NCBI RefSeq assembly: GCF_024362205.1
Contig: NZ_CP101462.1
Coordinates: 1,702,501 to 1,766,500 of the forward strand
Reading direction: 5' to 3'
From: Exiguobacterium aurantiacum
GTDB lineage: Bacteria; Bacillota; Bacilli; Exiguobacteriales; Exiguobacteriaceae
Length of the DNA stretch: 64,000 nucleotides
This document shows, one piece after another, positions 1 through 64,000 of this stretch; within the stretch, counting starts at the first letter, position 1; every line of letters begins with the position of its first letter. The notes beneath the pieces are model-generated. The model worked only from the letters and a program-made list of their open reading frames with translations. It had not been told where the DNA came from and did no database searches. The position numbers and the translations under genes were made by a program.

Positions 1-441
1 TTTCTTTTTCGCCCGTCCGATAAGCGGCAAGTTGTCCATAAAACTCTTCTTCTCGGGCTGTAACATGTCCGGGTCCATCTTACGCACGTTCTGCATCAAG
101 TCGGACAATAGTTTCCCGGCATCGCCGCCATCTTTCATCCGGACCTCGGTCAAGATTTGGTCCGAGAATTGCGATAGTTCACGTTGCACGTTCGAACCGA
201 ACAACATGACCGAATCCGTCTTTTTAATATCGATCGACTCGGCGATGCGCGTGATCCGTTCCCGGTGTTCCTGCGGGACATCAGGATTCACTTGAATGGC
301 CGGCACCTCGTGTTTCTCTGTCATAGATGACCAGTCCACGGACGGGTCCGAAATCGCATCGGTCTCCGTCTTCGTTTTCGTCTGTGAAGTGAGCTCTTCT
401 TCTGGCCATGACTGCCAGTTCGTTTCATTCGATGAAGTCAT
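1..441 (-). CDS. Toxic anion resistance protein, TelA/YaaN family (C-terminus cut by window edge)
   Basis: The open frame runs from an ATG at 441 to the left edge, giving the first 147 residues. The N-terminus is acidic and rich in Ser/Thr/Glu, then helical, with segments such as DPDMLQPEKKSFMDNLPLIG that are typical of TelA/YaaN proteins. Family members are linked to tellurite and cell-envelope stress tolerance, but their biochemical role is not settled. The ATG follows a GAAGGGAG ribosome binding site. The gene starts 17 bases inside the end of xpaC, so the two are translationally coupled, as in the xpaC-yaaN pair of B. subtilis. The partner gene supports the family call. Confidence 0.85.
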   Translation of the reverse strand, partial: MTSSNETNWQSWPEEELTSQTKTKTETDAISDPSVDWSSMTEKHEVPAIQVNPDVPQEHRERITRIAESIDIKKTDSVMLFGSNVQRELSQFSDQILTEVRMKDGGDAGKLLSDLMQNVRKMDPDMLQPEKKSFMDNLPLIGRAKKK

Positions 442-1141
442 GTTTTTTTCTCCCTTCTGGTTGATCGGCCAATACTTTTTCCATCATGATCAACTCTCGT
501 TCAAAGTCGACCGCGTCATCTTCTAAGAGACGGCTGCGTTGCTGTTTGAACTTGTCGACGATGAGTCGCATATTGGTAATCAACTGTTCACGTGTCTCTT
601 CTTGAATGACGACGCGTTTTCCTTCTAGTTCTTTAAATTTCAACACGACCGACACAAGTGAATCCAAATAAAACGTGAACAAGTCACGGACGTGTTTTGC
701 GTCTTGTGGATTCTCGAACAGTTCGGCGAACAGTTCGTGTGCTTCCTTCGAGACCGCCTTCATCTCACGACGGACCTCGATGTCTTTGATTTCTGGCAAG
801 ACACGGTCGATTTGTTGCAGCTTCTCATACCCTTGTTCAATCGTCCGCTGTAAAAATTGAAGCTCTAGGTCATCGGTCGCCTCGAATTGACGAACCGGCG
901 CCGCTTCTTCGAGCGGTTTCAGAATGCGCGAGCCGACGAACGGTTCGTCTTCATCGAGCAATAGTTTCTTCTTGGCCCGTTTGGCAACGGGCGCGGGTGC
1001 CCGTTTCCGCCGTTTATTGTTCGACCACACTTCGTTTAACACGAGCGCCCCGACGATGATAAACAACCAAGAGAAATCAAAAACGCTTATGGCAAAATAT
1101 AGGATCGCCCCGGTCAGGGCCCATTTCATCCATGTTTTCAT
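425..1141 (-). CDS. xpaC: XpaC family membrane-anchored protein
   Basis: About 238 residues. Two hydrophobic stretches (residues 7-17 and 22-36) form a membrane hairpin, followed by a Lys/Arg-rich stretch and a long helical cytoplasmic domain. This matches XpaC, named for hydrolysis of 5-bromo-4-chloroindolyl phosphate, whose true role is unclear. A GTG at 1150 is in frame but lies inside the GAGGTG ribosome binding site, so I use the ATG at 1141. The gene overlaps the TelA-family gene by 17 bases, and the two likely act together in envelope stress. No convincing promoter was seen upstream. Confidence 0.85.
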   Translation of the reverse strand: MKTWMKWALTGAILYFAISVFDFSWLFIIVGALVLNEVWSNNKRRKRAPAPVAKRAKKKLLLDEDEPFVGSRILKPLEEAAPVRQFEATDDLELQFLQRTIEQGYEKLQQIDRVLPEIKDIEVRREMKAVSKEAHELFAELFENPQDAKHVRDLFTFYLDSLVSVVLKFKELEGKRVVIQEETREQLITNMRLIVDKFKQQRSRLLEDDAVDFERELIMMEKVLADQPEGRKKHDFIE

Positions 1142-1301
1142 CCGTTTCACCTCGTCTCATGATACTTCTATTGTACCTTACGTGACCCTTCAAAAAAAGT
1201 TTCGTCATCTTTATAAGCTTAGCATAATGACGCCGCTCACTCTCTCGGTCGCAAGGACGAAATAGTTTTGACCATCGTTCACGTAATACTCGAAATTAGC
1301 G

Positions 1302-1329
1302 TTAAGATAACAGGGCATCTTAATATACA
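1302..1329 (+). promoter_or_regulatory. Candidate promoter with a dyad in its spacer
   Basis: TTAAGA at 1302-1307 and TATACA at 1324-1329 are 16 bases apart. A perfect inverted repeat, TTAAGAT (1302-1308) and ATCTTAA (1317-1323), covers the -35 and the spacer, where a repressor could bind. It would drive the frameshifted small gene starting at 1393. Confidence 0.35.
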
Positions 1330-1392
1330 AGGACTCTCAAATCCAAGTCGTTTATTAGTCGTCTCCACTAAGCACCAAAGGAGGTGAACAGC

Positions 1393-1603
1393 ATGTTGAC
1401 ATTTCCAAAGACATCATTCAGGAAACTTTCAATCGTTTGTTTTCCTATTTGTTGTCCTGATCGCCCTCTCAACTACTTTATCTTTCATGGTTATATCTCG
1501 AATTACCGTGAACATCTTCTCTATTGGAGGACTTGTGGTCATCATCGGTGCGACAGCCATGGGTATCAGTGGCATTTGGCCTCAGACAGAACGGAGTGTG
1601 TGA
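1393..1603 (+). pseudogene. Small two-helix membrane protein, frameshifted near residue 15
   Basis: A strong AAAGGAGGTG ribosome binding site precedes an ATG at 1393 that opens a basic N-terminus (MLTFPKTSFRKLSIV). The reading then makes sense only in the next frame, from about 1436 to a TGA at 1601-1603. That frame encodes two hydrophobic helices (FVFLFVVLIALSTTLSFMVI, then a segment with GGLVVIIGATAMG). Removing one T from the TTTT run at about 1440-1443 joins the parts into a protein of about 69 residues. It may be a decayed gene, a sequencing error in a homopolymer, or a slippage site. I do not recognise the family. Confidence 0.5.
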
Positions 1604-1683
1604 GTATACGTCATTGCTACCCTAGGTATTCTCATCACGTTTTTATAGTGATTGAGCCCACCTTCTCCTGACCCTTTTAAACG

Positions 1684-1728
1684 AAAAACATCCTCTTACT
1701 ACAACATATGTAGCGAGAGGATGTTTTT
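1684..1728. terminator. Bidirectional intrinsic terminator
   Basis: Perfect 13-base arms, 1684-1696 and 1716-1728, with an A run on the left and a T run on the right. It lies between the small plus-strand gene and the minus-strand sodium symporter and can serve both. Confidence 0.85.
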
Positions 1729-1738
1729 AATAAACAGG

Positions 1739-3109
1739 TTACGTTTCAAGCAACGTAGTGATCCATGTCGACACCATGACGACGGCGACCGTCACCGGGA
1801 TGACGTAGCGAATAAGGAATCGCCACACTGGATACAGTTTCACACCGACATCCGACGTTTGAATCTCTTCTTTCAAGATGCGTTGATCGACGACATAGCC
1901 GACGAAAATGGAGGTCAGAAGCGCGCCGATCGGCATCAAAACGTAGCTGACGACGTAATCCATCACATCGAAGAACGTCATTCCATCAAAGAATTGTAAC
2001 TCGCTCATGACACCGAACGACAGTGCCGACGGAATTCCGACCGCAAAGACGATTGCCGCTGATAAGAGCGTGACGTTCCGTTTCGACATCTTCTGCTTCT
2101 TCTCGTTCAATTTATCCGTCACACCAGCGACGACGACTTCGAGCATCGCAATCGATGATGTGATTGAGGCGAACGTGAACAAGAGGAAGAACAATACCAT
2201 GAAGAACCCACCGAGCGGAACTTGATTGAAGACGGCCGGCAAGACGACGAAGAGAAGCGCCGGGCCTTCAGCCGGGTCGAGTCCAGATGCGAACACGGCC
2301 GGGAAAATCGCGAGACCCGCTAATAACGAGACGGCGATGTTCAAGAGTACGATCATGTTCGCCGAGCGATTCAGCGTCCCTTTCGTTTTAATGTACGACG
2401 CGTACGTCAACATGGCCGCGACCCCGAGTGATAACGAGAAGAATGCTTGACCAAGTGCGAACAAGACCGACTTTCCGGTCAAAGCCGAGAAGTCAGGCTG
2501 TAAGAAGAAGCGAACTCCTTCCATCGCCCCGTCGAGCGTCAACGAACGGATGACGAGCACGATGAAACTGACGAACAAGAGCGGCATTAAAATCTTACTC
2601 ATGCGCTCGATGCCTGCCTCGACGCCTTTTAGGACGATCAAGAGCGTGATCAGTAAGAACAAGAACTGCCCGAACACGGCGATGCCTGGTGATGAGACGA
2701 CATCTCCGAAGACGGCGCCGAACTCGTCAGGCGAACGTCCGTTCAATGTCCCGCTCAATCCGAGCCCGACATAAATCAAGACCCAACCGCCGATGACACT
2801 GTAGAATGAGAGCAATAAGAAACATGCGATGACGCCAAGGTAACCGACGAGCGTCCATCGCCCGTGGCCCAGCTTTTTAAATGCGAGCAATGCCGTCTTT
2901 TGAGTCGAGCGTCCGACGATGAACTCACCGATCAACAACGGTAGACCGAGTAAGAGCGTGAACGCTAAAAACATGAGCAAAAAGGCGCCGCCTCCACTTG
3001 TGCCGGTGACATATGGAAATTTCCAAATCGCACCGAGACCAATCGCTGACCCTGCAGCCGCTAAGATGAATCCAATTTTTGAGGCGAACGAGTTTTGCGC
3101 CATTACCAT
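1739..3109 (-). CDS. Sodium-dependent transporter, neurotransmitter:sodium symporter (LeuT-fold) family
   Basis: 456 residues with about eleven or twelve membrane helices. The N-terminal signature is clear: FILAAAGSAIGLGAIWKFPY at residues 14-33, the unwound TM1 region that binds sodium and substrate in LeuT-type carriers, followed by the Gly-rich TSGGGAFLL. It probably imports an amino acid with sodium; the substrate cannot be read from sequence. Closest in style to B. subtilis YocR/YhdH. The start could also be the ATG at 3103. It stands alone between two terminators, with its own promoter at 3152-3180. Confidence 0.9.
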   Translation of the reverse strand: MVMAQNSFASKIGFILAAAGSAIGLGAIWKFPYVTGTSGGGAFLLMFLAFTLLLGLPLLIGEFIVGRSTQKTALLAFKKLGHGRWTLVGYLGVIACFLLLSFYSVIGGWVLIYVGLGLSGTLNGRSPDEFGAVFGDVVSSPGIAVFGQFLFLLITLLIVLKGVEAGIERMSKILMPLLFVSFIVLVIRSLTLDGAMEGVRFFLQPDFSALTGKSVLFALGQAFFSLSLGVAAMLTYASYIKTKGTLNRSANMIVLLNIAVSLLAGLAIFPAVFASGLDPAEGPALLFVVLPAVFNQVPLGGFFMVLFFLLFTFASITSSIAMLEVVVAGVTDKLNEKKQKMSKRNVTLLSAAIVFAVGIPSALSFGVMSELQFFDGMTFFDVMDYVVSYVLMPIGALLTSIFVGYVVDQRILKEEIQTSDVGVKLYPVWRFLIRYVIPVTVAVVMVSTWITTLLET

Positions 3110-3151
3110 CCCTACTTCCTGTTTTCATATCTTTTTCATAATAATAGTGAA

Positions 3152-3180
3152 ATACTAACACGGTTCAGAAAAGAGGACAA
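3152..3180 (-). promoter_or_regulatory. Sigma-A-type promoter of the sodium symporter
   Basis: Read on the minus strand: TTGTCC (3180-3175), a 17-base spacer, TAGTAT (3157-3152). It lies about 45 bases upstream of the start codon. Confidence 0.55.
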
Positions 3181-3182
3181 CT

Positions 3183-3215
3183 AAAAACAGAGAAAAGTCT
3201 GAATTCTTTTCTCTG
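3183..3215 (-). terminator. Terminator after the lipid kinase gene
   Basis: Stem CAGAGAAAAG/CTTTTCTCTG (3188-3197 with 3206-3215), followed on the minus strand by TTTTT. Confidence 0.8.
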
Positions 3216-3235
3216 CTGGTAGCTTTTATGGATTT

Positions 3236-4114
3236 TTAGTGTGATGGAACGAGAAATGACAACTCGCTCGGCAGGACATCGATGTCCAACCGTTCCGCCT
3301 CGAAGTGTTCCCCATCGACGTCGATGATTTGAGATTCACTCAAATGGACGGTCAGTTGCGACATCTGCAAATGCACCCATTCCGGGGACGACTGTTCGAG
3401 CCCGAGCTGCTGGGTCAACAGTTGACGAATCATGGGGAAGCCGATAGCCGAGCTGTGAACGACTTCGACGAGTCCGTCGGTGAACGACTGGGTCGGTAGC
3501 TTTGTCGGTACCGTCCCTAAATATGCCCCGTTTCCGACGTATAGAAAGCTGACCGGGCCATCGTGGACGACTTCTCCGTCCTGTTCGACGCGGACGTCGA
3601 ACGGGTCGAGTTCCCTGAATTGACGAATCGTCGCTAAAAAGTAACCGATTGAGCCAAGTGATTCTTTTTGAAGCGGATCGATTTGTCGCGACGCATCGGC
3701 GATGAGGCCGATCCCGATAAAGTTAAGGCCGTAACGGCCATTGACTCGCATCACGTCGACCGGTTGCACATGACTCATCTTAAATAACCGGGCCGCTTCA
3801 ATCGGTTCGACCGGTAAAGCGAGGGCACGGGCAAAATCGTTGCACGTGCCGCCCGGGACGAGACCGACCGTCGGCCGCTCATCTTTCGGAAGTGCCATGA
3901 GGCCGTTGACGACCTCATGTAGGGTGCCGTCCCCGCCGATGACAATCAAGTGCTCGTAAGCCACACTCTCTTCGGCAAAGCGGGCGGCGTCTCCTTGTCC
4001 GAGCGTCTTCCGAATCAGAATCTCGTCATACAGGGATTCGATCGTCCCGACGACCTCCCCGAGCATCGTTTCACTTGCACCGGATTTCGGGTTCGAAATA
4101 ATCATCGCTCTCAT
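3236..4114 (-). CDS. Diacylglycerol/lipid kinase, YegS/BmrU family
   Basis: 292 residues with a diacylglycerol kinase catalytic domain. GGDGTLHEVVNG (from about residue 59) is the ATP-binding Gly-rich loop and GGTCNDFARAL (from about 87) is a second conserved motif. The C-terminal half is the beta-rich lobe of the family. It should phosphorylate a lipid such as diacylglycerol at the membrane. Its ATG overlaps the stop of the upstream osmoprotectant permease gene (ATGA), so it is the last gene of that three-gene unit. Whether it works with the transporter or only shares its transcript is unknown. Confidence 0.9.
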   Translation of the reverse strand: MRAMIISNPKSGASETMLGEVVGTIESLYDEILIRKTLGQGDAARFAEESVAYEHLIVIGGDGTLHEVVNGLMALPKDERPTVGLVPGGTCNDFARALALPVEPIEAARLFKMSHVQPVDVMRVNGRYGLNFIGIGLIADASRQIDPLQKESLGSIGYFLATIRQFRELDPFDVRVEQDGEVVHDGPVSFLYVGNGAYLGTVPTKLPTQSFTDGLVEVVHSSAIGFPMIRQLLTQQLGLEQSSPEWVHLQMSQLTVHLSESQIIDVDGEHFEAERLDIDVLPSELSFLVPSH

Positions 4115-5616
4115 AGGAGACCTGCCTGCTCCAAGAAGTCTTGTGCGACGTCATAAGCGCGCTCATTCCCATACGCGACGCGGCGGTTCAATTCAGACAT
4201 CTCTTCATCTGTAATTTTGCCGGCCAATTGATTAAGGGCGTCTTCGATCTCAGGGTGCTCGTCTAATGTTTCCTGCTTGAGCAACGGTGCCCCTTGATAA
4301 GGCGGGAAGAACTGTTGATCGTCTTCAAGGACGAGCAAATTGTTTTCGGCGATGTCCGGGTCCGTCGCGTAAGCATCGACGAGATTGACGTCACCACGGG
4401 CGATTGCGCGATACCGGAGCTTTTGCTCCATCGAGACGACCGATGGGAAGTCGAGGCCGTACGCTTGCTGTAGTCCCGGATAACCGTCTTCCCGGTCCGT
4501 GAACTCGAGCGTGAAGCCGGCTGCAATATCCGATTGTACGTTCCGCAAATCAGAAATCGACGTGATACCTTCCTCTTCGGCATAGTCCCGCGGAATGGCG
4601 ATGGCATAGGTGTTGTTGAACTGCATCGGCTCAAGCAACGCATAGCCGTCGTCAGCCAACGCATCGCGAGCCTGTTCATACACTTCGCGGGCGTCATTCG
4701 AGTTCGGTGCCTCTTTCACGAGACTGGCGAGTACCGTCCCCGTGAATTCTGGATAGATATCGACATCGCCGGATTGGAGCGCGCCCCAGACGAACGTCGT
4801 CTCCCCGAAGTTCGGACGGACGGAAACGGTCAAATCAGTTTCTTCTTCAATCAACAGTTTATACATGTTCATCAAAATCTCCGGCTCAGGCCCGAGTTTT
4901 CCGGCGACGACGAGGTCGGTCTGTTGCGTGCGACCGAACGCGAGCGGTGCCGCGATGATGAGTGCCAAGACGGTCGAGACAGCGATCAATTTTGTCTTGT
5001 TGCGTGTTGCCGTCGCTCCTTCCATCTGTCGGAGTAAGAAATCGAACAAGAGGGCGAGGATGGCGGCCGGGATGGCGCCGAGCAAAATCAAGTAATTATC
5101 GTTTCGGTTGATCCCGAGTAGAATTAACGTCCCGAGTCCACCGGCTCCGACGAGGGCGGCGAGCGTTGCCGTCCCGACGATGAGCACCATCGCCGTTCGA
5201 ATCCCGGCCATGATGACCGGTAAGGCGAGCGGTAGTTCGACTCTCATCAAGCTTTGGTTCGGCTTCATACCACAAGCCCGGGCCGCCTCGATGAGTGATT
5301 TATCGACTTCGTTTAAACCTGTGAACGTGTTCCGAAGAATTGGTAACAAGGCGTATAATACGAGGGCGATCGTCGCCGGCAAGGCGCCAATCCCGACGAG
5401 TGGAATCATCAATCCGAGAAGTGCCAAAGAAGGAATCGTTTGAATGATGGCAGTGACACCGATAGTGGTCTCGGCCACTTTCTTGCGGCGTGTCAACCAG
5501 ATGCCGAGCGGGACGGCTATCAAGACCGCGATCAGTAGGGAGACGACGGAGAGCTGCAAGTGCTCGATGAGCGCCTCGACGAGTTCACCCCGTCGGTTTT
5601 GGAATGTCTCAAGCAT
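4111..5616 (-). CDS. Osmoprotectant ABC transporter, permease fused to substrate-binding protein
   Basis: 501 residues. The N-terminal half is an OpuC/OpuB-type permease with about five helices and the coupling motif EAARACGMKPNQSLMRVELP. After one further helix near residue 225, the C-terminal half is a glycine betaine/choline-type binding protein (GKLGPEPEILMNMYKLLIEE, then a stretch with DVDIYPEFTGT). The fusion tethers the binding domain outside the membrane. A frame is open to 5715, but the AGAGGTGAAG site places the start at the ATG at 5616, overlapping the ATPase gene by 8 bases. It imports betaine, choline or carnitine by inference, not proof. Confidence 0.9.
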   Translation of the reverse strand: MLETFQNRRGELVEALIEHLQLSVVSLLIAVLIAVPLGIWLTRRKKVAETTIGVTAIIQTIPSLALLGLMIPLVGIGALPATIALVLYALLPILRNTFTGLNEVDKSLIEAARACGMKPNQSLMRVELPLALPVIMAGIRTAMVLIVGTATLAALVGAGGLGTLILLGINRNDNYLILLGAIPAAILALLFDFLLRQMEGATATRNKTKLIAVSTVLALIIAAPLAFGRTQQTDLVVAGKLGPEPEILMNMYKLLIEEETDLTVSVRPNFGETTFVWGALQSGDVDIYPEFTGTVLASLVKEAPNSNDAREVYEQARDALADDGYALLEPMQFNNTYAIAIPRDYAEEEGITSISDLRNVQSDIAAGFTLEFTDREDGYPGLQQAYGLDFPSVVSMEQKLRYRAIARGDVNLVDAYATDPDIAENNLLVLEDDQQFFPPYQGAPLLKQETLDEHPEIEDALNQLAGKITDEEMSELNRRVAYGNERAYDVAQDFLEQAGLL

Positions 5617-6343
5617 CAACTTCACCTCTTCCGCGTTGTGTAAAATCGAGGACGAACGGATCCGTGCTCGTTCTGATTTCATCTGGTGTCCCGACGACGA
5701 CCAACTCGCCATCACGCATCAAGGCGATGCGATCGCCGAGCTTCATCGCTTCCTGCATGTCGTGGGTCACAAAAAGAATCGTCTTCCCGAGTTCATCGTT
5801 CAAACGTTTAATATCGTCTTGGAGTTGTCCCCGGCTGATCGGGTCGAGCGCCGAGAACGGTTCATCCATCAAGATGACGTCAGGGTCGGCTGCAAGCGCA
5901 CGTAGAACGCCGACGCGTTGTTGTTGTCCGCCGGAGAGTTCGGTCGGTTTTTTAGCCCGTAAGACAGGATCAAGTCCGGCGATCTCCATCAGTTCGGTCA
6001 CGCGGTCTTTCGTTTTCTGTTTTGGCCATTTCAATAATTCAGGGACGACGGAAATGTTTTCCTCGACCGTTAAATGAGGGAATAAGGCAATTTGTTGTAG
6101 CACATAACCGATGTTACGACGCAACTCAAAAATATCGAATTGGTATATCTCTTTCCCGTCGATTAAAATTTTTCCATCGGTATGGTCAATCAGTCGATTC
6201 ACCATTTTCATCGTCGTCGTCTTGCCGCACCCTGATGGGCCGATCAAAACAAAAATCTCCCCTTTACGGACTGTCAAATCCAAGTCTTTGACGGCTAACG
6301 TCCCGTCCTCATAGCGCTTGGATACATTTTGAAATTCTATCAA
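5609..6343 (-). CDS. Osmoprotectant ABC transporter ATP-binding protein
   Basis: 244 residues, a complete ABC ATPase: Walker A GPSGCGKT (about 35-42), Q-loop near 80, signature LSGGQQQR (about 134), Walker B VILMDEP (about 154) and a switch histidine in FVTHD. It is closest to the OpuCA/OpuBA group, but ends soon after the nucleotide-binding domain and lacks the CBS pair that OpuCA and OpuBA carry. It starts with TTG behind a GAGGAGGGG site. It is the first gene of the unit and powers the fused permease downstream. Confidence 0.92.
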   Translation of the reverse strand: MIEFQNVSKRYEDGTLAVKDLDLTVRKGEIFVLIGPSGCGKTTTMKMVNRLIDHTDGKILIDGKEIYQFDIFELRRNIGYVLQQIALFPHLTVEENISVVPELLKWPKQKTKDRVTELMEIAGLDPVLRAKKPTELSGGQQQRVGVLRALAADPDVILMDEPFSALDPISRGQLQDDIKRLNDELGKTILFVTHDMQEAMKLGDRIALMRDGELVVVGTPDEIRTSTDPFVLDFTQRGRGEVDA

Positions 6344-6391
6344 CTCTACCCCTCCTCGGCTCGTAACTTTTCATGAAAGTCAAATATTAGT

Positions 6392-6417
6392 TTGCCCGTT
6401 TCCAACGTTTGTTAAAC
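6392..6417 (-). promoter_or_regulatory. Candidate sigma-B (general stress) promoter of the osmoprotectant operon
   Basis: On the minus strand GTTTAA (6417-6412), 14 bases, GGGCAA (6397-6392). This is close to the B. subtilis sigma-B pattern GTTTAA-N12-15-GGGWAW. It lies about 48 bases before the TTG start. Several osmoprotectant carriers in B. subtilis are under sigma-B, which fits. Confidence 0.5.
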
Positions 6418-6469
6418 AACGCAACGTGCTCACGGCGTTGCCAAACGACAAGTCCAGATGGATTGATGT

Positions 6470-6497
6470 AAAAAAAGGCTCTCCCGAAGGAGAACCT
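6470..6497 (-). terminator. Terminator after the 3D-domain gene
   Basis: On the minus strand AGGTTCTCC, a TTCG loop, GGAGAGCCT and a run of Ts. One G-U pair. Confidence 0.85.
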
Positions 6498-6502
6498 GTA
6501 GA

Positions 6503-7252
6503 TTATGGCAATGTGATTGTGATATGGCGTCGGCCCCAATTGATGGCCTCGCTCTTCGTGTCGACGAGTAAATCGACGATGTTCCCTTTAATGCGTCCTC
6601 CGGTATCGAGTGCGATCGCTTGACCGACCCCATCGATTTGAACGACCGTACCGAGCGGGATGACAGATGGGTCGACGGCGATGATGCGCATGCCGTTATA
6701 ATAAATCGAATCCGTTACGTCATGGCCTGTCGCCGTCAAGACGCGTCCCCCGTAAGAACCGTTGTCAGCCGCATCGTTCGTATACGCCGTCGACTCCGCT
6801 TGAATGACACGTCCTTGTGTCGAGACTGGTGTCACGGTCGCGTTCGACGCCGCTTGTTGCTTCTTCTCGGCTTTCGCTGCAGCTTGACGTTTCGCTTCTT
6901 CTTGTTGTGCCTTCTCGGCAGCGGCACGTTTTTCTTCTGCTAATCGCTCTGCTTTCGCTTTTGCTTCACGCTCCGCATGTTCACGCTCGGCTTTCTCTTC
7001 GGCCAATCGCTTCTCTTCGGCTAAACGTTTTTCTTCAGCGAGACGCTTCTCTTCGGCAAGACGTTTCTCTCGCTCAATTTTTTGTTGGCGCTCCAGCTCA
7101 ATCGCTTGACGTTCTAATTCAAGTGGGTTTTGGACAATTTTTTGTTCGGTCCCGATTCCAATTTGCGCGGCATCGGCAGTCGCAACAAACGCGAACGTTC
7201 CGACAGCGGCAAATAAAATCGTGATCATATATTTTAAGGAATGCATAGTCAA
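6503..7252 (-). CDS. Secreted 3D-domain protein with coiled coil (YocH-like cell-wall hydrolase)
   Basis: 249 residues. A signal peptide (about 1-28, ending ATADAA) is followed by a charged coiled coil (about 45-135) built from EEKRLA repeats and Ala/Lys/Glu, then a C-terminal 3D domain (about 150-249). The 3D domain shows VDPSVIPLGT and DTGGRIKGNIVDL, which carries two of the three Asp that name the family. Related proteins are peptidoglycan-cleaving enzymes such as YocH. The TTG start is chosen because an AAAGGTG site sits 8 bases before it; the ATG two codons on is too far. Two WalR-type boxes upstream support a wall-remodelling role. Confidence 0.88.
   Translation of the reverse strand: MTMHSLKYMITILFAAVGTFAFVATADAAQIGIGTEQKIVQNPLELERQAIELERQQKIEREKRLAEEKRLAEEKRLAEEKRLAEEKAEREHAEREAKAKAERLAEEKRAAAEKAQQEEAKRQAAAKAEKKQQAASNATVTPVSTQGRVIQAESTAYTNDAADNGSYGGRVLTATGHDVTDSIYYNGMRIIAVDPSVIPLGTVVQIDGVGQAIALDTGGRIKGNIVDLLVDTKSEAINWGRRHITITLP
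6992..7063 (-). repeat. Four 18-base tandem repeats coding the coiled coil
   Basis: Four near-identical 18-base units (6992, 7010, 7028, 7046) each encode six residues of the KRLAEE type. They may change copy number between strains. Confidence 0.85.
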
Positions 7253-7398
7253 TAAGTCAGCACCTTTCTCGTCTTCTAACGAACAGGAGTAAATTTACCA
7301 TGTCGCTCCAACCACGAGAAGGGATTTTGATGAAGTGAAATATTTCTGACACATCACGAAACGAGTGGTTACAATCTGTAACATTTGCTATTAAGCTA

Positions 7399-7440
7399 AC
7401 ATTATCAGTCGTTTCCATAAAAAATTACAGATTCGTTACA
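7399..7440 (-). promoter_or_regulatory. WalR box and promoter upstream of the 3D-domain gene
   Basis: On the minus strand TGTAACGAATCTGTAAT (7440-7424) matches the WalR consensus TGTWAH-N5-TGTWAH exactly. It overlaps the -35 region of an extended -10 (TGA-TAATGT, 7407-7399). A weaker dyad, GTTACAATCTGTAAC, lies downstream at 7368-7382. WalRK controls wall hydrolases including yocH in B. subtilis, so this fits the gene. Confidence 0.6.
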
Positions 7441-7465
7441 ACACACTGTGTAACAAATCTGTAAT
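7419..7465 (-). terminator. Terminator of the GDYXXLXY/DUF2157 operon
   Basis: Arms 7424-7440 and 7449-7465 pair over 17 bases with one mismatch and are followed on the minus strand by TTTTTT. Each arm is also a perfect WalR-type box. Confidence 0.8.
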
Positions 7466-7472
7466 CTGATTG

Positions 7473-7937
7473 TCATTCTGTTTCAGCCTCTACCGAGCGT
7501 AAATCGTGAGGTCTCACCATGCCCCAAGGTGCGACATCGACGTCCACTTCGAACGTTTTCGCACCTTCGATCGCCGACGTTTCTCCCTCGGCGACCCGAT
7601 ACGAACTCATGTCATCGATATACACTTGCCGGTCGTAATAGTTGGCCCGCGTGCCCCCGAAGAATGGTCTTGAACTGACCCGATCGATGGTCGCATACCC
7701 GTCATCCCCGGTTTTGAACGAGACGTATACTGTCCCCGATTCGACATCTTGTTTACCTTCGAACGAGTCATACTCCAAATAGACAAAGTCTCCAAAGAAC
7801 GGGTCGTACGGCTCATAGGACGTCGCTTTGAACGTATACGTCTCTCCGAACCAGGAGACCGCGTAGACGAGCAGAATAAAACCGACAGCAATCACTACTT
7901 GTATGATTGGCACTAGCCAAGGCGTTAATCGTTTCAT
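7473..7937 (-). CDS. GDYXXLXY domain membrane protein
   Basis: 154 residues: one N-terminal membrane helix (about 8-30) and an extracytoplasmic beta-rich domain. The motif GDFVYLEY (about 49-56) is a variant of the GDYXXLXY motif that defines the family. Function unknown. The ATG overlaps the stop of the DUF2157 gene, and these two families commonly sit together, which suggests they form a membrane complex. Confidence 0.85.
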   Translation of the reverse strand: MKRLTPWLVPIIQVVIAVGFILLVYAVSWFGETYTFKATSYEPYDPFFGDFVYLEYDSFEGKQDVESGTVYVSFKTGDDGYATIDRVSSRPFFGGTRANYYDRQVYIDDMSSYRVAEGETSAIEGAKTFEVDVDVAPWGMVRPHDLRSVEAETE

Positions 7938-9109
7938 GTCCGTGCATCCCCTCTCGAACGGCTACGCCACCATAAGGCGAGCGACAACGCGAAGACGATC
8001 AATGCTCCGATGAGGAAGAACAACGAAATGTCGAGTCGATCCCAGACGTAAATGAAATAGATCGTCATTTGGACAAGCAAGAAATAGATGAAGGCGAGGA
8101 CGATTGGTTTGCGATTATGGTCTTGATAGACGAGATAGGCGAGCGCGACCACTTCGAGCAGCACCGCCAGCAAAATGCCCGAGTCTTCGAATAACGAGAA
8201 CGGGATGACGGCGATTAAGCTGACCCACATCAAATCCGGACGCCGATGCACCAAATAGACGGCGACGAGAACGACCGAGAGAATCGTCGCTTCGATGACG
8301 GACGGTTGTCGCTGGGACAACCAGCTCTCTGTCGCATTGATCAAATAACCGATCGATAGGATGGCCGCAACGAACAAGTACAAATAGTTCCACTGGGCCC
8401 GCTCGCGATAGATGAGGAATAAGACATGCAAGGCGGCAAGTGCCCATAGCGGCCAAAAGCGGCCTTCGTAGCCAGCATATTGACCGATCGTGATGAGGAG
8501 ACCATAAAAGACGAACCAGGCGAAGATGCGATCGAGTTCATTGTCCCCATAATGGAACCAGACCCAGGTCACAATTAGCCCGAACACGATCAAGGTGAGT
8601 CCGATGCCTTGAAAACTGTTCGTGATCGCCAAAAAGGCAGCGAGCGCGGCCAAGAACGTATAGATGGGATGCTTATAAATCAATTTATGCAGGACGGCAA
8701 CGGCAAGGAAAAGCCAAAATAAGAACGGGATTTGCGAGGACAGATTATAAGTCGAGAAGATGACGATCATCGTAGCGACGAAAAAAGCGACCCCCAATAG
8801 ACGGAATAGCGTGACATAACGCGACGCCTTCACTTGCAAACGTTCGGCCGCGACATACATACCGATCATGAACGATAAGAAAATGGCTACTTTGACGAGG
8901 TCAGGAATCGCTTGCCAATTGGCCGCGACAAAACTAAAGAGGCTGAGTGCGAGCAAAATGGAACCGATAATCACAAGAATAGGCGGTTTGTGCTCACGTT
9001 TGCCACCGACCGCCAACTTCTTATGTTCATATTCGACCAAGCGCTGACCGGTCACTTCATCGAGTAAACCGGCCTCTTCCCATTCACGAACTTTTTTGTC
9101 AATGGACAC
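7934..9109 (-). CDS. DUF2157 polytopic membrane protein
   Basis: About 391 residues. A soluble N-terminal region (about 1-40) is followed by roughly twelve hydrophobic helices. The layout and the partner GDYXXLXY gene identify DUF2157, whose function is unknown. The ATG at 9118 touches the AAAGGG site with no spacing, so I prefer the GTG at 9109, nine bases from the site; the difference is three residues. No terminator separates it from the DUF2187 gene upstream. Confidence 0.82.
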   Translation of the reverse strand: MSIDKKVREWEEAGLLDEVTGQRLVEYEHKKLAVGGKREHKPPILVIIGSILLALSLFSFVAANWQAIPDLVKVAIFLSFMIGMYVAAERLQVKASRYVTLFRLLGVAFFVATMIVIFSTYNLSSQIPFLFWLFLAVAVLHKLIYKHPIYTFLAALAAFLAITNSFQGIGLTLIVFGLIVTWVWFHYGDNELDRIFAWFVFYGLLITIGQYAGYEGRFWPLWALAALHVLFLIYRERAQWNYLYLFVAAILSIGYLINATESWLSQRQPSVIEATILSVVLVAVYLVHRRPDLMWVSLIAVIPFSLFEDSGILLAVLLEVVALAYLVYQDHNRKPIVLAFIYFLLVQMTIYFIYVWDRLDISLFFLIGALIVFALSLALWWRSRSRGDART

Positions 9110-9135
9110 CTGAATCATCCCTTTCGGTTAAAAGG

Positions 9136-9336
9136 TCAGCTGGCGCGTTCGATCAATTCCAATTCTGTTTTCAGTAAAACTTGCTTCTCGAATTCGAGAC
9201 CAAGTTGTTGAAATTCTTCCATGATGGAAACGTCCCCGATGACCGTATTGGTCAATACGGCAGTCACTTCAGCGACCCAACCTTCACGAGTTGACTTGAC
9301 GATATCACCCACAACGAATTCTACAGACACACCCAT
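9136..9336 (-). CDS. DUF2187 (YkvS-like) small protein
   Basis: 66 residues. VGDIV near the N-terminus, a repeated beta-strand pattern, and a central segment (SIMEEFQQLGLEFEKQ) with a Val/Leu-rich end resemble DUF2187 small cytoplasmic proteins. Role unknown. The ribosome binding site GGAAG is three bases from the ATG, so a GTG at 9330 is an alternative start. It precedes the DUF2157 gene by 26 bases and is probably cotranscribed. Confidence 0.65.
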   Translation of the reverse strand: MGVSVEFVVGDIVKSTREGWVAEVTAVLTNTVIGDVSIMEEFQQLGLEFEKQVLLKTELELIERAS

Positions 9337-9377
9337 TCACTTCCAATCTTAAATTTGTTTCTATCATTATAACGAAA

Positions 9378-10004
9378 TTATATCGGTTTGAATACGTTTT
9401 CTTTAAGTCGTTTAATAAATTGTGTCAAAATTTTTCCAGTCAATCCCCAAATAATGTAGTCTTCGTGTTCATAGAAAGGTTCTCTTATTTTAATTACCCG
9501 TTTTTCGTACGCTTTAGCGTTCGCCATCCGCTCAAATGGGATATTTTGATCCGGATTCATCGTCCATTCCATCTCGCCGTGGAATGGATCGAGCAAGAGT
9601 AGCGTCTCGACCGGGACGGAGAATAAGTGATCGACCTCATCCGTATGATGGACGTCCGGTTGCATCGGGATCACCCCGACGAACGGATAGATGAGTTGCC
9701 GATGTGGCGTCGCGAGCGGTTGCAGGCGACCGATGACTTCGATATCCGACAAGGCGAGCAAGAGCTCCTCGCTCGTCTCTCGGACAGCGGCCTCGACCGG
9801 TGTCTCGCCCGGGTCAAGGCGGCCGCCCGGGAAGGAGATCTCTCCCGGTTGACGTCGCATCGTATGAGCCCGTACTTCAAAGACGACGTGCCACGTCCCG
9901 TCGACCTCAGTCAACGGGATCAGGACGGCTGCCGTCTGTTCATAGTTTTCTTCCATCGAGAAACTGTCACGTAATTGTTGTTCTGTGATCCACGATTTGT
10001 CCAT
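9378..10004 (-). CDS. Nudix hydrolase, CoA-pyrophosphatase type
   Basis: 208 residues. The Nudix box GGRLDPGETPVEAAVRE then TSEELLL (about 58-82) carries the metal-binding Glu residues (REtsEE). The preceding RRQPGEISFPGG matches the CoA pyrophosphatase group (YeaB/NudL-like), which cleaves CoA and its derivatives. The ATG at 10004 is preceded by AGGTGG five bases away; a GTG at 10013 lies inside that site and is rejected. It diverges from the FAD monooxygenase gene. Confidence 0.88.
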   Translation of the reverse strand: MDKSWITEQQLRDSFSMEENYEQTAAVLIPLTEVDGTWHVVFEVRAHTMRRQPGEISFPGGRLDPGETPVEAAVRETSEELLLALSDIEVIGRLQPLATPHRQLIYPFVGVIPMQPDVHHTDEVDHLFSVPVETLLLLDPFHGEMEWTMNPDQNIPFERMANAKAYEKRVIKIREPFYEHEDYIIWGLTGKILTQFIKRLKENVFKPI

Positions 10005-10053
10005 TCTCTCCACCTCGTTCTCTTTGTTTCTACACTTCCACCGTTGTCTCCTC

Positions 10054-10079
10054 GTTTAAACGCATCAAATGTCGGAAAT
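10054..10079 (+). promoter_or_regulatory. Candidate sigma-B promoter of the FAD monooxygenase
   Basis: GTTTAA (10054-10059), 14 bases, GGAAAT (10074-10079), followed by AGGAG at 10095-10099 and the GTG start at 10109. It uses the same spacing as the candidate before the osmoprotectant operon. Confidence 0.5.
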
Positions 10080-10108
10080 ACCATTATTAACGATAGGAGT
10101 TGGTAGAT

Positions 10109-11647
10109 GTGGTGGACAAACAAGTTGATGTACTGATCGTCGGAGCGGGCCCGACCGGACTCACGCTCGCATTGACGTTAGCCAGATATGGCATTTCATT
10201 TGAAATCATCGATCGCAAGACGACCCCGTCAAATAATTCTCGTGCCATCGGGATTCAGCCGCGGACGATCGAAGTGTTCTCTCGGCTCGATGTCGCCAAA
10301 GAAGTGCTCGGCCGGGCCCGGACGATCGAGAAAGGGAATCTGTACTTCTCGGGTCAATGGACGGCCAAGCTCGAATTTTCTCGCCTCGTCACGCCGTACC
10401 CGTTCGTGACGTTGCTGCGTCAAAATGAGACCGAGGCGATTTTAGAGGATGCGTTAAACGGACACGGTCATTCCGTCCAGCGCGGCGAGTCGCTCGTCTC
10501 GTTGACACACTATCCGTCCCGCGTGCTAGCCCACCTCGAGTCGGATGCGTCGAACCGGACGATTGAAGCCAAATACGTCGTCGGGGCTGACGGCGCGAAC
10601 AGTTCGATTCGACGGATGCTCGCCCTCCCATTCAGCGGAAAATCGTTTAAAGAGTCTTGGGTGCTCGCCGATATGAAAGCGAAGTGGAACATCTCGCGCG
10701 AAGAAGTGCATATCTTCTTTTCCGACCGGGGCGTCTTAGAAGTATTCCCGCTCACGGATGACACGATTCGCATCACGGGCAATCTCGCGAGCGACGAGTC
10801 GTTCAGCGAGGCAGAACTGCGCAAGTTGATTGAACAGCGCAGCCATATGGATGTCGAGATCGATGAAGTCGAATGGTTCTCGCTCTTCCGGGTCCACAAT
10901 CGGATGGTCGACTCGTTCATCCACAACCGAGTCATTTTAATGGGAGACGCCGCCCACATCAACTCACCCGTCGGCGGACAAGGGATGAACACCGGCATCG
11001 CCGACTCGTTCAATCTCGGTTGGAAGCTATGGCTCCATTTGAAAGCCGGTTCGCCGTTCCATGTCGTCGCCTCATATCGCGATGAACGCGAGCACGTGGC
11101 TCGTAACGTGCTTCAGACGACGAACGTGGCGACTGAGGTGTTACAGACGACATTACCTGTCCTCTTGCCGTTCCAAGCGCTCGGCGCCGACGTCTTTACA
11201 CGCGTCAATTTGGTCAACCAAAAGATCACGGAACGAATCGCCCAACTACACTTGTCTTATCCCGGCCATTCCCGAATTCCGTTCTTGCGAGTCACCAAGG
11301 GCAAGATTTTCCCAGAGATCGAGATCATCCGGACGGACGACGGATTGCGCACCAAAATCTCGGAGATTGCGGATGGGCGGTTCCAAGTGCTCATCCTCGA
11401 CGATGATAAACGTGATGCGACCGCCCTCTACGACTATTTGAACGATCATCAATCGTTCTTCCAAATCATCACGCTCTCGAAGACGAGTCGTCCCTTCTTC
11501 GATCAAGGCAACGAGCTCGCGAAATCATTGTTCATGAAACGCGGCGTACTCGTCATCCGACCGGACGGCTATTTGCTTCATAAACAGCGGCACCTGCGCC
11601 CTGAAGCATTGCAAGCGACGATGGCGGCTTGGCTGCCGACACCATGA
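10109..11647 (+). CDS. FAD-dependent aromatic-ring monooxygenase family protein
   Basis: 512 residues of the PHBH (p-hydroxybenzoate hydroxylase) fold. VLIVGAGPTGLTLALTLARY (about 6-25) is the FAD-binding Rossmann motif; GADGANSSIRR and GDAAHINSPVGGQGMNTGI (about 280-300) are the two further FAD motifs. The C-terminal thioredoxin-like tail is typical of the larger PheA/MhpA-type members. Substrate unknown; an aromatic or quinone compound is likely. The TTG at 10100 abuts the AGGAG site and is rejected in favour of the GTG at 10109. It stands alone with its own promoter and terminator. Confidence 0.87.
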   Translation: MVDKQVDVLIVGAGPTGLTLALTLARYGISFEIIDRKTTPSNNSRAIGIQPRTIEVFSRLDVAKEVLGRARTIEKGNLYFSGQWTAKLEFSRLVTPYPFVTLLRQNETEAILEDALNGHGHSVQRGESLVSLTHYPSRVLAHLESDASNRTIEAKYVVGADGANSSIRRMLALPFSGKSFKESWVLADMKAKWNISREEVHIFFSDRGVLEVFPLTDDTIRITGNLASDESFSEAELRKLIEQRSHMDVEIDEVEWFSLFRVHNRMVDSFIHNRVILMGDAAHINSPVGGQGMNTGIADSFNLGWKLWLHLKAGSPFHVVASYRDEREHVARNVLQTTNVATEVLQTTLPVLLPFQALGADVFTRVNLVNQKITERIAQLHLSYPGHSRIPFLRVTKGKIFPEIEIIRTDDGLRTKISEIADGRFQVLILDDDKRDATALYDYLNDHQSFFQIITLSKTSRPFFDQGNELAKSLFMKRGVLVIRPDGYLLHKQRHLRPEALQATMAAWLPTP

Positions 11648-11649
11648 CA

Positions 11650-11680
11650 AAAGCTCCACTCGAGATGAGTGGAGCTTTGT
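11650..11680. terminator. Bidirectional terminator
   Basis: Arms AAAGCTCCACTC (11650-11661) and GAGTGGAGCTTT (11667-11678) lie between two converging genes. Confidence 0.85.
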
Positions 11681-11929
11681 TTATGCTTGGTTATAATAAA
11701 GCGTCCCTGGCTTCGACAGCGTCAAATCGTAGAACGCCTCAAACGCTTCGATGTCCTCTAACTTGCGGAAATCGACTTTATCTGTCTCTTCATTCGGAAT
11801 CGCGATGATGATTCCGTCTTCCGTTTGTTTGATCATCCCGGTCTGCCCGTTATGGATGCGGATGTAGAGCACGTGCTTGTCTTCTAGCAGTGTCACGGCT
11901 TCGCGACGCGATTGAATCGTTGTTTTCAT
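11681..11929 (-). CDS. Small protein of unknown function
   Basis: 82 residues, no membrane helix or signal peptide. A beta-rich core (LEDKHVLYIRIHNGQTGMI) and an acidic C-terminal half are visible. I do not recognise the family. The ATG at 11929 has GAGGG six bases upstream; the ATG at 11935 is adjacent to that site and less likely. A good promoter (11952-11981) and its own terminator show it is a single-gene unit, which supports it being real. Confidence 0.7.
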   Translation of the reverse strand: MKTTIQSRREAVTLLEDKHVLYIRIHNGQTGMIKQTEDGIIIAIPNEETDKVDFRKLEDIEAFEAFYDLTLSKPGTLYYNQA

Positions 11930-11951
11930 GGTCATCCCTCACTTTCTTTTG

Positions 11952-11981
11952 AGTATACCGGTCTATCGTTGTTGCATTCAA
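11952..11981 (-). promoter_or_regulatory. Promoter of the small unknown gene
   Basis: On the minus strand TTGAAT (11981-11976), an 18-base spacer, TATACT (11957-11952). Its -35 overlaps the -35 of the divergent promoter. Confidence 0.55.
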
Positions 11982-12000
11982 GCGGTTGCACCCTTAAAAT
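11972..12000 (+). promoter_or_regulatory. Promoter of the small membrane protein gene
   Basis: TTGCAT (11972-11977), a 17-base spacer, TAAAAT (11995-12000), followed by the AAGAAGGGG site at 12007-12015. Confidence 0.6.
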
Positions 12001-12024
12001 TATGTAAAGAAGGGGTTGAACGCT

Positions 12025-12318
12025 TTGGATTTGGAAACAATATTGATTATCGTCTTAGGCATCACATTCGTCGTGCTCGTCTCGATTCGTGCCGTCCGCA
12101 ACTTGCAATGGGTCCGTTTCGGCGAGGCGTTCGGCAAGCAAGGCGAGGCGTTGCTCGACGACTATACGTATTTGACGGAACAAGGCATCACCTGTCGTGT
12201 CGAACATGGCTTGCCGACCGGACGCCTATTCCGTCCGCTCGCGAAAAACTTGGACGATCGGGTCGCCTTGTTCGTCCATCGCAAAGACGCCCAACAGGCT
12301 CGACAACTATTGAAATAA
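12025..12318 (+). CDS. Small membrane-anchored protein of unknown function
   Basis: 97 residues. One N-terminal helix (about 5-22) anchors a soluble domain that ends in a segment with VHRKDAQQARQLL. The pattern recalls small DUF2007-like signal-transducing proteins, but I cannot assign it. The TTG at 12025 lies nine bases after AAGAAGGGG; the TTG at 12016 touches the site. It has its own promoter and shares a bidirectional terminator with the NERD-like gene. Confidence 0.72.
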   Translation: MDLETILIIVLGITFVVLVSIRAVRNLQWVRFGEAFGKQGEALLDDYTYLTEQGITCRVEHGLPTGRLFRPLAKNLDDRVALFVHRKDAQQARQLLK

Positions 12319-12348
12319 AAATGGCGCTGACTCTTCAGCGCCATTTTT
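12317..12348. terminator. Bidirectional terminator
   Basis: Perfect 14-base arms AAAAATGGCGCTGA and its complement around a CTCT loop, between converging genes. It ends the long mrfA-gpsB operon on the minus strand. Confidence 0.92.
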
Positions 12349-12922
12349 ATTTATGTACTTGCCGCTCTGAGCAATAGTAAGCGATGTGTTTAATCGTCGT
12401 CTCGGACAACAGCTCGAGCTTCGTCTTCGTGATGACGTCGTCAATCAAGTCGAACGTCTCGGCGCAATTCGCTTTAATGCGTTCCACCTTGAGACGGGAT
12501 GTCTCTGGGAATATTAAAAATGACGTGACAGGGACAGCTTGTCCGCATTGCCTCTTCAAGACGCTCCGGACGTGCTTCGTCCTCCGCTCAAGCTCTTCCA
12601 TCGGATGCGGATAGATGTTCTTCCAACCGAGCGATGTCTCGAGACGACAGTCACGGTTCGTCATATGGACGGCCGACGTCGTCCGATTGATGCGGACTAA
12701 AAAGACGCCTTTCGGGCCGACCAATACATAATCGAGCACATCATCACCGAGCTCGACTTGTTCGATCATCATCCAATCAAACCGGCATGTGTGACGGATG
12801 ATTTCGACGATCTCGTCCGTGTACGACTTTGGCGGTGCGATGACTTCTTCTTTCGTGCGGAACAAGCCTTTCGTCTGTCGTTTCTCAGGTTCTTTTTTGA
12901 CGGCCGTCAATACTTGTAACAT
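12347..12922 (-). CDS. NERD-like (nuclease-related) domain protein
   Basis: 191 residues. After a basic N-terminus, residues about 40-150 show the pattern of the nuclease-related domain: a hydrophobic strand DYVLVGPKGVFLVRIN, a tryptophan turn (SLGWKNIYPHPMEEL) and a helix ending RSVLKRQ. NERD proteins resemble restriction-type nucleases, but clear catalytic residues cannot be confirmed by eye. The ATG at 12922 is eight bases after AGGAGG. It is the last gene of the mrfA-mrfB-ypsA-gpsB unit, 18 bases after gpsB, which suggests a DNA-related role by context only. Confidence 0.62.
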   Translation of the reverse strand: MLQVLTAVKKEPEKRQTKGLFRTKEEVIAPPKSYTDEIVEIIRHTCRFDWMMIEQVELGDDVLDYVLVGPKGVFLVRINRTTSAVHMTNRDCRLETSLGWKNIYPHPMEELERRTKHVRSVLKRQCGQAVPVTSFLIFPETSRLKVERIKANCAETFDLIDDVITKTKLELLSETTIKHIAYYCSERQVHK

Positions 12923-12940
12923 CTTCTCCACCTCCTCCCT

Positions 12941-13237
12941 TTATTCGCTTGGGCCGACCTGTTTTCCGAAGACGGCCTTTTCTAAATTCGAGATACGACG
13001 CAACATGTCATAGTTCGACGCGACAGGCTGGGCAGGTTTGACCGGTTCAGCTTGTTCGTTCGAACCGCGGCGGAACGACTCATTCTCTTGGCGCAACCGT
13101 TCGATTTCTTTCGTCATCTTCTCATAATCGCGGATGACGACGTCCAAAAACTGGTCGACTTCTTCTTGTGAGTACCCACGGAGGGCGGTCTTGAATTCTT
13201 GTTTATAAATGGCTTCAGCTGTTAATTCAGTTTGCAT
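12941..13237 (-). CDS. gpsB: Cell division protein GpsB
   Basis: 98 residues. The DivIVA-type N-terminal domain (YKQEFKTALRGYSQEEVDQF, about 11-30) is followed by a coiled coil (about 32-60), a Pro/Ala-rich linker and a conserved C-terminal helix (MLRRISNLEKAVFG, about 76-89) that trimerises the protein. GpsB guides penicillin-binding protein 1 between division and elongation sites; ponA is encoded 4.6 kb away. The ATG at 13237 follows GGGAGTG. It lies six bases after ypsA. Confidence 0.95.
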   Translation of the reverse strand: MQTELTAEAIYKQEFKTALRGYSQEEVDQFLDVVIRDYEKMTKEIERLRQENESFRRGSNEQAEPVKPAQPVASNYDMLRRISNLEKAVFGKQVGPSE

Positions 13238-13242
13238 GATTT

Positions 13243-13788
13243 TCACTCCCAATGTTGTTCCCATTGTTTTTCTTCTTCGATCACGCGTAATTCCTCCTGT
13301 GTGATCAAGAATAACTCCATCTGGTGTTTTCGTTTAGCCCCTTCGACGAGAAAGCGTGGGCTTCCTCCCGTCTCTTCGTCATACAGCGTGATTAATCCTG
13401 CTGCTTTGTCTAAAAAGAAGGCGGTTTTTGCCCGCAACTGGCTCGGGTCCTCATAAGGACGCTGGGTCAGCGCTTCAAAAAAGTCGGCCTCGAGTTGCAA
13501 GCGAATGAACAATTCTTGCTCGTACGGCTTATACTTCTCTTCCATCTGTAAAAAAGGTGGAAATACGGCGATTTTGATTGGATAAGATTCTCTTAACTCT
13601 AACAATACTTCTCCAGCCCATAATTCACAACCGTTCGTGCCACTAAAAATGAACCATTCCGCCCCAAGTTCGATGGCTTCGACTATTTTTCGCTCATACG
13701 CTTCCTTGATGATGTCGATACCGGGATGGTCGGCTTTGAAGATGCCGAGCTCATGCGGCCGGTATCCTGTGATGGCGACAACTTTCAT
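13243..13788 (-). CDS. ypsA: YpsA, DUF1273 (SLOG superfamily) protein
   Basis: 181 residues. VVAITGYRPHELGIF (about 3-17) and WFIFSGTNGCELWAGEVLLE (about 45-64) are the two conserved nucleotide-fold segments of DUF1273/YpsA. SLOG proteins bind nucleotide-related ligands. In other Bacillota YpsA is tied to cell division and is a conserved neighbour of gpsB, as here. The start overlaps the mrfB stop (ATGA). Confidence 0.93.
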   Translation of the reverse strand: MKVVAITGYRPHELGIFKADHPGIDIIKEAYERKIVEAIELGAEWFIFSGTNGCELWAGEVLLELRESYPIKIAVFPPFLQMEEKYKPYEQELFIRLQLEADFFEALTQRPYEDPSQLRAKTAFFLDKAAGLITLYDEETGGSPRFLVEGAKRKHQMELFLITQEELRVIEEEKQWEQHWE

Positions 13789-14942
13789 GACTGCTTCCTT
13801 TCTAGCCGGTTCATCCGGTGGCGAAGCGCCCGCATCTCGGTCAAGGCGGTCTGTCGAAGTACCGTCTCTTTCCGTTCCGCCAAGGCGATGGCCTGTTCGG
13901 TATAGATGATGGCCCGATTGATGTCTTTTTCGCGATGTTCGGCATATTTCGCCAATTCGACGAGTGCCTCGATCGTGCCGACTTGTTCGAACAGCGGCAG
14001 CGCCTGCTCCATCTGGCCGGTCCGTTTCAACAGGACCGCTTGACGCATCAAAGCCCGTTTCGTCGGCTGTTCGAGCCTCTCGTACTCTTGAAGCGCCGCC
14101 TCGGCGTTGCCGAGGTCGTTCAACCAGTGCGCGCGTTCTTCACCAAACGGTGTCTCGTCGGCTTCGACGAGATGACAGAGCCGTTTATAGAGCGAGACGA
14201 GACTCAAGCAGTCGGCATGGTGGTGCTCGATGACGGGCTGTAAAATATCCGGTTCACGCTCCTTCACGTATTGAAAATAGTGCATCGGCGCCAAGAATCC
14301 GGGCAAGTCGTCCGTCCGGGCATGCCCGAAATGGGCTTCGACCGCTTTGAGCGACACCGATTCGAGCGTCGGTTTCAACAGACGACGCGAGGCATGCAAC
14401 AAATCGATATGGCCGACGGCTGGGAGTGCTTTGACTTTCGAGCGGACGAACGTGTGTCTTGTTTTAATTTGGGGCCAGTCGAACGACTTGCCGTTATACG
14501 TCACGAAACGGACCTCGTCGCCGATGTCGTTCAAGAAATGATAGTAAAACGCCGTCTCGAACGCCGGATGCGGCAACACGTATTGAATCATCTCAAGATG
14601 GTCCCCTTGGAAACGCGCGAATCCGATCAAAAAGATCGAGGTCCCCGATCCGCGGAGCCCGGTCGTCTCGGTATCCATGAACAACACCTGCTCGGACGAG
14701 ACATCGACTTGGAAAAAGGGATGGGTCGATGTCGCGAGCGAGGCTTTGGCGGAACCGAATGTAAAGTCATGGTACGTCTCGTCGAGCGGATAAATCTGCT
14801 TCAAGCGGACGCACCACTCTTGTCCGAACGTCAAAATCTCTCCGCCGCGCTCGCGCCACTTCGCCTGTTCGACGTCGTCCGACGTCACGGCCGCCTGTTT
14901 CTTATCATTCGTTTTAATGAGTCGTGATAGTTTTGCTTTCAT
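13785..14942 (-). CDS. mrfB: MrfB (YprB) exonuclease
   Basis: 385 residues. The RNase H-like DEDD exonuclease domain covers about 75-265, with motif I FMDTETTGL, motif II YNGKSFDWPQIKTR and motif III HHHADCLSL. The remaining C-terminal third is helical and TPR-like. In B. subtilis MrfB (YprB) works with the helicase MrfA in repair of mitomycin C damage. The two genes overlap by four bases here, and the stop overlaps ypsA, so they are cotranslated. Confidence 0.92.
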   Translation of the reverse strand: MKAKLSRLIKTNDKKQAAVTSDDVEQAKWRERGGEILTFGQEWCVRLKQIYPLDETYHDFTFGSAKASLATSTHPFFQVDVSSEQVLFMDTETTGLRGSGTSIFLIGFARFQGDHLEMIQYVLPHPAFETAFYYHFLNDIGDEVRFVTYNGKSFDWPQIKTRHTFVRSKVKALPAVGHIDLLHASRRLLKPTLESVSLKAVEAHFGHARTDDLPGFLAPMHYFQYVKEREPDILQPVIEHHHADCLSLVSLYKRLCHLVEADETPFGEERAHWLNDLGNAEAALQEYERLEQPTKRALMRQAVLLKRTGQMEQALPLFEQVGTIEALVELAKYAEHREKDINRAIIYTEQAIALAERKETVLRQTALTEMRALRHRMNRLERKQS

Positions 14943-17188
14943 ATCGTTCCTTTCAATGCTTGTAACTGTCTGACGACCTGCTGTTTAAAGTCACCGTAGC
15001 CGATCATCCCGACACAGCGCGGACAACCGCTCTCGCACGGACAGTCGTCGACCGTTCGAATGGCCGCATCCAACACGTCGTCGGCGTCGCGATAGAGTGC
15101 CTCGCTCAGTCCGATGCCGCCCGGGTAACGGTCATATAAATAGACCGTCGGTTTATTCGTATGGGTCGCTTTCATTTGAATCGTCGTGAACAGATCGAGC
15201 GTGTCACACATCAAATAGAGCGGGGCCAAGCGACGCAACAGGTCGCTGACCGCTTCGAGCTGGTCCTCCATGTCGGCTTCCGAATAGGCGAACCGTTCAT
15301 CGAGCGTGAACCAAGTCGCCGTCGTGTGCAATTCCCGTTCCGGCAAATGGATCGGCCCGGAACCGATATTCTCGTGCGTCCCGAACTTGATTTTCTTGAA
15401 CAGTGTCGCCATCGCGATGACCGACACTTCTCCGAACGTCTTCACGCCGGTCGTCTTGTTCTCTTCCAACACTTTCAGTTCGACTGCCAAATTGGCATCC
15501 GTATAGTAGTCGACGTCGACACGTCGGACATACGCTTTCTTCTCTTCGAAGTCGAGACGTTCGACTTGATACTGCTCGGCGCCATGTAAATAGATGGCTT
15601 CGTCATGAAGCAACGTCATCGCGCTGAACGTATCCATCTCGCCGATGACTTGGTTCTTCGCGGTTTGATCGACGATGACGACATTCTCTTGATCACTCGT
15701 CCGCAGCGAGATATCATGGGCCGGGAACGCGTCCGTCATCCAATAATATTTATTGGCCCGTTCATGCAAGATGTGGGCGTCCGTCAAGAAATCGAGAATT
15801 TCTTCCGTCTCGACCGTTCCGAACCGCTCCCCTTTTTTGAAAGGCAGTTCGAAAGCGGCACATTTCATATGGTCGACAAGAATGATTAAATTGTTCGGGT
15901 CGAGCCGAGCTGCTTCCGGTGATCGGTCTAAAATCAAATCGGGCTGTTCGACGACAAGTTGATCGAGCGAAGACGACGAGGCGACAAAGATGACGAGCGC
16001 CTCGGAGTGCCGGCGCCCGGCCCGGCCCGCTTGTTGCCACATCGAGGCGACCGTGCCCGGATAGCCGTTCAAGACACACGCTTGCAACTGGCCGATATCG
16101 ACACCGAGTTCGAGCGCGTTCGTCGAGACGACAGCTTTGATTTCACCGTTACGGAGCCGGCGCTCGATTTCACGACGTTCCGACGGTAAGTAGCCGCCCC
16201 GATAGCCCACGATCGACTTGGGACCGAGCTCGCGCCGCGTCAGTTCTTGTAAATACGTCAACAATACCTCGACCCGTACCCGTGAGCGGGCGAAGACGAT
16301 CGTCTGAATGTCCGCTTCGACGAGCTTTGAGGCGATCCGCTTCGTCTCGAGCGTGGCGCTCCGACGAATGCCAAGCGCTTCATTGACGACGGGCGGATTG
16401 TAGAAAATCAAATGTTTCTTGCCTTGGGGCGCCCCGTTGTTGTCGACAAGGACGACGTCCTCTTCCGTCAACAGTTCAGCCAGTTCGACCGGGTTGGCGA
16501 TCGTCGCTGACGTCATGATCCATTTTGGATGGCTCCCATAATAGGCACAGATCCGCTTCAAGCGGCGGAACACGTTGGCGACGTGGCTACCGAATACCCC
16601 TCGGTACGTATGCAGTTCGTCGACGACGATATATTCCAAGTTCTCGAACAATCGAATCCATTTCGTATGATGCGGCAAGATGCCGGAATGCAACATATCC
16701 GGATTCGTGATGACAATATTGCCGGCGTCACGTACTTTCGTCCGGGCTGCCGGTGCCGTGTCGCCATCATAGGTGAAGCAACGCAAGTCTCCCTCGAGCG
16801 CTTCGACCATCTCCATCAAATCGCTGTTTTGGTCTTGCGCGAGCGCCTTCGTCGGATACAGATAGAGCGCCCGGGCATTCGGTTGTTCAATCATTTTCGA
16901 CAGGACGGGCAGATTGTAACAGAGCGTCTTCCCGGATGCGGTCGGTGTGACAATGACCGTCGAGTTTCCACGCGACGTCTGCTCAATCGCTTCGGCTTGA
17001 TGGGTGTACAGTTGTTCAATTCCCCGGCCATGCAACACCCTGACGAGATCTGGTGGCACACTCGACGGAATCGGTGCGTAGCGGGCCGGTTTCGCCTCGA
17101 CCGTATGCCAATGTGTCACGTTTTGAGAAAAACCCGGGTCGGTCTTGAGCGTATGGATCATTTCTTCCACGGAACGTTTTTTCCGCAT
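14939..17188 (-). CDS. mrfA: MrfA (YprA) DEAD/DEAH-type DNA helicase
   Basis: 749 residues, superfamily 2. Walker A TPTASGKT (about 81-88), DELH box in VVDELHTYRG (about 190), SAT motif TSATIAN, and arginine finger region QQAGRAGRR (about 387). The C-terminal DUF1998/MZB domain holds a four-Cys cluster, CPCESGCPRC, that binds metal. MrfA unwinds damaged DNA for excision with MrfB. The GTG at 17197 lies inside the AAGGTG site, so the ATG at 17188 is used. It starts 14 bases after the unknown gene upstream. Confidence 0.93.
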   Translation of the reverse strand: MRKKRSVEEMIHTLKTDPGFSQNVTHWHTVEAKPARYAPIPSSVPPDLVRVLHGRGIEQLYTHQAEAIEQTSRGNSTVIVTPTASGKTLCYNLPVLSKMIEQPNARALYLYPTKALAQDQNSDLMEMVEALEGDLRCFTYDGDTAPAARTKVRDAGNIVITNPDMLHSGILPHHTKWIRLFENLEYIVVDELHTYRGVFGSHVANVFRRLKRICAYYGSHPKWIMTSATIANPVELAELLTEEDVVLVDNNGAPQGKKHLIFYNPPVVNEALGIRRSATLETKRIASKLVEADIQTIVFARSRVRVEVLLTYLQELTRRELGPKSIVGYRGGYLPSERREIERRLRNGEIKAVVSTNALELGVDIGQLQACVLNGYPGTVASMWQQAGRAGRRHSEALVIFVASSSSLDQLVVEQPDLILDRSPEAARLDPNNLIILVDHMKCAAFELPFKKGERFGTVETEEILDFLTDAHILHERANKYYWMTDAFPAHDISLRTSDQENVVIVDQTAKNQVIGEMDTFSAMTLLHDEAIYLHGAEQYQVERLDFEEKKAYVRRVDVDYYTDANLAVELKVLEENKTTGVKTFGEVSVIAMATLFKKIKFGTHENIGSGPIHLPERELHTTATWFTLDERFAYSEADMEDQLEAVSDLLRRLAPLYLMCDTLDLFTTIQMKATHTNKPTVYLYDRYPGGIGLSEALYRDADDVLDAAIRTVDDCPCESGCPRCVGMIGYGDFKQQVVRQLQALKGTI

Positions 17189-17202
17189 GAGGTTCACCTT
17201 CT

Positions 17203-17763
17203 TTACGATTTCGAAGGTGCGAGTCGCTCCACGATTGATTTCACTTCGCCGATCCGTTCATCGCGTACGAGCCGATGGACGGCAGGTAAACGCAGCACCG
17301 CCATTTCTTTGAAAGACTCGGCGACATGTCCATTCTCTTCTTCGAGTCGAATGATCGCATCGTCATACAACCGTTGCGTCGACCGTCCGAACAAGACGAT
17401 GGTATGTAGCTTTGTACATTTCGAATGGACCGCCTGCAAATGTTTCGTGTAACGCTGCACCGCTTTATGATAGTCTTCATGCATCGCGAGCGCTTGACGC
17501 TTGCCTCGCAGAAGTTCTGGATAGAATGTTTCGTCGCCGAGGAACATCGTCTCGACGCCGATTCGTTTCAAATAAGGATGGCCACTGGCCTCGGCTATAG
17601 CTTGATCATCAATCAAGCGTCCGAACGGAATCGACTCCTCGACGAGCAATCGGCTCATTTTTAAGCCGTTGATACCGTGTAACGGGATACCTAAATCATC
17701 GTCTTGCAGTCGGTCGATCACAAACAACACTTTCATCTTGCGTTTCAGTGAGAGTTGTACCAT
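17203..17763 (-). CDS. Conserved-looking protein of unknown function upstream of mrfA
   Basis: 186 residues, soluble. It opens with a beta strand (MKVLFVIDRLQDDDLG, about 10-25) and has a central alpha/beta region with LHTIVLFGRSTQRLYDDAI (about 119-137). The alternation suggests a Rossmann-like or glycosylase-like fold, but I cannot place it. It has a strong extended -10 promoter and is first in the operon with mrfA and mrfB, so a role in DNA repair is plausible by context only. B. subtilis has no obvious counterpart at this position. Confidence 0.75.
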   Translation of the reverse strand: MVQLSLKRKMKVLFVIDRLQDDDLGIPLHGINGLKMSRLLVEESIPFGRLIDDQAIAEASGHPYLKRIGVETMFLGDETFYPELLRGKRQALAMHEDYHKAVQRYTKHLQAVHSKCTKLHTIVLFGRSTQRLYDDAIIRLEEENGHVAESFKEMAVLRLPAVHRLVRDERIGEVKSIVERLAPSKS

Positions 17764-17791
17764 GTGTCACCATCCTATTCGCTTTCTTTTC

Positions 17792-17800
17792 ATTATAGCA
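17792..17800 (-). promoter_or_regulatory. Extended -10 promoter of the mrfA-mrfB-ypsA-gpsB operon
   Basis: On the minus strand TGCTATAAT (17800-17792), a perfect TATAAT with the TGn extension. No good -35 is visible. It lies 28 bases before the first start codon and directly after the ponA terminator. Confidence 0.65.
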
Positions 17801-17810
17801 AACGAAACAG

Positions 17811-17839
17811 AAAAACAGGGCGCTGATGTCGCCCTGTTT
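17811..17839 (-). terminator. Terminator of recU-ponA
   Basis: Arms AAACAGGGCG (17813-17822) and CGCCCTGTTT (17830-17839), then TTTTT on the minus strand. Confidence 0.9.
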
Positions 17840-17852
17840 CCTGTGAGTCGGT

Positions 17853-20465
17853 TTAGTCACGACCACCGTTGCCATTCCCGTTGCCGTTACCACGGCCTTC
17901 TGAGTCTGACGTCGATTGACGGCTGACGCCCCCATCCGAATCCGCTTCCCCGTCTGTCTCATCGGTTGTCGGTTCTTCTTCGGTCGGTTCTTCCGTGTTC
18001 TCGTCTTCGGTGTTGTTGTCGTTTCCGTTATTTTGATTATTTTCGTTATTGCCGTTGTTTTCGTTGTTCTCGCCATCGGTTTGCTCGCCTTCTTCTTCAG
18101 GAGGCGCCTCTTCCGTGGCGGGCTCTTCTTCCTCTTCGGCAGCAGGTTCTTCGCCTCGTTCGACCGTGTAGGATGTTTGGAGCGGGCTCGACTGTTGATC
18201 GCCGACGAGCGCGTTCGTCGCGTTGGCGACAATCGTGAACGTCGTCTCCCCTTCACCGAGGCCAGAGATGGCGATGCTCGTGTCTTCGGTCGTCCCAACG
18301 ACACGCTCGCTACCGTCCGGACGTGTCTCCTTCACGGTGAACGAAAGTCCTTGGTAACCAGCGGCTTGGACTGCTTGCTTGTCGTATGACCAAGAGAGTG
18401 TTCCCGTTTCACCCGGTACGTCATAGTCGACTGACGCCCCGGTCGGCGCGGCGAGTTTATCCGGCTGCAAGTCTTTCGGTTTCGTCCCTTTGACGTACAA
18501 CTCGTTTCCGAGCGAGAGCACCGATTCCGGTTGCTGGAAGCGATCCGGTTGACCCGTCGCATTCGTCACTTGTTGCATCATATACTCGAAGTAGTATTGG
18601 GCGTAGTTCGGTTTCATCACCGATTCAGCTGTTCCATTCGAGCGGCCAGTCCATACCGAGATCGAGTAGTCGGTCGTATAGCCGGTGAACCATTTATCCA
18701 TGTCGTTATTTGTCGTACCGGTTTTGCCGGCGACGTCCCACGGGAACGCACCTGGCTCATACGTGCCGTTCGAACCGCTGACAACATCACGAAGCATGTC
18801 CGTCAACATATAGGCGGTATAGTCTTCCATCGCCTGCTTCGCCTTGATTGGTGAGTTGATCGTCGATCCGTCGTTGAACTCGATTTTTTGGATGACGTGG
18901 GGTTTCGTATACATCCCATTCGTCCCGAGTGCGGCGTAAGCGGCTGCCATTTGTGTAGTGCTCGCCTCAGCGGCACCAAGTGCGTTCGAGGCGTTCATCT
19001 CGTCGCCCGACATCGACGGCTCGATGCCGACGTTCTCGACGAACGATTGAATCGCGTCTTGCCCGAACTCGTCACGCACTTCGTAGAAGGCACGAACAGC
19101 CGGCGTGTTCCCGGAGATCGTCAAGTAGTAGCGCATCGTATTGGCACCACGGAAGCCATCGTAGTAGTTTTTCGGTTTATAATTATCGCTTTCGTCAAAC
19201 GCTTTATCGATCAGCACTTTCCCAGTCGACCACTGTGCGTTCTCGATTCCTGGACCGTAATCGAAGAACGGCTTCGCCGTCGATCCGATTTGGCGTTTCT
19301 CACGCGAATAATCACGATAGTTCTTATCGCCTTGTTTCGCTTGCTGACTGTCGATGACGGCGACGATTTCACCCGTCTTCGTGTTCAACACGGTCGCGCC
19401 CATTCGTAGATCTTCTGGGAATGCACCATTCGGGATGTTCACGTTGTCCGATTTAATATCGCTATTGAACTTCGTATGCAAATCTTTATTAATTGACGTA
19501 TACACTTTCAAGCCCGTCCCGTAAATATCGGCCTGCTCGAGACCGTAGTCTTCCTCGAGCTCGGCTTGGACGCGGGCGTAAATCGAGCGCGTGTACGTCT
19601 CTTCTACTGTCTCTTCACCTGGCGAGATGACGTCCGCAATCTCGACGTCGAGCGCCTCGTTGTATTGTTCCTCGGTGATGTGACCGTCACGCTTCATCGC
19701 TGAGAGCACTTGCTCTTGACGATAACGCGTCAGTTCCTGATCCCCGTTGATTGGGTCATAGGCGCTCGGACGTTGCGGGAGACCTGCCAAGATGGCCGCC
19801 TCTTGGTAGTTCACTTCTGAGACCGGCTTGTTGAAGTAGCGCTTCGATGCCGTCTGGACACCATATCCGCCCGTGCCGTAATAGTTTTTATTCAAGTACA
19901 TCTCTAAAATCTGTTCTTTCGTATACTCACGCTCAAGTTTGAGGGCGAGCCACTGTTCTTGCAGCTTCCGCTTCAATTTCTTGTCGGTCGACAAGAACGA
20001 TTGTTTGACGAGCTGTTGCGTGATCGTCGAACCACCTTCGGCCCCGAAGCCGTCCGTCAAGTTCGCGACCACGGCGCCGCCGATACGGCGCAAGTCGATC
20101 CCGTTATGTTCATAGAAGCGACGGTCCTCGATCGAGATGACCGCTTGTTGCATCACTTCTGAGATGTCATCGATGGAGACATACTCGCGAATTTGTCCGC
20201 TCCCTTCGAGCGGTTCGCCTTCAGCTGACAACAGCTGGATCGGGTACGTATCGACCAACTTCTCTTCATCGAGCGGCGGTGCCGTCGCAATCGCATACGC
20301 CGTGTATGCGCCCCCGGCGATGACGCCAATAATGAATAAAATCCCTAAAATCGTTAATATGCGCCGAAACTTCGACTTCTTCGTTTTTTGTTTCGGCTTT
20401 TTGGCCGCTGGTTTACGTTTATTGGTCGTCGAATCTTGTCGACGTGCCATCCGACTTCGTTCCAT
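17853..20465 (-). CDS. ponA: Class A penicillin-binding protein 1 (PBP1)
   Basis: 870 residues. A basic cytoplasmic tail and one membrane helix (about 38-62) lead into a GT51 glycosyltransferase domain (EDRRFYEHNG, GGSTITQQLVK) and a transpeptidase domain with all three motifs: STAK (active-site Ser, in QIGSTAKPF), SGN, and KTGTT. A fibronectin-type domain follows, then an acidic, Asn/Gly/Glu-rich tail ending GNGNGNGG. It polymerises and crosslinks peptidoglycan outside the membrane. It follows recU by 21 bases. The AGGAG site is ten bases from the ATG; the ATG five bases earlier is in another frame. Confidence 0.96.
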   Translation of the reverse strand: MERSRMARRQDSTTNKRKPAAKKPKQKTKKSKFRRILTILGILFIIGVIAGGAYTAYAIATAPPLDEEKLVDTYPIQLLSAEGEPLEGSGQIREYVSIDDISEVMQQAVISIEDRRFYEHNGIDLRRIGGAVVANLTDGFGAEGGSTITQQLVKQSFLSTDKKLKRKLQEQWLALKLEREYTKEQILEMYLNKNYYGTGGYGVQTASKRYFNKPVSEVNYQEAAILAGLPQRPSAYDPINGDQELTRYRQEQVLSAMKRDGHITEEQYNEALDVEIADVISPGEETVEETYTRSIYARVQAELEEDYGLEQADIYGTGLKVYTSINKDLHTKFNSDIKSDNVNIPNGAFPEDLRMGATVLNTKTGEIVAVIDSQQAKQGDKNYRDYSREKRQIGSTAKPFFDYGPGIENAQWSTGKVLIDKAFDESDNYKPKNYYDGFRGANTMRYYLTISGNTPAVRAFYEVRDEFGQDAIQSFVENVGIEPSMSGDEMNASNALGAAEASTTQMAAAYAALGTNGMYTKPHVIQKIEFNDGSTINSPIKAKQAMEDYTAYMLTDMLRDVVSGSNGTYEPGAFPWDVAGKTGTTNNDMDKWFTGYTTDYSISVWTGRSNGTAESVMKPNYAQYYFEYMMQQVTNATGQPDRFQQPESVLSLGNELYVKGTKPKDLQPDKLAAPTGASVDYDVPGETGTLSWSYDKQAVQAAGYQGLSFTVKETRPDGSERVVGTTEDTSIAISGLGEGETTFTIVANATNALVGDQQSSPLQTSYTVERGEEPAAEEEEEPATEEAPPEEEGEQTDGENNENNGNNENNQNNGNDNNTEDENTEEPTEEEPTTDETDGEADSDGGVSRQSTSDSEGRGNGNGNGNGGRD

Positions 20466-20486
20466 TCATGCTTCACTCCTTCTATT

Positions 20487-21074
20487 TCAATCGAGCCACG
20501 CCTCAATCGCCGTCAAATAATCGACGGCCGGCATCGCCCGGGTTGGAACTTCGATTGCTTCTTGCTCGATATAGGATAGCGGAATCGACTTCCGTCCTGA
20601 TTCGCGCTGTTCCCACCAAACTAATAATTGCTCCGTTGATAACACATATTGCGTATTATAGCGGCTAAACCGAATGATGACAAAACAAACCCCTCCATGT
20701 CGCTCACACTCGCGCATGTGGTTGATTTGGTGGTCGTGAAAGTTTCCGAGCGGGAATGACGTCTTATTGTTCGTCTCTTTCGCTTCGAAATCGATGTACT
20801 TCCCGCGATACACCCCGTTGTAATCGGTCGTCGATGCTTGCTTGAAGTACGCCTCGGTCACTTTCGCCGCGCTCCGTTTCGGGTAATCGACTTTCACGAT
20901 TTGCAGCGGCGTCGGTTTTTTATGGATGACCGCTCGCCCATGGAGGCGGTAAAACTCGTTCGTGTCGTTCAGCAGCGTCTCGAGGTTCATCCCTCGGTTC
21001 GCATACGTCTGCGGATTAGAGCGGACCGGCGTTGCCGCAGGTTTCGGCTTTTTTCCGTTTGGATAATGGAACAA
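20487..21074 (-). CDS. recU: Holliday junction resolvase RecU
   Basis: 195 residues. DYNGVYRGKYIDFEAKET (about 88-105) holds the acidic and Lys residues of the nuclease centre. HKKPTPLQIV and LGNFHDHQINHM are also typical. It resolves Holliday junctions in recombination. The GTG at 21083 lies inside the AGGGGTG site, so the TTG at 21074 is chosen; it gives MFHYPNGKK, which lines up with the MIRYPNGK start of B. subtilis RecU. The recU-ponA order is conserved. Confidence 0.95.
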   Translation of the reverse strand: MFHYPNGKKPKPAATPVRSNPQTYANRGMNLETLLNDTNEFYRLHGRAVIHKKPTPLQIVKVDYPKRSAAKVTEAYFKQASTTDYNGVYRGKYIDFEAKETNNKTSFPLGNFHDHQINHMRECERHGGVCFVIIRFSRYNTQYVLSTEQLLVWWEQRESGRKSIPLSYIEQEAIEVPTRAMPAVDYLTAIEAWLD

Positions 21075-21446
21075 TGTCGTCACCCCTAGTCTCTAGTTTA
21101 ACAGGTTGGTCCAGCCGTTCCTTCCGTCTGAAGTCTGATTGTCGAGTTCTGTCGCTCGACTCCTCTGTGGATTTTCCGCAATCCATATCGTACCAAACTC
21201 CCGTATGTTAAACTAGTAGGTAGTTCATTGTGTAGTCAAATTGACACGACCTTGTTACGGAAGAGCTATTTATTTTTCTGAAATAAGTCTTCTACTTATT
21301 AGCCATAATTAAGACGGATTAAACGCAGATTGACGTAAGTTTGAAAAAGTGTGCAATTAATGTGCAATCAGCAGCGTAAACCAAGGTTGGAAAACAATTA
21401 GCAGGCTCGCTCGGATAAAAAGGGGAGCCATGGTTGGAGGAGTAAG
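21075..21446. other. 372-base intergenic region rich in dyads between recU and the DUF3800 gene
   Basis: No credible gene. It holds back-to-back -35 hexamers (TTGACT 21239-21234 on minus, TTGACA 21241-21246 on plus), a 10-base inverted repeat (21093-21102 with 21207-21216), a dyad AATAAGT-N5-ACTTATT (21282-21300), and a direct repeat of TGTGCAAT (21350 and 21361). The -10 elements are weak on both sides. Confidence 0.5.
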
Positions 21447-22298
21447 ATGGAAACACAAAAGAAGTATGTCATGTTCGTCGACGAGACGGGCACGCCTAAA
21501 GGGAACACCCAGTTCAATCTCACCGGCGTATTGATGGAATATAAATATGCGATCGATGCCGATGAGGCCGGGATGCCATGTGAATTGAAACGCCGTTTAT
21601 ATGCTTTCAAGCGCGACGTGTTCAAGACGGAGAATATCCTGCTCCATTTAAAAGAGATTTTAAAAGCCGAGCATCCATATGGGAAAGAGGATGGCATCAC
21701 GATCGATATGCTTCGTGACTTCTGGAACAAGTTGCCGGACTTCCTACGCGATATCAACTGTACGATCATCAGTGTCGAGGTCGATAAGCAAAAGCTTCAC
21801 GACTTCTATTCAACACCTAAAGACCCGTACGTCGTCGCGTTCGCTCACTTGATGAAATCGTTTTATGCGTTCTTAGAAGAGACGGAAGCGGTCAGCGCTC
21901 GCGTCGTCTTGGAGTCACGGGATGACTATCAGAACCTACTCATCCAGAAGGCGTTCTTCGATATCTTCAATTCAGGGACGGTCCATCTCGACGTCGAGAA
22001 GAGCCGACAAAAGATCAAAGGCTTCATCTTCTCGGAGAAACAAAATACAATCTATCAGTCTGGGCTCGAAATCGCTGACCTCGTCTGTCTCCCGCTTTCG
22101 CGCGTGCGCCGCGGCGTCATCGAAGTGAAACCACGGTTCGTCCATTATGGGGATGAGAACCGAATCTTCAAAGCCATCAAGGACAAGATTTACATTCGTA
22201 AAGAAAGTCCTGACCAAGATTTCCGTAACTGGGGATTCAAAAAAGTACCGATCACGAAAAAGCGCCGCGAATGGAGCGACCATCCGTGGAACCATTAA
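21447..22298 (+). CDS. DUF3800 domain protein
   Basis: 283 residues. FVDETGTPKG (about 9-18) carries the first acidic motif, ARVVLESRDD (about 151-160) the second, and GLEIADLVCLPLSR (about 209-222) the third with its conserved Asp; this is the DUF3800 pattern, a predicted RNase H-like nuclease fold. Function unknown; members occur often in accessory and defence settings. A GGAGGAG site precedes the ATG. It is the only plus-strand gene in a long minus-strand stretch, between recU and nth, which are close neighbours in B. subtilis, so it looks inserted. Confidence 0.85.
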   Translation: METQKKYVMFVDETGTPKGNTQFNLTGVLMEYKYAIDADEAGMPCELKRRLYAFKRDVFKTENILLHLKEILKAEHPYGKEDGITIDMLRDFWNKLPDFLRDINCTIISVEVDKQKLHDFYSTPKDPYVVAFAHLMKSFYAFLEETEAVSARVVLESRDDYQNLLIQKAFFDIFNSGTVHLDVEKSRQKIKGFIFSEKQNTIYQSGLEIADLVCLPLSRVRRGVIEVKPRFVHYGDENRIFKAIKDKIYIRKESPDQDFRNWGFKKVPITKKRREWSDHPWNH

Positions 22299-22334
22299 AA
22301 ACTGCCTTGCCGAACATTCGGCAAGGCGGTTTTT
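22297..22334. terminator. Bidirectional terminator
   Basis: Two 17-base arms (22297-22313 and 22318-22334) around an ACAT loop, with A and T runs, between the converging DUF3800 and MFS genes. Confidence 0.92.
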
Positions 22335-23559
22335 ACGTTCGGCGCAAGCCCGGCAGCGTCTCCCGCAACCGACCGATCGCGTTTAGCCCGGCCAAGAATG
22401 GTAAGACGGCCACAAGCCCGATCGCCCAATCGATGGACAACACATCGGTCAACACCCCGGCGAACAGGGCCCCGAACGCATAGCCGCTGTCGCGCCAAAA
22501 TCGATAGACACCCATTGCCGAAGCGCGCCAATACGGTTCGGCGACGTCACTAATCGAGGCTTGAAGCGTCGGATAGACCATCGCCGTCCCGACGCCGAGC
22601 ATGACCGCGGCGAGCACCCATTGCCAATAGTCCGACATGACCAGAATCGCCCAAAGCGAACCGGCCTGGACCCACATCCCGACAACAATCAAGCCTTTGC
22701 GCCCGATGCGGTCGCTCCATACCCCGGTGAACAGTTGGAAAAAGCCCCATGCCGCCGGATAGACCGCCACAATCAATCCGACCTCCGCGAGACTGAGCCC
22801 TTGCGCGGCAAAATAAATCGGGAACAAGCCCCATGCCATACCGTCCTTCAGATTGGTCGACAGACCGGCCACCGTCAGGCTCGAGAGCGAACGGTCTTTC
22901 CACGTCGTCGTCATGAACACATCTTTCGCAGAACGTGACTTCTCAGATCCGCTCGTCGGTTGGAGCTGTAACTGTTTCGTCGTATCGCGGACGAACAGCG
23001 ATAATCCGAGACCGACGAATGCAACGAGGACACCGATATAAAACGGTTCCGGCCGACTTCCGTACGTGACGGCGATCATACCAGAGACGGCCGCCATCAC
23101 GGCGACGCCGACATAACCCGCGAACTCGTTCAGTCCGACCGCGAGCCCCCGCTCCGTCGGTTTGGCCAAATCAATCTTCATATTGACCGTCATCGACCAC
23201 GTCAGTCCTTGGTTGACCCCAAGCAAGACGTTCGCCACGATGATCACCCACCAGGACGGGGCCAACATGACGAGCACGGGGACGAACAGTCCAATCCCCC
23301 AGCCGAAGACGAGCACACGCTTGCGACCGAACCGATCGGCGATGGCCCCAGCGAAGTAATTGACGACCGCCTTCGAGAATCCGAAGCTGATGATGAAGGA
23401 GAGTGCCGCACTTGTCGATACGAGACCGAAGTCCTCTTCACCGATGATAGGCAAAATCGTCCGCTCGAGACCGACCATCGATCCGACGAAAAAGTTTGTC
23501 ACGACGAGCAAGATAAAGTTCATTTGATTTTCTTTTATTCCAATCCGAGTTTCATCCAC
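22333..23559 (-). CDS. Major facilitator superfamily transporter
   Basis: 408 residues, twelve helices. The loop between helices 2 and 3 has the MFS motif GAIADRFGRKRVL (about 71-83). A central basic loop separates two halves, and the second half repeats the motif as WSDRIGRKG. Substrate unknown; drug or metabolite efflux is likely. The ATG at 23565 directly touches AGGAGG, so the GTG at 23559, six bases away, is preferred. It has its own promoter and sits with the DUF3800 gene in a segment absent from this place in B. subtilis. Confidence 0.88.
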   Translation of the reverse strand: MDETRIGIKENQMNFILLVVTNFFVGSMVGLERTILPIIGEEDFGLVSTSAALSFIISFGFSKAVVNYFAGAIADRFGRKRVLVFGWGIGLFVPVLVMLAPSWWVIIVANVLLGVNQGLTWSMTVNMKIDLAKPTERGLAVGLNEFAGYVGVAVMAAVSGMIAVTYGSRPEPFYIGVLVAFVGLGLSLFVRDTTKQLQLQPTSGSEKSRSAKDVFMTTTWKDRSLSSLTVAGLSTNLKDGMAWGLFPIYFAAQGLSLAEVGLIVAVYPAAWGFFQLFTGVWSDRIGRKGLIVVGMWVQAGSLWAILVMSDYWQWVLAAVMLGVGTAMVYPTLQASISDVAEPYWRASAMGVYRFWRDSGYAFGALFAGVLTDVLSIDWAIGLVAVLPFLAGLNAIGRLRETLPGLRRT

Positions 23560-23592
23560 ATACATCCTCCTTGCCGATTGCTAACTGAATTG

Positions 23593-23601
23593 AGTATAGC
23601 A
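23593..23601 (-). promoter_or_regulatory. Extended -10 promoter of the MFS gene
   Basis: On the minus strand TGCTATACT (23601-23593), 33 bases before the GTG start. The -35 is weak. Confidence 0.5.
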
Positions 23602-23621
23602 AAAAATACCCCCATACGTAT

Positions 23622-23656
23622 AAAAACGTCTTCCCGATCATGAGATCAGGAAGACG
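23622..23656 (-). terminator. Terminator after nth
   Basis: Arms CGTCTTCCCGATC (23627-23639) and GATCAGGAAGACG (23644-23656), then TTTTT on the minus strand. It ends the ypmA-to-nth unit. Confidence 0.88.
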
Positions 23657-23661
23657 CTTAT

Positions 23662-24324
23662 TCATTGTCCCATCGCTTGTTTGGACTTCATTCGTTTCTT
23701 GCCTTCGCGGCACATGTGCAAAAGCGGGCACGTCTCGCAGGCAGGACGTTGCGCTTTACAGTGGTAGCGCCCGAAGAAGATGAACTGGTGATGGAGCTGA
23801 GACCATTCTTCGCGCGGAAACTTCTTCATGAGCGTGTCCTCGACTTGCCGGACGTTGTCTTTCCAGCGACAGATGCCGAGCCGTTTCGAGACGCGCTCGA
23901 CGTGCGTGTCGACAGCGAACGCCGGTTCATGAAACGCGACGGACAAGACGACGTTGGCCGTCTTGCGACCTACGCCAGGCAACGCCTCGAGCGATTCACG
24001 GTCAGACGGGACGATCCCGTCATGACGCTCCACGATTTGCATCGAGAGCGCCTTCACGTTTTTCGCTTTATTCCGATACAGGCCGATGCGTTTGATCAAC
24101 GCCTCGATGTCCGCGACGTCCGCGGCCGCCATCTGTTCCACGGTCGGATAGGCCTCGAACAGACCGGGCGTCACTTTGTTGACGAGCGCATCCGTCGCCT
24201 GCGCCGATAACGCCACGGCCACGACGAGCTCGAATGGGTTGCGGTGGGTCAGCTCACAGTGGGCGTCCGGAAACATGCGACGCATCGTGTCCGACACTTC
24301 AGTCAATTGGGCTCTCGTCAACAT
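23662..24324 (-). CDS. nth: Endonuclease III
   Basis: 220 residues. The helix-hairpin-helix LPGVGRKTANVV carries the catalytic Lys, and VDTHVERV the catalytic Asp. The C-terminal cluster C-x6-C-x2-C-x5-C (CKAQRPACETCPLLHMC) binds a 4Fe-4S centre. It removes oxidised pyrimidines and nicks abasic sites. The ATG at 24324 shares one base with the dnaD stop; a GTG one codon earlier is an alternative. It follows dnaD as in B. subtilis. Confidence 0.96.
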   Translation of the reverse strand: MLTRAQLTEVSDTMRRMFPDAHCELTHRNPFELVVAVALSAQATDALVNKVTPGLFEAYPTVEQMAAADVADIEALIKRIGLYRNKAKNVKALSMQIVERHDGIVPSDRESLEALPGVGRKTANVVLSVAFHEPAFAVDTHVERVSKRLGICRWKDNVRQVEDTLMKKFPREEWSQLHHQFIFFGRYHCKAQRPACETCPLLHMCREGKKRMKSKQAMGQ

Positions 24325-24911
24325 CACTTTTTCCTCCGTTGATAATCGACGAGGTCCTCGAGTGACTCGACGTTATGGTCTTGCCACACTCGGAGGATCT
24401 TGTCCATATATTTGAAGTTACGCACGTTGCGTAGTTTCGCTTCCCGAAGCGCGGCCATGATCAGCTCTTCGCTAAAACCGTCCTCGGTCAACCAGCCGAC
24501 GATCTGCTCGATCTCGAACGGGGTGATCGTTCCAAACTCGCGCTCGAACGTATGAATGATATTCTCATTCAATGAATGGGCCGATTTTTCAGACGTCGCC
24601 CCTTCCTCGAGCGCCAAGAACAATGGGAGCAGACTGTATCGCTCGACCTCGGCCGATGCGTCGATGGCGATCAACTCTTTCTGGAGCAAGCCGAGCAATA
24701 CGGCGCGGGCCTCACTCTCGGCCACGTTCATCCGGTCCCCGAGCTCACTCGGAAGCGGCATCTCGATGCCTTCCCCAATCATTTCAAGCAGATGGATGAC
24801 GAGATTGAACTCAACCGGCGTCAAGTTGAGGCGGCGCGCCTCGGTGAACAGTTTCCTCGGAACGACGACTGGATTTTGTTCGAACAGCTTGATTATATTA
24901 TGTGCATCCAT
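24324..24911 (-). CDS. dnaD: DNA replication protein DnaD
   Basis: 195 residues: an N-terminal winged-helix oligomerisation domain (about 1-100) and a C-terminal DnaD/DnaB_2 domain (about 110-190) with the segment FKYMDKILRVWQDHNVES. DnaD takes part in loading the replicative helicase and in restart. The ATG at 24911 follows AAAGGATG at good spacing; two upstream in-frame ATGs abut or precede the site. It lies in the asnS-dnaD-nth order known from B. subtilis. Confidence 0.93.
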   Translation of the reverse strand: MDAHNIIKLFEQNPVVVPRKLFTEARRLNLTPVEFNLVIHLLEMIGEGIEMPLPSELGDRMNVAESEARAVLLGLLQKELIAIDASAEVERYSLLPLFLALEEGATSEKSAHSLNENIIHTFEREFGTITPFEIEQIVGWLTEDGFSEELIMAALREAKLRNVRNFKYMDKILRVWQDHNVESLEDLVDYQRRKK

Positions 24912-24937
24912 GTCGCACATCCTTTCTAGACAAATCA

Positions 24938-24964
24938 ATCGGGGAAGACAAAGTCATCCCCGAT
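24938..24964 (-). other. Intercistronic hairpin between asnS and dnaD
   Basis: Arms ATCGGGGA (24938-24945) and TCCCCGAT (24957-24964). The minus-strand sequence after it is not T-rich, so it may be a partial terminator or an RNA-stabilising stem. Confidence 0.5.
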
Positions 24965-24970
24965 CGGCGA

Positions 24971-26278
24971 TTATGGGTGAATGCGGTTCAAGAGACGTGG
25001 GAACGGGATCGCTTCGCGGATATGCTCGATACCGCTAATCCATGCGACCGTCCGCTCCAGGCCGAGACCGAAGCCAGAGTGCGGGACCGAACCGTATTTA
25101 CGGAGTTCGAGATACCAGTCGTACGCGTCTGTCTCATCGAGGCCTTCCTTGATGATTTCTTCTTTCAACCGGTCGTAGTCGTCTTCACGTTGCGAGCCGC
25201 CGATAATCTCGCCGTAACCTTCCGGCGCGATCAAGTCGGCACAGAGGACGAGTTCCGGGTTCTCCGGGTCGACTTTCATGTAGAACGGTTTGATTTCCTT
25301 CGGCCAATGCGTGATGAACACCGGGAGGTCATGCGCGTTGGCGATGGCCGTCTCGTGCGGCGCGCCGAAATCGTCGCCGTACTCGATATCGTCGAAGCCT
25401 TCCTCTTTCAAGAACTTGATTGCATTCGTGTAACGAACGCGCGGGAAAGGAGCTTGGACTTTTTCAAGTTTCGACAAGTCACGTCCGAGCAACTCCAATT
25501 CGTTACGGCAGTTCTCAAGCGCCGATTTGGCGATGTATGACACGTAACGCTCTTGGAGATCGAGGCTCATGTCGTGGTCGAAGAACGCCATCTCCGGCTC
25601 GATCATCCAAAACTCGATCAAGTGGCGACGTGTCTTTGATTTTTCGGCCCGGAACGTCGGGCCGAACGAGAACACTTTACCGAGTGCCATCGCTGCGGCT
25701 TCCATATAGAGTTGGCCGGTTTGCGACAAGTAGGCCGGCTGTCCGAAGTAGTCCGTCTCGAACAATTCCGTCGTGCCTTCCGGTGCGCTCGACGTGATGA
25801 TCGGTGGGTCGATCTTCACGAAGCCTTCTTGGTTGTAGAACTCGTACGTGGCCCGAATCAATTCGTTACGGACTTTCATGATCGCGTGCTGACGACGCGA
25901 GCGGAGCCATAGGTGACGGTTGTCCATCAAGAACTCCGTCCCATGCTCTTTCGGTGTGATCGGATAGTCGACGGACTCCGCAATCACTTCCATGTCCGTC
26001 ACCTCGAGTTCGAAGCCGAGCGGCGTGCGTCCGCCGTCCGATTTGACGGTGCCGGTCACCCAGACCGATGTCTCTTGCGTCACGCCTTTAGCAAGGGCAA
26101 ACAAGTCCTCGGCCACATCGGCTTTGACGACGACCGCTTGGGCGAAGCCGCTCCCGTCACGAAGTTGAAGGAAAGCGATTTTCCCGCTCGAACGTTTGTT
26201 GGCGATCCAAGCTCCGACCCGGACCGTCTGGCCTTCATAGTCTTTAAATTGGCTGATTGAAATAGTTGTCATGTTCAT
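24971..26278 (-). CDS. asnS: Asparaginyl-tRNA synthetase
   Basis: 435 residues. An N-terminal OB fold (about 10-110, with [20 protein letters not shown]) binds the anticodon; the class II catalytic domain has motif 2 ([20 protein letters not shown]) and motif 3 ([12 protein letters not shown]). It charges tRNA-Asn. ATGs at 26284 and 26272 are also in frame, but 26278 lies six bases after AAAGG. It follows aspB by 14 bases. Confidence 0.96.
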
Positions 26279-26292
26279 ATCCATCCTTTCGC

Positions 26293-27480
26293 TTATCGAG
26301 CGTTACGTGTAATGAAGTCTTCCACTCGATCGAGCGCTTCTAGTACGCGTTTTAATTCTGTTGCATATGACAAACGGACATAGTCGTCCTGACCGAAACC
26401 TGAACCTGGGACGAGCGCGACGAACGCCTCACCAAGGACGGCCTCGCACCACGCGTCGACCGAATCGTAACCGCTCATCGTCGCCGCTTCTTTGGCGTTA
26501 GCATATAAGTAAAATGCGCCTTGCGGCTTCAAGCATGTGATCCCTGGGATCGCGATGAGGCGTTCATAGACGATTTCGAGTCGTTCGGCGAACGAGACGC
26601 GCATCATCTCGACGTCATCTTGCGGTCCGTTGTAGGCTTCGACCGCCGCCGCTTGCGCGATCGATGTCGGGTTCGATGTCGAGTGCGACGCGAGGTTCGT
26701 CATCGCCTCGATGATCGTCTTGTCACCGACCGCATAGCCGATGCGCCATCCCGTCATCGCATGTGACTTCGAGACGCCATTGATGATGATCGTCCGCTCC
26801 CGCATGTCAGGCAACGTCGCAATCGAGACGAACTTCGCATCGCCGTAGACGAGCTTCTCATAAATCTCGTCGCTGACGACGAGCAAATCATGCCGTTTGA
26901 CGACGTCCGCAAGCGCCGTTAGTTCAGACTCCGTATAAATCATACCGGTCGGGTTCGATGGGCTGTTCAAGATGACCGCCTTCGTCCGATCCGTGATGGC
27001 CGCCTCGAGCAGCTCGGGTGTCAATTTGAACATCGTCTCCTCGTTCGTGTCGACGTAGACCGGGACCCCATCAGCCAGCTTCACTTGTTCCGGATAACTG
27101 ACCCAGTACGGTACCGGGATGATGACCTCGTCCCCTTCATCTAAGATTGCTTGGAAGAGCGCATAGAGAGCGTGTTTCGCACCCGAAGCGACCATGACCT
27201 CTGGACGTGTGAACGTCAGGTTGCTGTCGCGTTTCGTCTTCTCGATGATCGCGTCTTTGAGTGCGACCGTCCCGCCAGATGGGGTATACTTCGTGTCGCC
27301 GTCGCGCGCGGCCTGACAGGCAACCTCGATGATTCGTTCAGGCGTATTGAAGTCCGGTTCGCCGGCCCCTAGCCCGATCACGTCTTGCCCCGACGCTTTT
27401 AACGCTTTCGCTTTCGCCGTGATGGCGAGTGTCGTTGAAGGTGTCAATTGCTTTACACGTTGTGCCAATAGATGTTCCAT
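26293..27480 (-). CDS. aspB: Aspartate aminotransferase
   Basis: 395 residues, class I/II aminotransferase. The cofactor Lys lies in [16 protein letters not shown] (about 233-248), with SNPTG and the C-terminal Arg region also present. It interconverts aspartate and 2-oxoglutarate with oxaloacetate and glutamate, feeding the asparagine used by asnS next to it. A GAGGGGGATCTCA site precedes the ATG. The order aspB-asnS is as in B. subtilis. Confidence 0.95.
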
Positions 27481-27501
27481 TGAGATCCCCCTCTAGTTTC
27501 G

Positions 27502-27981
27502 TCAAGGCGAGTCCGTCAATTGGACCCGTCGAATGAATTCGCCCGCTTGGAGCGTATAGTACGAGTACGTATAAGACGTGCCCGCTTTTGTCACGACCTC
27601 GATCAATGCCCGTTCGTCGAAGCCATATTTACAGCTGACGAGCGTACCGCCGGTTTCCGCGACCGATTCGGCACAGATTTGATCCGAGTCGACCGTCGCG
27701 ATGTCACGTGTCTCAATCGGCAACTTGTCATCGACCGGCACGAACTGGACCCGATCCGCCTCCTCGAAGACGACGTATGGTTCCGTCCCGTTAAACAGTT
27801 CGGCCCGTTCGATGTTGACGGACGGTTGCTCGGTCTCGAGTCGCTCACGCGCATCCTCGATCATCTTGTCTTTCGTCCGCTCGGTATGACCGACCGTGAA
27901 CCAATAAATGCCGCTAAACACGATGACGACACCGATGAGTGCCGTCATGAACGCAATCACTACTTTTGTCTTCCGTGTCAT
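27502..27981 (-). CDS. ypmB: YpmB-like membrane protein (DUF5590)
   Basis: 159 residues. One N-terminal helix (about 7-29) anchors an extracytoplasmic domain of about 125 residues, which fits the PepSY-like YpmB family. Function unknown. Position between ypmA and aspB supports the call. The ATG overlaps the ypmA stop (AATGA). Confidence 0.85.
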   Translation of the reverse strand: MTRKTKVVIAFMTALIGVVIVFSGIYWFTVGHTERTKDKMIEDARERLETEQPSVNIERAELFNGTEPYVVFEEADRVQFVPVDDKLPIETRDIATVDSDQICAESVAETGGTLVSCKYGFDERALIEVVTKAGTSYTYSYYTLQAGEFIRRVQLTDSP

Positions 27982-28163
27982 TCCGTCCGATAGATGGTGA
28001 ACACCATCTCTTCTTTCTTCGGATCATTCACTTTTTTCTCTAAAGCAAGACCGAACATTAAATCTTGGCTCTTCAACGTACGATTCAATAAGTCGACGAT
28101 TTTGTATACATCTGCTGTCGGCTCGATTCGAACCGTCGCCAACGTCTCAATATTCGAATTCAT
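27978..28163 (-). CDS. ypmA: YpmA (DUF4264) small protein
   Basis: 61 residues starting MNSNIETLATVRIEP. It shows the conserved VDLLNRTLK and MFGLAL segments and ends FTIYRTE, like YpmA. Function unknown. AAGGAGGAG precedes the ATG at 28163; the longer frame upstream has no site. First gene of the ypmA-ypmB-aspB-asnS-dnaD-nth unit. Confidence 0.88.
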   Translation of the reverse strand: MNSNIETLATVRIEPTADVYKIVDLLNRTLKSQDLMFGLALEKKVNDPKKEEMVFTIYRTE

Positions 28164-28197
28164 GATTACTCCTCCTTCAAAAAACACTATACCCATT

Positions 28198-28226
28198 ATT
28201 ATAAAGCGATAATTTCATGATGCCTA
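28198..28226 (-). promoter_or_regulatory. Promoter of ypmA-ypmB-aspB-asnS-dnaD-nth
   Basis: On the minus strand TAGGCA (28226-28221), a 17-base spacer, TATAAT (28203-28198), just after the dinG stop. Confidence 0.6.
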
Positions 28227-28229
28227 GCG

Positions 28230-31040
28230 TTATCTCTGATTTCCTAGCCCTGTCTTCTCTTTCTCGTCTAAAAACAGCTCAAGTTCGGCGAGTGCGGTTT
28301 CGAGCGGTCCGTCGATTCGATCGACAGCAGGCAAACTGTTAATGAACTGCTTGCCGTAACGGGTCGTCTCGACACGGCGGTCAAAGACGAAGATGGCGCC
28401 GTAATCCTCTTTCGAGCGGATCAGACGACCGACCCCTTGCTTGAAACGAATGACCGCTTGCGGAAGTGACAGCTCAAAGAACGACGATTTACCGGTCGCC
28501 TCGATCTTTTCGGACCGGGCCTGCATGACCGGCTGGTCGGGCGGCGCAAACGGGAGCCGGACGATGATCAAGCAGGTGAGCGCCTCGCCAGGTATGTCGA
28601 CCCCTTCCCAAAAGCTGGCCGTCCCGAACAAAATCGACTGGTCGATGCGCTTGAACTGTTTCGTCAAGCGGCTACGCGAGCCGCCGCTGACGCCTTGGGC
28701 GAGTAGTGTATACGCCTCATCCAACTGATCTTTGACGGCCTCGTGCGTCAAACGCAACAATTCGTTCGACGTGAACAAGACGAGCATGCGCCCTTTCGTC
28801 ACATTGGCGATTTGGGCGATCGAGTCCGCGATTTGCTCGACGAACCGCGGTAGCGGGACTTCGTTGATGAGCGGGATATCGGACGGGACGAACAGTTTTG
28901 CTTGTTTCTTGAAATCAAACGGTGATGCGAGGACGACGCGGCGAACGTTCTCCCCGTCGAGTCCGAGACGCCGCTCGATGAAGCCGAATCGTCCTGAAAC
29001 GGTCATCGTCGCCGACGTCAAGATGGTCGGCCGTTTGGCGAACAGTCGCTCATGCAGGAGCGGTCCGATCTCGACCGGCTGGGTGTACACCGAGGTCAAC
29101 TTGCGGTTGGCCAAGTTGAGTTCGACCCAACTGACGGCATCGTCGTCCCGCGTCAGCATCGTCTCGTAGAGGACGCTCTCGATATCGCGCACGTCCCCGA
29201 TGAACGCCTTCAAATCACCGAGAACGGACCGTTGTTTGAACGTCATATGCTCTTTATGCTCATCGAGGAGACGGTGCAGTTGCCGCAGCGTCGTCCGCAA
29301 CGTGCGCAGACGGTCTTCGAGCCGCTTCGCCACTTCCCGAATCGGCCGGAATGGCTCCCCTTCCCGCTCGAAGCGGACGGTCTGCCGCTGCTCACGCTTT
29401 TTACCGAGTGACTGGAGCGCCGTGAGCAAATCGTTCAGTTCATCGTCGACGCGGGCGAGCGCTTGATCGGTCGCCTTGCTGAACGCCTCCGCTTCTTCCG
29501 CGACGGCCGTCAAATCGGCGAGCCCGAGCACGCGCGAATGGAACTTGCCGTCGGCACCGTAACCGAACCATTTGAACAGGCGGTCGAACTGGAGCGCGTC
29601 GAACGTCACACCGAAGTGATGCGACGCGACTTCCTCGACTTGATGCGCCTCGTCCAAGACGAGCGGCGTATCGGTCGGGAGAATCCCGGCCTGATGTTGC
29701 AAATCAGAGAACAATAAGGCGTGGTTCGTCACGATGATGTCGGCCTCTTTCGAGCGCAAGACGGCCCGGGTGAAGAAGTCGCGACTGTACCACGGGTCGA
29801 AGCGACCGAAGTCAGAGGCCGCATCGGCTTGGATCAGCCGTTTGAACGAGGCTGGCCCTTGTGACGCAGCGCCGGGCAATGACAACTCTTCCAAGTCCCC
29901 CGTCTCCGTCTCGGTCAACCAGACAAGGACCATCGCCTTGCACATCGCCGGGAGCAAGCCCTCGTTCGCCTCCTCGAGAATCATCTCGAACTTGCGGAGG
30001 TCAATGTAGTTGCGTCTTCCTTTTAAGAGCGTGAACTCGATTTCAGGGAAAATCGCTTTTAAGATTGGTAAGTCTCGATTCAACAGCTGTTCTTGCAACT
30101 GAATCGTATGTGTGCTGACGACGACCGGACGCTTCGTCTCGAGAGCGTGATGGGCGCTCGGGATTAAATACGCCAACGTCTTTCCGGTCCCTGTTCCCGC
30201 CTCAATCAACAGCGTCGCCTCGTCATCGAGCGCCTTGTAGACGTGACGCATCATCTCGAACTGGCTTTGACGAGGTTCAAATTGACCGAACAGTGCCGGG
30301 AGCGTCTCTTCGATCGTCCGGTGGAGGAACGGTTCGAACGGTTCTCGTTCGACAGCAGGTTCGAACGTGTCGACGAGACGTCTCAGTGCGATTTTCCGAT
30401 GAATATCGAACGTCGTCTCATCGTCGGTTCGGATCCCGACCTCGAGAATCAACTCGTCGAGGAGCGGTTCGACATTGCTCGTCCACGACTCGGATAGCCG
30501 TCGCAATTGTTTTAACGTCACGAGCGGTAAGGCGCGCAACCGCTCGACCAAACGAACGAACAGTTCAGCCGTCGCCTCGGCATCACTGAGCGCTCGATGC
30601 GCGTCGGTGTGCACGAGGTCAAACGTCTCGGCGAGCGACTCGAGCGCATGGCTCTCGAGCGTCGGATATAGGATCCGTGCCAGTTCGACCGTGTCGATGG
30701 CTCGGCCCTGGAACGGGATATATCCGGCCACCTCTAAGCTTTCATTCAAAAAATTCAAATCGAAAGACACGTTGTGGGCGACAAAAATCCGCCCGTCGAG
30801 CATCTTCCATATATCTGGGATCACGTCTTCAAACGTCGGGGCTTCCGCCACGTCTTGATTGGTGATCGTCGTCAACTGCGTGATAAAAGGCGGGATCGGG
30901 CGACTCGGGCGAATCAAGGTACTGTAGCGCTCAATCACTTCACTCCCTTGAACGACCACCGCCGCAAATTCAATCAGTTCGTCGCCGGACTTGACGGAAT
31001 GACCAGTCGTCTCCAAATCCACTATCACATAGGTGTCCAT
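28230..31040 (-). CDS. dinG: DinG-family helicase with N-terminal exonuclease domain
   Basis: 936 residues. The N-terminal 170 residues form a DEDD exonuclease (VIVDLETTG, VAHNVSFDLNFL, HRALSDAEAT). A superfamily 2, XPD-like helicase follows with Walker A EAGTGTGKT (about 280) and DEAH box VLDEAHQVEE. The C-terminal motif QGVGRLIRSK is present. The four Cys of the FeS cluster of E. coli DinG are not evident, as in B. subtilis DinG. The role is in DNA repair or recombination. The ATG at 31049 is a less well spaced alternative start. Confidence 0.93.
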   Translation of the reverse strand: MDTYVIVDLETTGHSVKSGDELIEFAAVVVQGSEVIERYSTLIRPSRPIPPFITQLTTITNQDVAEAPTFEDVIPDIWKMLDGRIFVAHNVSFDLNFLNESLEVAGYIPFQGRAIDTVELARILYPTLESHALESLAETFDLVHTDAHRALSDAEATAELFVRLVERLRALPLVTLKQLRRLSESWTSNVEPLLDELILEVGIRTDDETTFDIHRKIALRRLVDTFEPAVEREPFEPFLHRTIEETLPALFGQFEPRQSQFEMMRHVYKALDDEATLLIEAGTGTGKTLAYLIPSAHHALETKRPVVVSTHTIQLQEQLLNRDLPILKAIFPEIEFTLLKGRRNYIDLRKFEMILEEANEGLLPAMCKAMVLVWLTETETGDLEELSLPGAASQGPASFKRLIQADAASDFGRFDPWYSRDFFTRAVLRSKEADIIVTNHALLFSDLQHQAGILPTDTPLVLDEAHQVEEVASHHFGVTFDALQFDRLFKWFGYGADGKFHSRVLGLADLTAVAEEAEAFSKATDQALARVDDELNDLLTALQSLGKKREQRQTVRFEREGEPFRPIREVAKRLEDRLRTLRTTLRQLHRLLDEHKEHMTFKQRSVLGDLKAFIGDVRDIESVLYETMLTRDDDAVSWVELNLANRKLTSVYTQPVEIGPLLHERLFAKRPTILTSATMTVSGRFGFIERRLGLDGENVRRVVLASPFDFKKQAKLFVPSDIPLINEVPLPRFVEQIADSIAQIANVTKGRMLVLFTSNELLRLTHEAVKDQLDEAYTLLAQGVSGGSRSRLTKQFKRIDQSILFGTASFWEGVDIPGEALTCLIIVRLPFAPPDQPVMQARSEKIEATGKSSFFELSLPQAVIRFKQGVGRLIRSKEDYGAIFVFDRRVETTRYGKQFINSLPAVDRIDGPLETALAELELFLDEKEKTGLGNQR

Positions 31041-31108
31041 AACATCCATCCCATCTTCGGCACGATCGTGCTTTCTGTCTGTCTCATCTTACCATAGAAC
31101 GATACACG

Positions 31109-31143
31109 AAAAAACGGGGATGCCTCTATCAGCCATCCCCGTT
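31109..31143 (-). terminator. Terminator of panBCD
   Basis: Arms AACGGGGATG (31113-31122) and CATCCCCGTT (31134-31143), then six Ts on the minus strand. Confidence 0.9.
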
Positions 31144-31147
31144 CGCG

Positions 31148-31531
31148 TCATAGAATCGTATGGGCGATCTCTTCGTACAGAAGTTGATCGATTTCGTTCC
31201 GCTCGTTCAACACGGCGACTTTCGGACGATGCTGTTTCGCTTCTTCCGCTGTCATCTGACCGTACGCCATGATGATGACGACATCGCCGACTTGGAAGTG
31301 ACGGGCCGCAGCCCCGTTCAAACAGACGACGCCCGAGCCCCGTTCGCCCTTGATGACGTACGTCTCGATGCGAGCCCCGTTATGGTTGTTCGTGATGTGC
31401 ACATGTTCGTTCTCCATGATGCCGACCGCGTCCATCAAATCTTCATCGATCGTGATCGAGCCGACGTAATGCAAGTTCGCCTCGGTGACGGTCGCCTTGT
31501 GTAGCTTTGCATGCATAAATGTTCGAATCAT
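31148..31531 (-). CDS. panD: Aspartate 1-decarboxylase
   Basis: 127 residues, the usual length. YVGSITID contains the Gly-Ser bond where the proenzyme cleaves itself to form the pyruvoyl cofactor; LNGAAAR is also typical. It makes beta-alanine for pantothenate. The frame is open further upstream, but the ATG at 31531 has AGAGAGG nine bases before it and gives [15 protein letters not shown], matching known PanD starts. Last gene of panBCD. Confidence 0.97.
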
Positions 31532-31536
31532 CGGAT

Positions 31537-32367
31537 TCATCCTCTCTTCCAAATCACATTATCAATCAAGCGGGCCCGTTCGAACTGCACCGCTACGGCA
31601 ATCAAAAGTTCGGTTGACGCGAGGGTCGCCTCTGTCAACGTCGGATAGTCTTTAATCTCGACATAGTCGATCGTGCTGTTCGGGATGTTCGCCAAGCGGT
31701 CCTCGAGCCGTGCCATCACGTCTCGAATCGCCTCGCCTTGCGCGAGCGCACCCCTTGCTTCCATCAAGGCCCGGTTGATGTCACTCGCATCCGATGTCTC
31801 TGTCTCCGACAGATAGACGTTACGGGACGATTTGGCGAGACCCGATTCTTCGCGAATGATGGGACAGCGCCGAATCTCGACCGGGACGAAATAGTCCTCG
31901 ACGTAGCCTTCGATCAAAGCGACTTGTTGCGCATCTTTCAAACCGAAATAAGCGCGCGTCGGACGGACCAAGTTGAACAGTTTCGAGACGACGGTCAAAA
32001 CGCCATCGAAATGACCGGGCCGGCTCGCCCCGCATAAGACGTCAGCGCCGGTGCGCACCGTCACACGTGCCATGTCGAGCGGATACATCGTCTCCGTGTT
32101 CGGATAAAACAAGACGTCGACGCCGGCCTCGCGGGCGAGCGCCTCGTCCCGCTCGAAGTCACGCGGATAGCGGTCGAGGTCTTCGTTCGGTCCGAACTGC
32201 GTCGGATTGACGAAGATGCTCATGACGACGAGGTCGTTCTCTGACTTGGCCGCCGCGACGAGACTGAGATGCCCTTCGTGCAAATAACCCATCGTCGGGA
32301 CGAAACCGATCGTCCCGACGTCTGTCAACAGTTCCCGTAAGTCGTTTGGGGTCGTGACGATGTTCAT
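31537..32367 (-). CDS. panC: Pantothenate synthetase
   Basis: 276 residues. [15 protein letters not shown] (about 22-36) holds the HxGH-type nucleotide-binding motif; [20 protein letters not shown] and KSSRNVYLS are conserved. It joins pantoate and beta-alanine using ATP. It overlaps panB by four bases (ATGA) and ends five bases before panD starts. Confidence 0.97.
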
Positions 32368-33200
32368 GCCTTGCCCCCGTAGAGCGTATCGAGTAGCGAC
32401 TCATCCATCGTGAACGTGTGTCGTTCGAGCGGGAATGAGCCGTCTTTCGTCGCTTCGACGTAATTACGAATTGCCGTCGTCGCCACCTCGTTCACGTCGG
32501 CGTACGCCTCGACGAACTTCGGCAGACGGTCGACGCCATACTTCAAAATATCGTGATAGACGAGCACTTGGCCGTCCACGTCGGCACCGGCACCGATGCC
32601 GATGACCGGGATCGTAAGTGCCTCGGCAATCTTTTTGGCCAATTGATGCGGTACACACTCGAGGACGAGCATCTTCGCACCGACCCGTTCTGCCTCGAGG
32701 CTGTCCGCGATCAACTGTTCGGCATCCTCGAGCGATTTGCCTTGTACTTTATACCCTTCGAGCACACCGACCGATTGCGGTGTAAGACCGAGATGGGCCA
32801 CACACGGCATACCGACTTTCGTCAAACGCTCGATCGTCTCGAGCACCTCGCCGGCCCCTTCGAGCTTGATCGCGTCGGCTTGTCCGTCTTGGAACAACGA
32901 CGCGGCCGCTTGAAGCGTGCGGTCGAAATCACCATGGTATGTCGCGAACGGCATGTCGACGACGACGAACGTGTCCCGTGCCCCACGGCGCACGGCCTTG
33001 GCATGGTGGACCATGTCGGAAGTCGTCACCGGGATCGTCGAGTCGTAACCGAGCACGACCATCCCCAGCGAATCGCCGACCAAAATGATGTCGACGCCTG
33101 CCGACTCGGCCAGCTTCGCCGACGGATAGTCGTAGGCTGTCAACATGACCAATTTTTCTTCCTGCTTCATCTTCTTCAATAACGAAGTCATCGTGTGCAT
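32364..33200 (-). CDS. panB: 3-methyl-2-oxobutanoate hydroxymethyltransferase
   Basis: 278 residues, TIM barrel. [19 protein letters not shown] and [20 protein letters not shown] contain the metal- and ketopantoate-binding residues. It makes ketopantoate from alpha-ketoisovalerate, the first pantothenate step. A clear AGGAGGAG site precedes the ATG. First gene of panBCD, behind a 188-base leader with a terminator. Confidence 0.97.
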
Positions 33201-33388
33201 ATAATTCTCCTCCTAAATGTGGAGACAGGTTACAAAAAACGCCCTCCTACACGAATGGTAAGAAGGCGCACGAAAGCGATCTCAAGTAGTTGAGTGTCCT
33301 TCTGTCCCTGTCAAAATGATCAAGGCAGACAAAATATAAAGTGACGGTCTGCAGTTCCGGTACACTTCGCTAGCGATAGCGTCCGGCA
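33201..33388 (-). promoter_or_regulatory. Structured leader of panBCD with pan-motif-like stem and attenuator
   Basis: From the predicted transcript start (about 33388) the leader first forms a stem, CCGG-A-CGCT paired with AGTG-TA-CCGG (33386-33357), with unpaired A residues as in the pan RNA motif reported before panB in other bacteria. A GCAGAC/GTCTGC hairpin follows (33352-33325). A segment AGAAGG (33303-33298) can pair with CCTTCT in the left arm of the terminator at 33268-33234, an alternative fold that would prevent termination. The ligand is unknown. Confidence 0.6.
33234..33268 (-). terminator. Leader terminator (attenuator) before panB
   Basis: Arms of 11 bases, CGCCTTCTTAC and GTAGGAGGGCG, pair fully with G-U pairs around CATTCGT, followed by TTTTTT. 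It lies between promoter and panB, so it must be overridden for expression. Confidence 0.8.
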
Positions 33389-33393
33389 CATTC

Positions 33394-33422
33394 ATTATAG
33401 ACCACGAACTCGTTTCCATCAA
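33394..33422 (-). promoter_or_regulatory. Promoter of panBCD
   Basis: On the minus strand TTGATG (33422-33417), a 17-base spacer, TATAAT (33399-33394). The -35 lies in the last codons of birA. Confidence 0.75.
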
Positions 33423-34381
33423 TCATTCCAAACCGCGATCTCGGCCGAATAGATTGGCTCGACCATTCCTTCCCGTTCTAACAGGAGCGCCCCTTCCTCC
33501 GAGATTCCGCGCATCGTCCCAAGTCGTGGCTTACCTGACGCGGTCAACGTGACCGGTTCGTCCAAATAGGCGGCGTGTTCGAGCCAATGGTCGCGCACAG
33601 GGCCAAACCCGGACTCGAGGAACAAGTCATATTCCGCTTCAAGCTCTACGAGCAAGGTGGCGAGCAACTCACTTCTGCGATACGTCTGTCTCGTTTCAAG
33701 TTTGATCGAAGTCGCGCGATGGGCGAGCTCGTCCGGGATGGCATCACTGTTGACGTTCATCCCGAACCCGAGGATGACGGCTTGAATCCGGTCTCCTTCC
33801 GTTTGCATCTCGGTCAAAATCCCACCGATTTTCTTCCCGTTGAGCAACAAGTCGTTCGGCCATTTGATCGTGGCCGGGATACCTTGTGCGTGCAGGGCGC
33901 GGGCGAAAGCGCTCGCCGCCATGAGCGTCAATTTCGAGGCGTCGCGAATCGGCAACGCCGGACGCAAGATTACGCTCGCCGCGATATTGACGTGGCTCGG
34001 GTTATACCAGTTCCGGCCGAGTTGTCCTCGTCCGGCCGTCTGTTCCTCGCTGATGACGAGCGTCCCTTCTGGCGCGTCTTTTTGCGCCAATTCATGGGCG
34101 ATGCGCTGGGTCGTGTCGATTTGCTCGTACGCATGGACGACTTGTCCGAACCGTCCTTTCCGGAACGACACGAACGCCGGTTCATCGAGCCGGTCGGTCT
34201 GACCAGATAATTGATACCCTTTGCGGGGGATCGTCTCAATCGCATACCCGTCTTGTTTTAACGTCTCGATATGTTTCCAAATAGCGGTACGTGAAATACT
34301 TAATTGGCGGGCCAACTCTTGCCCGCTCCACACTGTCCCGTCCTGCAATAGATTTAAGACTTTTCCGCGTGTCGAAGCCAT
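33419..34381 (-). CDS. birA: BirA, biotin-protein ligase and biotin operon repressor
   Basis: 320 residues. An N-terminal helix-turn-helix (about 15-60, GQELARQLSISRTAIWKHIE) is followed by the ligase core with GRGQLGR (about 117-123) and KWPNDLLLNGKKIGGIL. It biotinylates acetyl-CoA carboxylase and represses biotin genes. It overlaps the end of cca by 28 bases; the AAAGGAGG site supports the ATG at 34381. Confidence 0.95.
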   Translation of the reverse strand: MASTRGKVLNLLQDGTVWSGQELARQLSISRTAIWKHIETLKQDGYAIETIPRKGYQLSGQTDRLDEPAFVSFRKGRFGQVVHAYEQIDTTQRIAHELAQKDAPEGTLVISEEQTAGRGQLGRNWYNPSHVNIAASVILRPALPIRDASKLTLMAASAFARALHAQGIPATIKWPNDLLLNGKKIGGILTEMQTEGDRIQAVILGFGMNVNSDAIPDELAHRATSIKLETRQTYRRSELLATLLVELEAEYDLFLESGFGPVRDHWLEHAAYLDEPVTLTASGKPRLGTMRGISEEGALLLEREGMVEPIYSAEIAVWND

Positions 34382-35493
34382 CGTTCGGCCTCCTTTCGTA
34401 ACGATTCCGGTTCGTTGGCGAGCTTTCTCTCGAGCACGAGCCGCTCGACATGGGCGAGCAACTGTTTGATCAGTGGCCCGCGGGCCCCGATGTGAAGCGC
34501 ATCACGACCATTGAAGCAAAGTTCCTGGCGCGATTGGATCGGCAACTGCCGTTTCAACTGTTCGGCCGTCTCGCTTCGACCGGACATATCCAAGTATGCC
34601 GCTAGCGTCTCCGTCTTCGTCTCATAGATCGTGAACGTGTCAAGCCCCTTGTCGAACAGGCGGGCGAGTACGGCCGCCTCCCGCTTCAGCGCGTTCGAAC
34701 GTTTCCACGGCGTCAGCCAATCGGGCGCGTCAGCATAATAGACGAACAGCGCCCAGCCCCCGACCGGATTGATCGGGGTCCGTTTGTCGGCGATGACGCG
34801 GCGGATGAGCGGCTCCGTGACGTTCGGCAAGTACTGGTGGATCCCGAGGTCAAGTATCGCCGTGAGCGCCTTCCGGTATGCCGGGCCCATCAGCAGTTTC
34901 TCAAACTCGATGGCGACCCGCTCCATCGCGATGTCCTGCAGTTTATGGCCGAGCGCCTCTGAGGCGCGTTGCACGTCGTCGTCGAGCCGGAAGTCGAGCT
35001 GGGCCATGAAGCGGAACGCCCGCATGATGCGGAGCGCGTCCTCATTGAACCGTTCATACGGACTGCCGACGGTCCGGATGACACGAGCCTCGAGGTCCAT
35101 CCGACCGCCGAACAAGTCGACGACGTTGCCGTCGTGGAACGCCATCGCGTTCATCGTGAAGTCGCGCCGTTTCATGTCTTCCTCAAGCGAGACGCCGAGC
35201 GAGACGTGATCGGGCCGTCTCGAATCCGAGTACGTCCCTTCCGAACGGAACGTCGTCACTTCGAACGGGTGATGGTCGAGGATGACCGTCACCGTGCCGT
35301 GGTCAATCCCGGTCGGTACCGATTTCGGGAACAAGCGCATGACTTCGTCCGGGAAGAGCGACGTCGCGATATCGATATCGTCCGGCAGCGTACCGAGCAT
35401 ATAGTCACGGACGGCCCCGCCGACGATGTACGCCTCCCCGCCGTGGGTGTTGATCGTCTCGATGATTCGTTTGGCGTATTCCCATTCCGTCAT
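34354..35493 (-). CDS. cca: CCA-adding tRNA nucleotidyltransferase
   Basis: 379 residues. YIVGGAVRDYMLG and the catalytic Asp pair DIDIAT (about 39-44) sit in the head domain; RRDFTMNAMA is the next conserved motif. The helical body and tail follow. It adds or repairs the 3-prime CCA of tRNAs. It overlaps bshA by four bases at its start and birA by 28 at its end. Confidence 0.95.
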   Translation of the reverse strand: MTEWEYAKRIIETINTHGGEAYIVGGAVRDYMLGTLPDDIDIATSLFPDEVMRLFPKSVPTGIDHGTVTVILDHHPFEVTTFRSEGTYSDSRRPDHVSLGVSLEEDMKRRDFTMNAMAFHDGNVVDLFGGRMDLEARVIRTVGSPYERFNEDALRIMRAFRFMAQLDFRLDDDVQRASEALGHKLQDIAMERVAIEFEKLLMGPAYRKALTAILDLGIHQYLPNVTEPLIRRVIADKRTPINPVGGWALFVYYADAPDWLTPWKRSNALKREAAVLARLFDKGLDTFTIYETKTETLAAYLDMSGRSETAEQLKRQLPIQSRQELCFNGRDALHIGARGPLIKQLLAHVERLVLERKLANEPESLRKEAERWLRHAEKS

Positions 35494-36611
35494 CGGCCCA
35501 CCACCTGTTCATACAGCGCTTCATACGCCGTGACGATGTCGGCCGAGGCGAACTGCTTGGCCCGTTCGAGCCCGTTCGCACGGAAACGTGCATGCAGTTC
35601 CCCGTCGAGCAAGATCGATTCGAGTGCTCTCGTCGCCGTGAGCGCGTCGCCACGTTTGACGACGAAGCCTTCCACTCCGTCCGTGATGACTTCCGGTAAT
35701 CCGCCCGCATCGCTGACGACCGACGGGACACCCGTCGCCATCGCCTCGAGGGCGACGAGACCGAACGCCTCTTTGTCTGACAACAGCACATGGACGTCGC
35801 TGATCGACAGAAGTGCCGCCACTTGCTCTTGCTTTCCGGCGAAGATGACTTGCTCTTCAAGTCCCATCTCGCTCACGAGGCGGCGCATCGCTCCCATGAG
35901 CGGACCGTCGCCGACGAGGAGCAGCTTCTTGTGCGGCACGTCCATCTGCTGGAACGACTCGAGCACGAGGTCGATTCGCTTCACTTGGCGGAAGTTCGAG
36001 ATATGGATGACGACCCGGTCGTGATCGGACAAGCCGTATCGTTCGCGGAGCGATGTGTCGGCCTGCGGCTGATAGACGGCCTCGTCGATAAAGTTATGGA
36101 TGACGTCGATCGACAAATCGGACCCGATTCGCTCGAGCGTCTCTTGTTTCAAGCTGTCCGAGACGGCCGTGATCGCGTTCGATTGGCGCAAACCATAAAG
36201 GATGGCCGGCTTCAGTTCCTCATCTTCCCCGAGCACGGTAATATCGGTCCCGTGCAGCGTCGATACGATCGGCGTCTTCGTACCGGCCATCTCGCGCCCG
36301 AGGGCGGCACAGACGGCGTGTGGCACCGCGTAGTGGGCATGGATGACGTCAAGGCCGAACGCCTGGATGACGCTCGCGATCTTCGAGGCGAGCGTGATGT
36401 CGTACGGCGGATAGCGGAACACAGAATACTGATTGATCTCGACTTGGTGGAACGTGATATTCGGATGGTAGGCGTTCAACCGGAACGGGATGCTCGACGT
36501 GATGAAATGGACGTCATGCCCCCGGTCGGCGAGCTTCATACCGAGCTCGGTGGCGAGGATGCCCGAACCTCCGACCGACGGATAGCAAAGGACCCCGATG
36601 CGTAATCTCAT
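35490..36611 (-). CDS. bshA: BshA, N-acetyl-alpha-D-glucosaminyl L-malate synthase
   Basis: 373 residues, GT4 family GT-B fold. The start GVLCYPSVGGSGILATELG and the sugar-nucleotide segment EAFGLVALEAMATGVP (about 277-292) are typical. It joins GlcNAc to malate in the first step of bacillithiol synthesis. ATGA overlaps tie it to bshB1 and cca. Confidence 0.95.
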   Translation of the reverse strand: MRLRIGVLCYPSVGGSGILATELGMKLADRGHDVHFITSSIPFRLNAYHPNITFHQVEINQYSVFRYPPYDITLASKIASVIQAFGLDVIHAHYAVPHAVCAALGREMAGTKTPIVSTLHGTDITVLGEDEELKPAILYGLRQSNAITAVSDSLKQETLERIGSDLSIDVIHNFIDEAVYQPQADTSLRERYGLSDHDRVVIHISNFRQVKRIDLVLESFQQMDVPHKKLLLVGDGPLMGAMRRLVSEMGLEEQVIFAGKQEQVAALLSISDVHVLLSDKEAFGLVALEAMATGVPSVVSDAGGLPEVITDGVEGFVVKRGDALTATRALESILLDGELHARFRANGLERAKQFASADIVTAYEALYEQVVGR

Positions 36612-37291
36612 GCGAGCTCACCTGCCTCGTTGACGACATACGGGCGAATCGTCATCAACCCTTCGGCGTACTCCGTGCCAATCAAGCTACCGAAATGACG
36701 TTCCCGTGCCAACACACGGTCGACGTATGCGTCCGTCAGCGGTGTCGCCACACCGTCGACGGGCGTGAACTGACTGGCATAAGCCCGTAAGGCGTTTAGT
36801 TTATGTTCGATCGTCGCCGTGATGTCGATACAGACGTCCGGCGTCGTGTGGGCGTTGATCATGTATTGGTAGACGCTCGACGGTCGGTACGCCGGGACGT
36901 CGGGCATATATTTACGAATCCCGGCGTTAAACAGCGCCTCCTCGACGAGTCGGGCACATGCACCGTGGTCGGGATGGCGATCGACGCCGTATGGATATAG
37001 GATGTGTGTCGGCCGCTCGGTCCGAATCAAACGGACGAGTGCCTCGATTTGCGTTGCGTCCCCGATCAACCCCCGGTCCGGGAACTCGAGATTCATGCGG
37101 CGGATGCCGAGCACCCGGTCGGCCGTCTCGGCTTCCTGCGCCCGAGTGGCGACGTCGCCGTTCGAGGACAGTTCGGCTCTCGTCAAGTCGACATAAAGCA
37201 CGTCGGTGCCGTCCGCCGTCCATTGGGCGGTCATGCCGGCGATGCCGATTTCAATATCGTCCGGATGGGCCCCAATTGCTACTATTTTCAT
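36608..37291 (-). CDS. bshB1: BshB1, N-acetylglucosaminyl-malate deacetylase
   Basis: 227 residues, LmbE/PIG-L family. AIGAHPDDIEIG (about 5-16) and DRHPDHGACARL (about 103-114) give the His/Asp zinc ligands. It removes the acetyl group in the second step of bacillithiol synthesis. First gene of the bshB1-bshA-cca-birA unit, with an AGAGGTG site and a good promoter. bshC is not in this window. Confidence 0.95.
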   Translation of the reverse strand: MKIVAIGAHPDDIEIGIAGMTAQWTADGTDVLYVDLTRAELSSNGDVATRAQEAETADRVLGIRRMNLEFPDRGLIGDATQIEALVRLIRTERPTHILYPYGVDRHPDHGACARLVEEALFNAGIRKYMPDVPAYRPSSVYQYMINAHTTPDVCIDITATIEHKLNALRAYASQFTPVDGVATPLTDAYVDRVLARERHFGSLIGTEYAEGLMTIRPYVVNEAGELA

Positions 37292-37312
37292 AAAATCACC
37301 TCTTCTGTGAAA

Positions 37313-37341
37313 AGTATATCGGACTCCGTCACGATTGTCAT
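37313..37341 (-). promoter_or_regulatory. Promoter of bshB1-bshA-cca-birA
   Basis: On the minus strand ATGACA (37341-37336), a 17-base spacer, TATACT (37318-37313). Confidence 0.65.
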
Positions 37342-37402
37342 ATGTTCAGGGTAGGCAATCGAGAGGTTTTTCGAGTACGCTACTAGATGGGAGGTGAACC
37401 AG

Positions 37403-38278
37403 ATGACGGTACAATTACCGATTCGGTTTCGCAATATTTTCTTTATTTTGATTGGTTCCTTTATTTTCGCGTTCGGTGTCTATCACTTCAACGTCCAAAA
37501 CAATTTGGCGGAAGGCGGTTTCACCGGGATCACCTTGATTCTGCGGGGCTTGTTCGACTGGTCGCCATCGATCACGAACTTGGCGCTCAATATCCCGCTC
37601 TTCTTCGTCAGCTATAAGCTGCTCGGGCGGACGACGTTCATCTACACGCTCATCGGGACGTTCAGTTTCTCGCTCTGGTACGCCCTCATCGCCAAGTATT
37701 CGAACCTCGTCATCGACTTGACAGACGACATGGTGCTCGCGAGTTTGTTCGCGGGCCTCTTCATCGGGGTCGGTCTTGGCATCATCTTCAATAACGGCGG
37801 TACGACCGGAGGCGTCGACATCATCGCCCGGCTCGTCCAACGCTACGTCGGCTGGTCGATTGGCAAGACGTTCCTCGTGTTCGACTTTTTCGTCATCGTC
37901 CTCAGTTTGACGTATCTCGATATTCGCGAGGCGATGTACACGCTTCTCGCCGTCTATATCGGTGCCCGCGTCATCGACTCGATGCAGGAAGGGACATATG
38001 CCGGCAAGGCCGCCATGATCATCAGCGATCATCGGACGGCCATCGCCGACGGCATCCACGCCACGATGAACCGTGGAACGACTCGCCTTCTCGCCAAGGG
38101 CGGCTATTCGAATAAAGAACTCGAAGTGCTGTACGTCGTCGTCGGGCGCAACGAGGTCAACCGGTTGAAGACGATCGTCAAACAGATCGACCCGCACGCC
38201 TTCGTCACGTTCCACCACGTCTATGAGGTCGGCGGTGAAGGCTTCACGTTCGATGAGAACCGGATTCCTTTGAAATAA
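37403..38278 (+). CDS. YitT/YpjC family membrane protein
   Basis: 291 residues: about five helices in the N-terminal 180 residues (with NNLAEGGFTGI and NNGGTTGGVDIIARL), then a soluble C-terminal DUF2179 domain of about 90 residues (VVVGRNEVNRLKTIV). Function unknown; often described as a possible transporter. The GTG at 37394 lies in the GGGAGGTG site, so the ATG at 37403 is used. It diverges from bshB1 and is a single-gene unit. YpjC holds a similar place in B. subtilis. Confidence 0.88.
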   Translation: MTVQLPIRFRNIFFILIGSFIFAFGVYHFNVQNNLAEGGFTGITLILRGLFDWSPSITNLALNIPLFFVSYKLLGRTTFIYTLIGTFSFSLWYALIAKYSNLVIDLTDDMVLASLFAGLFIGVGLGIIFNNGGTTGGVDIIARLVQRYVGWSIGKTFLVFDFFVIVLSLTYLDIREAMYTLLAVYIGARVIDSMQEGTYAGKAAMIISDHRTAIADGIHATMNRGTTRLLAKGGYSNKELEVLYVVVGRNEVNRLKTIVKQIDPHAFVTFHHVYEVGGEGFTFDENRIPLK

Positions 38279-38289
38279 GTCACGACGCA

Positions 38290-38319
38290 CAACGCCCCGT
38301 TCGACTGAACGGGGCGTTG
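38290..38319. terminator. Bidirectional terminator
   Basis: Arms CAACGCCCCGTTC (38290-38302) and GAACGGGGCGTTG (38307-38319), then TTT, between converging genes. Confidence 0.88.
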
Positions 38320-38324
38320 TTTCA

Positions 38325-38792
38325 TTATCGTTCGATGCGGACGATCTCAAACGTGAGCGTGCCGCCCGGTGAAGCGATGGAGACGGTTTGACCGACGGCA
38401 CCTCCCATCAACCCGCTGCCGAGCGGCGACGTCGCGGAGATCGTCCCGTTTGCAAAATCGGCCTCGAGCTCACCGACGATTTGATACGTCTCGGTCTCAC
38501 CATCCGGTAGTTCTCGCAGTGTGACCGTGTCACCGAACCCGACATCTCCGGCAAGAGCCTCCTGCTCCACGATGACGGCATCGGCGAGCGTGCGTTCAAG
38601 TTCGATGATTTTCGTCTCGATGCGCTCTTGTTCGCGGACCGCTTCAAAATACGTCACATCTTCTCGAAAGTCACAAAATTTACGGGCTGCCTTGACGCGT
38701 TCGAGCGCCTCGCGCCGACCCTCGATGCGAAGCGTCTCGAGTTGTTCGATCAAACGCAGGCGACCCGCCTTCGTCAATTGTGGTTTTGGCAT
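38325..38792 (-). CDS. GreA/GreB family transcription factor (divergent paralogue)
   Basis: 155 residues. An N-terminal coiled coil (about 1-75) and a C-terminal FKBP-like domain (about 80-155, TSPLGSGLMGG and a final EIVRIER) match GreA. The coiled-coil tip reads CDFREDVTY where GreA usually has GDLSENAEY; the Asp and Glu that bind the RNA polymerase magnesium are kept, but the neighbours differ. It probably enters the polymerase channel, as cleavage factor or regulator. B. subtilis GreA lies elsewhere, so this may be a second copy. Single-gene unit. Confidence 0.85.
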   Translation of the reverse strand: MPKPQLTKAGRLRLIEQLETLRIEGRREALERVKAARKFCDFREDVTYFEAVREQERIETKIIELERTLADAVIVEQEALAGDVGFGDTVTLRELPDGETETYQIVGELEADFANGTISATSPLGSGLMGGAVGQTVSIASPGGTLTFEIVRIER

Positions 38793-38818
38793 GAGAAGCT
38801 CCTTTCAAAACAAGATAC

Positions 38819-38845
38819 AAAAAAGTCCCGTCACGTTGACGGGAC
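38819..38845 (-). terminator. Terminator after the zinc protease gene
   Basis: GTCCCGTCA (38825-38833) and TGACGGGAC (38837-38845), perfect nine-base arms, then six Ts on the minus strand. Confidence 0.92.
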
Positions 38846-38853
38846 CGTTGATT

Positions 38854-39537
38854 CTACTCATCACGTGGCATGAAGACGATGAGCGCCAAGCGAATCAGTT
38901 CGGCGACGGCGACGAGCGTTGCCGCCACGTACGTCCATGCTGCCGCGTTGAGCACTTTACGAGCGCCCGACTCTTCCGTTGCTGTGACGATCCCGTGGCT
39001 CGTTAGTTCAGCCATGGCCCGTTTCGAGGCATCGAATTCGACTGGTAACGTCACGAGTTGGAACACGACCGCCCCGAGCATCATGACGACACCGAGTTGG
39101 GCGAGGCCCATCGCGCCGAGCAGGAAACCACCTAGGAGAAGCGGGAACGACAAGTTCGATGTGATGTTCACGACCGGCACGAGCCGGTGGCGGACACGCA
39201 TCATCTTGTAGTCGGTCGCATCTTGAATGACGTGGCCGATCTCGTGGGCCGCGATTGCAGCCGATGAAATCGTCGAGCCTTGATACACTTCGCGCGATAG
39301 ACGGACGACTTTATTGACCGGGTCGTAATGGTCACTCATCAACCCATCGACCATCTCGATGCGGACGTTGTGGACACCGTTTTGTTTCATAATAAAGTCA
39401 GCGACTTGTGCACCCGTGACGCCGCTTTGAATCGGTTGTTGGAGAAATTTTTTGTACGTACTTTTCACTCGCATCTGGGCCCATAACGGGATGAGCATAA
39501 TCAGTGCAAGATAGAAAATATAGCCACCTAATGACAT
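38854..39537 (-). CDS. YugP-like membrane zinc metallopeptidase
   Basis: 227 residues. A first helix (about 5-22), then a soluble part with the zinc motif AAHEIGHVIQ (about 96-105), and three further helices. The segments VKSTYKKF and SDHYDP are typical of YugP (DUF2265). Substrate unknown. The GTG at 39549 lies in the GAGGTG site, so the ATG at 39537 is used. It follows ypjA by 38 bases. Confidence 0.9.
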   Translation of the reverse strand: MSLGGYIFYLALIMLIPLWAQMRVKSTYKKFLQQPIQSGVTGAQVADFIMKQNGVHNVRIEMVDGLMSDHYDPVNKVVRLSREVYQGSTISSAAIAAHEIGHVIQDATDYKMMRVRHRLVPVVNITSNLSFPLLLGGFLLGAMGLAQLGVVMMLGAVVFQLVTLPVEFDASKRAMAELTSHGIVTATEESGARKVLNAAAWTYVAATLVAVAELIRLALIVFMPRDE

Positions 39538-39575
39538 GTTCTCTATCACCTCTGCGTGTATTTGATAATCTGATT

Positions 39576-40190
39576 TTACATTCTTATGAACTTATTATCA
39601 AGCGAAGTGCGCAGGATGATGTGGTATCCCATAAAAAAACATAATCCCGTCAACCAGAACGACCCGTAGCCGATCCAGGCGATATGTTCGGCGAGTGACG
39701 GATAGCGGGGCCATTGCCCGAGCACGTAATCGACGACGTCGTTATGGATGACCCAGACGAGCGTCAAGACGAACGAACGGACCGTCCACGTCATGAATGG
39801 CGCGTATAATAGCGCCTGGAACGCCATCGCCCCGTGTGACACCATCAGCATGACAGCCATGAGCACGGTGAACGTCTCCGCATCCGGACCGAGTTCCCGT
39901 AAGAACAAGATGTTCATGACGACGGCCCACACCCCATATTTGATGAGCGTGACGAAGGCGAGCGTCTCCATGAGGGGCGACTTTTTTCCGGCGATCCATA
40001 AGCCGAGCACGACCGTGAAGAAGAGCGAGGCCGTCGGGCTGTCCGGTACGAACGGCCAGTAGAGGAGCGGAGTGTCACGGAGCTGCGGCTCATACCAGAC
40101 GTACCCGTAAATCGTGCCGAGCAGGTTGATGATGAACAAGAGCACTAAGACGATCCGATGCGTGAGGATTGGGCGTATCATATGTATCAT
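39576..40190 (-). CDS. ypjA: YpjA, DUF1405 membrane protein
   Basis: About 204 residues with six or seven helices. NLLGTIYGYVWYEPQL and FVPDSPTASLFF near the N-terminus are hallmarks of DUF1405. Function unknown. Its position directly after qcrC is as in B. subtilis. An ATG at 40202 touches the AAAAAAGG site, so 40190 is preferred; this is uncertain by four codons. Confidence 0.85.
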   Translation of the reverse strand: MIHMIRPILTHRIVLVLLFIINLLGTIYGYVWYEPQLRDTPLLYWPFVPDSPTASLFFTVVLGLWIAGKKSPLMETLAFVTLIKYGVWAVVMNILFLRELGPDAETFTVLMAVMLMVSHGAMAFQALLYAPFMTWTVRSFVLTLVWVIHNDVVDYVLGQWPRYPSLAEHIAWIGYGSFWLTGLCFFMGYHIILRTSLDNKFIRM

Positions 40191-40240
40191 TCGAGTATTC
40201 ATCCTTTTTTATGTTAATTGTAACGTAAGCGACCCAAAGT

Positions 40241-40278
40241 AAAAAGAAGCGTGACCCGTTGGACGGGCCACGCTTCTT
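40241..40278 (-). terminator. Terminator of qcrABC
   Basis: Arms of 16 bases (40244-40259, 40263-40278) with one mismatch, then TTTTT on the minus strand. Confidence 0.9.
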
Positions 40279-40289
40279 GAACCAATGGC

Positions 40290-41084
40290 TTATTGGTTGT
40301 TTTCGCCGCCTTCACCGTATGACGCGATGAATTCAGACATGGCTTGGAGGTCCTCATCCGAACCATCCCATTGCCCGGCTGGCATCGTTCCGATACCGTT
40401 GACCGCGATATCCGCAATCTCTTCGGCCGTGTAAGCTGTTCCGATAAGACCTGGAGCGGCTGCGCCGCCTTCAAGGTTCTGACCGTGACAGTTCACACAA
40501 GACTGGGCCGCATAAATCTCGTAACCTGGTGCGGCCGTATCGATTTCTGGGCCTTCGCCTGGTACTTGAAGAATCCCTTGCTCGTGAACTTGATCCCAAT
40601 GCGTCGTTTGAACCGACTCCCACGTCAAGTAGAAGATCGACAAAATACCGAGAAGCATGAAACTGATGGCGACCGGACGTTTCGCCGGACGTCGTTCGAG
40701 CCCTTGGTCAAGCCATGGTGCGATCAAGAGTGCCGTGAAGGCGACCCCTGGCAAGATGACCGTTCCTAGCAAGATCCAATCCCCTGCTGCGAATTGGTAC
40801 TTGAGCAATTGATACAAGAACAAGAAATACCAGTCCGGTAACGGAATGTAAGACGTGTTCGTTGGATCGGCGATGTTTTGGAGCGGTGGTGCCTCGACGA
40901 TCGTCAAGGCGATGAATCCGATCAAGAAGACCGAACCGACCATCCACTCTTTCAACAAGAAGTTCGGCCAGAACGCCTCAGTGCGTCCTGGGTATTCAGA
41001 ATAGTCTTTTGCAATATTTTGTTTCCGATTCGAGATTCCTACTCGAGAGTCGGTTACAAATTTCATCCCTTTACCGCGATGCAT
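40290..41084 (-). CDS. qcrC: QcrC, menaquinol:cytochrome c reductase cytochrome b/c subunit
   Basis: 264 residues. The N-terminal part is subunit IV-like (PLPDWYFLFLYQLLKY, three helices), the C-terminal part (about 170-255) a cytochrome c domain with haem site SCVNCHGQ and an axial Met in GTMPAGQW. This fusion is normal for the Bacillus-type bc complex. It passes electrons from menaquinol to cytochrome c at the membrane. Third gene of qcrABC. Confidence 0.96.
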   Translation of the reverse strand: MHRGKGMKFVTDSRVGISNRKQNIAKDYSEYPGRTEAFWPNFLLKEWMVGSVFLIGFIALTIVEAPPLQNIADPTNTSYIPLPDWYFLFLYQLLKYQFAAGDWILLGTVILPGVAFTALLIAPWLDQGLERRPAKRPVAISFMLLGILSIFYLTWESVQTTHWDQVHEQGILQVPGEGPEIDTAAPGYEIYAAQSCVNCHGQNLEGGAAAPGLIGTAYTAEEIADIAVNGIGTMPAGQWDGSDEDLQAMSEFIASYGEGGENNQ

Positions 41085-41117
41085 ATCGTTTCTCCCCCTT
41101 TATATCTTCGAATCGGC

Positions 41118-41789
41118 TTATAGCGGTCCTGAAATCCCTTGTTTACGAATCATCAAGAAGTGGGCTCCGAGGAGTCCGAACAAGGCCGCCGGTAAGAAGA
41201 AGACGTGAATGGCGAAGAAGTTCGTGAGCGTCCGTGCGCCGACGATCTCACCACCGGCGAGAAGCGTCTTGGCGATGCCACCAATGACCGGGACACTCTC
41301 GGCAATTTGAAGCGTAACTTTCGTCGCGAACAACGCTTTCATATCCCACGGCAACAAGTACCCTGTAAGACCGAGCGCCAAGACGACGAAGAACAAGAGA
41401 ACACCGACGACCCAGTTGAGTTCGCGCGGTTTCTTATACGATCCGGTAAAGAATACGCGGAGCGTATGTAAGAACAACATGACGATGGCGACCGATGCGC
41501 CCCAGTGGTGCATCCCACGAACGATTTGTCCGTGTGCGATCTCGTTTTGAAGATAGTACACCGACGCGTGCGCGTTGATGATGTCTGGTACGTAATACAT
41601 CGTCAAGAACATCCCTGACAGAATTTGAATCACGATCGTGAAGAACGTCAGACCGCCAAAACAATAAACAAATGCTGAAAAGTGATGGGCAGGGTTGACG
41701 TGTTCTGGAACTTCATGGTCAGCGATGTCGCGCCATAACGGCGTGATGTCGACGCGTTCATCGACCCAATCATAAATTTTTTGTAACAT
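41118..41789 (-). CDS. qcrB: QcrB, cytochrome b subunit of the bc complex
   Basis: 223 residues, four helices of a b6-type cytochrome. Haem-ligating His pairs are seen in RGMHHWGAS and LFLHTLR on one side and in the last helices (FFAIHVFFLPA). GYLLPWDMKA is conserved. It carries the quinol sites. A GAGAGGGGG site precedes the ATG. It lies between qcrA and qcrC. Confidence 0.96.
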   Translation of the reverse strand: MLQKIYDWVDERVDITPLWRDIADHEVPEHVNPAHHFSAFVYCFGGLTFFTIVIQILSGMFLTMYYVPDIINAHASVYYLQNEIAHGQIVRGMHHWGASVAIVMLFLHTLRVFFTGSYKKPRELNWVVGVLLFFVVLALGLTGYLLPWDMKALFATKVTLQIAESVPVIGGIAKTLLAGGEIVGARTLTNFFAIHVFFLPAALFGLLGAHFLMIRKQGISGPL

Positions 41790-41804
41790 CGACTATTCCC
41801 CCTC

Positions 41805-42308
41805 TCACAACTGTGCGACTGGACTGCCCAAGTATAGGAAGCCGTCTTTTTCTTCTTTTTCGTAGCGTGCAAGTGGTGATGTCGGAGGCGTACCCGGAAT
41901 GTTCGTTCCATCTTTCTCATAGCGACCGAAGTGACACGGACAGAAGAACTCTGTCGGTCGAGTCGGGTCTCCACCATATCCTACTTGGCAACCGAGGTGC
42001 GTACAAATTGGAGACAAGGCGATGACTTCGCCGCTCTCATCTTTAAATACCCACGCCGAAAGCGTTTCTTCAAATTCATACCAAGCATCTTGCGTTTGTT
42101 TCTTAAAGTCGACACGTTGCGGCTCAGTCGTGATGTCGTCGAGACTGATGACTTTTACTTTATCGCCCGCATCCGATTTTTTTAAGACCGGATCGATCGC
42201 AAAGTTGACCATCGGACTGATCAATGTTGCCGCCATAAAGCCACCTACACCAGTCAACGTATACGTTAAGAACTGACGGCGTGTGACTTTTGACCCATTT
42301 TGAGCCAT
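41805..42308 (-). CDS. qcrA: QcrA, Rieske iron-sulfur subunit
   Basis: 167 residues. An N-terminal anchor (about 8-34) follows TRRQFLTY, a twin-arginine-like start. The Rieske domain has CTHLGCQVGYGG and CPCHFGRY, which bind the 2Fe-2S cluster with two Cys and two His. First gene of qcrABC, with a good promoter upstream. Confidence 0.96.
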   Translation of the reverse strand: MAQNGSKVTRRQFLTYTLTGVGGFMAATLISPMVNFAIDPVLKKSDAGDKVKVISLDDITTEPQRVDFKKQTQDAWYEFEETLSAWVFKDESGEVIALSPICTHLGCQVGYGGDPTRPTEFFCPCHFGRYEKDGTNIPGTPPTSPLARYEKEEKDGFLYLGSPVAQL

Positions 42309-42384
42309 TTCGTTCCCCCCTCATTCGTGTGCATAACCCCATAATTCTTTATGCATTCTTCACAAAAATTTCTCACTCAACAAA

Positions 42385-42413
42385 ATAGTATATCAATAAA
42401 ACCTCCACGTCAA
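42385..42413 (-). promoter_or_regulatory. Promoter of qcrABC
   Basis: On the minus strand TTGACG (42413-42408), a 17-base spacer, TACTAT (42390-42385), just after the ypiF stop. The leader of about 70 bases shows no strong structure. Confidence 0.65.
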
Positions 42414-42418
42414 CCGCT

Positions 42419-42859
42419 TCATGTCGCCATCCAACGGCTCGAAAGCTCGGTAATGACTTGCGTCGCAAAATTTTGAACCATCGTGTGCGACTGCTCGCCG
42501 GACATGCCTTTCAAAGCAAGCGGCGGAACAAAAATAATCGGCAGTTCAGACCCTTTGAAACGCAAATCCGAGGAGATGAACAACACATGGGAAAACCCAG
42601 AGGCCGTCGCTTTCGTGTGTACCGCTTCTGCCGTCGCCCGGCCAGCGTCCACATCGACGTAACTGATCGTCGGGCTGAGCATCGTCCGTCCCGACAGTTG
42701 CCGTTCGGTTTCGAGTGCGACCGCCTGAATGACTTCGTTCCCTTCGGCTTTACGCACCATATCCTCATCAAACGCCAGTTCGACGAGTGGGACGACGAGC
42801 GTATCGACGTACTGGCGTTCTGTCAGCGACTTCATCGCGTCTATGCCATCGAACCTCAT
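42419..42859 (-). CDS. ypiF: YpiF (DUF2487)
   Basis: 146 residues, soluble. The segment ERQYVDTLVVPLVELAF (about 14-30) and a central Val-rich strand with VLFISSDLRF match DUF2487. Function unknown. Its place between ypiB and qcrA is conserved. A GAGGAGGA-type site precedes the ATG. Confidence 0.85.
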   Translation of the reverse strand: MRFDGIDAMKSLTERQYVDTLVVPLVELAFDEDMVRKAEGNEVIQAVALETERQLSGRTMLSPTISYVDVDAGRATAEAVHTKATASGFSHVLFISSDLRFKGSELPIIFVPPLALKGMSGEQSHTMVQNFATQVITELSSRWMAT

Positions 42860-42986
42860 CTTCCTCCTCCTCTCCTCCAGACATACATCATCATGTCCAT
42901 TGTAGCGTACCTACAAACGTTCCCTCTGCGAAACTTATGAACGAAATGTGAAATTATTGTGTATTCCTACGTCATTAATATACCAA

Positions 42987-43022
42987 AAAACAAGCGCTGA
43001 CCATAACGGAAGCGCTTGTTTT
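42987..43022 (-). terminator. Terminator after ypiB
   Basis: Arms AAAACAAGCGCT (42987-42998) and AGCGCTTGTTTT (43011-43022) with T run on the minus strand. Confidence 0.85.
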
Positions 43023-43024
43023 TA

Positions 43025-43558
43025 TTAAAATAATTTTGAGGCCCGCACTTGATGCAACTGGCTTGTCAAATTGCGGAACAGTTTCTCGTCACGCCGGTCG
43101 AGCGCCTTGTCGATTTCGACGAGCAGACGTTCTTCCTCGAACTGGGCGACCGAGGCCCGGATGACCGTCTGAGCGGACGTCGTCACTTCATCCTTGAGTT
43201 CGGCGACGGGCTCGAACGGATTCAATTCAACGATGTCGATCCACATCTCGTCGATCATCATCCCTTGGAAGTTGAGCTCCACGTAGATGGCTCCGTCATG
43301 AAGCCGGATGTCATGATACGCTTTCTCAGGATTGACCGTGATGAGGTCACCCCGGCGGTAGCGAAACGGTTCCCCGTCAAAGCCGTACGCCGTCATGATC
43401 AGGCTACGCGGTGAGACCGAGGCGTTCGTGACAAAATGAACGTTCCCGAGTTTTTCTGGATGTCTGAGCCAGTAGTCGATAATCCACTTGGCCTCTCGTT
43501 TGCGAAGCGTATGATGAGCGAGGAATCGCTTTAAGAACATCTTTTTCCGCTCGACCAT
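43025..43558 (-). CDS. ypiB: YpiB, UPF0302 family protein
   Basis: 177 residues, soluble. KRFLAHHTLRKREAKWIIDY near the start and the later segment FQGMMIDEMWIDIVELN are typical of UPF0302. A C-terminal helix pair ends the protein. Function unknown; in B. subtilis the gene lies beside ypiF and ypiA, as here. It follows ypiA by 24 bases. Confidence 0.88.
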   Translation of the reverse strand: MVERKKMFLKRFLAHHTLRKREAKWIIDYWLRHPEKLGNVHFVTNASVSPRSLIMTAYGFDGEPFRYRRGDLITVNPEKAYHDIRLHDGAIYVELNFQGMMIDEMWIDIVELNPFEPVAELKDEVTTSAQTVIRASVAQFEEERLLVEIDKALDRRDEKLFRNLTSQLHQVRASKLF

Positions 43559-43582
43559 ATGACCCCATCTCCTTTGTATCGA

Positions 43583-44854
43583 TTAATCGTGGTCCGTCAA
43601 CCGTTCGAGCCGCTCCTCAAGAGTTTGGCGGTCGTCGACGTCGACGGTGAGCGCAAGCGTTTGCTCGAGCACTCGTTGCGCTTCGGCACGCTGTCCTTCT
43701 TCTATCAATAGTGTAGCCCATTCGATGGCAAATGACACGTCCTCTTTATAAACTTGCTCGATCGACCCGTATAGCGTGACGGCTTGATCATACTCTTCGA
43801 GTTCATAGGCCGCCTTCGCTTTGTACCAGGTCATGAGCGGGGACGTCGAGTGTTCTTCGAGTGCATCGATCGTCTCGAGGACGGCCTCCATGTCACCGGA
43901 TTCGAACAAGACTGACAAGAGCAGCTCGGTCGCCTGGAGTGATTCCGGGTTCAGCGCGAGCGCCTCACGAAGTTCCGTGACCGCTTCGTCCGTCCGGCCT
44001 TGTTTCAAGAACAGCTTCGCTTTCACGGTCCGCAACTCATCGTTATAATCGTCACGGTCGATGCCCTGATCGATCACGGCCAGTGCCTCATCAAAACGGC
44101 CGAGCGCGTCGAGCGCTTCCGTATAAGGCAGATAAAGCGATGTGAAATCTGGATCCATCGCCTGCAGCGACTCGAACTGTTTGACGGCGATTTCGTCGCG
44201 GCCGATACGATGGGCCGTCATCGCATGTCCGAACACCGTGTTCAAATTGCGGTCGCCCGCTTTCTCATACTCATCGAGCGCCTCTTCGAACGATCCAATC
44301 ATCGTGAGCGCCTCGGCGTAGTCCGCCTGATAGTCGAGTTCTTCCGGCAAGCGCAAGTGCGGCAGACGAGCATAGAGCGGGACGGCCTGTTCGAACGAAC
44401 CGATTGACGCGTACAACTCGGCTAGACCATAGATGAGCAGCGGTTCGTCTGGATTCGCTTCAAGCGCCTCCATCAATTTCTTGACCGCGACCTCGTCCAA
44501 CCCTTGCGATTGATACAGATCAGCGAGCAAGACGAGGCTGCGCATATGCGCTTCCTTGTCCGCCGTATCAATCTTTTCAAGGACGGCAATCGCTTCTTCT
44601 TCCCGGTCGCTGTCCAAGTACGCCTCGGCGAGCGACAAGGCGACATGCGGGTTGCCCGCGTAATCAACGTAGAGCGCCGCGAGCACGTTCACGGCCCGGT
44701 CGGCGAGTCCGAGTTCGAGGTAGATGTCGGCAATGGCCAGACGGTCTTCGTCCGACCCTTCCTTCTCGAGCGACTCGAGGTGCATGAGGGCATGCTCGGT
44801 CTCGCCCTTCTCGAGCATCTCAATGATATGGTTTAATTCTATTTCGTCTAACAT
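43583..44854 (-). CDS. ypiA: YpiA, TPR repeat protein
   Basis: 423 residues, almost wholly tetratricopeptide repeats: about eleven helix-turn-helix units with the A/G/Y/A spacing (for example DEAVTELREALALNPES). No enzyme motif. Such repeats bind partner proteins. A-G-G-A-G-G lies ten bases before the ATG. It follows aroA by 36 bases, with no terminator between, as in B. subtilis. Confidence 0.9.
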   Translation of the reverse strand: MLDEIELNHIIEMLEKGETEHALMHLESLEKEGSDEDRLAIADIYLELGLADRAVNVLAALYVDYAGNPHVALSLAEAYLDSDREEEAIAVLEKIDTADKEAHMRSLVLLADLYQSQGLDEVAVKKLMEALEANPDEPLLIYGLAELYASIGSFEQAVPLYARLPHLRLPEELDYQADYAEALTMIGSFEEALDEYEKAGDRNLNTVFGHAMTAHRIGRDEIAVKQFESLQAMDPDFTSLYLPYTEALDALGRFDEALAVIDQGIDRDDYNDELRTVKAKLFLKQGRTDEAVTELREALALNPESLQATELLLSVLFESGDMEAVLETIDALEEHSTSPLMTWYKAKAAYELEEYDQAVTLYGSIEQVYKEDVSFAIEWATLLIEEGQRAEAQRVLEQTLALTVDVDDRQTLEERLERLTDHD

Positions 44855-44890
44855 GGTTATAGTTCCTCCTACCGGCTACTCGTATTGACG

Positions 44891-46141
44891 TTATTCTATC
44901 TCACGACCGAGGCGTTGTAAATCGTCACGGAATCGTGGGTAACTCACATCCGCCGCCTCGACGTGTTCAATCGTCACACGTTCCGTCGTCAATAAGTCCG
45001 CGATTTGGAGCATCATCGCTAAGCGGTGATCCCCGTGCGAAGAGACGTGACCCCCGTGCAGACGGCTCGGGAAGATGTCAAACCCGTCGTCCGTCTCGCG
45101 AAGATCGACACCGAGCGCTGAAAGTTCATGCACAACGGTCTGAATTCGGTCCGTTTCTTTGACACGGAGTTCGCCCGCGTCTCGGACCGATGACGGGCTC
45201 GTCGCTTGCGACGCGACGAGGGCGAACAACGGCAACTCATCGATTTGATGCGGGATGGCGTCCCCGTCGAGGCGGATGCCGTGGAGCGTACTCGTCGACA
45301 CCGTCACGTCGCCGACCGCTTCTTCCCCGAGCGCGCGGACGTTCGTCACTTCAGTCTTCGCCCCCATCCGCTCGAGCGTGCGTAAAAACCCGATCCGTGT
45401 CTCGTTCAAACAGACGTCCGTCGTCGTGACTCGACTGCCCGGGACGAGCGCCGCCCCAGCCCACCAAAAGGCGGCCGAGGACGGATCGGCCGGAACGGCC
45501 ACCGTCGCGCCCACGAGCTCGGACGGGACGAGTCGAATCGTTCGGACACCGTCCTCTGTCGTGATGTCCAATCGGCCATTGAAAAGAGGAAGCATCCGTT
45601 CCGTATGGTCCCGCGATAAGACAGGCTCGCGCACGATGGTCGGCCCGGTCGCACGAAGTCCGGCCAGCAGGACGGCTGACTTCACTTGCGCGCTCGCGAC
45701 GGGCAACGTGTAATCGATGCCCGTTAGCGTCCCGCCGTGAATCGAGATTGGAGCGAAGTCCCCTTCGAGGTCAGCACCCATTTTCCGGAGCGGGTCCGTC
45801 ACTCGACGCATCGGACGTTTTGAGAGCGAGGCGTCACCGGTGAGTGTGAATTCCCCACCATATCCGGCGAGAAGCCCGGCCATAAGACGCATCGTCGTGC
45901 CCGAGTTCCCGCAATCAAGTTCGGCCGATGTGAGTGTCCCTACCCCTGTGACGATGAGACGGTCCTCTTCTTCGACGACACCAGCACCCAAGCATCGGAT
46001 CGCCTCGAGCGTCGATCGGCAATCCTCCCCGAGGAGCGGATCATAAATCGTCGTGTTTCCGGTCGCGACGGCCCCGAACAAGAGAGCCCGGTGCGTAATT
46101 GACTTGTCACTCGGTACGCGTATGGATCCATTCAATCCCAT
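44891..46141 (-). CDS. aroA: 3-phosphoshikimate 1-carboxyvinyltransferase (EPSP synthase)
   Basis: 416 residues. IRVPSDKSITHRALLFGAVA (about 7-26) and LDCGNSGTTMRLMAG (about 76-90) bind shikimate-3-phosphate and PEP; LSKRPMRR follows. It catalyses the sixth shikimate step. The gene is called aroE in B. subtilis. One base separates it from aroB. Last shikimate gene of the aroC-aroB-aroA order. Confidence 0.97.
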   Translation of the reverse strand: MGLNGSIRVPSDKSITHRALLFGAVATGNTTIYDPLLGEDCRSTLEAIRCLGAGVVEEEDRLIVTGVGTLTSAELDCGNSGTTMRLMAGLLAGYGGEFTLTGDASLSKRPMRRVTDPLRKMGADLEGDFAPISIHGGTLTGIDYTLPVASAQVKSAVLLAGLRATGPTIVREPVLSRDHTERMLPLFNGRLDITTEDGVRTIRLVPSELVGATVAVPADPSSAAFWWAGAALVPGSRVTTTDVCLNETRIGFLRTLERMGAKTEVTNVRALGEEAVGDVTVSTSTLHGIRLDGDAIPHQIDELPLFALVASQATSPSSVRDAGELRVKETDRIQTVVHELSALGVDLRETDDGFDIFPSRLHGGHVSSHGDHRLAMMLQIADLLTTERVTIEHVEAADVSYPRFRDDLQRLGREIE

Positions 46142-46142
46142 G

Positions 46143-47189
46143 TCAAAACCACCTTTTCATTTGATGAAACGCTTCAGCGAGCCGCTCGGCCGTGACACGT
46201 TCCACGGTCACTTCTTCACCGAGCAGGACGAAGCGGATGTGTCCATCCCGATTCTTTTTATCGTGTCCCATGCCTGCGAGATACGAGTCGAACGGTTGCC
46301 AGTTGACCGCCGAGATGTTTTCTTGCTTCATGTACGTAGCGAGGGATTCAGCCCGCATCTCGTCGCCGGAGACGAGGAAGGCGTACACCATGCCGTACAG
46401 GATGGCTTCCCCGTGCGACAATCGATACGCCTCGGCCGATTCGAGCGCATGCCCGAACGTATGGCCAAAATTCAACCACGCCCGCACACCTTGTTCACGT
46501 TCATCGGCCTCGACGACCAATCGTTTCACTTCAACCCCACGCGCGAGCCATTCTTCCCAATCGAGCGGTCCTTGGGCCAAGGCCGTGAACAATTCGGTTT
46601 CGAACGAGTGGCCGAGGACGTAACGTGACAAATAGGCGTGCTTAATCAATTCGCCGAGTCCGCTCAAGACGTCCCGCGCGGACAACGTCTCAAGGCGTTC
46701 GACGTTGTAATGGACGCCTGCCGGTTGATAGAAGGCACCGATCGCGTTTTTCGCGAGCGGATGGTTGACCGCGACTTTTCCGCCGACGGCCGAATCGTGC
46801 GCGAGCACGGTCGTCGGCACTTGTATGTAACGCACACCGCGCATATAGACACTCGCCAAAAAACCGGCCAAGTCTCCGACCATGCCGCCGCCGAACGCCA
46901 CGATGAGCGTATCTCGGTCACAACCGGCCGTCAATCCGTCCGTGACGAGCCGTTCGATCGTCTCGAGCGACTTCGAGCCGTCGCCAGGGCGAACGACCGA
47001 CCAGACGATTGCTTCATGTTTGCGCGCGAGCCGATCCCGAAACGCACTTCCGTGCAGCCGGTCGACCGTCTCATCTGTGACGACCCAAACGGTTGAACAC
47101 GTGAAGTATGGGACACGGTCGAGCCAGGCGTCACCTTGTTCGATCGTGACCTCGTACGGGGTCGAGGCGTTCACGTGGACCGTCACCAC
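46143..47189 (-). CDS. aroB: 3-dehydroquinate synthase
   Basis: 348 residues. [15 protein letters not shown] (about 99-113) and [14 protein letters not shown] (about 125-138) are the NAD- and substrate-binding motifs; [11 protein letters not shown] holds the metal-binding His. It makes 3-dehydroquinate, the second shikimate step. A GTG start overlaps the end of aroC by seven bases; the GGAAGAG site is distant, so coupling is likely. Confidence 0.96.
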
Positions 47190-48343
47190 GTCCGGATCTC
47201 TTCCCGGTACGAAGCGACGCGTGACTGGAGCCGGTTGACCGTGTCATGGCCGAACGTTTCGCACAGTTCACGGGCAAGCTCGAAAGCGATGACCGCCTCG
47301 ACAACGAGCGAAGCGGCCGGTACGGCACAGGCGTCGCTGCGCTCGATTTGCGCGAGAAACGGTTCTTTCGTCTCGATGTCGACGGATTGGAGCGGTTTAT
47401 AGAGCGTCGGAATCGGCTTCATCACAGCCGTACAGACGATTGGCATGCCTGTCGTCATTCCGCCTTCGAAACCGCCGAGATGGTTGCTCAGCCGCGTATA
47501 GCCGTCCGGGCCATAGGCGATTGGGTCCATCACTTCAGAACCTGGTCGATACGCCATCTCAAAGCCGTCGCCGAACGCGACACCTTTGATGGCGTTGACG
47601 CTCATGACGGCGCGAGCGATGGCCGCATCGAGTTTCCGGTCGTATTGGACGTACGATCCGAGCCCTGGGATGACGCCATGCACTTCCGTGCAGACGACAC
47701 CTCCGAGCGAATCGCCAGCCGCTTTCGCCTCGTCGATCCGATTCATCATCGCTTGACCTGCGGCCTCGTCGAGCGTCCGGACCGGTGACGCCTCGATCGT
47801 GGCGCGCATCGTTTCGAGCGACTCGTATGACGCCTCGGCTGTGACACCGCCGATCACTTTGACGTAGCTGACGAGTGACATGCCGACCGAAGCGAGCAAC
47901 TGCTTACTGAGTGCCCCGACGGCGACGCGGGCCGCCGTCTCCCGAGCGCTCGAGCGTTCGAGCACGTCCCGAAGGTCGCGATGGTCATACTTCAGTCCGC
48001 CGACGAGATCGGCGTGTCCCGGTCGCGGTCTGACGACGCGGCGCTTGATTTCCATATCCGCGTCGACGGGTTCGGCCTGCATGACGTTCCGCCAGTGGGT
48101 ATGGTCCTTGTTCTCGATCCAAAACGAAATAGGGGCCCCCGTCGTCACCCCGTGACGAATGCCGGCCCTCACCTCGATTCGGTCTGATTCGATTTGCATG
48201 CGACGGCCCCGTCCGTAACCCGATTGCCGTTTGGCGAGCTCTTCGTTGATCGCTTGCACGTCGACTTCAAGCCCGGCCGGTACACCCTCGATGATGATCG
48301 AGAGTCCCGGTCCGTGCGATTCTCCTGCCGTCAAATAACGCAT
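47183..48343 (-). CDS. aroC: Chorismate synthase
   Basis: 386 residues. [20 protein letters not shown] at the start and [20 protein letters not shown] (about 103-122) are signature FMN- and substrate-binding segments. It makes chorismate, which feeds aromatic amino acids, folate and menaquinone. The frame extends upstream to 48364, but the ATG at 48343 has AGGTG six bases before it. Called aroF in B. subtilis. It follows cheR by ten bases. Confidence 0.97.
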
Positions 48344-48353
48344 CTGCGCCACC

Positions 48354-49136
48354 TCACTCTTCAAATTTTTCGTAAAAGAAACTTTGTTTCATCTTGTAGC
48401 CGTACCGTTTCGGTTGAAAGATTTGCTCCGTGCCCCCGACGAAGAGGACCCCGCCTGGCCGAAGCGAACGGTGGAACGATTTATAGACTTTCTCTTTCGC
48501 TTCCTCGGTGAAATAAATCAGGACGTTGCGGCAGACGATCAAATCGAAATTCCGTTCGTACACATCGGCCAACAGGTTATGTTTTTTAAACGTCACCAAT
48601 TTTTTGATGTCTTCAGTGATGTAATAGTCGTCCCCGCGGCGGGTGAAGTAACGCTGCCGAAAATCAGGGGGCAAGTCGACGAGCGCCCGCTCATGGTATT
48701 TGCCTTGCTTCGCTTTTTCGATCACCACGTCATCTAGGTCCGTCGCCGTGATTGTGAACTGGGCGGGTGACAAATGTTTCGATAACAGCATCGCCAACGA
48801 ATACGGCTCTTCTCCGGTCGAACAGGCCGCGCTCCACACACGCAATTTACCTTGGCTTTTCCGGATGAGCTCAGGTAAGATGTCCGTCTCAAGCTGTTGC
48901 CAGCGGACCGGATTGCGATAAAACTCGCTCACGTTGATCGTCATGCGGTCTAAAAATTCATCGTATAACCCGCGATCCGCTTCCATCGCTTTAAAATATT
49001 CAATGAACGTGGCATACCCTTTCTTCTCACGAAGCGCGATCATGCGACGCTTCATCTGAGCCTCTTTATATAAATTCAAGTCGATCCCCGACTTCAAATA
49101 AAACTTTTTTACGAAGATGGCATAATCATTTATCAC
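48354..49136 (-). CDS. cheR: Chemotaxis protein methyltransferase CheR
   Basis: 260 residues. The N-terminal helical domain ([26 protein letters not shown]) binds receptors; the SAM domain has [17 protein letters not shown] (about 100-116). It methylates Glu residues of chemoreceptors, implying a chemotactic organism. A longer frame runs to 49184, but the GTG at 49136, nine bases after GAGG, gives [12 protein letters not shown], which lines up with the B. subtilis start. Confidence 0.94.
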
Positions 49137-49213
49137 CAGTTCCAACCTCAATTCTTTCTCTTCTCCTAGATCATGTCGTGCCAAAACGTGCGAAAGCGCT
49201 TCAATCCCAATAC

Positions 49214-49243
49214 AAAAAGGGACAGGAGGCCCCCGTCCCTTTT
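49214..49243 (-). terminator. Terminator after ndk
   Basis: Arms AAAAGGGAC (49215-49223) and GTCCCTTTT (49235-49243), T run on the minus strand. Confidence 0.8.
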
Positions 49244-49250
49244 ATCGTCA

Positions 49251-49667
49251 TTAAACGTGTGATGCTTCAGTGGCGAACCAGAGTGACAATTCACGCTCTG
49301 CGCTCTCCACGCTATCTGAACCATGGATGACGTTTTGTGACATCGTCGAGGCCAAGTCGCCACGAATCGTTCCAGGTTGTGCGTCAAGCGGGTTCGTCTT
49401 CCCGATCATCAATCGAGAGACGGCGACGATGTTCTCGCCTTCCCACTCCATCGCCACAACAGGACCAGACGTTAAAAATTCGACCAACTCTCCAAAGAAC
49501 GGCTTTTCTTTATGTTCCGCGTAATGCGATTGTGCGACTTCCATTGATGGTGTCAACAACTCAAGACGATTCAACGTATAGCCTTTATGTTCGAAGCGCG
49601 AGATGATTTCCCCAATCAATCCGCGTTTCACTCCATCCGGTTTCACCATTAAAAATGTTTTTTCCAT
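49251..49667 (-). CDS. ndk: Nucleoside diphosphate kinase
   Basis: 138 residues. [19 protein letters not shown] at the start and NVIHGSDS (about 112-119) with the phosphorylated His are diagnostic. It balances nucleoside triphosphates. It lies between hepT and cheR, as in B. subtilis, with its own terminator. Confidence 0.97.
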
Positions 49668-49758
49668 TCCCCTAATCCCCCTAAATCGATATGTGTACCA
49701 TGTACGTTATTAGTTTACACGGTCACCATCATTATTGAAAGGGGTTACAAGGTATCAC

Positions 49759-50721
49759 TTACCATTTTCGTTTCCCGATATACTCGGCGATTTCGATGAG
49801 CGAACGTTTGTCTGGCGCGTCCGGCAACCCGTCGAGCCGTCGAATCGCCCGGTTCACGTAACGGTCAATCGTCCGTTGACTCCGATCGAGCGTCCCGTTG
49901 CGCTGCACTTCACGAACGAGCGTATGCGTCAAAGCATAATCAGACGAGTGATTGATTTGCTGCAACCGGTCAAAAAAGTCCGGGTTTTCCGCCGAATAGA
50001 AGAGCGGAAGCGTCTTATGACCGTGTTTTAAATCTTCACCGACCGGTTTTCCGAGTTGAAAACTTTTCGCAGTGAAATCGAGCAAGTCGTCCGTCATTTG
50101 AAACGCCATCCCGATATCATAACCGAACAACCGCAGCTGTTTGACGACGTCAGGTGAGGCGCCCGAGACGACGGCGCCGGCCGCACAACTCGTCTCGATC
50201 AAGAGCGCCGTCTTGCGGGCGATGCGATCGAGATATCGTTTCGGGGATTGGCCCCAGTCATATTGATCTTGGATTTGATTGATTTCCCCGACACAAATCA
50301 GTTCCATCGTATCGGCCATGATTTGCATCACTTCGGGCGAGTCGATTTCAGAGACGAGTCGAATCGCTTCACCGAACAACGTATTGCCCGTGTACATCGC
50401 GACCCGCTCGTCGTAGCGTTCCATGACGGTCGGTTTGCCGCGCCGTAGTGAGGCGTCATCGATGACGTCGTCATGGACGAGCGAGGCCATATGAATCAAC
50501 TCTAGACTCGCCGCCACTTTCGTCAACCGGATATCTTTCGTTTGTCCGAATCCGGCGCTGAGCAAGACGAATGCCGGACGAATCCGCTTCCCGCCGGCGT
50601 CTAAAAGTTGCTTCGAGGCCGCTTCGATGACCGGATGATCCGTTTGGACTCGCGTCGACAAAAACCGGTCGATGTGTTCAATCTCTCGGTTCATGTGGCG
50701 ATAAAGTCGCTTCAAAGACAT
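49759..50721 (-). CDS. hepT: Heptaprenyl diphosphate synthase component II
   Basis: 320 residues, polyprenyl synthase fold. The two Asp-rich motifs are LVHDDVIDDASLRRG (first, about 83) and MTDDLLDF (second, about 213); GGKRIRPAF binds the allylic substrate. With HepS it makes the menaquinone side chain. It follows menG by three bases. Confidence 0.95.
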   Translation of the reverse strand: MSLKRLYRHMNREIEHIDRFLSTRVQTDHPVIEAASKQLLDAGGKRIRPAFVLLSAGFGQTKDIRLTKVAASLELIHMASLVHDDVIDDASLRRGKPTVMERYDERVAMYTGNTLFGEAIRLVSEIDSPEVMQIMADTMELICVGEINQIQDQYDWGQSPKRYLDRIARKTALLIETSCAAGAVVSGASPDVVKQLRLFGYDIGMAFQMTDDLLDFTAKSFQLGKPVGEDLKHGHKTLPLFYSAENPDFFDRLQQINHSSDYALTHTLVREVQRNGTLDRSQRTIDRYVNRAIRRLDGLPDAPDKRSLIEIAEYIGKRKW

Positions 50722-50724
50722 CGG

Positions 50725-51426
50725 TCACCACTTCTTTCCTAAGTGCATGGCACACGCACCGCCGGAGAATGTCTTCACTTCGACTTGTTCGAATCCTGCC
50801 GTCTCAAACATCCGTTTTAGCGTCAACCGGTCCGGGAATTGATCGGTCGATTCTTGGAGCCACTTATATTGATCGTACGAGCCGGCAAACACTTTGCCGA
50901 ACAGCGGCATGACCGATCCGAAATAAAACCGGTACAGTTCGCTGAAGAGCGGTGCCGTCGGTTGGCTCGTTTCGAGACAGACGACCGTGCCGCCCGGTTT
51001 CAACACACGATGCATTTCACGGAGCACCGTCATGTAATCTGGGACGTTGCGCAGGCCAAATCCAATCGTCACATAATCGAACGAGTGATCACCGAACGGC
51101 AATGCCATCGCGTTACCATGGATGAGTTCGATCGTCGAATAGTCTGCTACTTTCTCTTGCCCGACCGCGAGCATGTTCTCAGAGAAGTCGAGACCTTTGA
51201 CGACACCGGTGTTCCCGGCCGCCTCGGCGAGTTGAATCGTCCAGTCGGCCGTTCCGCAACAAACGTCAAGACATTTAGCACCTGGGAACACTTGCATGCG
51301 ACGCATCGTCGCTTTACGCCACCATTTATGCAAACGGAAGCTGATGATCGAGTTCATCGTATCGTAGCTCGGTGAGATTGATTGAAACACGTCATATACT
51401 TTTTGCTCTTTTTCTTTCGGTTGCAA
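50725..51426 (-). CDS. menG: Demethylmenaquinone methyltransferase
   Basis: 233 residues, SAM methyltransferase of the UbiE/MenG family. [31 protein letters not shown] (SAM loop, about 52-62) and FGLRNVPDY are signature segments. It performs the last menaquinone step. Starts with TTG seven bases after AAAGGATG. It lies between hepS and hepT, as in B. subtilis. Confidence 0.96.
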
Positions 51427-51446
51427 TACGTAACATCCTTTCCGTT

Positions 51447-52019
51447 CTAAGCGACAGCGTGCGCCAGGAGCGTCGATAGCTGTTCTCGTTGTTCTTGGCG
51501 CAGTTCCGCCGCCTTTCGTTCGATGATCGCTTTTCCGTATGCGGTCAAATACGCTTGACCGATCACTTCAGAAAACGTTTTGATCAATCCGAAGTTCGCT
51601 TCCATCCATGTCGTGACAGGTACGTCCGCGTCTAACGCGAGCGTACATTTCGCCCCATTGACGAGCTGGACCGTCCGGCCGAAGCGATTGCTATAGTCGG
51701 CAGGAAACAGGGCCAGGATTTTATAAAATTGAGCCGAGGCATAATCGCCGGCGAGCACTTTCAGTTGCCGCTCGAGCGATCCGTTCGGGCTATCCTTTAC
51801 TTGATCGTGCAGTTCAAGCGCTTGGTGCGCAAAGTACGTCGCAAGCACGAGCTGACGTTGTTGATTCGATTCGATTTCAATCATCTCGACCATCCAACGA
51901 AGTAAAGGCATGTCGACTGCGGGTACAATCTCGTGTCTCGTCAAATACGGATGGGTCATGCGTTCTTCGATTTGACGAGCAAGGTCGGTGACAACGGTTT
52001 CGTATGTCATCTGTTCCAT
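51447..52019 (-). CDS. hepS: Heptaprenyl diphosphate synthase component I
   Basis: 190 residues, all helical, of the HEPPP_synt_1 family ([48 protein letters not shown]). It is the non-catalytic partner of HepT. A longer open frame runs to 52280, but the ATG at 52019 follows GAGGGGGG and gives the family's normal length. First gene of hepS-menG-hepT. Confidence 0.92.
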
Positions 52020-52057
52020 GCTATCCCCCCTCGTCCTCTTCGTTGTCATTCTGACAT

Positions 52058-52066
52058 AGTATAGCA
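52058..52066 (-). promoter_or_regulatory. Extended -10 promoter of hepS-menG-hepT
   Basis: On the minus strand TGCTATACT (52066-52058). The -35 is weak. Confidence 0.5.
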
Positions 52067-52109
52067 CATTTTTGTCACATTCACGCCATGTGAACTCGCT
52101 TTCCGACAC

Positions 52110-52134
52110 AAAAAAAGCCGCCTTTCGGCGACTT
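52110..52134 (-). terminator. Terminator of hup
   Basis: On the minus strand AAGTCGCC, GAAA loop, GGCGGCTT and seven Ts. Confidence 0.85.
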
Positions 52135-52146
52135 ATGTATTGCACA

Positions 52147-52419
52147 TTATTTGACCGCATCTTTGAGCGCTTTACCTGCTTTGAAGGCAGGAACTTTGCT
52201 CGCCGGGATTTCGATATCTTCTTTCGTACGTGGGTTACGGCCTTTACGGGCAGCACGTTCACGAACTTCAAAAGTACCAAAACCGATCAATTGAATTTTA
52301 TCACCGTTTTGGAGTGCTTCAGTGATTGATTCGAATGTAGCTTCTACAACTTGTGTAGCTTCTTTTTTCGAAACGTTTGCTTTCTCCGCAACTGCTTGGA
52401 TCAATTCAGTTTTGTTCAT
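52147..52419 (-). CDS. hup: HU family nucleoid protein
   Basis: 90 residues, full-length [22 protein letters not shown] at the start, [18 protein letters not shown] and the DNA-binding arm with [15 protein letters not shown] are diagnostic. It bends and compacts DNA. ATG at 52419 is nine bases after AGGAGG; the GTG one codon earlier is possible. It has a strong promoter and its own terminator. Confidence 0.98.
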
Positions 52420-52457
52420 CACGATTCACCTCCTCTCGCAGGGAGTTTACGGGATTA

Positions 52458-52486
52458 ATCATATCGTACAAACGTTGATATGACAA
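52458..52486 (-). promoter_or_regulatory. Strong promoter of hup
   Basis: On the minus strand TTGTCA (52486-52481), a 17-base spacer, TATGAT (52463-52458); five of six bases match in each element. Confidence 0.75.
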
Positions 52487-52528
52487 CATTTTTTAAGTGA
52501 AAAGCCCATATTCGACCCGTTCTGACGA

Positions 52529-53239
52529 TCAGTTGTTTAAAAACTCGACCTCACCTTGTTCATTAATCGTGTACCCTTGCGAATAAGCAGGGGCGAACGG
52601 GGAGTCATTATAGAGCAAATACCGAATGTCTTCCCCGACTTTTGGCTCTACATCCGTGTTCTCAAGGGCGGCTTCGAGGTCGGTCCGGTAATCGACAAAT
52701 AATTGTCCGCTGCCGTCGACATAGATTGGCAACTCGGTATCGGTGTATGGACTCGGGACCGTCGGCTCTTCTGAGACGAAGATGAGATCATAGTCGATCG
52801 TGAACTGGTTTTTGCCGACCGAGCCGTCAAACGGGAATTTGCCTTCCTTGGCCCGGAAAGCGTTGATGTTCGTCTGTAACGTCTGCAACCGTTCGGTCAC
52901 GCGCAAATCAATGAGTTTGACGGTAGGTTCGGTCTCAGCGTCCACAAGGACGTATAAGAACAAGCCGCCCCCTTCGAAACTGTTCGCGGGGGGATCGGCC
53001 AAATAGCCGGGCACGAGGCGGGCGAACTCGATCGGATAGCGCTCCATGAGAGGCGTCTCGGCCGGTTTCGTTTTGATTGGCAACACCCCGGTCGTCTCTT
53101 TGAACGAGTCAACGGCCGTCTGGACCGAATTCAATTGATCTTCATACGGGACGTTATCGACCCGGTTCGAGTCCGGGAACATACATCCACTGAGCACGGT
53201 CGCCGCCAAAAGACTGGCGACCAACAAAATCCGTTTCAC
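52529..53239 (-). CDS. yphF: YphF-like lipoprotein
   Basis: 236 residues. A lipoprotein signal peptide ends in the lipobox VLSGC, so the mature protein starts at Cys19 and is lipid-anchored outside the membrane. The rest is a soluble domain with no known motif. Position after yphE matches YphF. GTG start, seven bases after AGGAGG. spoIVA, which lies nearby in B. subtilis, is missing here. Confidence 0.82.
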   Translation of the reverse strand: MKRILLVASLLAATVLSGCMFPDSNRVDNVPYEDQLNSVQTAVDSFKETTGVLPIKTKPAETPLMERYPIEFARLVPGYLADPPANSFEGGGLFLYVLVDAETEPTVKLIDLRVTERLQTLQTNINAFRAKEGKFPFDGSVGKNQFTIDYDLIFVSEEPTVPSPYTDTELPIYVDGSGQLFVDYRTDLEAALENTDVEPKVGEDIRYLLYNDSPFAPAYSQGYTINEQGEVEFLNN

Positions 53240-53242
53240 GTG

Positions 53243-53443
53243 TTATCCTCCTGTCGGTCCTGAAGCGACCACATAAATCATGATGATCGTTCCGAATAAA
53301 AATATGACGAATGCGATGACGCGGACGAGTGCCGCGAACCAGCCCGAAAGTTTCGTATGGCTAACTGCCACCATGAGCGCGGCGATGGCAAACGCTCCAA
53401 TCCCCGCAAATGAAATCCACATCTTGATGAGTGACGGTGTCAC
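53243..53443 (-). CDS. yphE: YphE-like (DUF2768) small membrane protein
   Basis: 66 residues, two helices, ending VVASGPTGG, the DUF2768 pattern. An open frame extends to an ATG at 53485, but that codon has no ribosome binding site and sits close to the promoter; the GTG at 53443 lies six bases after GAGGGG and gives the family length. Function unknown. It precedes yphF by three bases. Confidence 0.8.
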   Translation of the reverse strand: MTPSLIKMWISFAGIGAFAIAALMVAVSHTKLSGWFAALVRVIAFVIFLFGTIIMIYVVASGPTGG

Positions 53444-53486
53444 GTCTATCCCCTCGACTTTCTCTTTTATTCTTTCTCCGTACATA

Positions 53487-53495
53487 AGTGTAGCA
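53487..53495 (-). promoter_or_regulatory. Extended -10 promoter of yphE-yphF
   Basis: On the minus strand TGCTACACT (53495-53487), directly after the gpsA terminator. It supports the shorter yphE start. Confidence 0.4.
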
Positions 53496-53534
53496 AAAAA
53501 AACAAAGGAACTGAACGAAAACGTCAGTCCCTTT
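53496..53534 (-). terminator. Terminator of der-gpsA
   Basis: Arms AAAGGAACTGA (53504-53514) and TCAGTCCCTTT (53524-53534), with a G-U pair in the RNA, then a run of eight Ts after one G. It overlaps the gpsA stop. Confidence 0.8.
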
Positions 53535-54567
53535 GCTCTTCGCCACCTTCAAAATGGAATACTTCTTCCATTTCATGCTTCTGTGGGCGCCTCATTAACT
53601 TTTGTACTTCATCATGCGGGCTCTTGCCTTCGAACAACACGTTGTAAAGGGCTTCTGTGATCGGCATCTCGACACCGGCTTCCCGGGCGAGCGTATGCGC
53701 CGCCTCGCAGGCACGAACTCCTTCGACGACCATGCCCATATGACCGAGCACGTCCTCGAGTTTCTCACCGCGACCGATCGCGTTACCGGCACGCCAGTTA
53801 CGGCTATGCTGAGACGTGGCCGTGACAATCAAATCACCGATCCCGGTCAAGCCCGAGAACGAGGCCGGGTTGGCACCGAGTTTGACCCCGAGCCGCGCAA
53901 TTTCGACGATTCCGCGCGTCATGAGGGCCGCTTTGGCGTTATCACCGTAACCGAGGCCATCGGTCATCCCGGCTGCGAGCGCGATGATGTTTTTAAGCGC
54001 ACCACCATACTCCGCTCCGATGACGTCCGAGTTCAAGTACACCCGGAACTGATCATTCGTGAGCAACTCTTGAATCTCGTCGGCCACGTCCAAGTCCTCG
54101 CAGGCGATGGTGATTGTCGTCAATTTGCGGACGGCCACTTCCTCGGCATGCGTCGGTCCCGTCAAGACACCGATGGCCCGGCGTTTCGCCGGGTCGACCT
54201 CTTCAGCGATAATCTCCGACAGACGCTTGTGCGTCTTCGGTTCAATCCCTTTGGCAGCATGGACGAGGACGGCCGGCTCCGTGAGAATTGTGTTCAACTC
54301 ACGGGACACGGGACGAATTGCCGAGCTCGGGACGACAAGGAACACGATGGAGCGGCCAGCGACCGCTTCCGCCATGTTCGTCGTTGCCCGAATCGAGGTC
54401 GGTAACGGGGCATCTTTCAAATACGTCGAGTTCGTATGAGCAGTATTGATTTCATGCACATGTTCTTCCTCACGTCCGTAGAGTAGGACGTCGTGTCCAT
54501 TGTCAGCGAGGACGAGCGATAACGCCGTTCCCCAGCTCCCTGCGCCGATGACAGCAACTTTTGCCAT
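53524..54567 (-). CDS. gpsA: Glycerol-3-phosphate dehydrogenase [NAD(P)+]
   Basis: 347 residues. VAVIGAGSWGTALS (about 4-17) binds NAD(P); GAEYGGALKNIIALAAGM holds the catalytic Lys. It makes glycerol-3-phosphate for phospholipids. The frame opens at 54582, but the ATG at 54567 follows GGGGTG at six bases and gives MAKVAVIGAG. It follows der, as in B. subtilis. Confidence 0.96.
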   Translation of the reverse strand: MAKVAVIGAGSWGTALSLVLADNGHDVLLYGREEEHVHEINTAHTNSTYLKDAPLPTSIRATTNMAEAVAGRSIVFLVVPSSAIRPVSRELNTILTEPAVLVHAAKGIEPKTHKRLSEIIAEEVDPAKRRAIGVLTGPTHAEEVAVRKLTTITIACEDLDVADEIQELLTNDQFRVYLNSDVIGAEYGGALKNIIALAAGMTDGLGYGDNAKAALMTRGIVEIARLGVKLGANPASFSGLTGIGDLIVTATSQHSRNWRAGNAIGRGEKLEDVLGHMGMVVEGVRACEAAHTLAREAGVEMPITEALYNVLFEGKSPHDEVQKLMRRPQKHEMEEVFHFEGGEEQRD

Positions 54568-54584
54568 AGAAGGCACCCCCATTA

Positions 54585-55895
54585 CTAGTTTTTCTGACGT
54601 GCCACGATATGAATCGGTGTACCAGTGAAGTCAAATGCGCGGCGAATCTGGTTGTCTAGATAACGTTTGTACGAGAAGTGAAGCAACTCTGGGTCGTTGA
54701 CGAACAACACGAACGTTGGCGGCTCGATGGCCACTTGCGTCGCGTAGTTGATCTTGAGTCGCTGACCTTTGTCCGTCGGTGTCGGATTCATCGCGACAGC
54801 GTCGACGATGACATCGTTCAACACGCTCGTCGAGATACGACGGCGATGCGACTCGGCCACTTCCTTGATGACCGGAAGGAGCGTCTGAAGACGTTTCGAC
54901 GTGAGGGCCGACAAGAAGACGATCGGCGCGTAGTCGAGGAACAAGAACTCCTTACGGATCTTCTCTTCCATCTTCTTCATCGTCTTATCGTCTTTATCGA
55001 CGGCATCCCACTTGTTGACGACGAGCACGATGGCTTTCCCCGCTTCGTGGGCGAGTCCGGCGACACGTTTGTCTTGCTCGATGATGCCTTCTTCGCCGTC
55101 GATGACGACGAGGACGACGTTCGAACGTTCGATCGCCTTCTGGGCCCGCATGACGCTGTAGCGCTCGGTAGATTCATACACTTTCCCGCGCTTGCGCATC
55201 CCGGCCGTATCGATGATGACGTACTCTTGGCCATCTCGTGTGAACGGTGTATCAATCGCATCACGAGTCGTCCCCGCGATATCCGAGACGATGACACGTT
55301 CTTCACCGAGAATCGCATTCGTCAAGCTCGATTTCCCAACGTTCGGACGTCCGATGAGTGAGAATTGGATGACTTCTTCGTTGTACTCGTAGTCATCTTT
55401 ATCTGGTGCCAAATCGAGTACTTTGTCGAGCAAATCACCGAGACCGAGACCGTGTGTCCCTGAGATCGGGAACGGGTCGCCGAATCCGAGTGAATAGAAC
55501 TCATACATGAGCTCGCGCATCTCGAAGTTATCGACTTTGTTGACGGCGAGGACGATCGGTTTGTTCGAACGGAACAACAAGTTCGCCACTTCTTCGTCTG
55601 CTGCTGTGATGCCTTCGCGTCCGTTCACCATGAAGATGATGACGTCCGCCTCATCGATCGCAAGCTCGGCCTGATGCCGCATTTGCACGAGGAGCGGCTC
55701 ATCGCCGACCTCGATTCCGCCTGTGTCGATTAAATGAAACTTACGGTTCAACCACTCACCCGTCCCATAAATGCGGTCGCGTGTTACCCCCGGCTTATCA
55801 TCGACGATCGACACGCGATCTCCGATAATCCGGTTAAAAATCGTGGATTTCCCAATATTCGGGCGGCCTACGATGGCCACTGCTGGAATTCCCAT
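54585..55895 (-). CDS. der: Ribosome-associated GTPase Der (EngA)
   Basis: 436 residues: two GTPase domains in tandem, each with a P loop (GRPNIGKST about 9; GRPNVGKSS about 182) and G3 (DTGG; DTAG), NKVD and NKWD motifs, and a C-terminal KH-like domain. It is needed for 50S subunit assembly. Promoter at 55953-55981. It is followed by gpsA in one unit. Confidence 0.97.
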
Positions 55896-55952
55896 ATAAA
55901 CACCTCTCTAACTTTCATTCAATAACTTATCGTTTCTAATTGCAACTGTACT

Positions 55953-55981
55953 ATCATATCACAGGCGAATTTCTGTGACCA
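55953..55981 (-). promoter_or_regulatory. Promoter of der-gpsA
   Basis: On the minus strand TGGTCA (55981-55976), a 17-base spacer, TATGAT (55958-55953), with a TGn extension. Confidence 0.6.
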
Positions 55982-55983
55982 TA

Positions 55984-56013
55984 CAAAAAGAAGCGGGAGT
56001 CTGGCTCCCGCTT
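55984..56013 (-). terminator. Terminator of rpsA
   Basis: Arms AAGCGGGAG (55991-55999) and CTCCCGCTT (56005-56013), then TTTTT on the minus strand. Confidence 0.88.
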
Positions 56014-56024
56014 GAACGATCGTC

Positions 56025-57173
56025 TTATTTAGAATCGTCCGAGGTCTCGTCACCTGTCAATTCAGAGACAGAGAACCCTCCTTGGTCACTATACTCGTCA
56101 AGCAGCGATTGATCCGCATCTTCACGCGTCGAATCGCTCGACTCGAGCGCACGCATCGAGAGCGAGATTTTCTTCTCGTCGAGATGGACGTCGAGCACTT
56201 TCACTTTCACGTCTTGACCTTCTGACAACACTTCAGACGGCGTGGCGATGTGTCGGTTCGCAATCTGCGAGATATGAAGCAAACCTTCGACTTGCGGCGC
56301 GACCTCGACGAATGCGCCGAACGTGACGAGACGTTTGACTTTCCCGTCGATCACGTCGCCCGGTTGAATTTTACCTTCCACCGATTCCCACGGTCCTGGT
56401 AGCGTCTCTTTGATCGACAACTTCACTTTTTCGTTGTCGAGGTCGAGTCCGAGCACTTTCACTTTGACTTTGTCTCCTTCAGTCACAACATCGCTCGGTT
56501 TCTCTACTCGGCTATGGGCCATCTCTGAAATATGAACGAGGCCGTCGACGCCGCCGATATCGACGAACGCACCGAAATCAGTGAGACGTTGGACCGTCCC
56601 TTCGATGATTTGACCGACCTCTAGCGATTCAAGTGTCTCCGCTTTCTTCGCGCTCATTTCCGCTTCGGCAACAGCTTTATGCGACAAGATGACGCGATTT
56701 TTCTCGCGATCGATCTCGACGACTTTAACCGTAATCGGTTTGTTCAAGTAGGATGAGAAGTCTTCGACAAAGTGGTTCTCTACGAGCGAAGCCGGGATAA
56801 ATCCACGGATGCCGATGTCAACGACAAGTCCACCTTTGACCTTGTCTTTCACCATGACCTCGAACACTTCACCGGATTCGAATTTCTCGACGATTTGATC
56901 CCAAGCTTGCTCGGCATCGACGTCTTTCTTCGACACGACCACTTCTTCGTCCGTGACCTTTTTCACTTTGACACGGATTTCGTCGTTAACGTGGAGTGAT
57001 TCGTTTAAATCGTCTAAATGCATGCTTGATACTTCGCTGATTGGTAAAATTGCCTCGGTTTTATAACCGATATCGATCAACGCTTGCTTGTCCTCGATTT
57101 TGACGACAGTACCGGTCACAATTTGACCTCGATTAATTTCAAAATCAGGCATATCTTTCATTTCTTCGACCAT
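56025..57173 (-). CDS. rpsA: 30S ribosomal protein S1 homologue (YpfD)
   Basis: 382 residues with four S1 RNA-binding repeats (about 15-85, 100-170, 188-258, 273-345), each starting with a Val/Gly-rich strand such as [20 protein letters not shown]. The tail is acidic. In Bacillus this short S1 (YpfD) is not essential and its ribosomal role is weaker than in E. coli. GAGGGGG lies ten bases before the ATG. The upstream region has a structured leader. Confidence 0.93.
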
Positions 57174-57208
57174 TCCAACACTACCCCCTCACGATGAGTA
57201 CAAAAAGG

Positions 57209-57224
57209 AGCGCCCTAAGGCGCT
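57209..57224 (-). other. GC-rich hairpin in the rpsA leader
   Basis: Arms AGCGCC (57209-57214) and GGCGCT (57219-57224), followed on the minus strand by CCTTTTTG. It lies between a TATACT (57237-57232) and the rpsA start. It could be an attenuator or a terminator of plsC. Confidence 0.45.
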
Positions 57225-57313
57225 TACACCTAGTATAAACTTCTTATAATTCGAAAGATTTGTCAAGGTGTTATCAGGTTAGTTCCTCTCCTAGCAACAG
57301 ATTAAACCTGAAA

Positions 57314-57937
57314 TTAGCGAACGTTCCGTGAATGCTGCATGTACAAATCACCGATCGTCGCCATGATCAAATCGGCCGCCGTTTGAGCGCTCGCTTTCTC
57401 CGCTTTCAATCCGCTCAAGTCGACCGGTTTGCCGATCACGACTTTCAGCTTCGAACGGAACTTGTACTTGCCGATGATGGCCACCGGGAGCACCGAGGCG
57501 TCCGATCGGAGCGCGAAGAAGCCGATCCCGGCCTGGGCTTTGCCGAGTGTACCGTCTTTCGAACGCGTCCCTTCCGGAAAGATCGAGATGACCTCGTCTT
57601 CCTTCAACTTTTGCAAGACGACGCGGAGTGCTTGGCGATCGCCTTCTCCGCGTGACACCGGGATTTGACCGGCGCGGTTCAAGATATGTTTCAATACAGG
57701 CACTCCGAACAGCTCTTTTTTCGCAAAGAAGCGCAACTGGCGTTGTTTCGGCATCGCCCCGGCGAGTAACACCGGGTCCCAGTTCGATTGGTGGTTCGAA
57801 CACACGATCATCGACCCGTCGAGCGGGATGTTCTCCCGCCCGATATATTCGACGCGAAAACTCAACCGACGAATGATATTGACGACGCCCACCGCGAGAC
57901 GATACATGCCGAACGGCCCGTTATTAAGTGGTCTCAT
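57314..57937 (-). CDS. plsC: 1-acyl-sn-glycerol-3-phosphate acyltransferase
   Basis: 207 residues. NHQSNWDPVLL (about 52-62) holds the catalytic His and Asp of NHX4D; FPEGTRSKDG (about 119-128) binds the glycerol phosphate. It makes phosphatidic acid at the membrane from lysophosphatidate. It overlaps the cmk stop by four bases. GpsA, encoded nearby, makes its precursor. Confidence 0.94.
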   Translation of the reverse strand: MRPLNNGPFGMYRLAVGVVNIIRRLSFRVEYIGRENIPLDGSMIVCSNHQSNWDPVLLAGAMPKQRQLRFFAKKELFGVPVLKHILNRAGQIPVSRGEGDRQALRVVLQKLKEDEVISIFPEGTRSKDGTLGKAQAGIGFFALRSDASVLPVAIIGKYKFRSKLKVVIGKPVDLSGLKAEKASAQTAADLIMATIGDLYMQHSRNVR

Positions 57938-58611
57938 CGTTCAATCACCTGCTTCATCAACTGCTCGATCGCCTCGACAACCCCATCGATCGACAGCTCA
58001 GTCGTGTCGAGGAAGTGCGCGTCGTCCGCTTGGCGAAGCGGAGCGACCTCGCGTTCCGAGTCGCGCTTGTCGCGGAGGGCGATCTCGAGTTGTAATTGTC
58101 CGAGGTCGCTCGGCAAGCCTTTCGCCACGTTCTCTTCGTGGCGACGGCGGGCCCGTTCTTCGACCGTCGCCGTCATGAACACTTTCAAGTCGGCGCCCGG
58201 TAAGACGTGCGTCCCAATATCGCGGCCGTCCATGACGATCCCGCCTTTGCTCGCGAGGTCGCGTTGCAAATCCATAAGTGCGGCCCGTACTTCAGGCTGG
58301 CGTGCGACGAAACTGACATTGTTCGTCACGTCGTTCGTCCGGATGACGTCAGTCACTTCTTCCGTGCCATCGAATACGCGTTGACCGTTCTCAGACGGCA
58401 CAAGACGTAAATCCATCTTGTCGATCATGGCAGCGAGCATCGGCCCGTCTTCGAGACCGACGCCGTCTTGAAGCGCGCGATACGTGACGGCGCGGTAAAT
58501 CGCGCCCGTATCGATATAGACGTATCCTAATTTCTTGGCGAGTGTTTTCGCGATCGTGCTCTTACCGGCTCCAGCCGGTCCATCTAATGCGATTTGTAAC
58601 GGTTTATTCAT
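57934..58611 (-). CDS. cmk: Cytidylate kinase
   Basis: 225 residues from the ATG at 58611. The P loop is DGPAGAGKSTIAK (about 9-21); DTGAIYRAVTYRAL and GRDIGTHVLP bind CMP, and RDKRDSEREVAPL is the lid. It phosphorylates CMP and dCMP. The AGGAGG site is far from this ATG in linear sequence, but a perfect hairpin in between would bring it to eight bases. An in-frame ATG at 58632 lies in the hairpin loop, 11 bases from AGGAGG. Confidence 0.93.
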   Translation of the reverse strand: MNKPLQIALDGPAGAGKSTIAKTLAKKLGYVYIDTGAIYRAVTYRALQDGVGLEDGPMLAAMIDKMDLRLVPSENGQRVFDGTEEVTDVIRTNDVTNNVSFVARQPEVRAALMDLQRDLASKGGIVMDGRDIGTHVLPGADLKVFMTATVEERARRRHEENVAKGLPSDLGQLQLEIALRDKRDSEREVAPLRQADDAHFLDTTELSIDGVVEAIEQLMKQVIER

Positions 58612-58649
58612 AAAAATTGGGTATCGGCTCATCCCGATACCCGCCTCCT
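58612..58649 (-). promoter_or_regulatory. Hairpin between ribosome binding site and start codon of cmk
   Basis: On the minus strand AGGAGG (58649-58644), C, stem GGGTATCGG, loop GATGAG, stem CCGATACCC, then AATTTTT and the ATG. With the stem folded the spacing becomes eight bases. The T run also makes it look like a weak terminator of the PilZ gene. Confidence 0.55.
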
Positions 58650-58685
58650 CTCGGTCTTTTGTTCCGAGAACATCATACCAGTTTT

Positions 58686-59351
58686 TTATCGTGAAGAAAA
58701 TACGGAGCCGGTCCGGTTTCTCGCTTCGAGCTGGGCTCGGAAGCAATAACGCAAAATCGTCTCCTGGTCCCGGTGTGATAGTTCTTCAAAGCAAAGCGAC
58801 AACTCTTGTTTGGCCGTCTGTTCATGGATGCGGACGAGGCGGCTCTTGACGCGGAACGTCTGCGGCACGCCTCGGTCATCATTGATATGGAACGAGACGA
58901 TGATCGACTCATCGACCGCGACCGGGGCCCGGTTCGCCACGACCCGCATGCCGCCGGCCGATACGTCGAGTGACGTCGTCTCAAACGACGGAAACGCCTG
59001 ACCATCTTCTGCGGACACGGTCACGTTGATCATTTCCGGGACCCGTAAATACTCGCGGCGCTGCACGCGCTTGATTTTCTTTTCATCCGGCAACGCGAAG
59101 GCGTAGCGCAGCGTCAACTGCGCGTCGCTCACGCGTCTCGTCACGACCGTATCGAACGCATACAGTTGTTCTTCTCCTACGAAAAAATAGACGCGCATCG
59201 ATTCATCTTCGTGCAAGAAGAATGTCTTTAATGTATCCGTCTCACTCGGGGACTCGATCCAGACGACTTGGTCATTGATGGCCGCGATTTTCGTCTTCCC
59301 TTCTTTTCTCCCTTCAACTTCTACCCGTAACTCTTGACCTACTTTTAACAT
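58686..59351 (-). CDS. ypfA: PilZ domain protein, YpfA/DgrA-like
   Basis: 221 residues. An N-terminal YcgR-like domain (about 1-95) and a PilZ domain (about 98-210) with QRREYLRVP (RxxxR) and DVSAGGMRV (D/NxSxxG), the two motifs that bind cyclic di-GMP. In B. subtilis YpfA (DgrA) inhibits motility when bound. With cheR nearby this fits a motile organism. AAAAGGGG precedes the ATG. Confidence 0.92.
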   Translation of the reverse strand: MLKVGQELRVEVEGRKEGKTKIAAINDQVVWIESPSETDTLKTFFLHEDESMRVYFFVGEEQLYAFDTVVTRRVSDAQLTLRYAFALPDEKKIKRVQRREYLRVPEMINVTVSAEDGQAFPSFETTSLDVSAGGMRVVANRAPVAVDESIIVSFHINDDRGVPQTFRVKSRLVRIHEQTAKQELSLCFEELSHRDQETILRYCFRAQLEARNRTGSVFSSR

Positions 59352-59371
59352 GAAACGATTCCCCTTTTATT

Positions 59372-60028
59372 CTATTTGTATTGGCGATGATTGGAGCGAT
59401 TGGCGGTCCGCACGAGTAAGAGCGCGACCATCCAAAGTACGACGATATAGACGACGGCCGGCACTTTGTTCATCGGTTCGACGAGCAAGATGTAGTCGAA
59501 CATGCCGTGCAACAGTGTCGCCGCCATGAGCGCCGTGAACAGCCAGAACCGTTCATGGGTGGAATGTTTGGCCCGACCGAGACAAAATCCCATCACGACG
59601 GCGAAGAGCGCATGTCCACTCACCGGTAGCACGGCACGCCAAATCGCGATCTCGATTGAGTCGTACACCCATAAATATAGAAAATTCTCTAACGTGGCAA
59701 AGCCGAGTGAACAGGCGACCGCATAGAGAATCCCGTCGTAGTAATCATCAAAGACTTTATGTATGTATATTGTATAATAAATCATGAACCACTTAAAAAA
59801 TTCTTCTAATAGCGCGGTGGCCACGAACGCCTTCCAAAACGGGCCCACGAGCACCCCTTCTTCCACGAACGCATACTGCACGAACATGATCGGAAAGACG
59901 AGAATGGCCCCGGCGACGAACGAACGGATCACATAGCCGAGCGGTTCCGCTTCCAATTCATGTCGGAGATAGAAGTAGGAAAGAAGGGCGAACCCTGGCG
60001 CAACCGCAGACAAGGCGATTGCAATCAT
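59372..60028 (-). CDS. prsW: PrsW intramembrane protease
   Basis: 218 residues, the length of B. subtilis PrsW, with about eight helices. Membrane motifs LLEEFFKW (Glu pair), GFATLENFLY, GHALFAVVMG and LLHGMFDY carry the acidic and His residues of this glutamic-type protease. In B. subtilis it starts cleavage of the anti-sigma factor RsiW. The longer frame to 60091 lacks a site; AGGAG lies nine bases before 60028. Confidence 0.93.
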   Translation of the reverse strand: MIAIALSAVAPGFALLSYFYLRHELEAEPLGYVIRSFVAGAILVFPIMFVQYAFVEEGVLVGPFWKAFVATALLEEFFKWFMIYYTIYIHKVFDDYYDGILYAVACSLGFATLENFLYLWVYDSIEIAIWRAVLPVSGHALFAVVMGFCLGRAKHSTHERFWLFTALMAATLLHGMFDYILLVEPMNKVPAVVYIVVLWMVALLLVRTANRSNHRQYK

Positions 60029-60135
60029 GATGCATCTCTCCTTTCTCACGTTAAGCATACACTGAAATAGAGGAAAGAAAAAGTAGGTCACGCCTAGAAA
60101 TTGGAAGAAACGAACAAAAAAGTTGGAGGTCTGTT

Positions 60136-61107
60136 ATGAATCATTTATTACTCATCCACACCGGCGGCACGATCGCCATGTCTCAATCGGGGTCGGGACA
60201 TGTCATGCCGAGCGAGGTCAATCCGATTGACGCGACGTTACCGAAAGCGACCGACATCGCCAACATCACGACGAAACATTTCTCGAACATCCCGTCACCG
60301 CACATGACGCCGGAAAAAATGCTCGAGCTCGCCCAGTTCATCAATCAACAATTGACGCAAGACACGTACGACGGGGTCGTCATCACCCACGGGACCGACA
60401 CGCTCGAAGAGACGGCCTATTTTTTACAAATCACGCTCGGCGCCCCGGTACCGATCGTCTTGACCGGGGCGATGCGCTCGTCAAATGAGGTCGGCTCGGA
60501 CGGCGAGTTCAATCTTATCACGGCACTTCGGGTCGCCCAAAGCGATGTCGCACGCGGTAAAGGCGTGCTCGTCGTCTTCAACGGCGAGATCCATTCCGCC
60601 TTCAACGTCACGAAGACGCATACGTCCTCGGTCGACACGTTCAAGTCGGTCCACTTCGGGAACGTCGGCATGGTGACGAAAGATCACGTCCTCATTTACA
60701 GTCAACCGACGACGAAACAACCGAAGATGATCCCATCGATCACCAAACGGGTCGCGGTGCTGAAAGTCGTCGCCGGGATGGAGCCGGATTTAATCGAGGC
60801 CGTGCTCGCGCTCGGCTATGACGGACTCGTGCTCGAAGTGCTCGGGCAAGGGAACGTCCCACCGTCGATCGTCCCGGCGCTCGAGATGCTCGTCGAACGG
60901 ATGCCTGTCGTCATCGTCAGCCGCTGTTTCAACGGAATCGTCCAAGACGTGTACGGTTACGTCGGTGGCGGTCAACAGCTAAAAGAGATGGGCATCATTT
61001 TCTCGAACGGCTTAAACTCACAAAAAGCGAGACTTCGTCTCCTCGTCGAACTCGAAGCGGGATCGTCCCAGGCGGTCATGGAACATAGCTTCAGCTTCCA
61101 ACAATGA
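60136..61107 (+). CDS. ansA: L-asparaginase (type I)
   Basis: 323 residues. IHTGGTIAMS (about 7-16) carries the first catalytic Thr, and VITHGTDTLEETAYFL (about 81-96) the second with Asp and Lys partners. No signal peptide, so it is cytoplasmic. It hydrolyses asparagine to aspartate and ammonia. TTGGAGG precedes the ATG. It is followed after 57 bases by ypdA. Confidence 0.94.
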   Translation: MNHLLLIHTGGTIAMSQSGSGHVMPSEVNPIDATLPKATDIANITTKHFSNIPSPHMTPEKMLELAQFINQQLTQDTYDGVVITHGTDTLEETAYFLQITLGAPVPIVLTGAMRSSNEVGSDGEFNLITALRVAQSDVARGKGVLVVFNGEIHSAFNVTKTHTSSVDTFKSVHFGNVGMVTKDHVLIYSQPTTKQPKMIPSITKRVAVLKVVAGMEPDLIEAVLALGYDGLVLEVLGQGNVPPSIVPALEMLVERMPVVIVSRCFNGIVQDVYGYVGGGQQLKEMGIIFSNGLNSQKARLRLLVELEAGSSQAVMEHSFSFQQ

Positions 61108-61164
61108 GTTGGCGACTTGCCAACCGATTCTTCCTTCCATACAATGAGGGATGAGGTGATTTCA

Positions 61165-62151
61165 TTGAATAAACATGCTATCGTCGTCGGCGCCGGACCG
61201 TGCGGACTGTCGGCTGCGATTGAACTCGAACGTATCGGGATCTCGTGCACGGTCATCGAGCGCGGCAATATCGTCGACGCCATCTATCGGTATCCGACGC
61301 ATCAGACGTTCTTCTCGTCTGCCAATTTACTTGAAATCGGGGATATCCCGTTCATCTGTAAAGATTTGAAACCGCGTCGACAAGACGCGCTCGTCTATTA
61401 TCGGGAAGTCGTCAGCCGGACCGGGCTCGACGTCCAACCGTTCGAGACGGTCGAAGCAGTGGTGCGTACCGAGGACGGCTTCATCGTCCAGTCACGCCAT
61501 GACCGCGACGGTGTCAAAGAGCGTCAGGCCGACTATGTCATCTTGGCCACGGGCTATTACGGACGCCCTCGTACGCTGGACGTCCCAGGTGAGGAGTTGC
61601 CCCACGTCACGCACTACTTCAAAGAAGCGCACCCGTTCTACCGGCAACGCGTCACCGTCATCGGTGGGAAGAACTCTGCGGTCGATGCGGCCATCGAGCT
61701 TGAAAAGGCCGGGGCGCACGTCACCGTGCTCTATCGGGGCGACGGTTATAGCCCATCCGTCAAACCATGGGTCCTCCCGACGTTCGACTCGCTCGTCCGC
61801 CATGACAAGGTCCGTCTCGAACTCGAGGCGGAAATCGTGAGCATCGAATCGCATCACGTCATCTATCGTCAACACGGCGAAGAACATCGACTCGAAACCG
61901 ACCACGTCCTCGCCATGACCGGCTACTTGCCCGACCACGGGCTGTTCGCCGATGCCGGAGTTCAAGTCGACGAGGACACCGGCGTGCCGGCGTTTGACGA
62001 GGCGACGTTCGAGACGAACGTCGACGGCTTGTTCATCGCCGGTGTCGTCGCCGCCGGAAATGACGCCAATAAAATTTTTATCGAGAATGGCCGCTTCCAC
62101 GGCCAAGCGATTGCCGAGACGCTTCGGGAGCGCAACGGTGTGACAACGTAA
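61165..62151 (+). CDS. ypdA: YpdA (Bdr), bacillithiol disulfide reductase
   Basis: 328 residues, FAD- and NADPH-binding. AIVVGAGPCGLSAAIELERI (about 5-24) includes the conserved Cys of the YpdA family, and VIGGKNSAVDAAIELEKAG is the NADPH loop. The C-terminus has FIAGVVAAGNDANK for FAD. It reduces oxidised bacillithiol and fits the bshA/bshB1 genes in this window. The TTG at 61165 is six bases after GAGGTG and gives a start like B. subtilis YpdA. Confidence 0.94.
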   Translation: MNKHAIVVGAGPCGLSAAIELERIGISCTVIERGNIVDAIYRYPTHQTFFSSANLLEIGDIPFICKDLKPRRQDALVYYREVVSRTGLDVQPFETVEAVVRTEDGFIVQSRHDRDGVKERQADYVILATGYYGRPRTLDVPGEELPHVTHYFKEAHPFYRQRVTVIGGKNSAVDAAIELEKAGAHVTVLYRGDGYSPSVKPWVLPTFDSLVRHDKVRLELEAEIVSIESHHVIYRQHGEEHRLETDHVLAMTGYLPDHGLFADAGVQVDEDTGVPAFDEATFETNVDGLFIAGVVAAGNDANKIFIENGRFHGQAIAETLRERNGVTT

Positions 62152-62156
62152 TCGAC

Positions 62157-62197
62157 AAAAAGAGGGAGAACCTGATACCAGGCTCTCCCTCTTTTTT
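62157..62197. terminator. Bidirectional terminator
   Basis: AAAAAGAGGGAGA with its partner TCTCCCTCTTTTTT and an inner CCTG/CAGG stem, between converging ypdA and gudB. Confidence 0.92.
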
Positions 62198-62206
62198 GCC
62201 GTTTGA

Positions 62207-63475
62207 TTATACCCAACCGCGGAAGCGAGACGCTTCCGCCATCTTACGTACACCGACCATATAGGCGGCGAGACGCATGTCGACCTTACGGGCCGACGAT
62301 GTATTGTATACCGTATTGAACGAGTGGACGAGCACTTTCTCAAGCTTCTCTTCCACTTCCTCTTCCGTCCAATAGTAACCTTGGTTGTTTTGGACCCATT
62401 CGAAGTATGAGACGGTCACTCCACCGCTCGAAGCGAGCACGTCCGGAACGAGCAGGATGCCACGTTCCGTCAAGATACGGGTCGCTTCGTTCGTTGTCGG
62501 TCCGTTCGCGGCCTCGACGACGATCGATGCCTTAATATTATCAGCGTTGTCTTCGGTGATTTGGTTCTCGATTGCGGCCGGGACCAAGATGTCGCAGTCG
62601 AGTTCTAGCATTTCTTTGTTCGAGATCGTGTTCTTGAAGAGCGTCGAGATCGTCCCGAACGAATCTCGACGATCGAGAAGATACGGGATATCGAGGCCGT
62701 TCTCATCGTGGATCGCACCGTACGCATCACTGACGGCGATCACTTTCGCCCCGGCGTCATGCATAAATTTCGACAAGAAGCTTCCGGCGTTCCCGAATCC
62801 TTGGACGACGACACGCGCCCCTTTCAATTCGATGCCGCGGCGCAGCGCCGCTTCCCGGATCATGATGGCGACACCTTTTGCCGTCGCCGTCTCACGTCCA
62901 TGCGAGCCGCCAAGGACAAGCGGTTTACCTGTGATGAAACCTGGTGAGTTGAATTCATCGATTCGGCTGTACTCATCCATCATCCACGCCATGATTTGCG
63001 AGTTCGTGAACACATCCGGCGCTGGGATATCTTTCGTCGGTCCGACGATTTGACTGATGGCGCGCACGTAACCACGGCTCAATCGTTCGATTTCACGGAA
63101 ACTCATCTCACGCGGATCACAGACGATTCCGCCTTTACCGCCACCGTAAGGAAGGTCGACGATTCCGGCCTTCAAGCTCATCCAGACCGACAATGCCTTC
63201 ACTTCGACCTCCGTCACGCTCGGGTGGAAACGAATGCCACCTTTCGTCGGTCCGACCGCATCGTTATGTTGCGCCCGATATCCTGTGAAAATTTTTGTCG
63301 ATCCATCATCCATACGTACCGGGATGCGGACGGTCAACATCCGAAGCGGCTCTTTCAAGAGCTCGTACATCTCTTCTGGATACCCGAGTTTATCAAGCGC
63401 CTCGTGTATCACTTCTTGTGTCGATTCAAGGATGTTTTTTCGTTTTTGATGACCTTTTTCTTGATCCGTAATCAT
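62207..63475 (-). CDS. gudB: NAD-specific glutamate dehydrogenase
   Basis: 422 residues. GGGKGGIVCDP (about 113-123) holds the catalytic Lys, PTKDIPAPDVFT the Asp, and QGFGNAGS the NAD motif. The segment EVKALSVWMSLK lacks the three-residue duplication that silences GudB in laboratory B. subtilis, so it should be active. It breaks glutamate down to 2-oxoglutarate and ammonia. rocG is an equal name. GGGGAGG lies eight bases before the ATG. Confidence 0.95.
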   Translation of the reverse strand: MITDQEKGHQKRKNILESTQEVIHEALDKLGYPEEMYELLKEPLRMLTVRIPVRMDDGSTKIFTGYRAQHNDAVGPTKGGIRFHPSVTEVEVKALSVWMSLKAGIVDLPYGGGKGGIVCDPREMSFREIERLSRGYVRAISQIVGPTKDIPAPDVFTNSQIMAWMMDEYSRIDEFNSPGFITGKPLVLGGSHGRETATAKGVAIMIREAALRRGIELKGARVVVQGFGNAGSFLSKFMHDAGAKVIAVSDAYGAIHDENGLDIPYLLDRRDSFGTISTLFKNTISNKEMLELDCDILVPAAIENQITEDNADNIKASIVVEAANGPTTNEATRILTERGILLVPDVLASSGGVTVSYFEWVQNNQGYYWTEEEVEEKLEKVLVHSFNTVYNTSSARKVDMRLAAYMVGVRKMAEASRFRGWV

Positions 63476-63536
63476 GAAGGTTTCCTCCCCTAAATTGTCA
63501 ATTCTCCCCCAAGAATCAACCTCGTATTCGTTTAAA

Positions 63537-63565
63537 AGTATAGCTGATACGCGCCCAATTTGAAA
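63537..63565 (-). promoter_or_regulatory. Promoter of gudB
   Basis: On the minus strand TTTCAA (63565-63560), a 17-base spacer, TATACT (63542-63537). Confidence 0.55.
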
Positions 63566-63582
63566 GGCTTTTACAAAAATAA

Positions 63583-63596
63583 TGAAAGCGTTTTCT
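63583..63596. promoter_or_regulatory. CcpA cre site upstream of gudB
   Basis: TGAAAGCGTTTTCT matches the cre consensus TGWAARCGYTWNCW at every position. It is centred about 60 bases upstream of the predicted transcript start. Confidence 0.75.
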
Positions 63597-63601
63597 AAAA
63601 C

Positions 63602-63627
63602 AAAAAAAGAAGGGTGGTCCCCTTCTT
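63602..63627 (-). terminator. Terminator of ddl
   Basis: Arms AAGAAGGG (63607-63614) and CCCTTCTT (63620-63627), then a run of Ts on the minus strand. It includes the ddl stop. Confidence 0.88.
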
Positions 63628-64000
63628 ACTTTTCAAGTGCCAATTCGATGAATCGCTCTAACAGCTCACCGTAGGAGATCCCGACGGCGCGGGCGCTGTC
63701 CGGGAACAAGCTGAGCGGAGTCATGCCCGGGAGCGTGTTCGTCTCTAAAATATATGCGAGCCCATCTTCAGAGACGAGGAAGTCAGAGCGGGAATAACCG
63801 CTGCAACCGAGGGCACGGTGCGCTTTGATGGCAGCCGTTTGAACTTCCTCGGTCAACGCGTCCGGCAACTCGGCTGGACAGACGTGAATCGATCCCCCTT
63901 CCGAATACTTCGACTCGTAATCGTAAAACTCATTTTTCGGGATGATCTCGATGACCGGTAGCGCGGCCTCAGTCCCGTGGTTCCCAAGGACTGGTACCGT
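63626..64000 (-). CDS. ddl: D-alanine--D-alanine ligase (C-terminal part, cut by window edge)
   Basis: The open frame enters from the right edge and gives the last 124 residues. YDYESKYSEGGS is the omega-loop region, SGYSRSDFLVSEDG corresponds to the usual ARVDF segment, and ILETNTLPGMTP to the EVNTLPGMT motif that binds magnesium and D-Ala. It joins two D-Ala for peptidoglycan. The ATP-grasp N-terminal part is outside the window. Confidence 0.92.
   Translation of the reverse strand, partial: TVPVLGNHGTEAALPVIEIIPKNEFYDYESKYSEGGSIHVCPAELPDALTEEVQTAAIKAHRALGCSGYSRSDFLVSEDGLAYILETNTLPGMTPLSLFPDSARAVGISYGELLERFIELALEK

Follow-up and report, generated by a model that had tools for sequence, protein, structure and literature searches.

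Upstream of a gene for a 3D-domain protein of Exiguobacterium aurantiacum, two exact matches to the WalR-type pattern TGTWAH-N5-TGTWAH face each other and form the two arms of one hairpin, which is followed by a T-tract and lies directly behind the preceding operon. The best explanation, to which we assign a moderate probability, is that these boxes are a pair of operators which, by facing each other, also serve as a terminator, with WalR as the protein that would bind them. The analysis covered a window of 64,000 nucleotides around this element, the whole genome from which it was taken, further genomes of the genus and of the family's other genus, and a class-wide genome set.

Facing boxes and the hairpin behind the GDYXXLXY gene

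All genes concerned are encoded on the minus strand, in the order NUDIX gene (9378-10013, named from a reading of its translation), DUF2187 gene (9136-9336), gene for a DUF2157 membrane protein (7934-9118), GDYXXLXY gene (7473-7937), a gap of 226 bp, and the 3D gene (6503-7246; Pfam 3D). The DUF2157 and GDYXXLXY genes overlap by 4 bp, and the latter is the last gene ahead of the predicted terminator. The 3D protein, whose gene we presume to be the regulated one, reads as having a long charged, coiled-coil-like middle part.

Box I (TGTAACAAATCTGTAAT; 7449-7465, plus strand) starts 7 nt past the GDYXXLXY stop codon, reads away from the 3D gene and, in the transcript from the minus strand, supplies the 5′ arm of the stem. 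Box II (TGTAACGAATCTGTAAT; 7424-7440, minus strand) reads toward the 3D gene and makes up the 3′ arm. They enclose a loop of 8 nt (7441-7448, minus strand), constant in length and variable in sequence in all 19 genomes of the genus, and the stem is followed by the T-tract (7419-7423, minus strand). The two boxes were already given at these places in the preliminary description, and a pattern scan returned them as the sole exact matches in the window, where 0.05 would be expected. None of 100 shuffles of the window yielded two matches, although both boxes have to be taken as one event in such an estimate, since a palindrome that holds one box holds two.

In the minus-strand RNA, the inverted boxes do form a single stem, as had been proposed, with 17 pairs (one of them U.G), the 8-nt loop and then a run of U's. 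A stretch of 66 nt with this hairpin folds with −22.2 kcal/mol (z −5.6; an equally good fold in 0 of 200 shuffles), and the plus-strand RNA is weaker (−16.6 kcal/mol). The box hairpin was absent from the output of a consensus terminator scan of the window; the terminator scanner built for this analysis does detect it. Allowing up to 3 mismatches, the 42-nt element is found at a single place in its genome, which rules out a dispersed repeat, and the element matches no known RNA family apart from one chance match (E 0.11) far below its gathering score.

Several observations bear on whether the stem ends the transcript of the upstream genes. Over the 323 pair cells of the transcript-sense stem, 30 are G.U and none is A.C, while 5 are unpaired (four U.U, one U.C). 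The G.U cells occupy six stem positions, which at equal odds for G.U and A.C corresponds to a chance of 1 in 64, calculated after the fact. In each of the 19 genus genomes, the sense hairpin exceeds the antisense one in stability. Our scanner found no second terminator-like hairpin within the 250 nt before the matched 3D start in any of them. The covariation count was equalled or exceeded in 120 of 500 shuffles and does not rise above them because the arms vary so little. As the sole hairpin found in the gap, with its T-run and with G.U pairs in the transcript sense only, the stem resembles the terminator of the GDYXXLXY/DUF2157 operon and is probably just that, in agreement with the preliminary description.

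As an informal control, we judged by eye three ordinary terminators taken from these genomes. Those upstream of mreB and of a small gene preceding a WecA/MraY-family gene drift with compensating changes (10 genomes each), and the one after the 3D gene has a nearly frozen 5′ arm (19 genomes). Frozen arms alone are thus no proof of protein binding.

Conservation in Exiguobacterium and the arrangement in the other genus

The genus sample comprised 19 genomes, that of E. aurantiacum included. All of them encode both the 3D and the GDYXXLXY protein, and the gap between the two genes was aligned. Stem and T-run are kept throughout, and both boxes are exact in 17 of the 19 genomes. Of the two, the box that reads toward the 3D gene has a single change, in genome G010, and is exact in the remaining 18 genomes; the other box is likewise exact in 18, with one change in G006. 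Each change leaves a G.U pair. Relatives that keep the stem and lose the box sequence, which the preliminary description had named as evidence against its proposal, were looked for among the genus genomes and did not occur.

Within the arms, only 2 of 24 hexamer columns vary, each in one genome, versus 6 of 10 spacer columns (Fisher p 0.003, ignoring shared phylogeny). Mean pairwise identity amounts to 0.98-1.00 for the hexamers, 0.78-0.82 for the spacers, 0.49 for the loop and 0.48-0.56 for the flanks. Positions in the middle of the stem may tolerate change for reasons other than box function. Across 398 genomes of the class, a search for stems beginning with ATTACA and ending with TGTAATTTT recovered a facing pair with T-tail in 17, all of which are among the 19 of this genus, with G006 and G010 counted as misses for their one changed base each. 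None was recovered from the 379 class genomes outside the genus, among them 19 of the family's other genus.

In these 19 genomes of the other genus, 12 give an orthologue of the 3D gene by its neighbourhood, in the order NUDIX-DUF2187-3D-ABC transporter. The counts given here refer to these 12 loci; they exclude the remaining 7 genomes, whose best hits are proteins of 436-443 aa, and a second match in genome G024 (L139), which encodes a different 3D protein and has no box on a scan. Going upstream from the 3D gene, the DUF2187 gene is listed next there, and a separate hairpin terminator lies between the two, upstream of the boxes, at all 12 loci. Each of the 12 loci has at least one exact box ahead of the 3D gene and 9 have two; all of these boxes point away from that gene (0 of 12 loci with a box toward it). 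According to the scanner, no hairpin terminator is made of boxes at any of the 12 loci.

Distances were measured from a conserved TTTCA that follows a −10-like element. Box I is positioned at −125/−114 or −124/−113 in Exiguobacterium, and its counterpart in the other genus at about −126/−115 (starts from −125 to −128; 12 of 12 loci). Box II, facing box I, is at −100/−89 or −99/−88. The second box of the other genus, at −98/−87 in 9 of 12 loci, has the direction of box I, that is, it lies 2 bp off the place of box II in the opposite orientation. A TGTAAC half-site is found at −33 in all 19 Exiguobacterium genomes and at −32 in 11 of the 12 loci. The presence of boxes at a similar distance, but without this hairpin, indicates that the putative operators are kept where the hairpin is absent, which supports the earlier proposal that the 3D gene is a WalR-type target. 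On this comparison, the second putative operator points the other way in Exiguobacterium, the lineage in which a terminator is required at this point.

The DUF2157-GDYXXLXY pair itself appears as a relocated two-gene unit, situated between the DUF2187 and 3D genes here and elsewhere in all 19 genomes of the other genus. None of the 19 GDYXXLXY loci there has a NUDIX, DUF2187 or 3D gene within ~1.5 kb on either side, and other sequences follow the pair. At one of these loci a T-box leader is located after the GDYXXLXY gene (L102, 1178-1427, minus strand; 95.9 bits, gathering score 93), and T-box-like sequence was recognized by eye at 10 of the 19, L102 included; L109, another of these ten, stayed below the gathering score.

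The conservation data also bear on the view that the element is an intrinsic terminator only, its match to WalR boxes having arisen by chance or as a side effect of an AT-rich stem that is frozen. This view draws on the quality of the hairpin with its T-tract, on a pattern that is barely enriched genome-wide, on the nearly frozen arm of another terminator and on the missing covariation signal. It has more difficulty with hexamers that are nearly frozen next to variable spacers within one and the same stem, and with the other genus, where boxes stand at nearly the same distance without this hairpin. We consider it unlikely, albeit the most serious competitor of the paired operator that doubles as a terminator.

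Promoter of the 3D gene and the candidate regulator

The candidate −10 element best shared across genera is AATATT (7339-7344, minus strand), present in 14 of the 19 Exiguobacterium genomes, in 13 of these without a −35; all 12 loci from the other genus have TATATT in its stead. A rival candidate, TAAATT preceded by TGG (7292-7297, minus strand), occurs in 18 of 19 genomes and has no −35. The −10-like element common to both genera is situated ~80 bp beyond the inner box. With AATATT as −10, the third site described below would immediately precede the place of a −35, and boxes I and II would be situated beyond it, at a greater distance from the gene. The preliminary description had one DNA element ending one operon and controlling the next, with the inner box overlapping the −35 of the 3D gene. 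Comparison upholds the boxes and the predicted terminator; the overlap is not borne out, and the inner box was rejected as a −35, as only 2 of 19 genomes have a −10 hexamer spaced 16-18 bp from it.

The third site (7368-7382, minus strand), previously called an imperfect dyad, is a perfect one, GTTACA-N3-TGTAAC, built from the same half-site. Its hexamers on one strand, TGTTAC and TGTAAC, are 10 bp apart and therefore outside the TGTWAH-N5-TGTWAH pattern, and we rejected it as a normal WalR box for this spacing of 10 rather than 11 bp. The TGTAAC half is kept at a nearly constant distance from the −10-like element in all 19 genus genomes.

Two further promoter candidates were set aside. A −10-like element at 7329, YAWAAT, is accompanied by a −35-like hexamer in 12 of 19 genus genomes and by eye is absent from the other-genus sequences; for an ECF-type promoter, TGTAAC-N16-TGTC, the spacing is by eye not kept in the other genus. 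Further downstream, the leader of the 3D gene is strongly conserved at 7260-7300 (minus strand; TGGTAAATT...CTGTTCGTTA...AGAAAGGTG), and a small dyad, CGTTACATAACG, was read from the alignment in the leaders of 10 of the 19 genus genomes.

The genome encodes both partners of the WalRK system. WalR passes the YycF model NF040534 (435.7 versus a cut-off of 340 bits) and its output domain matches solved YycF/WalR domains, and WalK passes model NF033092 (838.1 versus 725 bits). The two genes head a cluster, walR-walK, in which four others come next; from a reading of these and from the known gene order we take them to be walH, walI, walJ and htrA.

Genome-wide, the pattern itself is not rare, with 15 matches in E. 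aurantiacum versus 11 for the reversed pattern, and 10-18 versus 7-15 per genome among the 19 of the genus. A single match hence means little, and the weight is on the facing arrangement and its conservation. Exact boxes occur at 14 places in the genome. Five of these adjoin envelope genes, namely the 3D locus, murA, mreB, a uppP-like gene (an assignment below curated cut-offs), and a small unknown gene with a WecA/MraY-family gene behind it. As judged from the translations, the remaining nine are either within genes or next to genes of other kinds. The boxes beside murA (L060, 1523-1539), the uppP-like gene (L061, 1525-1541), mreB (L066, 1535-1551; G000:C1:2077534) and the small gene before the WecA/MraY-family gene (L062, 1580-1596) recur in exact form in all 10 genomes for which the full list of hits was compared. 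These envelope-gene boxes are a candidate WalR regulon of Exiguobacterium. The set is supportive and no proof, because several matches of the reversed control are intergenic and recur across genomes as well; for the same reason a genome-wide regulon was rejected as statistical proof of WalR, being too weak.

Two observations were made alongside this survey. In two genomes (G002:C1:858440-858457 and G003:C1:96821-96838) boxes on both strands are one base apart, giving nearly self-palindromic WalR-type sites, and an FMN riboswitch (109.7 bits) is located downstream of the uppP-like gene (L061, 2711-2853).

WalR is the likely protein at the boxes. The possibility that the arms are operators of another regulator of the OmpR family, for instance PhoP, seems to us rather doubtful. 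PhoP-like regulators read similar repeats with an 11-bp step, and 38 matches to the WalK profile in the genome indicate that many sensor kinases are present. For B. subtilis, PMC10653849 lists ydjM under both phoP and walR; it lists yocH as a 3D-domain gene under walR, and according to PMC4478028 WalR binds and activates yocH. A 3D gene as a WalR target in B. subtilis argues against a PhoP-type regulator, as does the position of the conserved boxes beside murA, mreB, the uppP-like gene and the WecA/MraY-family gene, which is the envelope theme of WalR. With respect to the sign of regulation, a study in S. aureus associates WalR sites upstream of the −35 with activation, and links the orientation of a site to neither the mode nor the magnitude of the effect (PMC10746227).

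Proposed dual function and comparison with known systems

In the model that we favour, the operator pair doubling as a terminator, a pair of WalR-type operators (TGTAAY-N5-TGTAAY) would precede a −10-like element common to two genera by roughly 80-125 bp, and one extra TGTAAC half-site would be situated close to the place of the −35. In Exiguobacterium, the second operator would face the first, and the transcript of the upstream genes, with GDYXXLXY as the last, would end with an RNA copy of both. This copy would fold into the 17-pair stem, followed by U's, and terminate transcription. As DNA, the same 42 bp would be bound by the response regulator WalR (YycF), which most likely would activate the 3D gene from upstream. 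That the pair is an operator only, the hairpin being a geometric by-product and transcription ending elsewhere or reading into the 3D gene, might account for an AT-rich stem which the consensus terminator scan did not pick up, but is improbable given the conserved T-tract, G.U pairs in the transcript sense only and a gap in which no other terminator was found in 19 of 19 genomes.

An extension of the favoured model, which we consider speculative, is that the two functions are coupled. WalR on the arms might block or slow the polymerase at the hairpin and so sharpen termination of the operon, while read-through transcription might clear WalR and dampen expression of the 3D gene. If such coupling exists, two neighbours would read each other's activity via a shared element.

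If the dual function holds, an operator pair of a response regulator would have been turned into an intrinsic terminator. The other genus, with its operators differently arranged and a separate terminator, would then provide the second of a natural pair of states, useful for studying both the origin of terminators and the demands that RNA pairing and protein binding place on one sequence. It would also serve as a warning that regulon scans may dismiss operators sitting in terminators. A literature search, mostly without full texts, yielded no operator of WalR or of another response regulator used as terminator arms, and a search on Exiguobacterium together with WalR gave nothing on the topic by title.

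The boxes share with the WalR (YycF/VicR) operators of Bacillota, such as that of yocH in B. subtilis, the two TGTWAH hexamers separated by N5 within 17 bp and a position upstream of a 3D-domain gene, in a genome that encodes WalR and WalK. They differ in their head-on arrangement, through which they would also provide the arms of the predicted terminator. Like ordinary Rho-independent terminators, the element is a stem-loop followed by a T-run just past a stop codon; unlike them, it has an AT-rich stem with nearly frozen arms that match the operator of a regulator. A parallel is provided by the hairpin terminators of Neisseria and Pasteurellaceae, in which, according to PMC1852404, uptake signal sequences were co-opted as the stem. 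In both cases inverted copies of a protein-recognised DNA motif serve as stem, but the uptake signal is an abundant motif, whereas the facing pair described here consists of regulator-type sites and is present at one place in the genome. The parts of the arrangement are known, and its principle has a precedent in these uptake-signal terminators.
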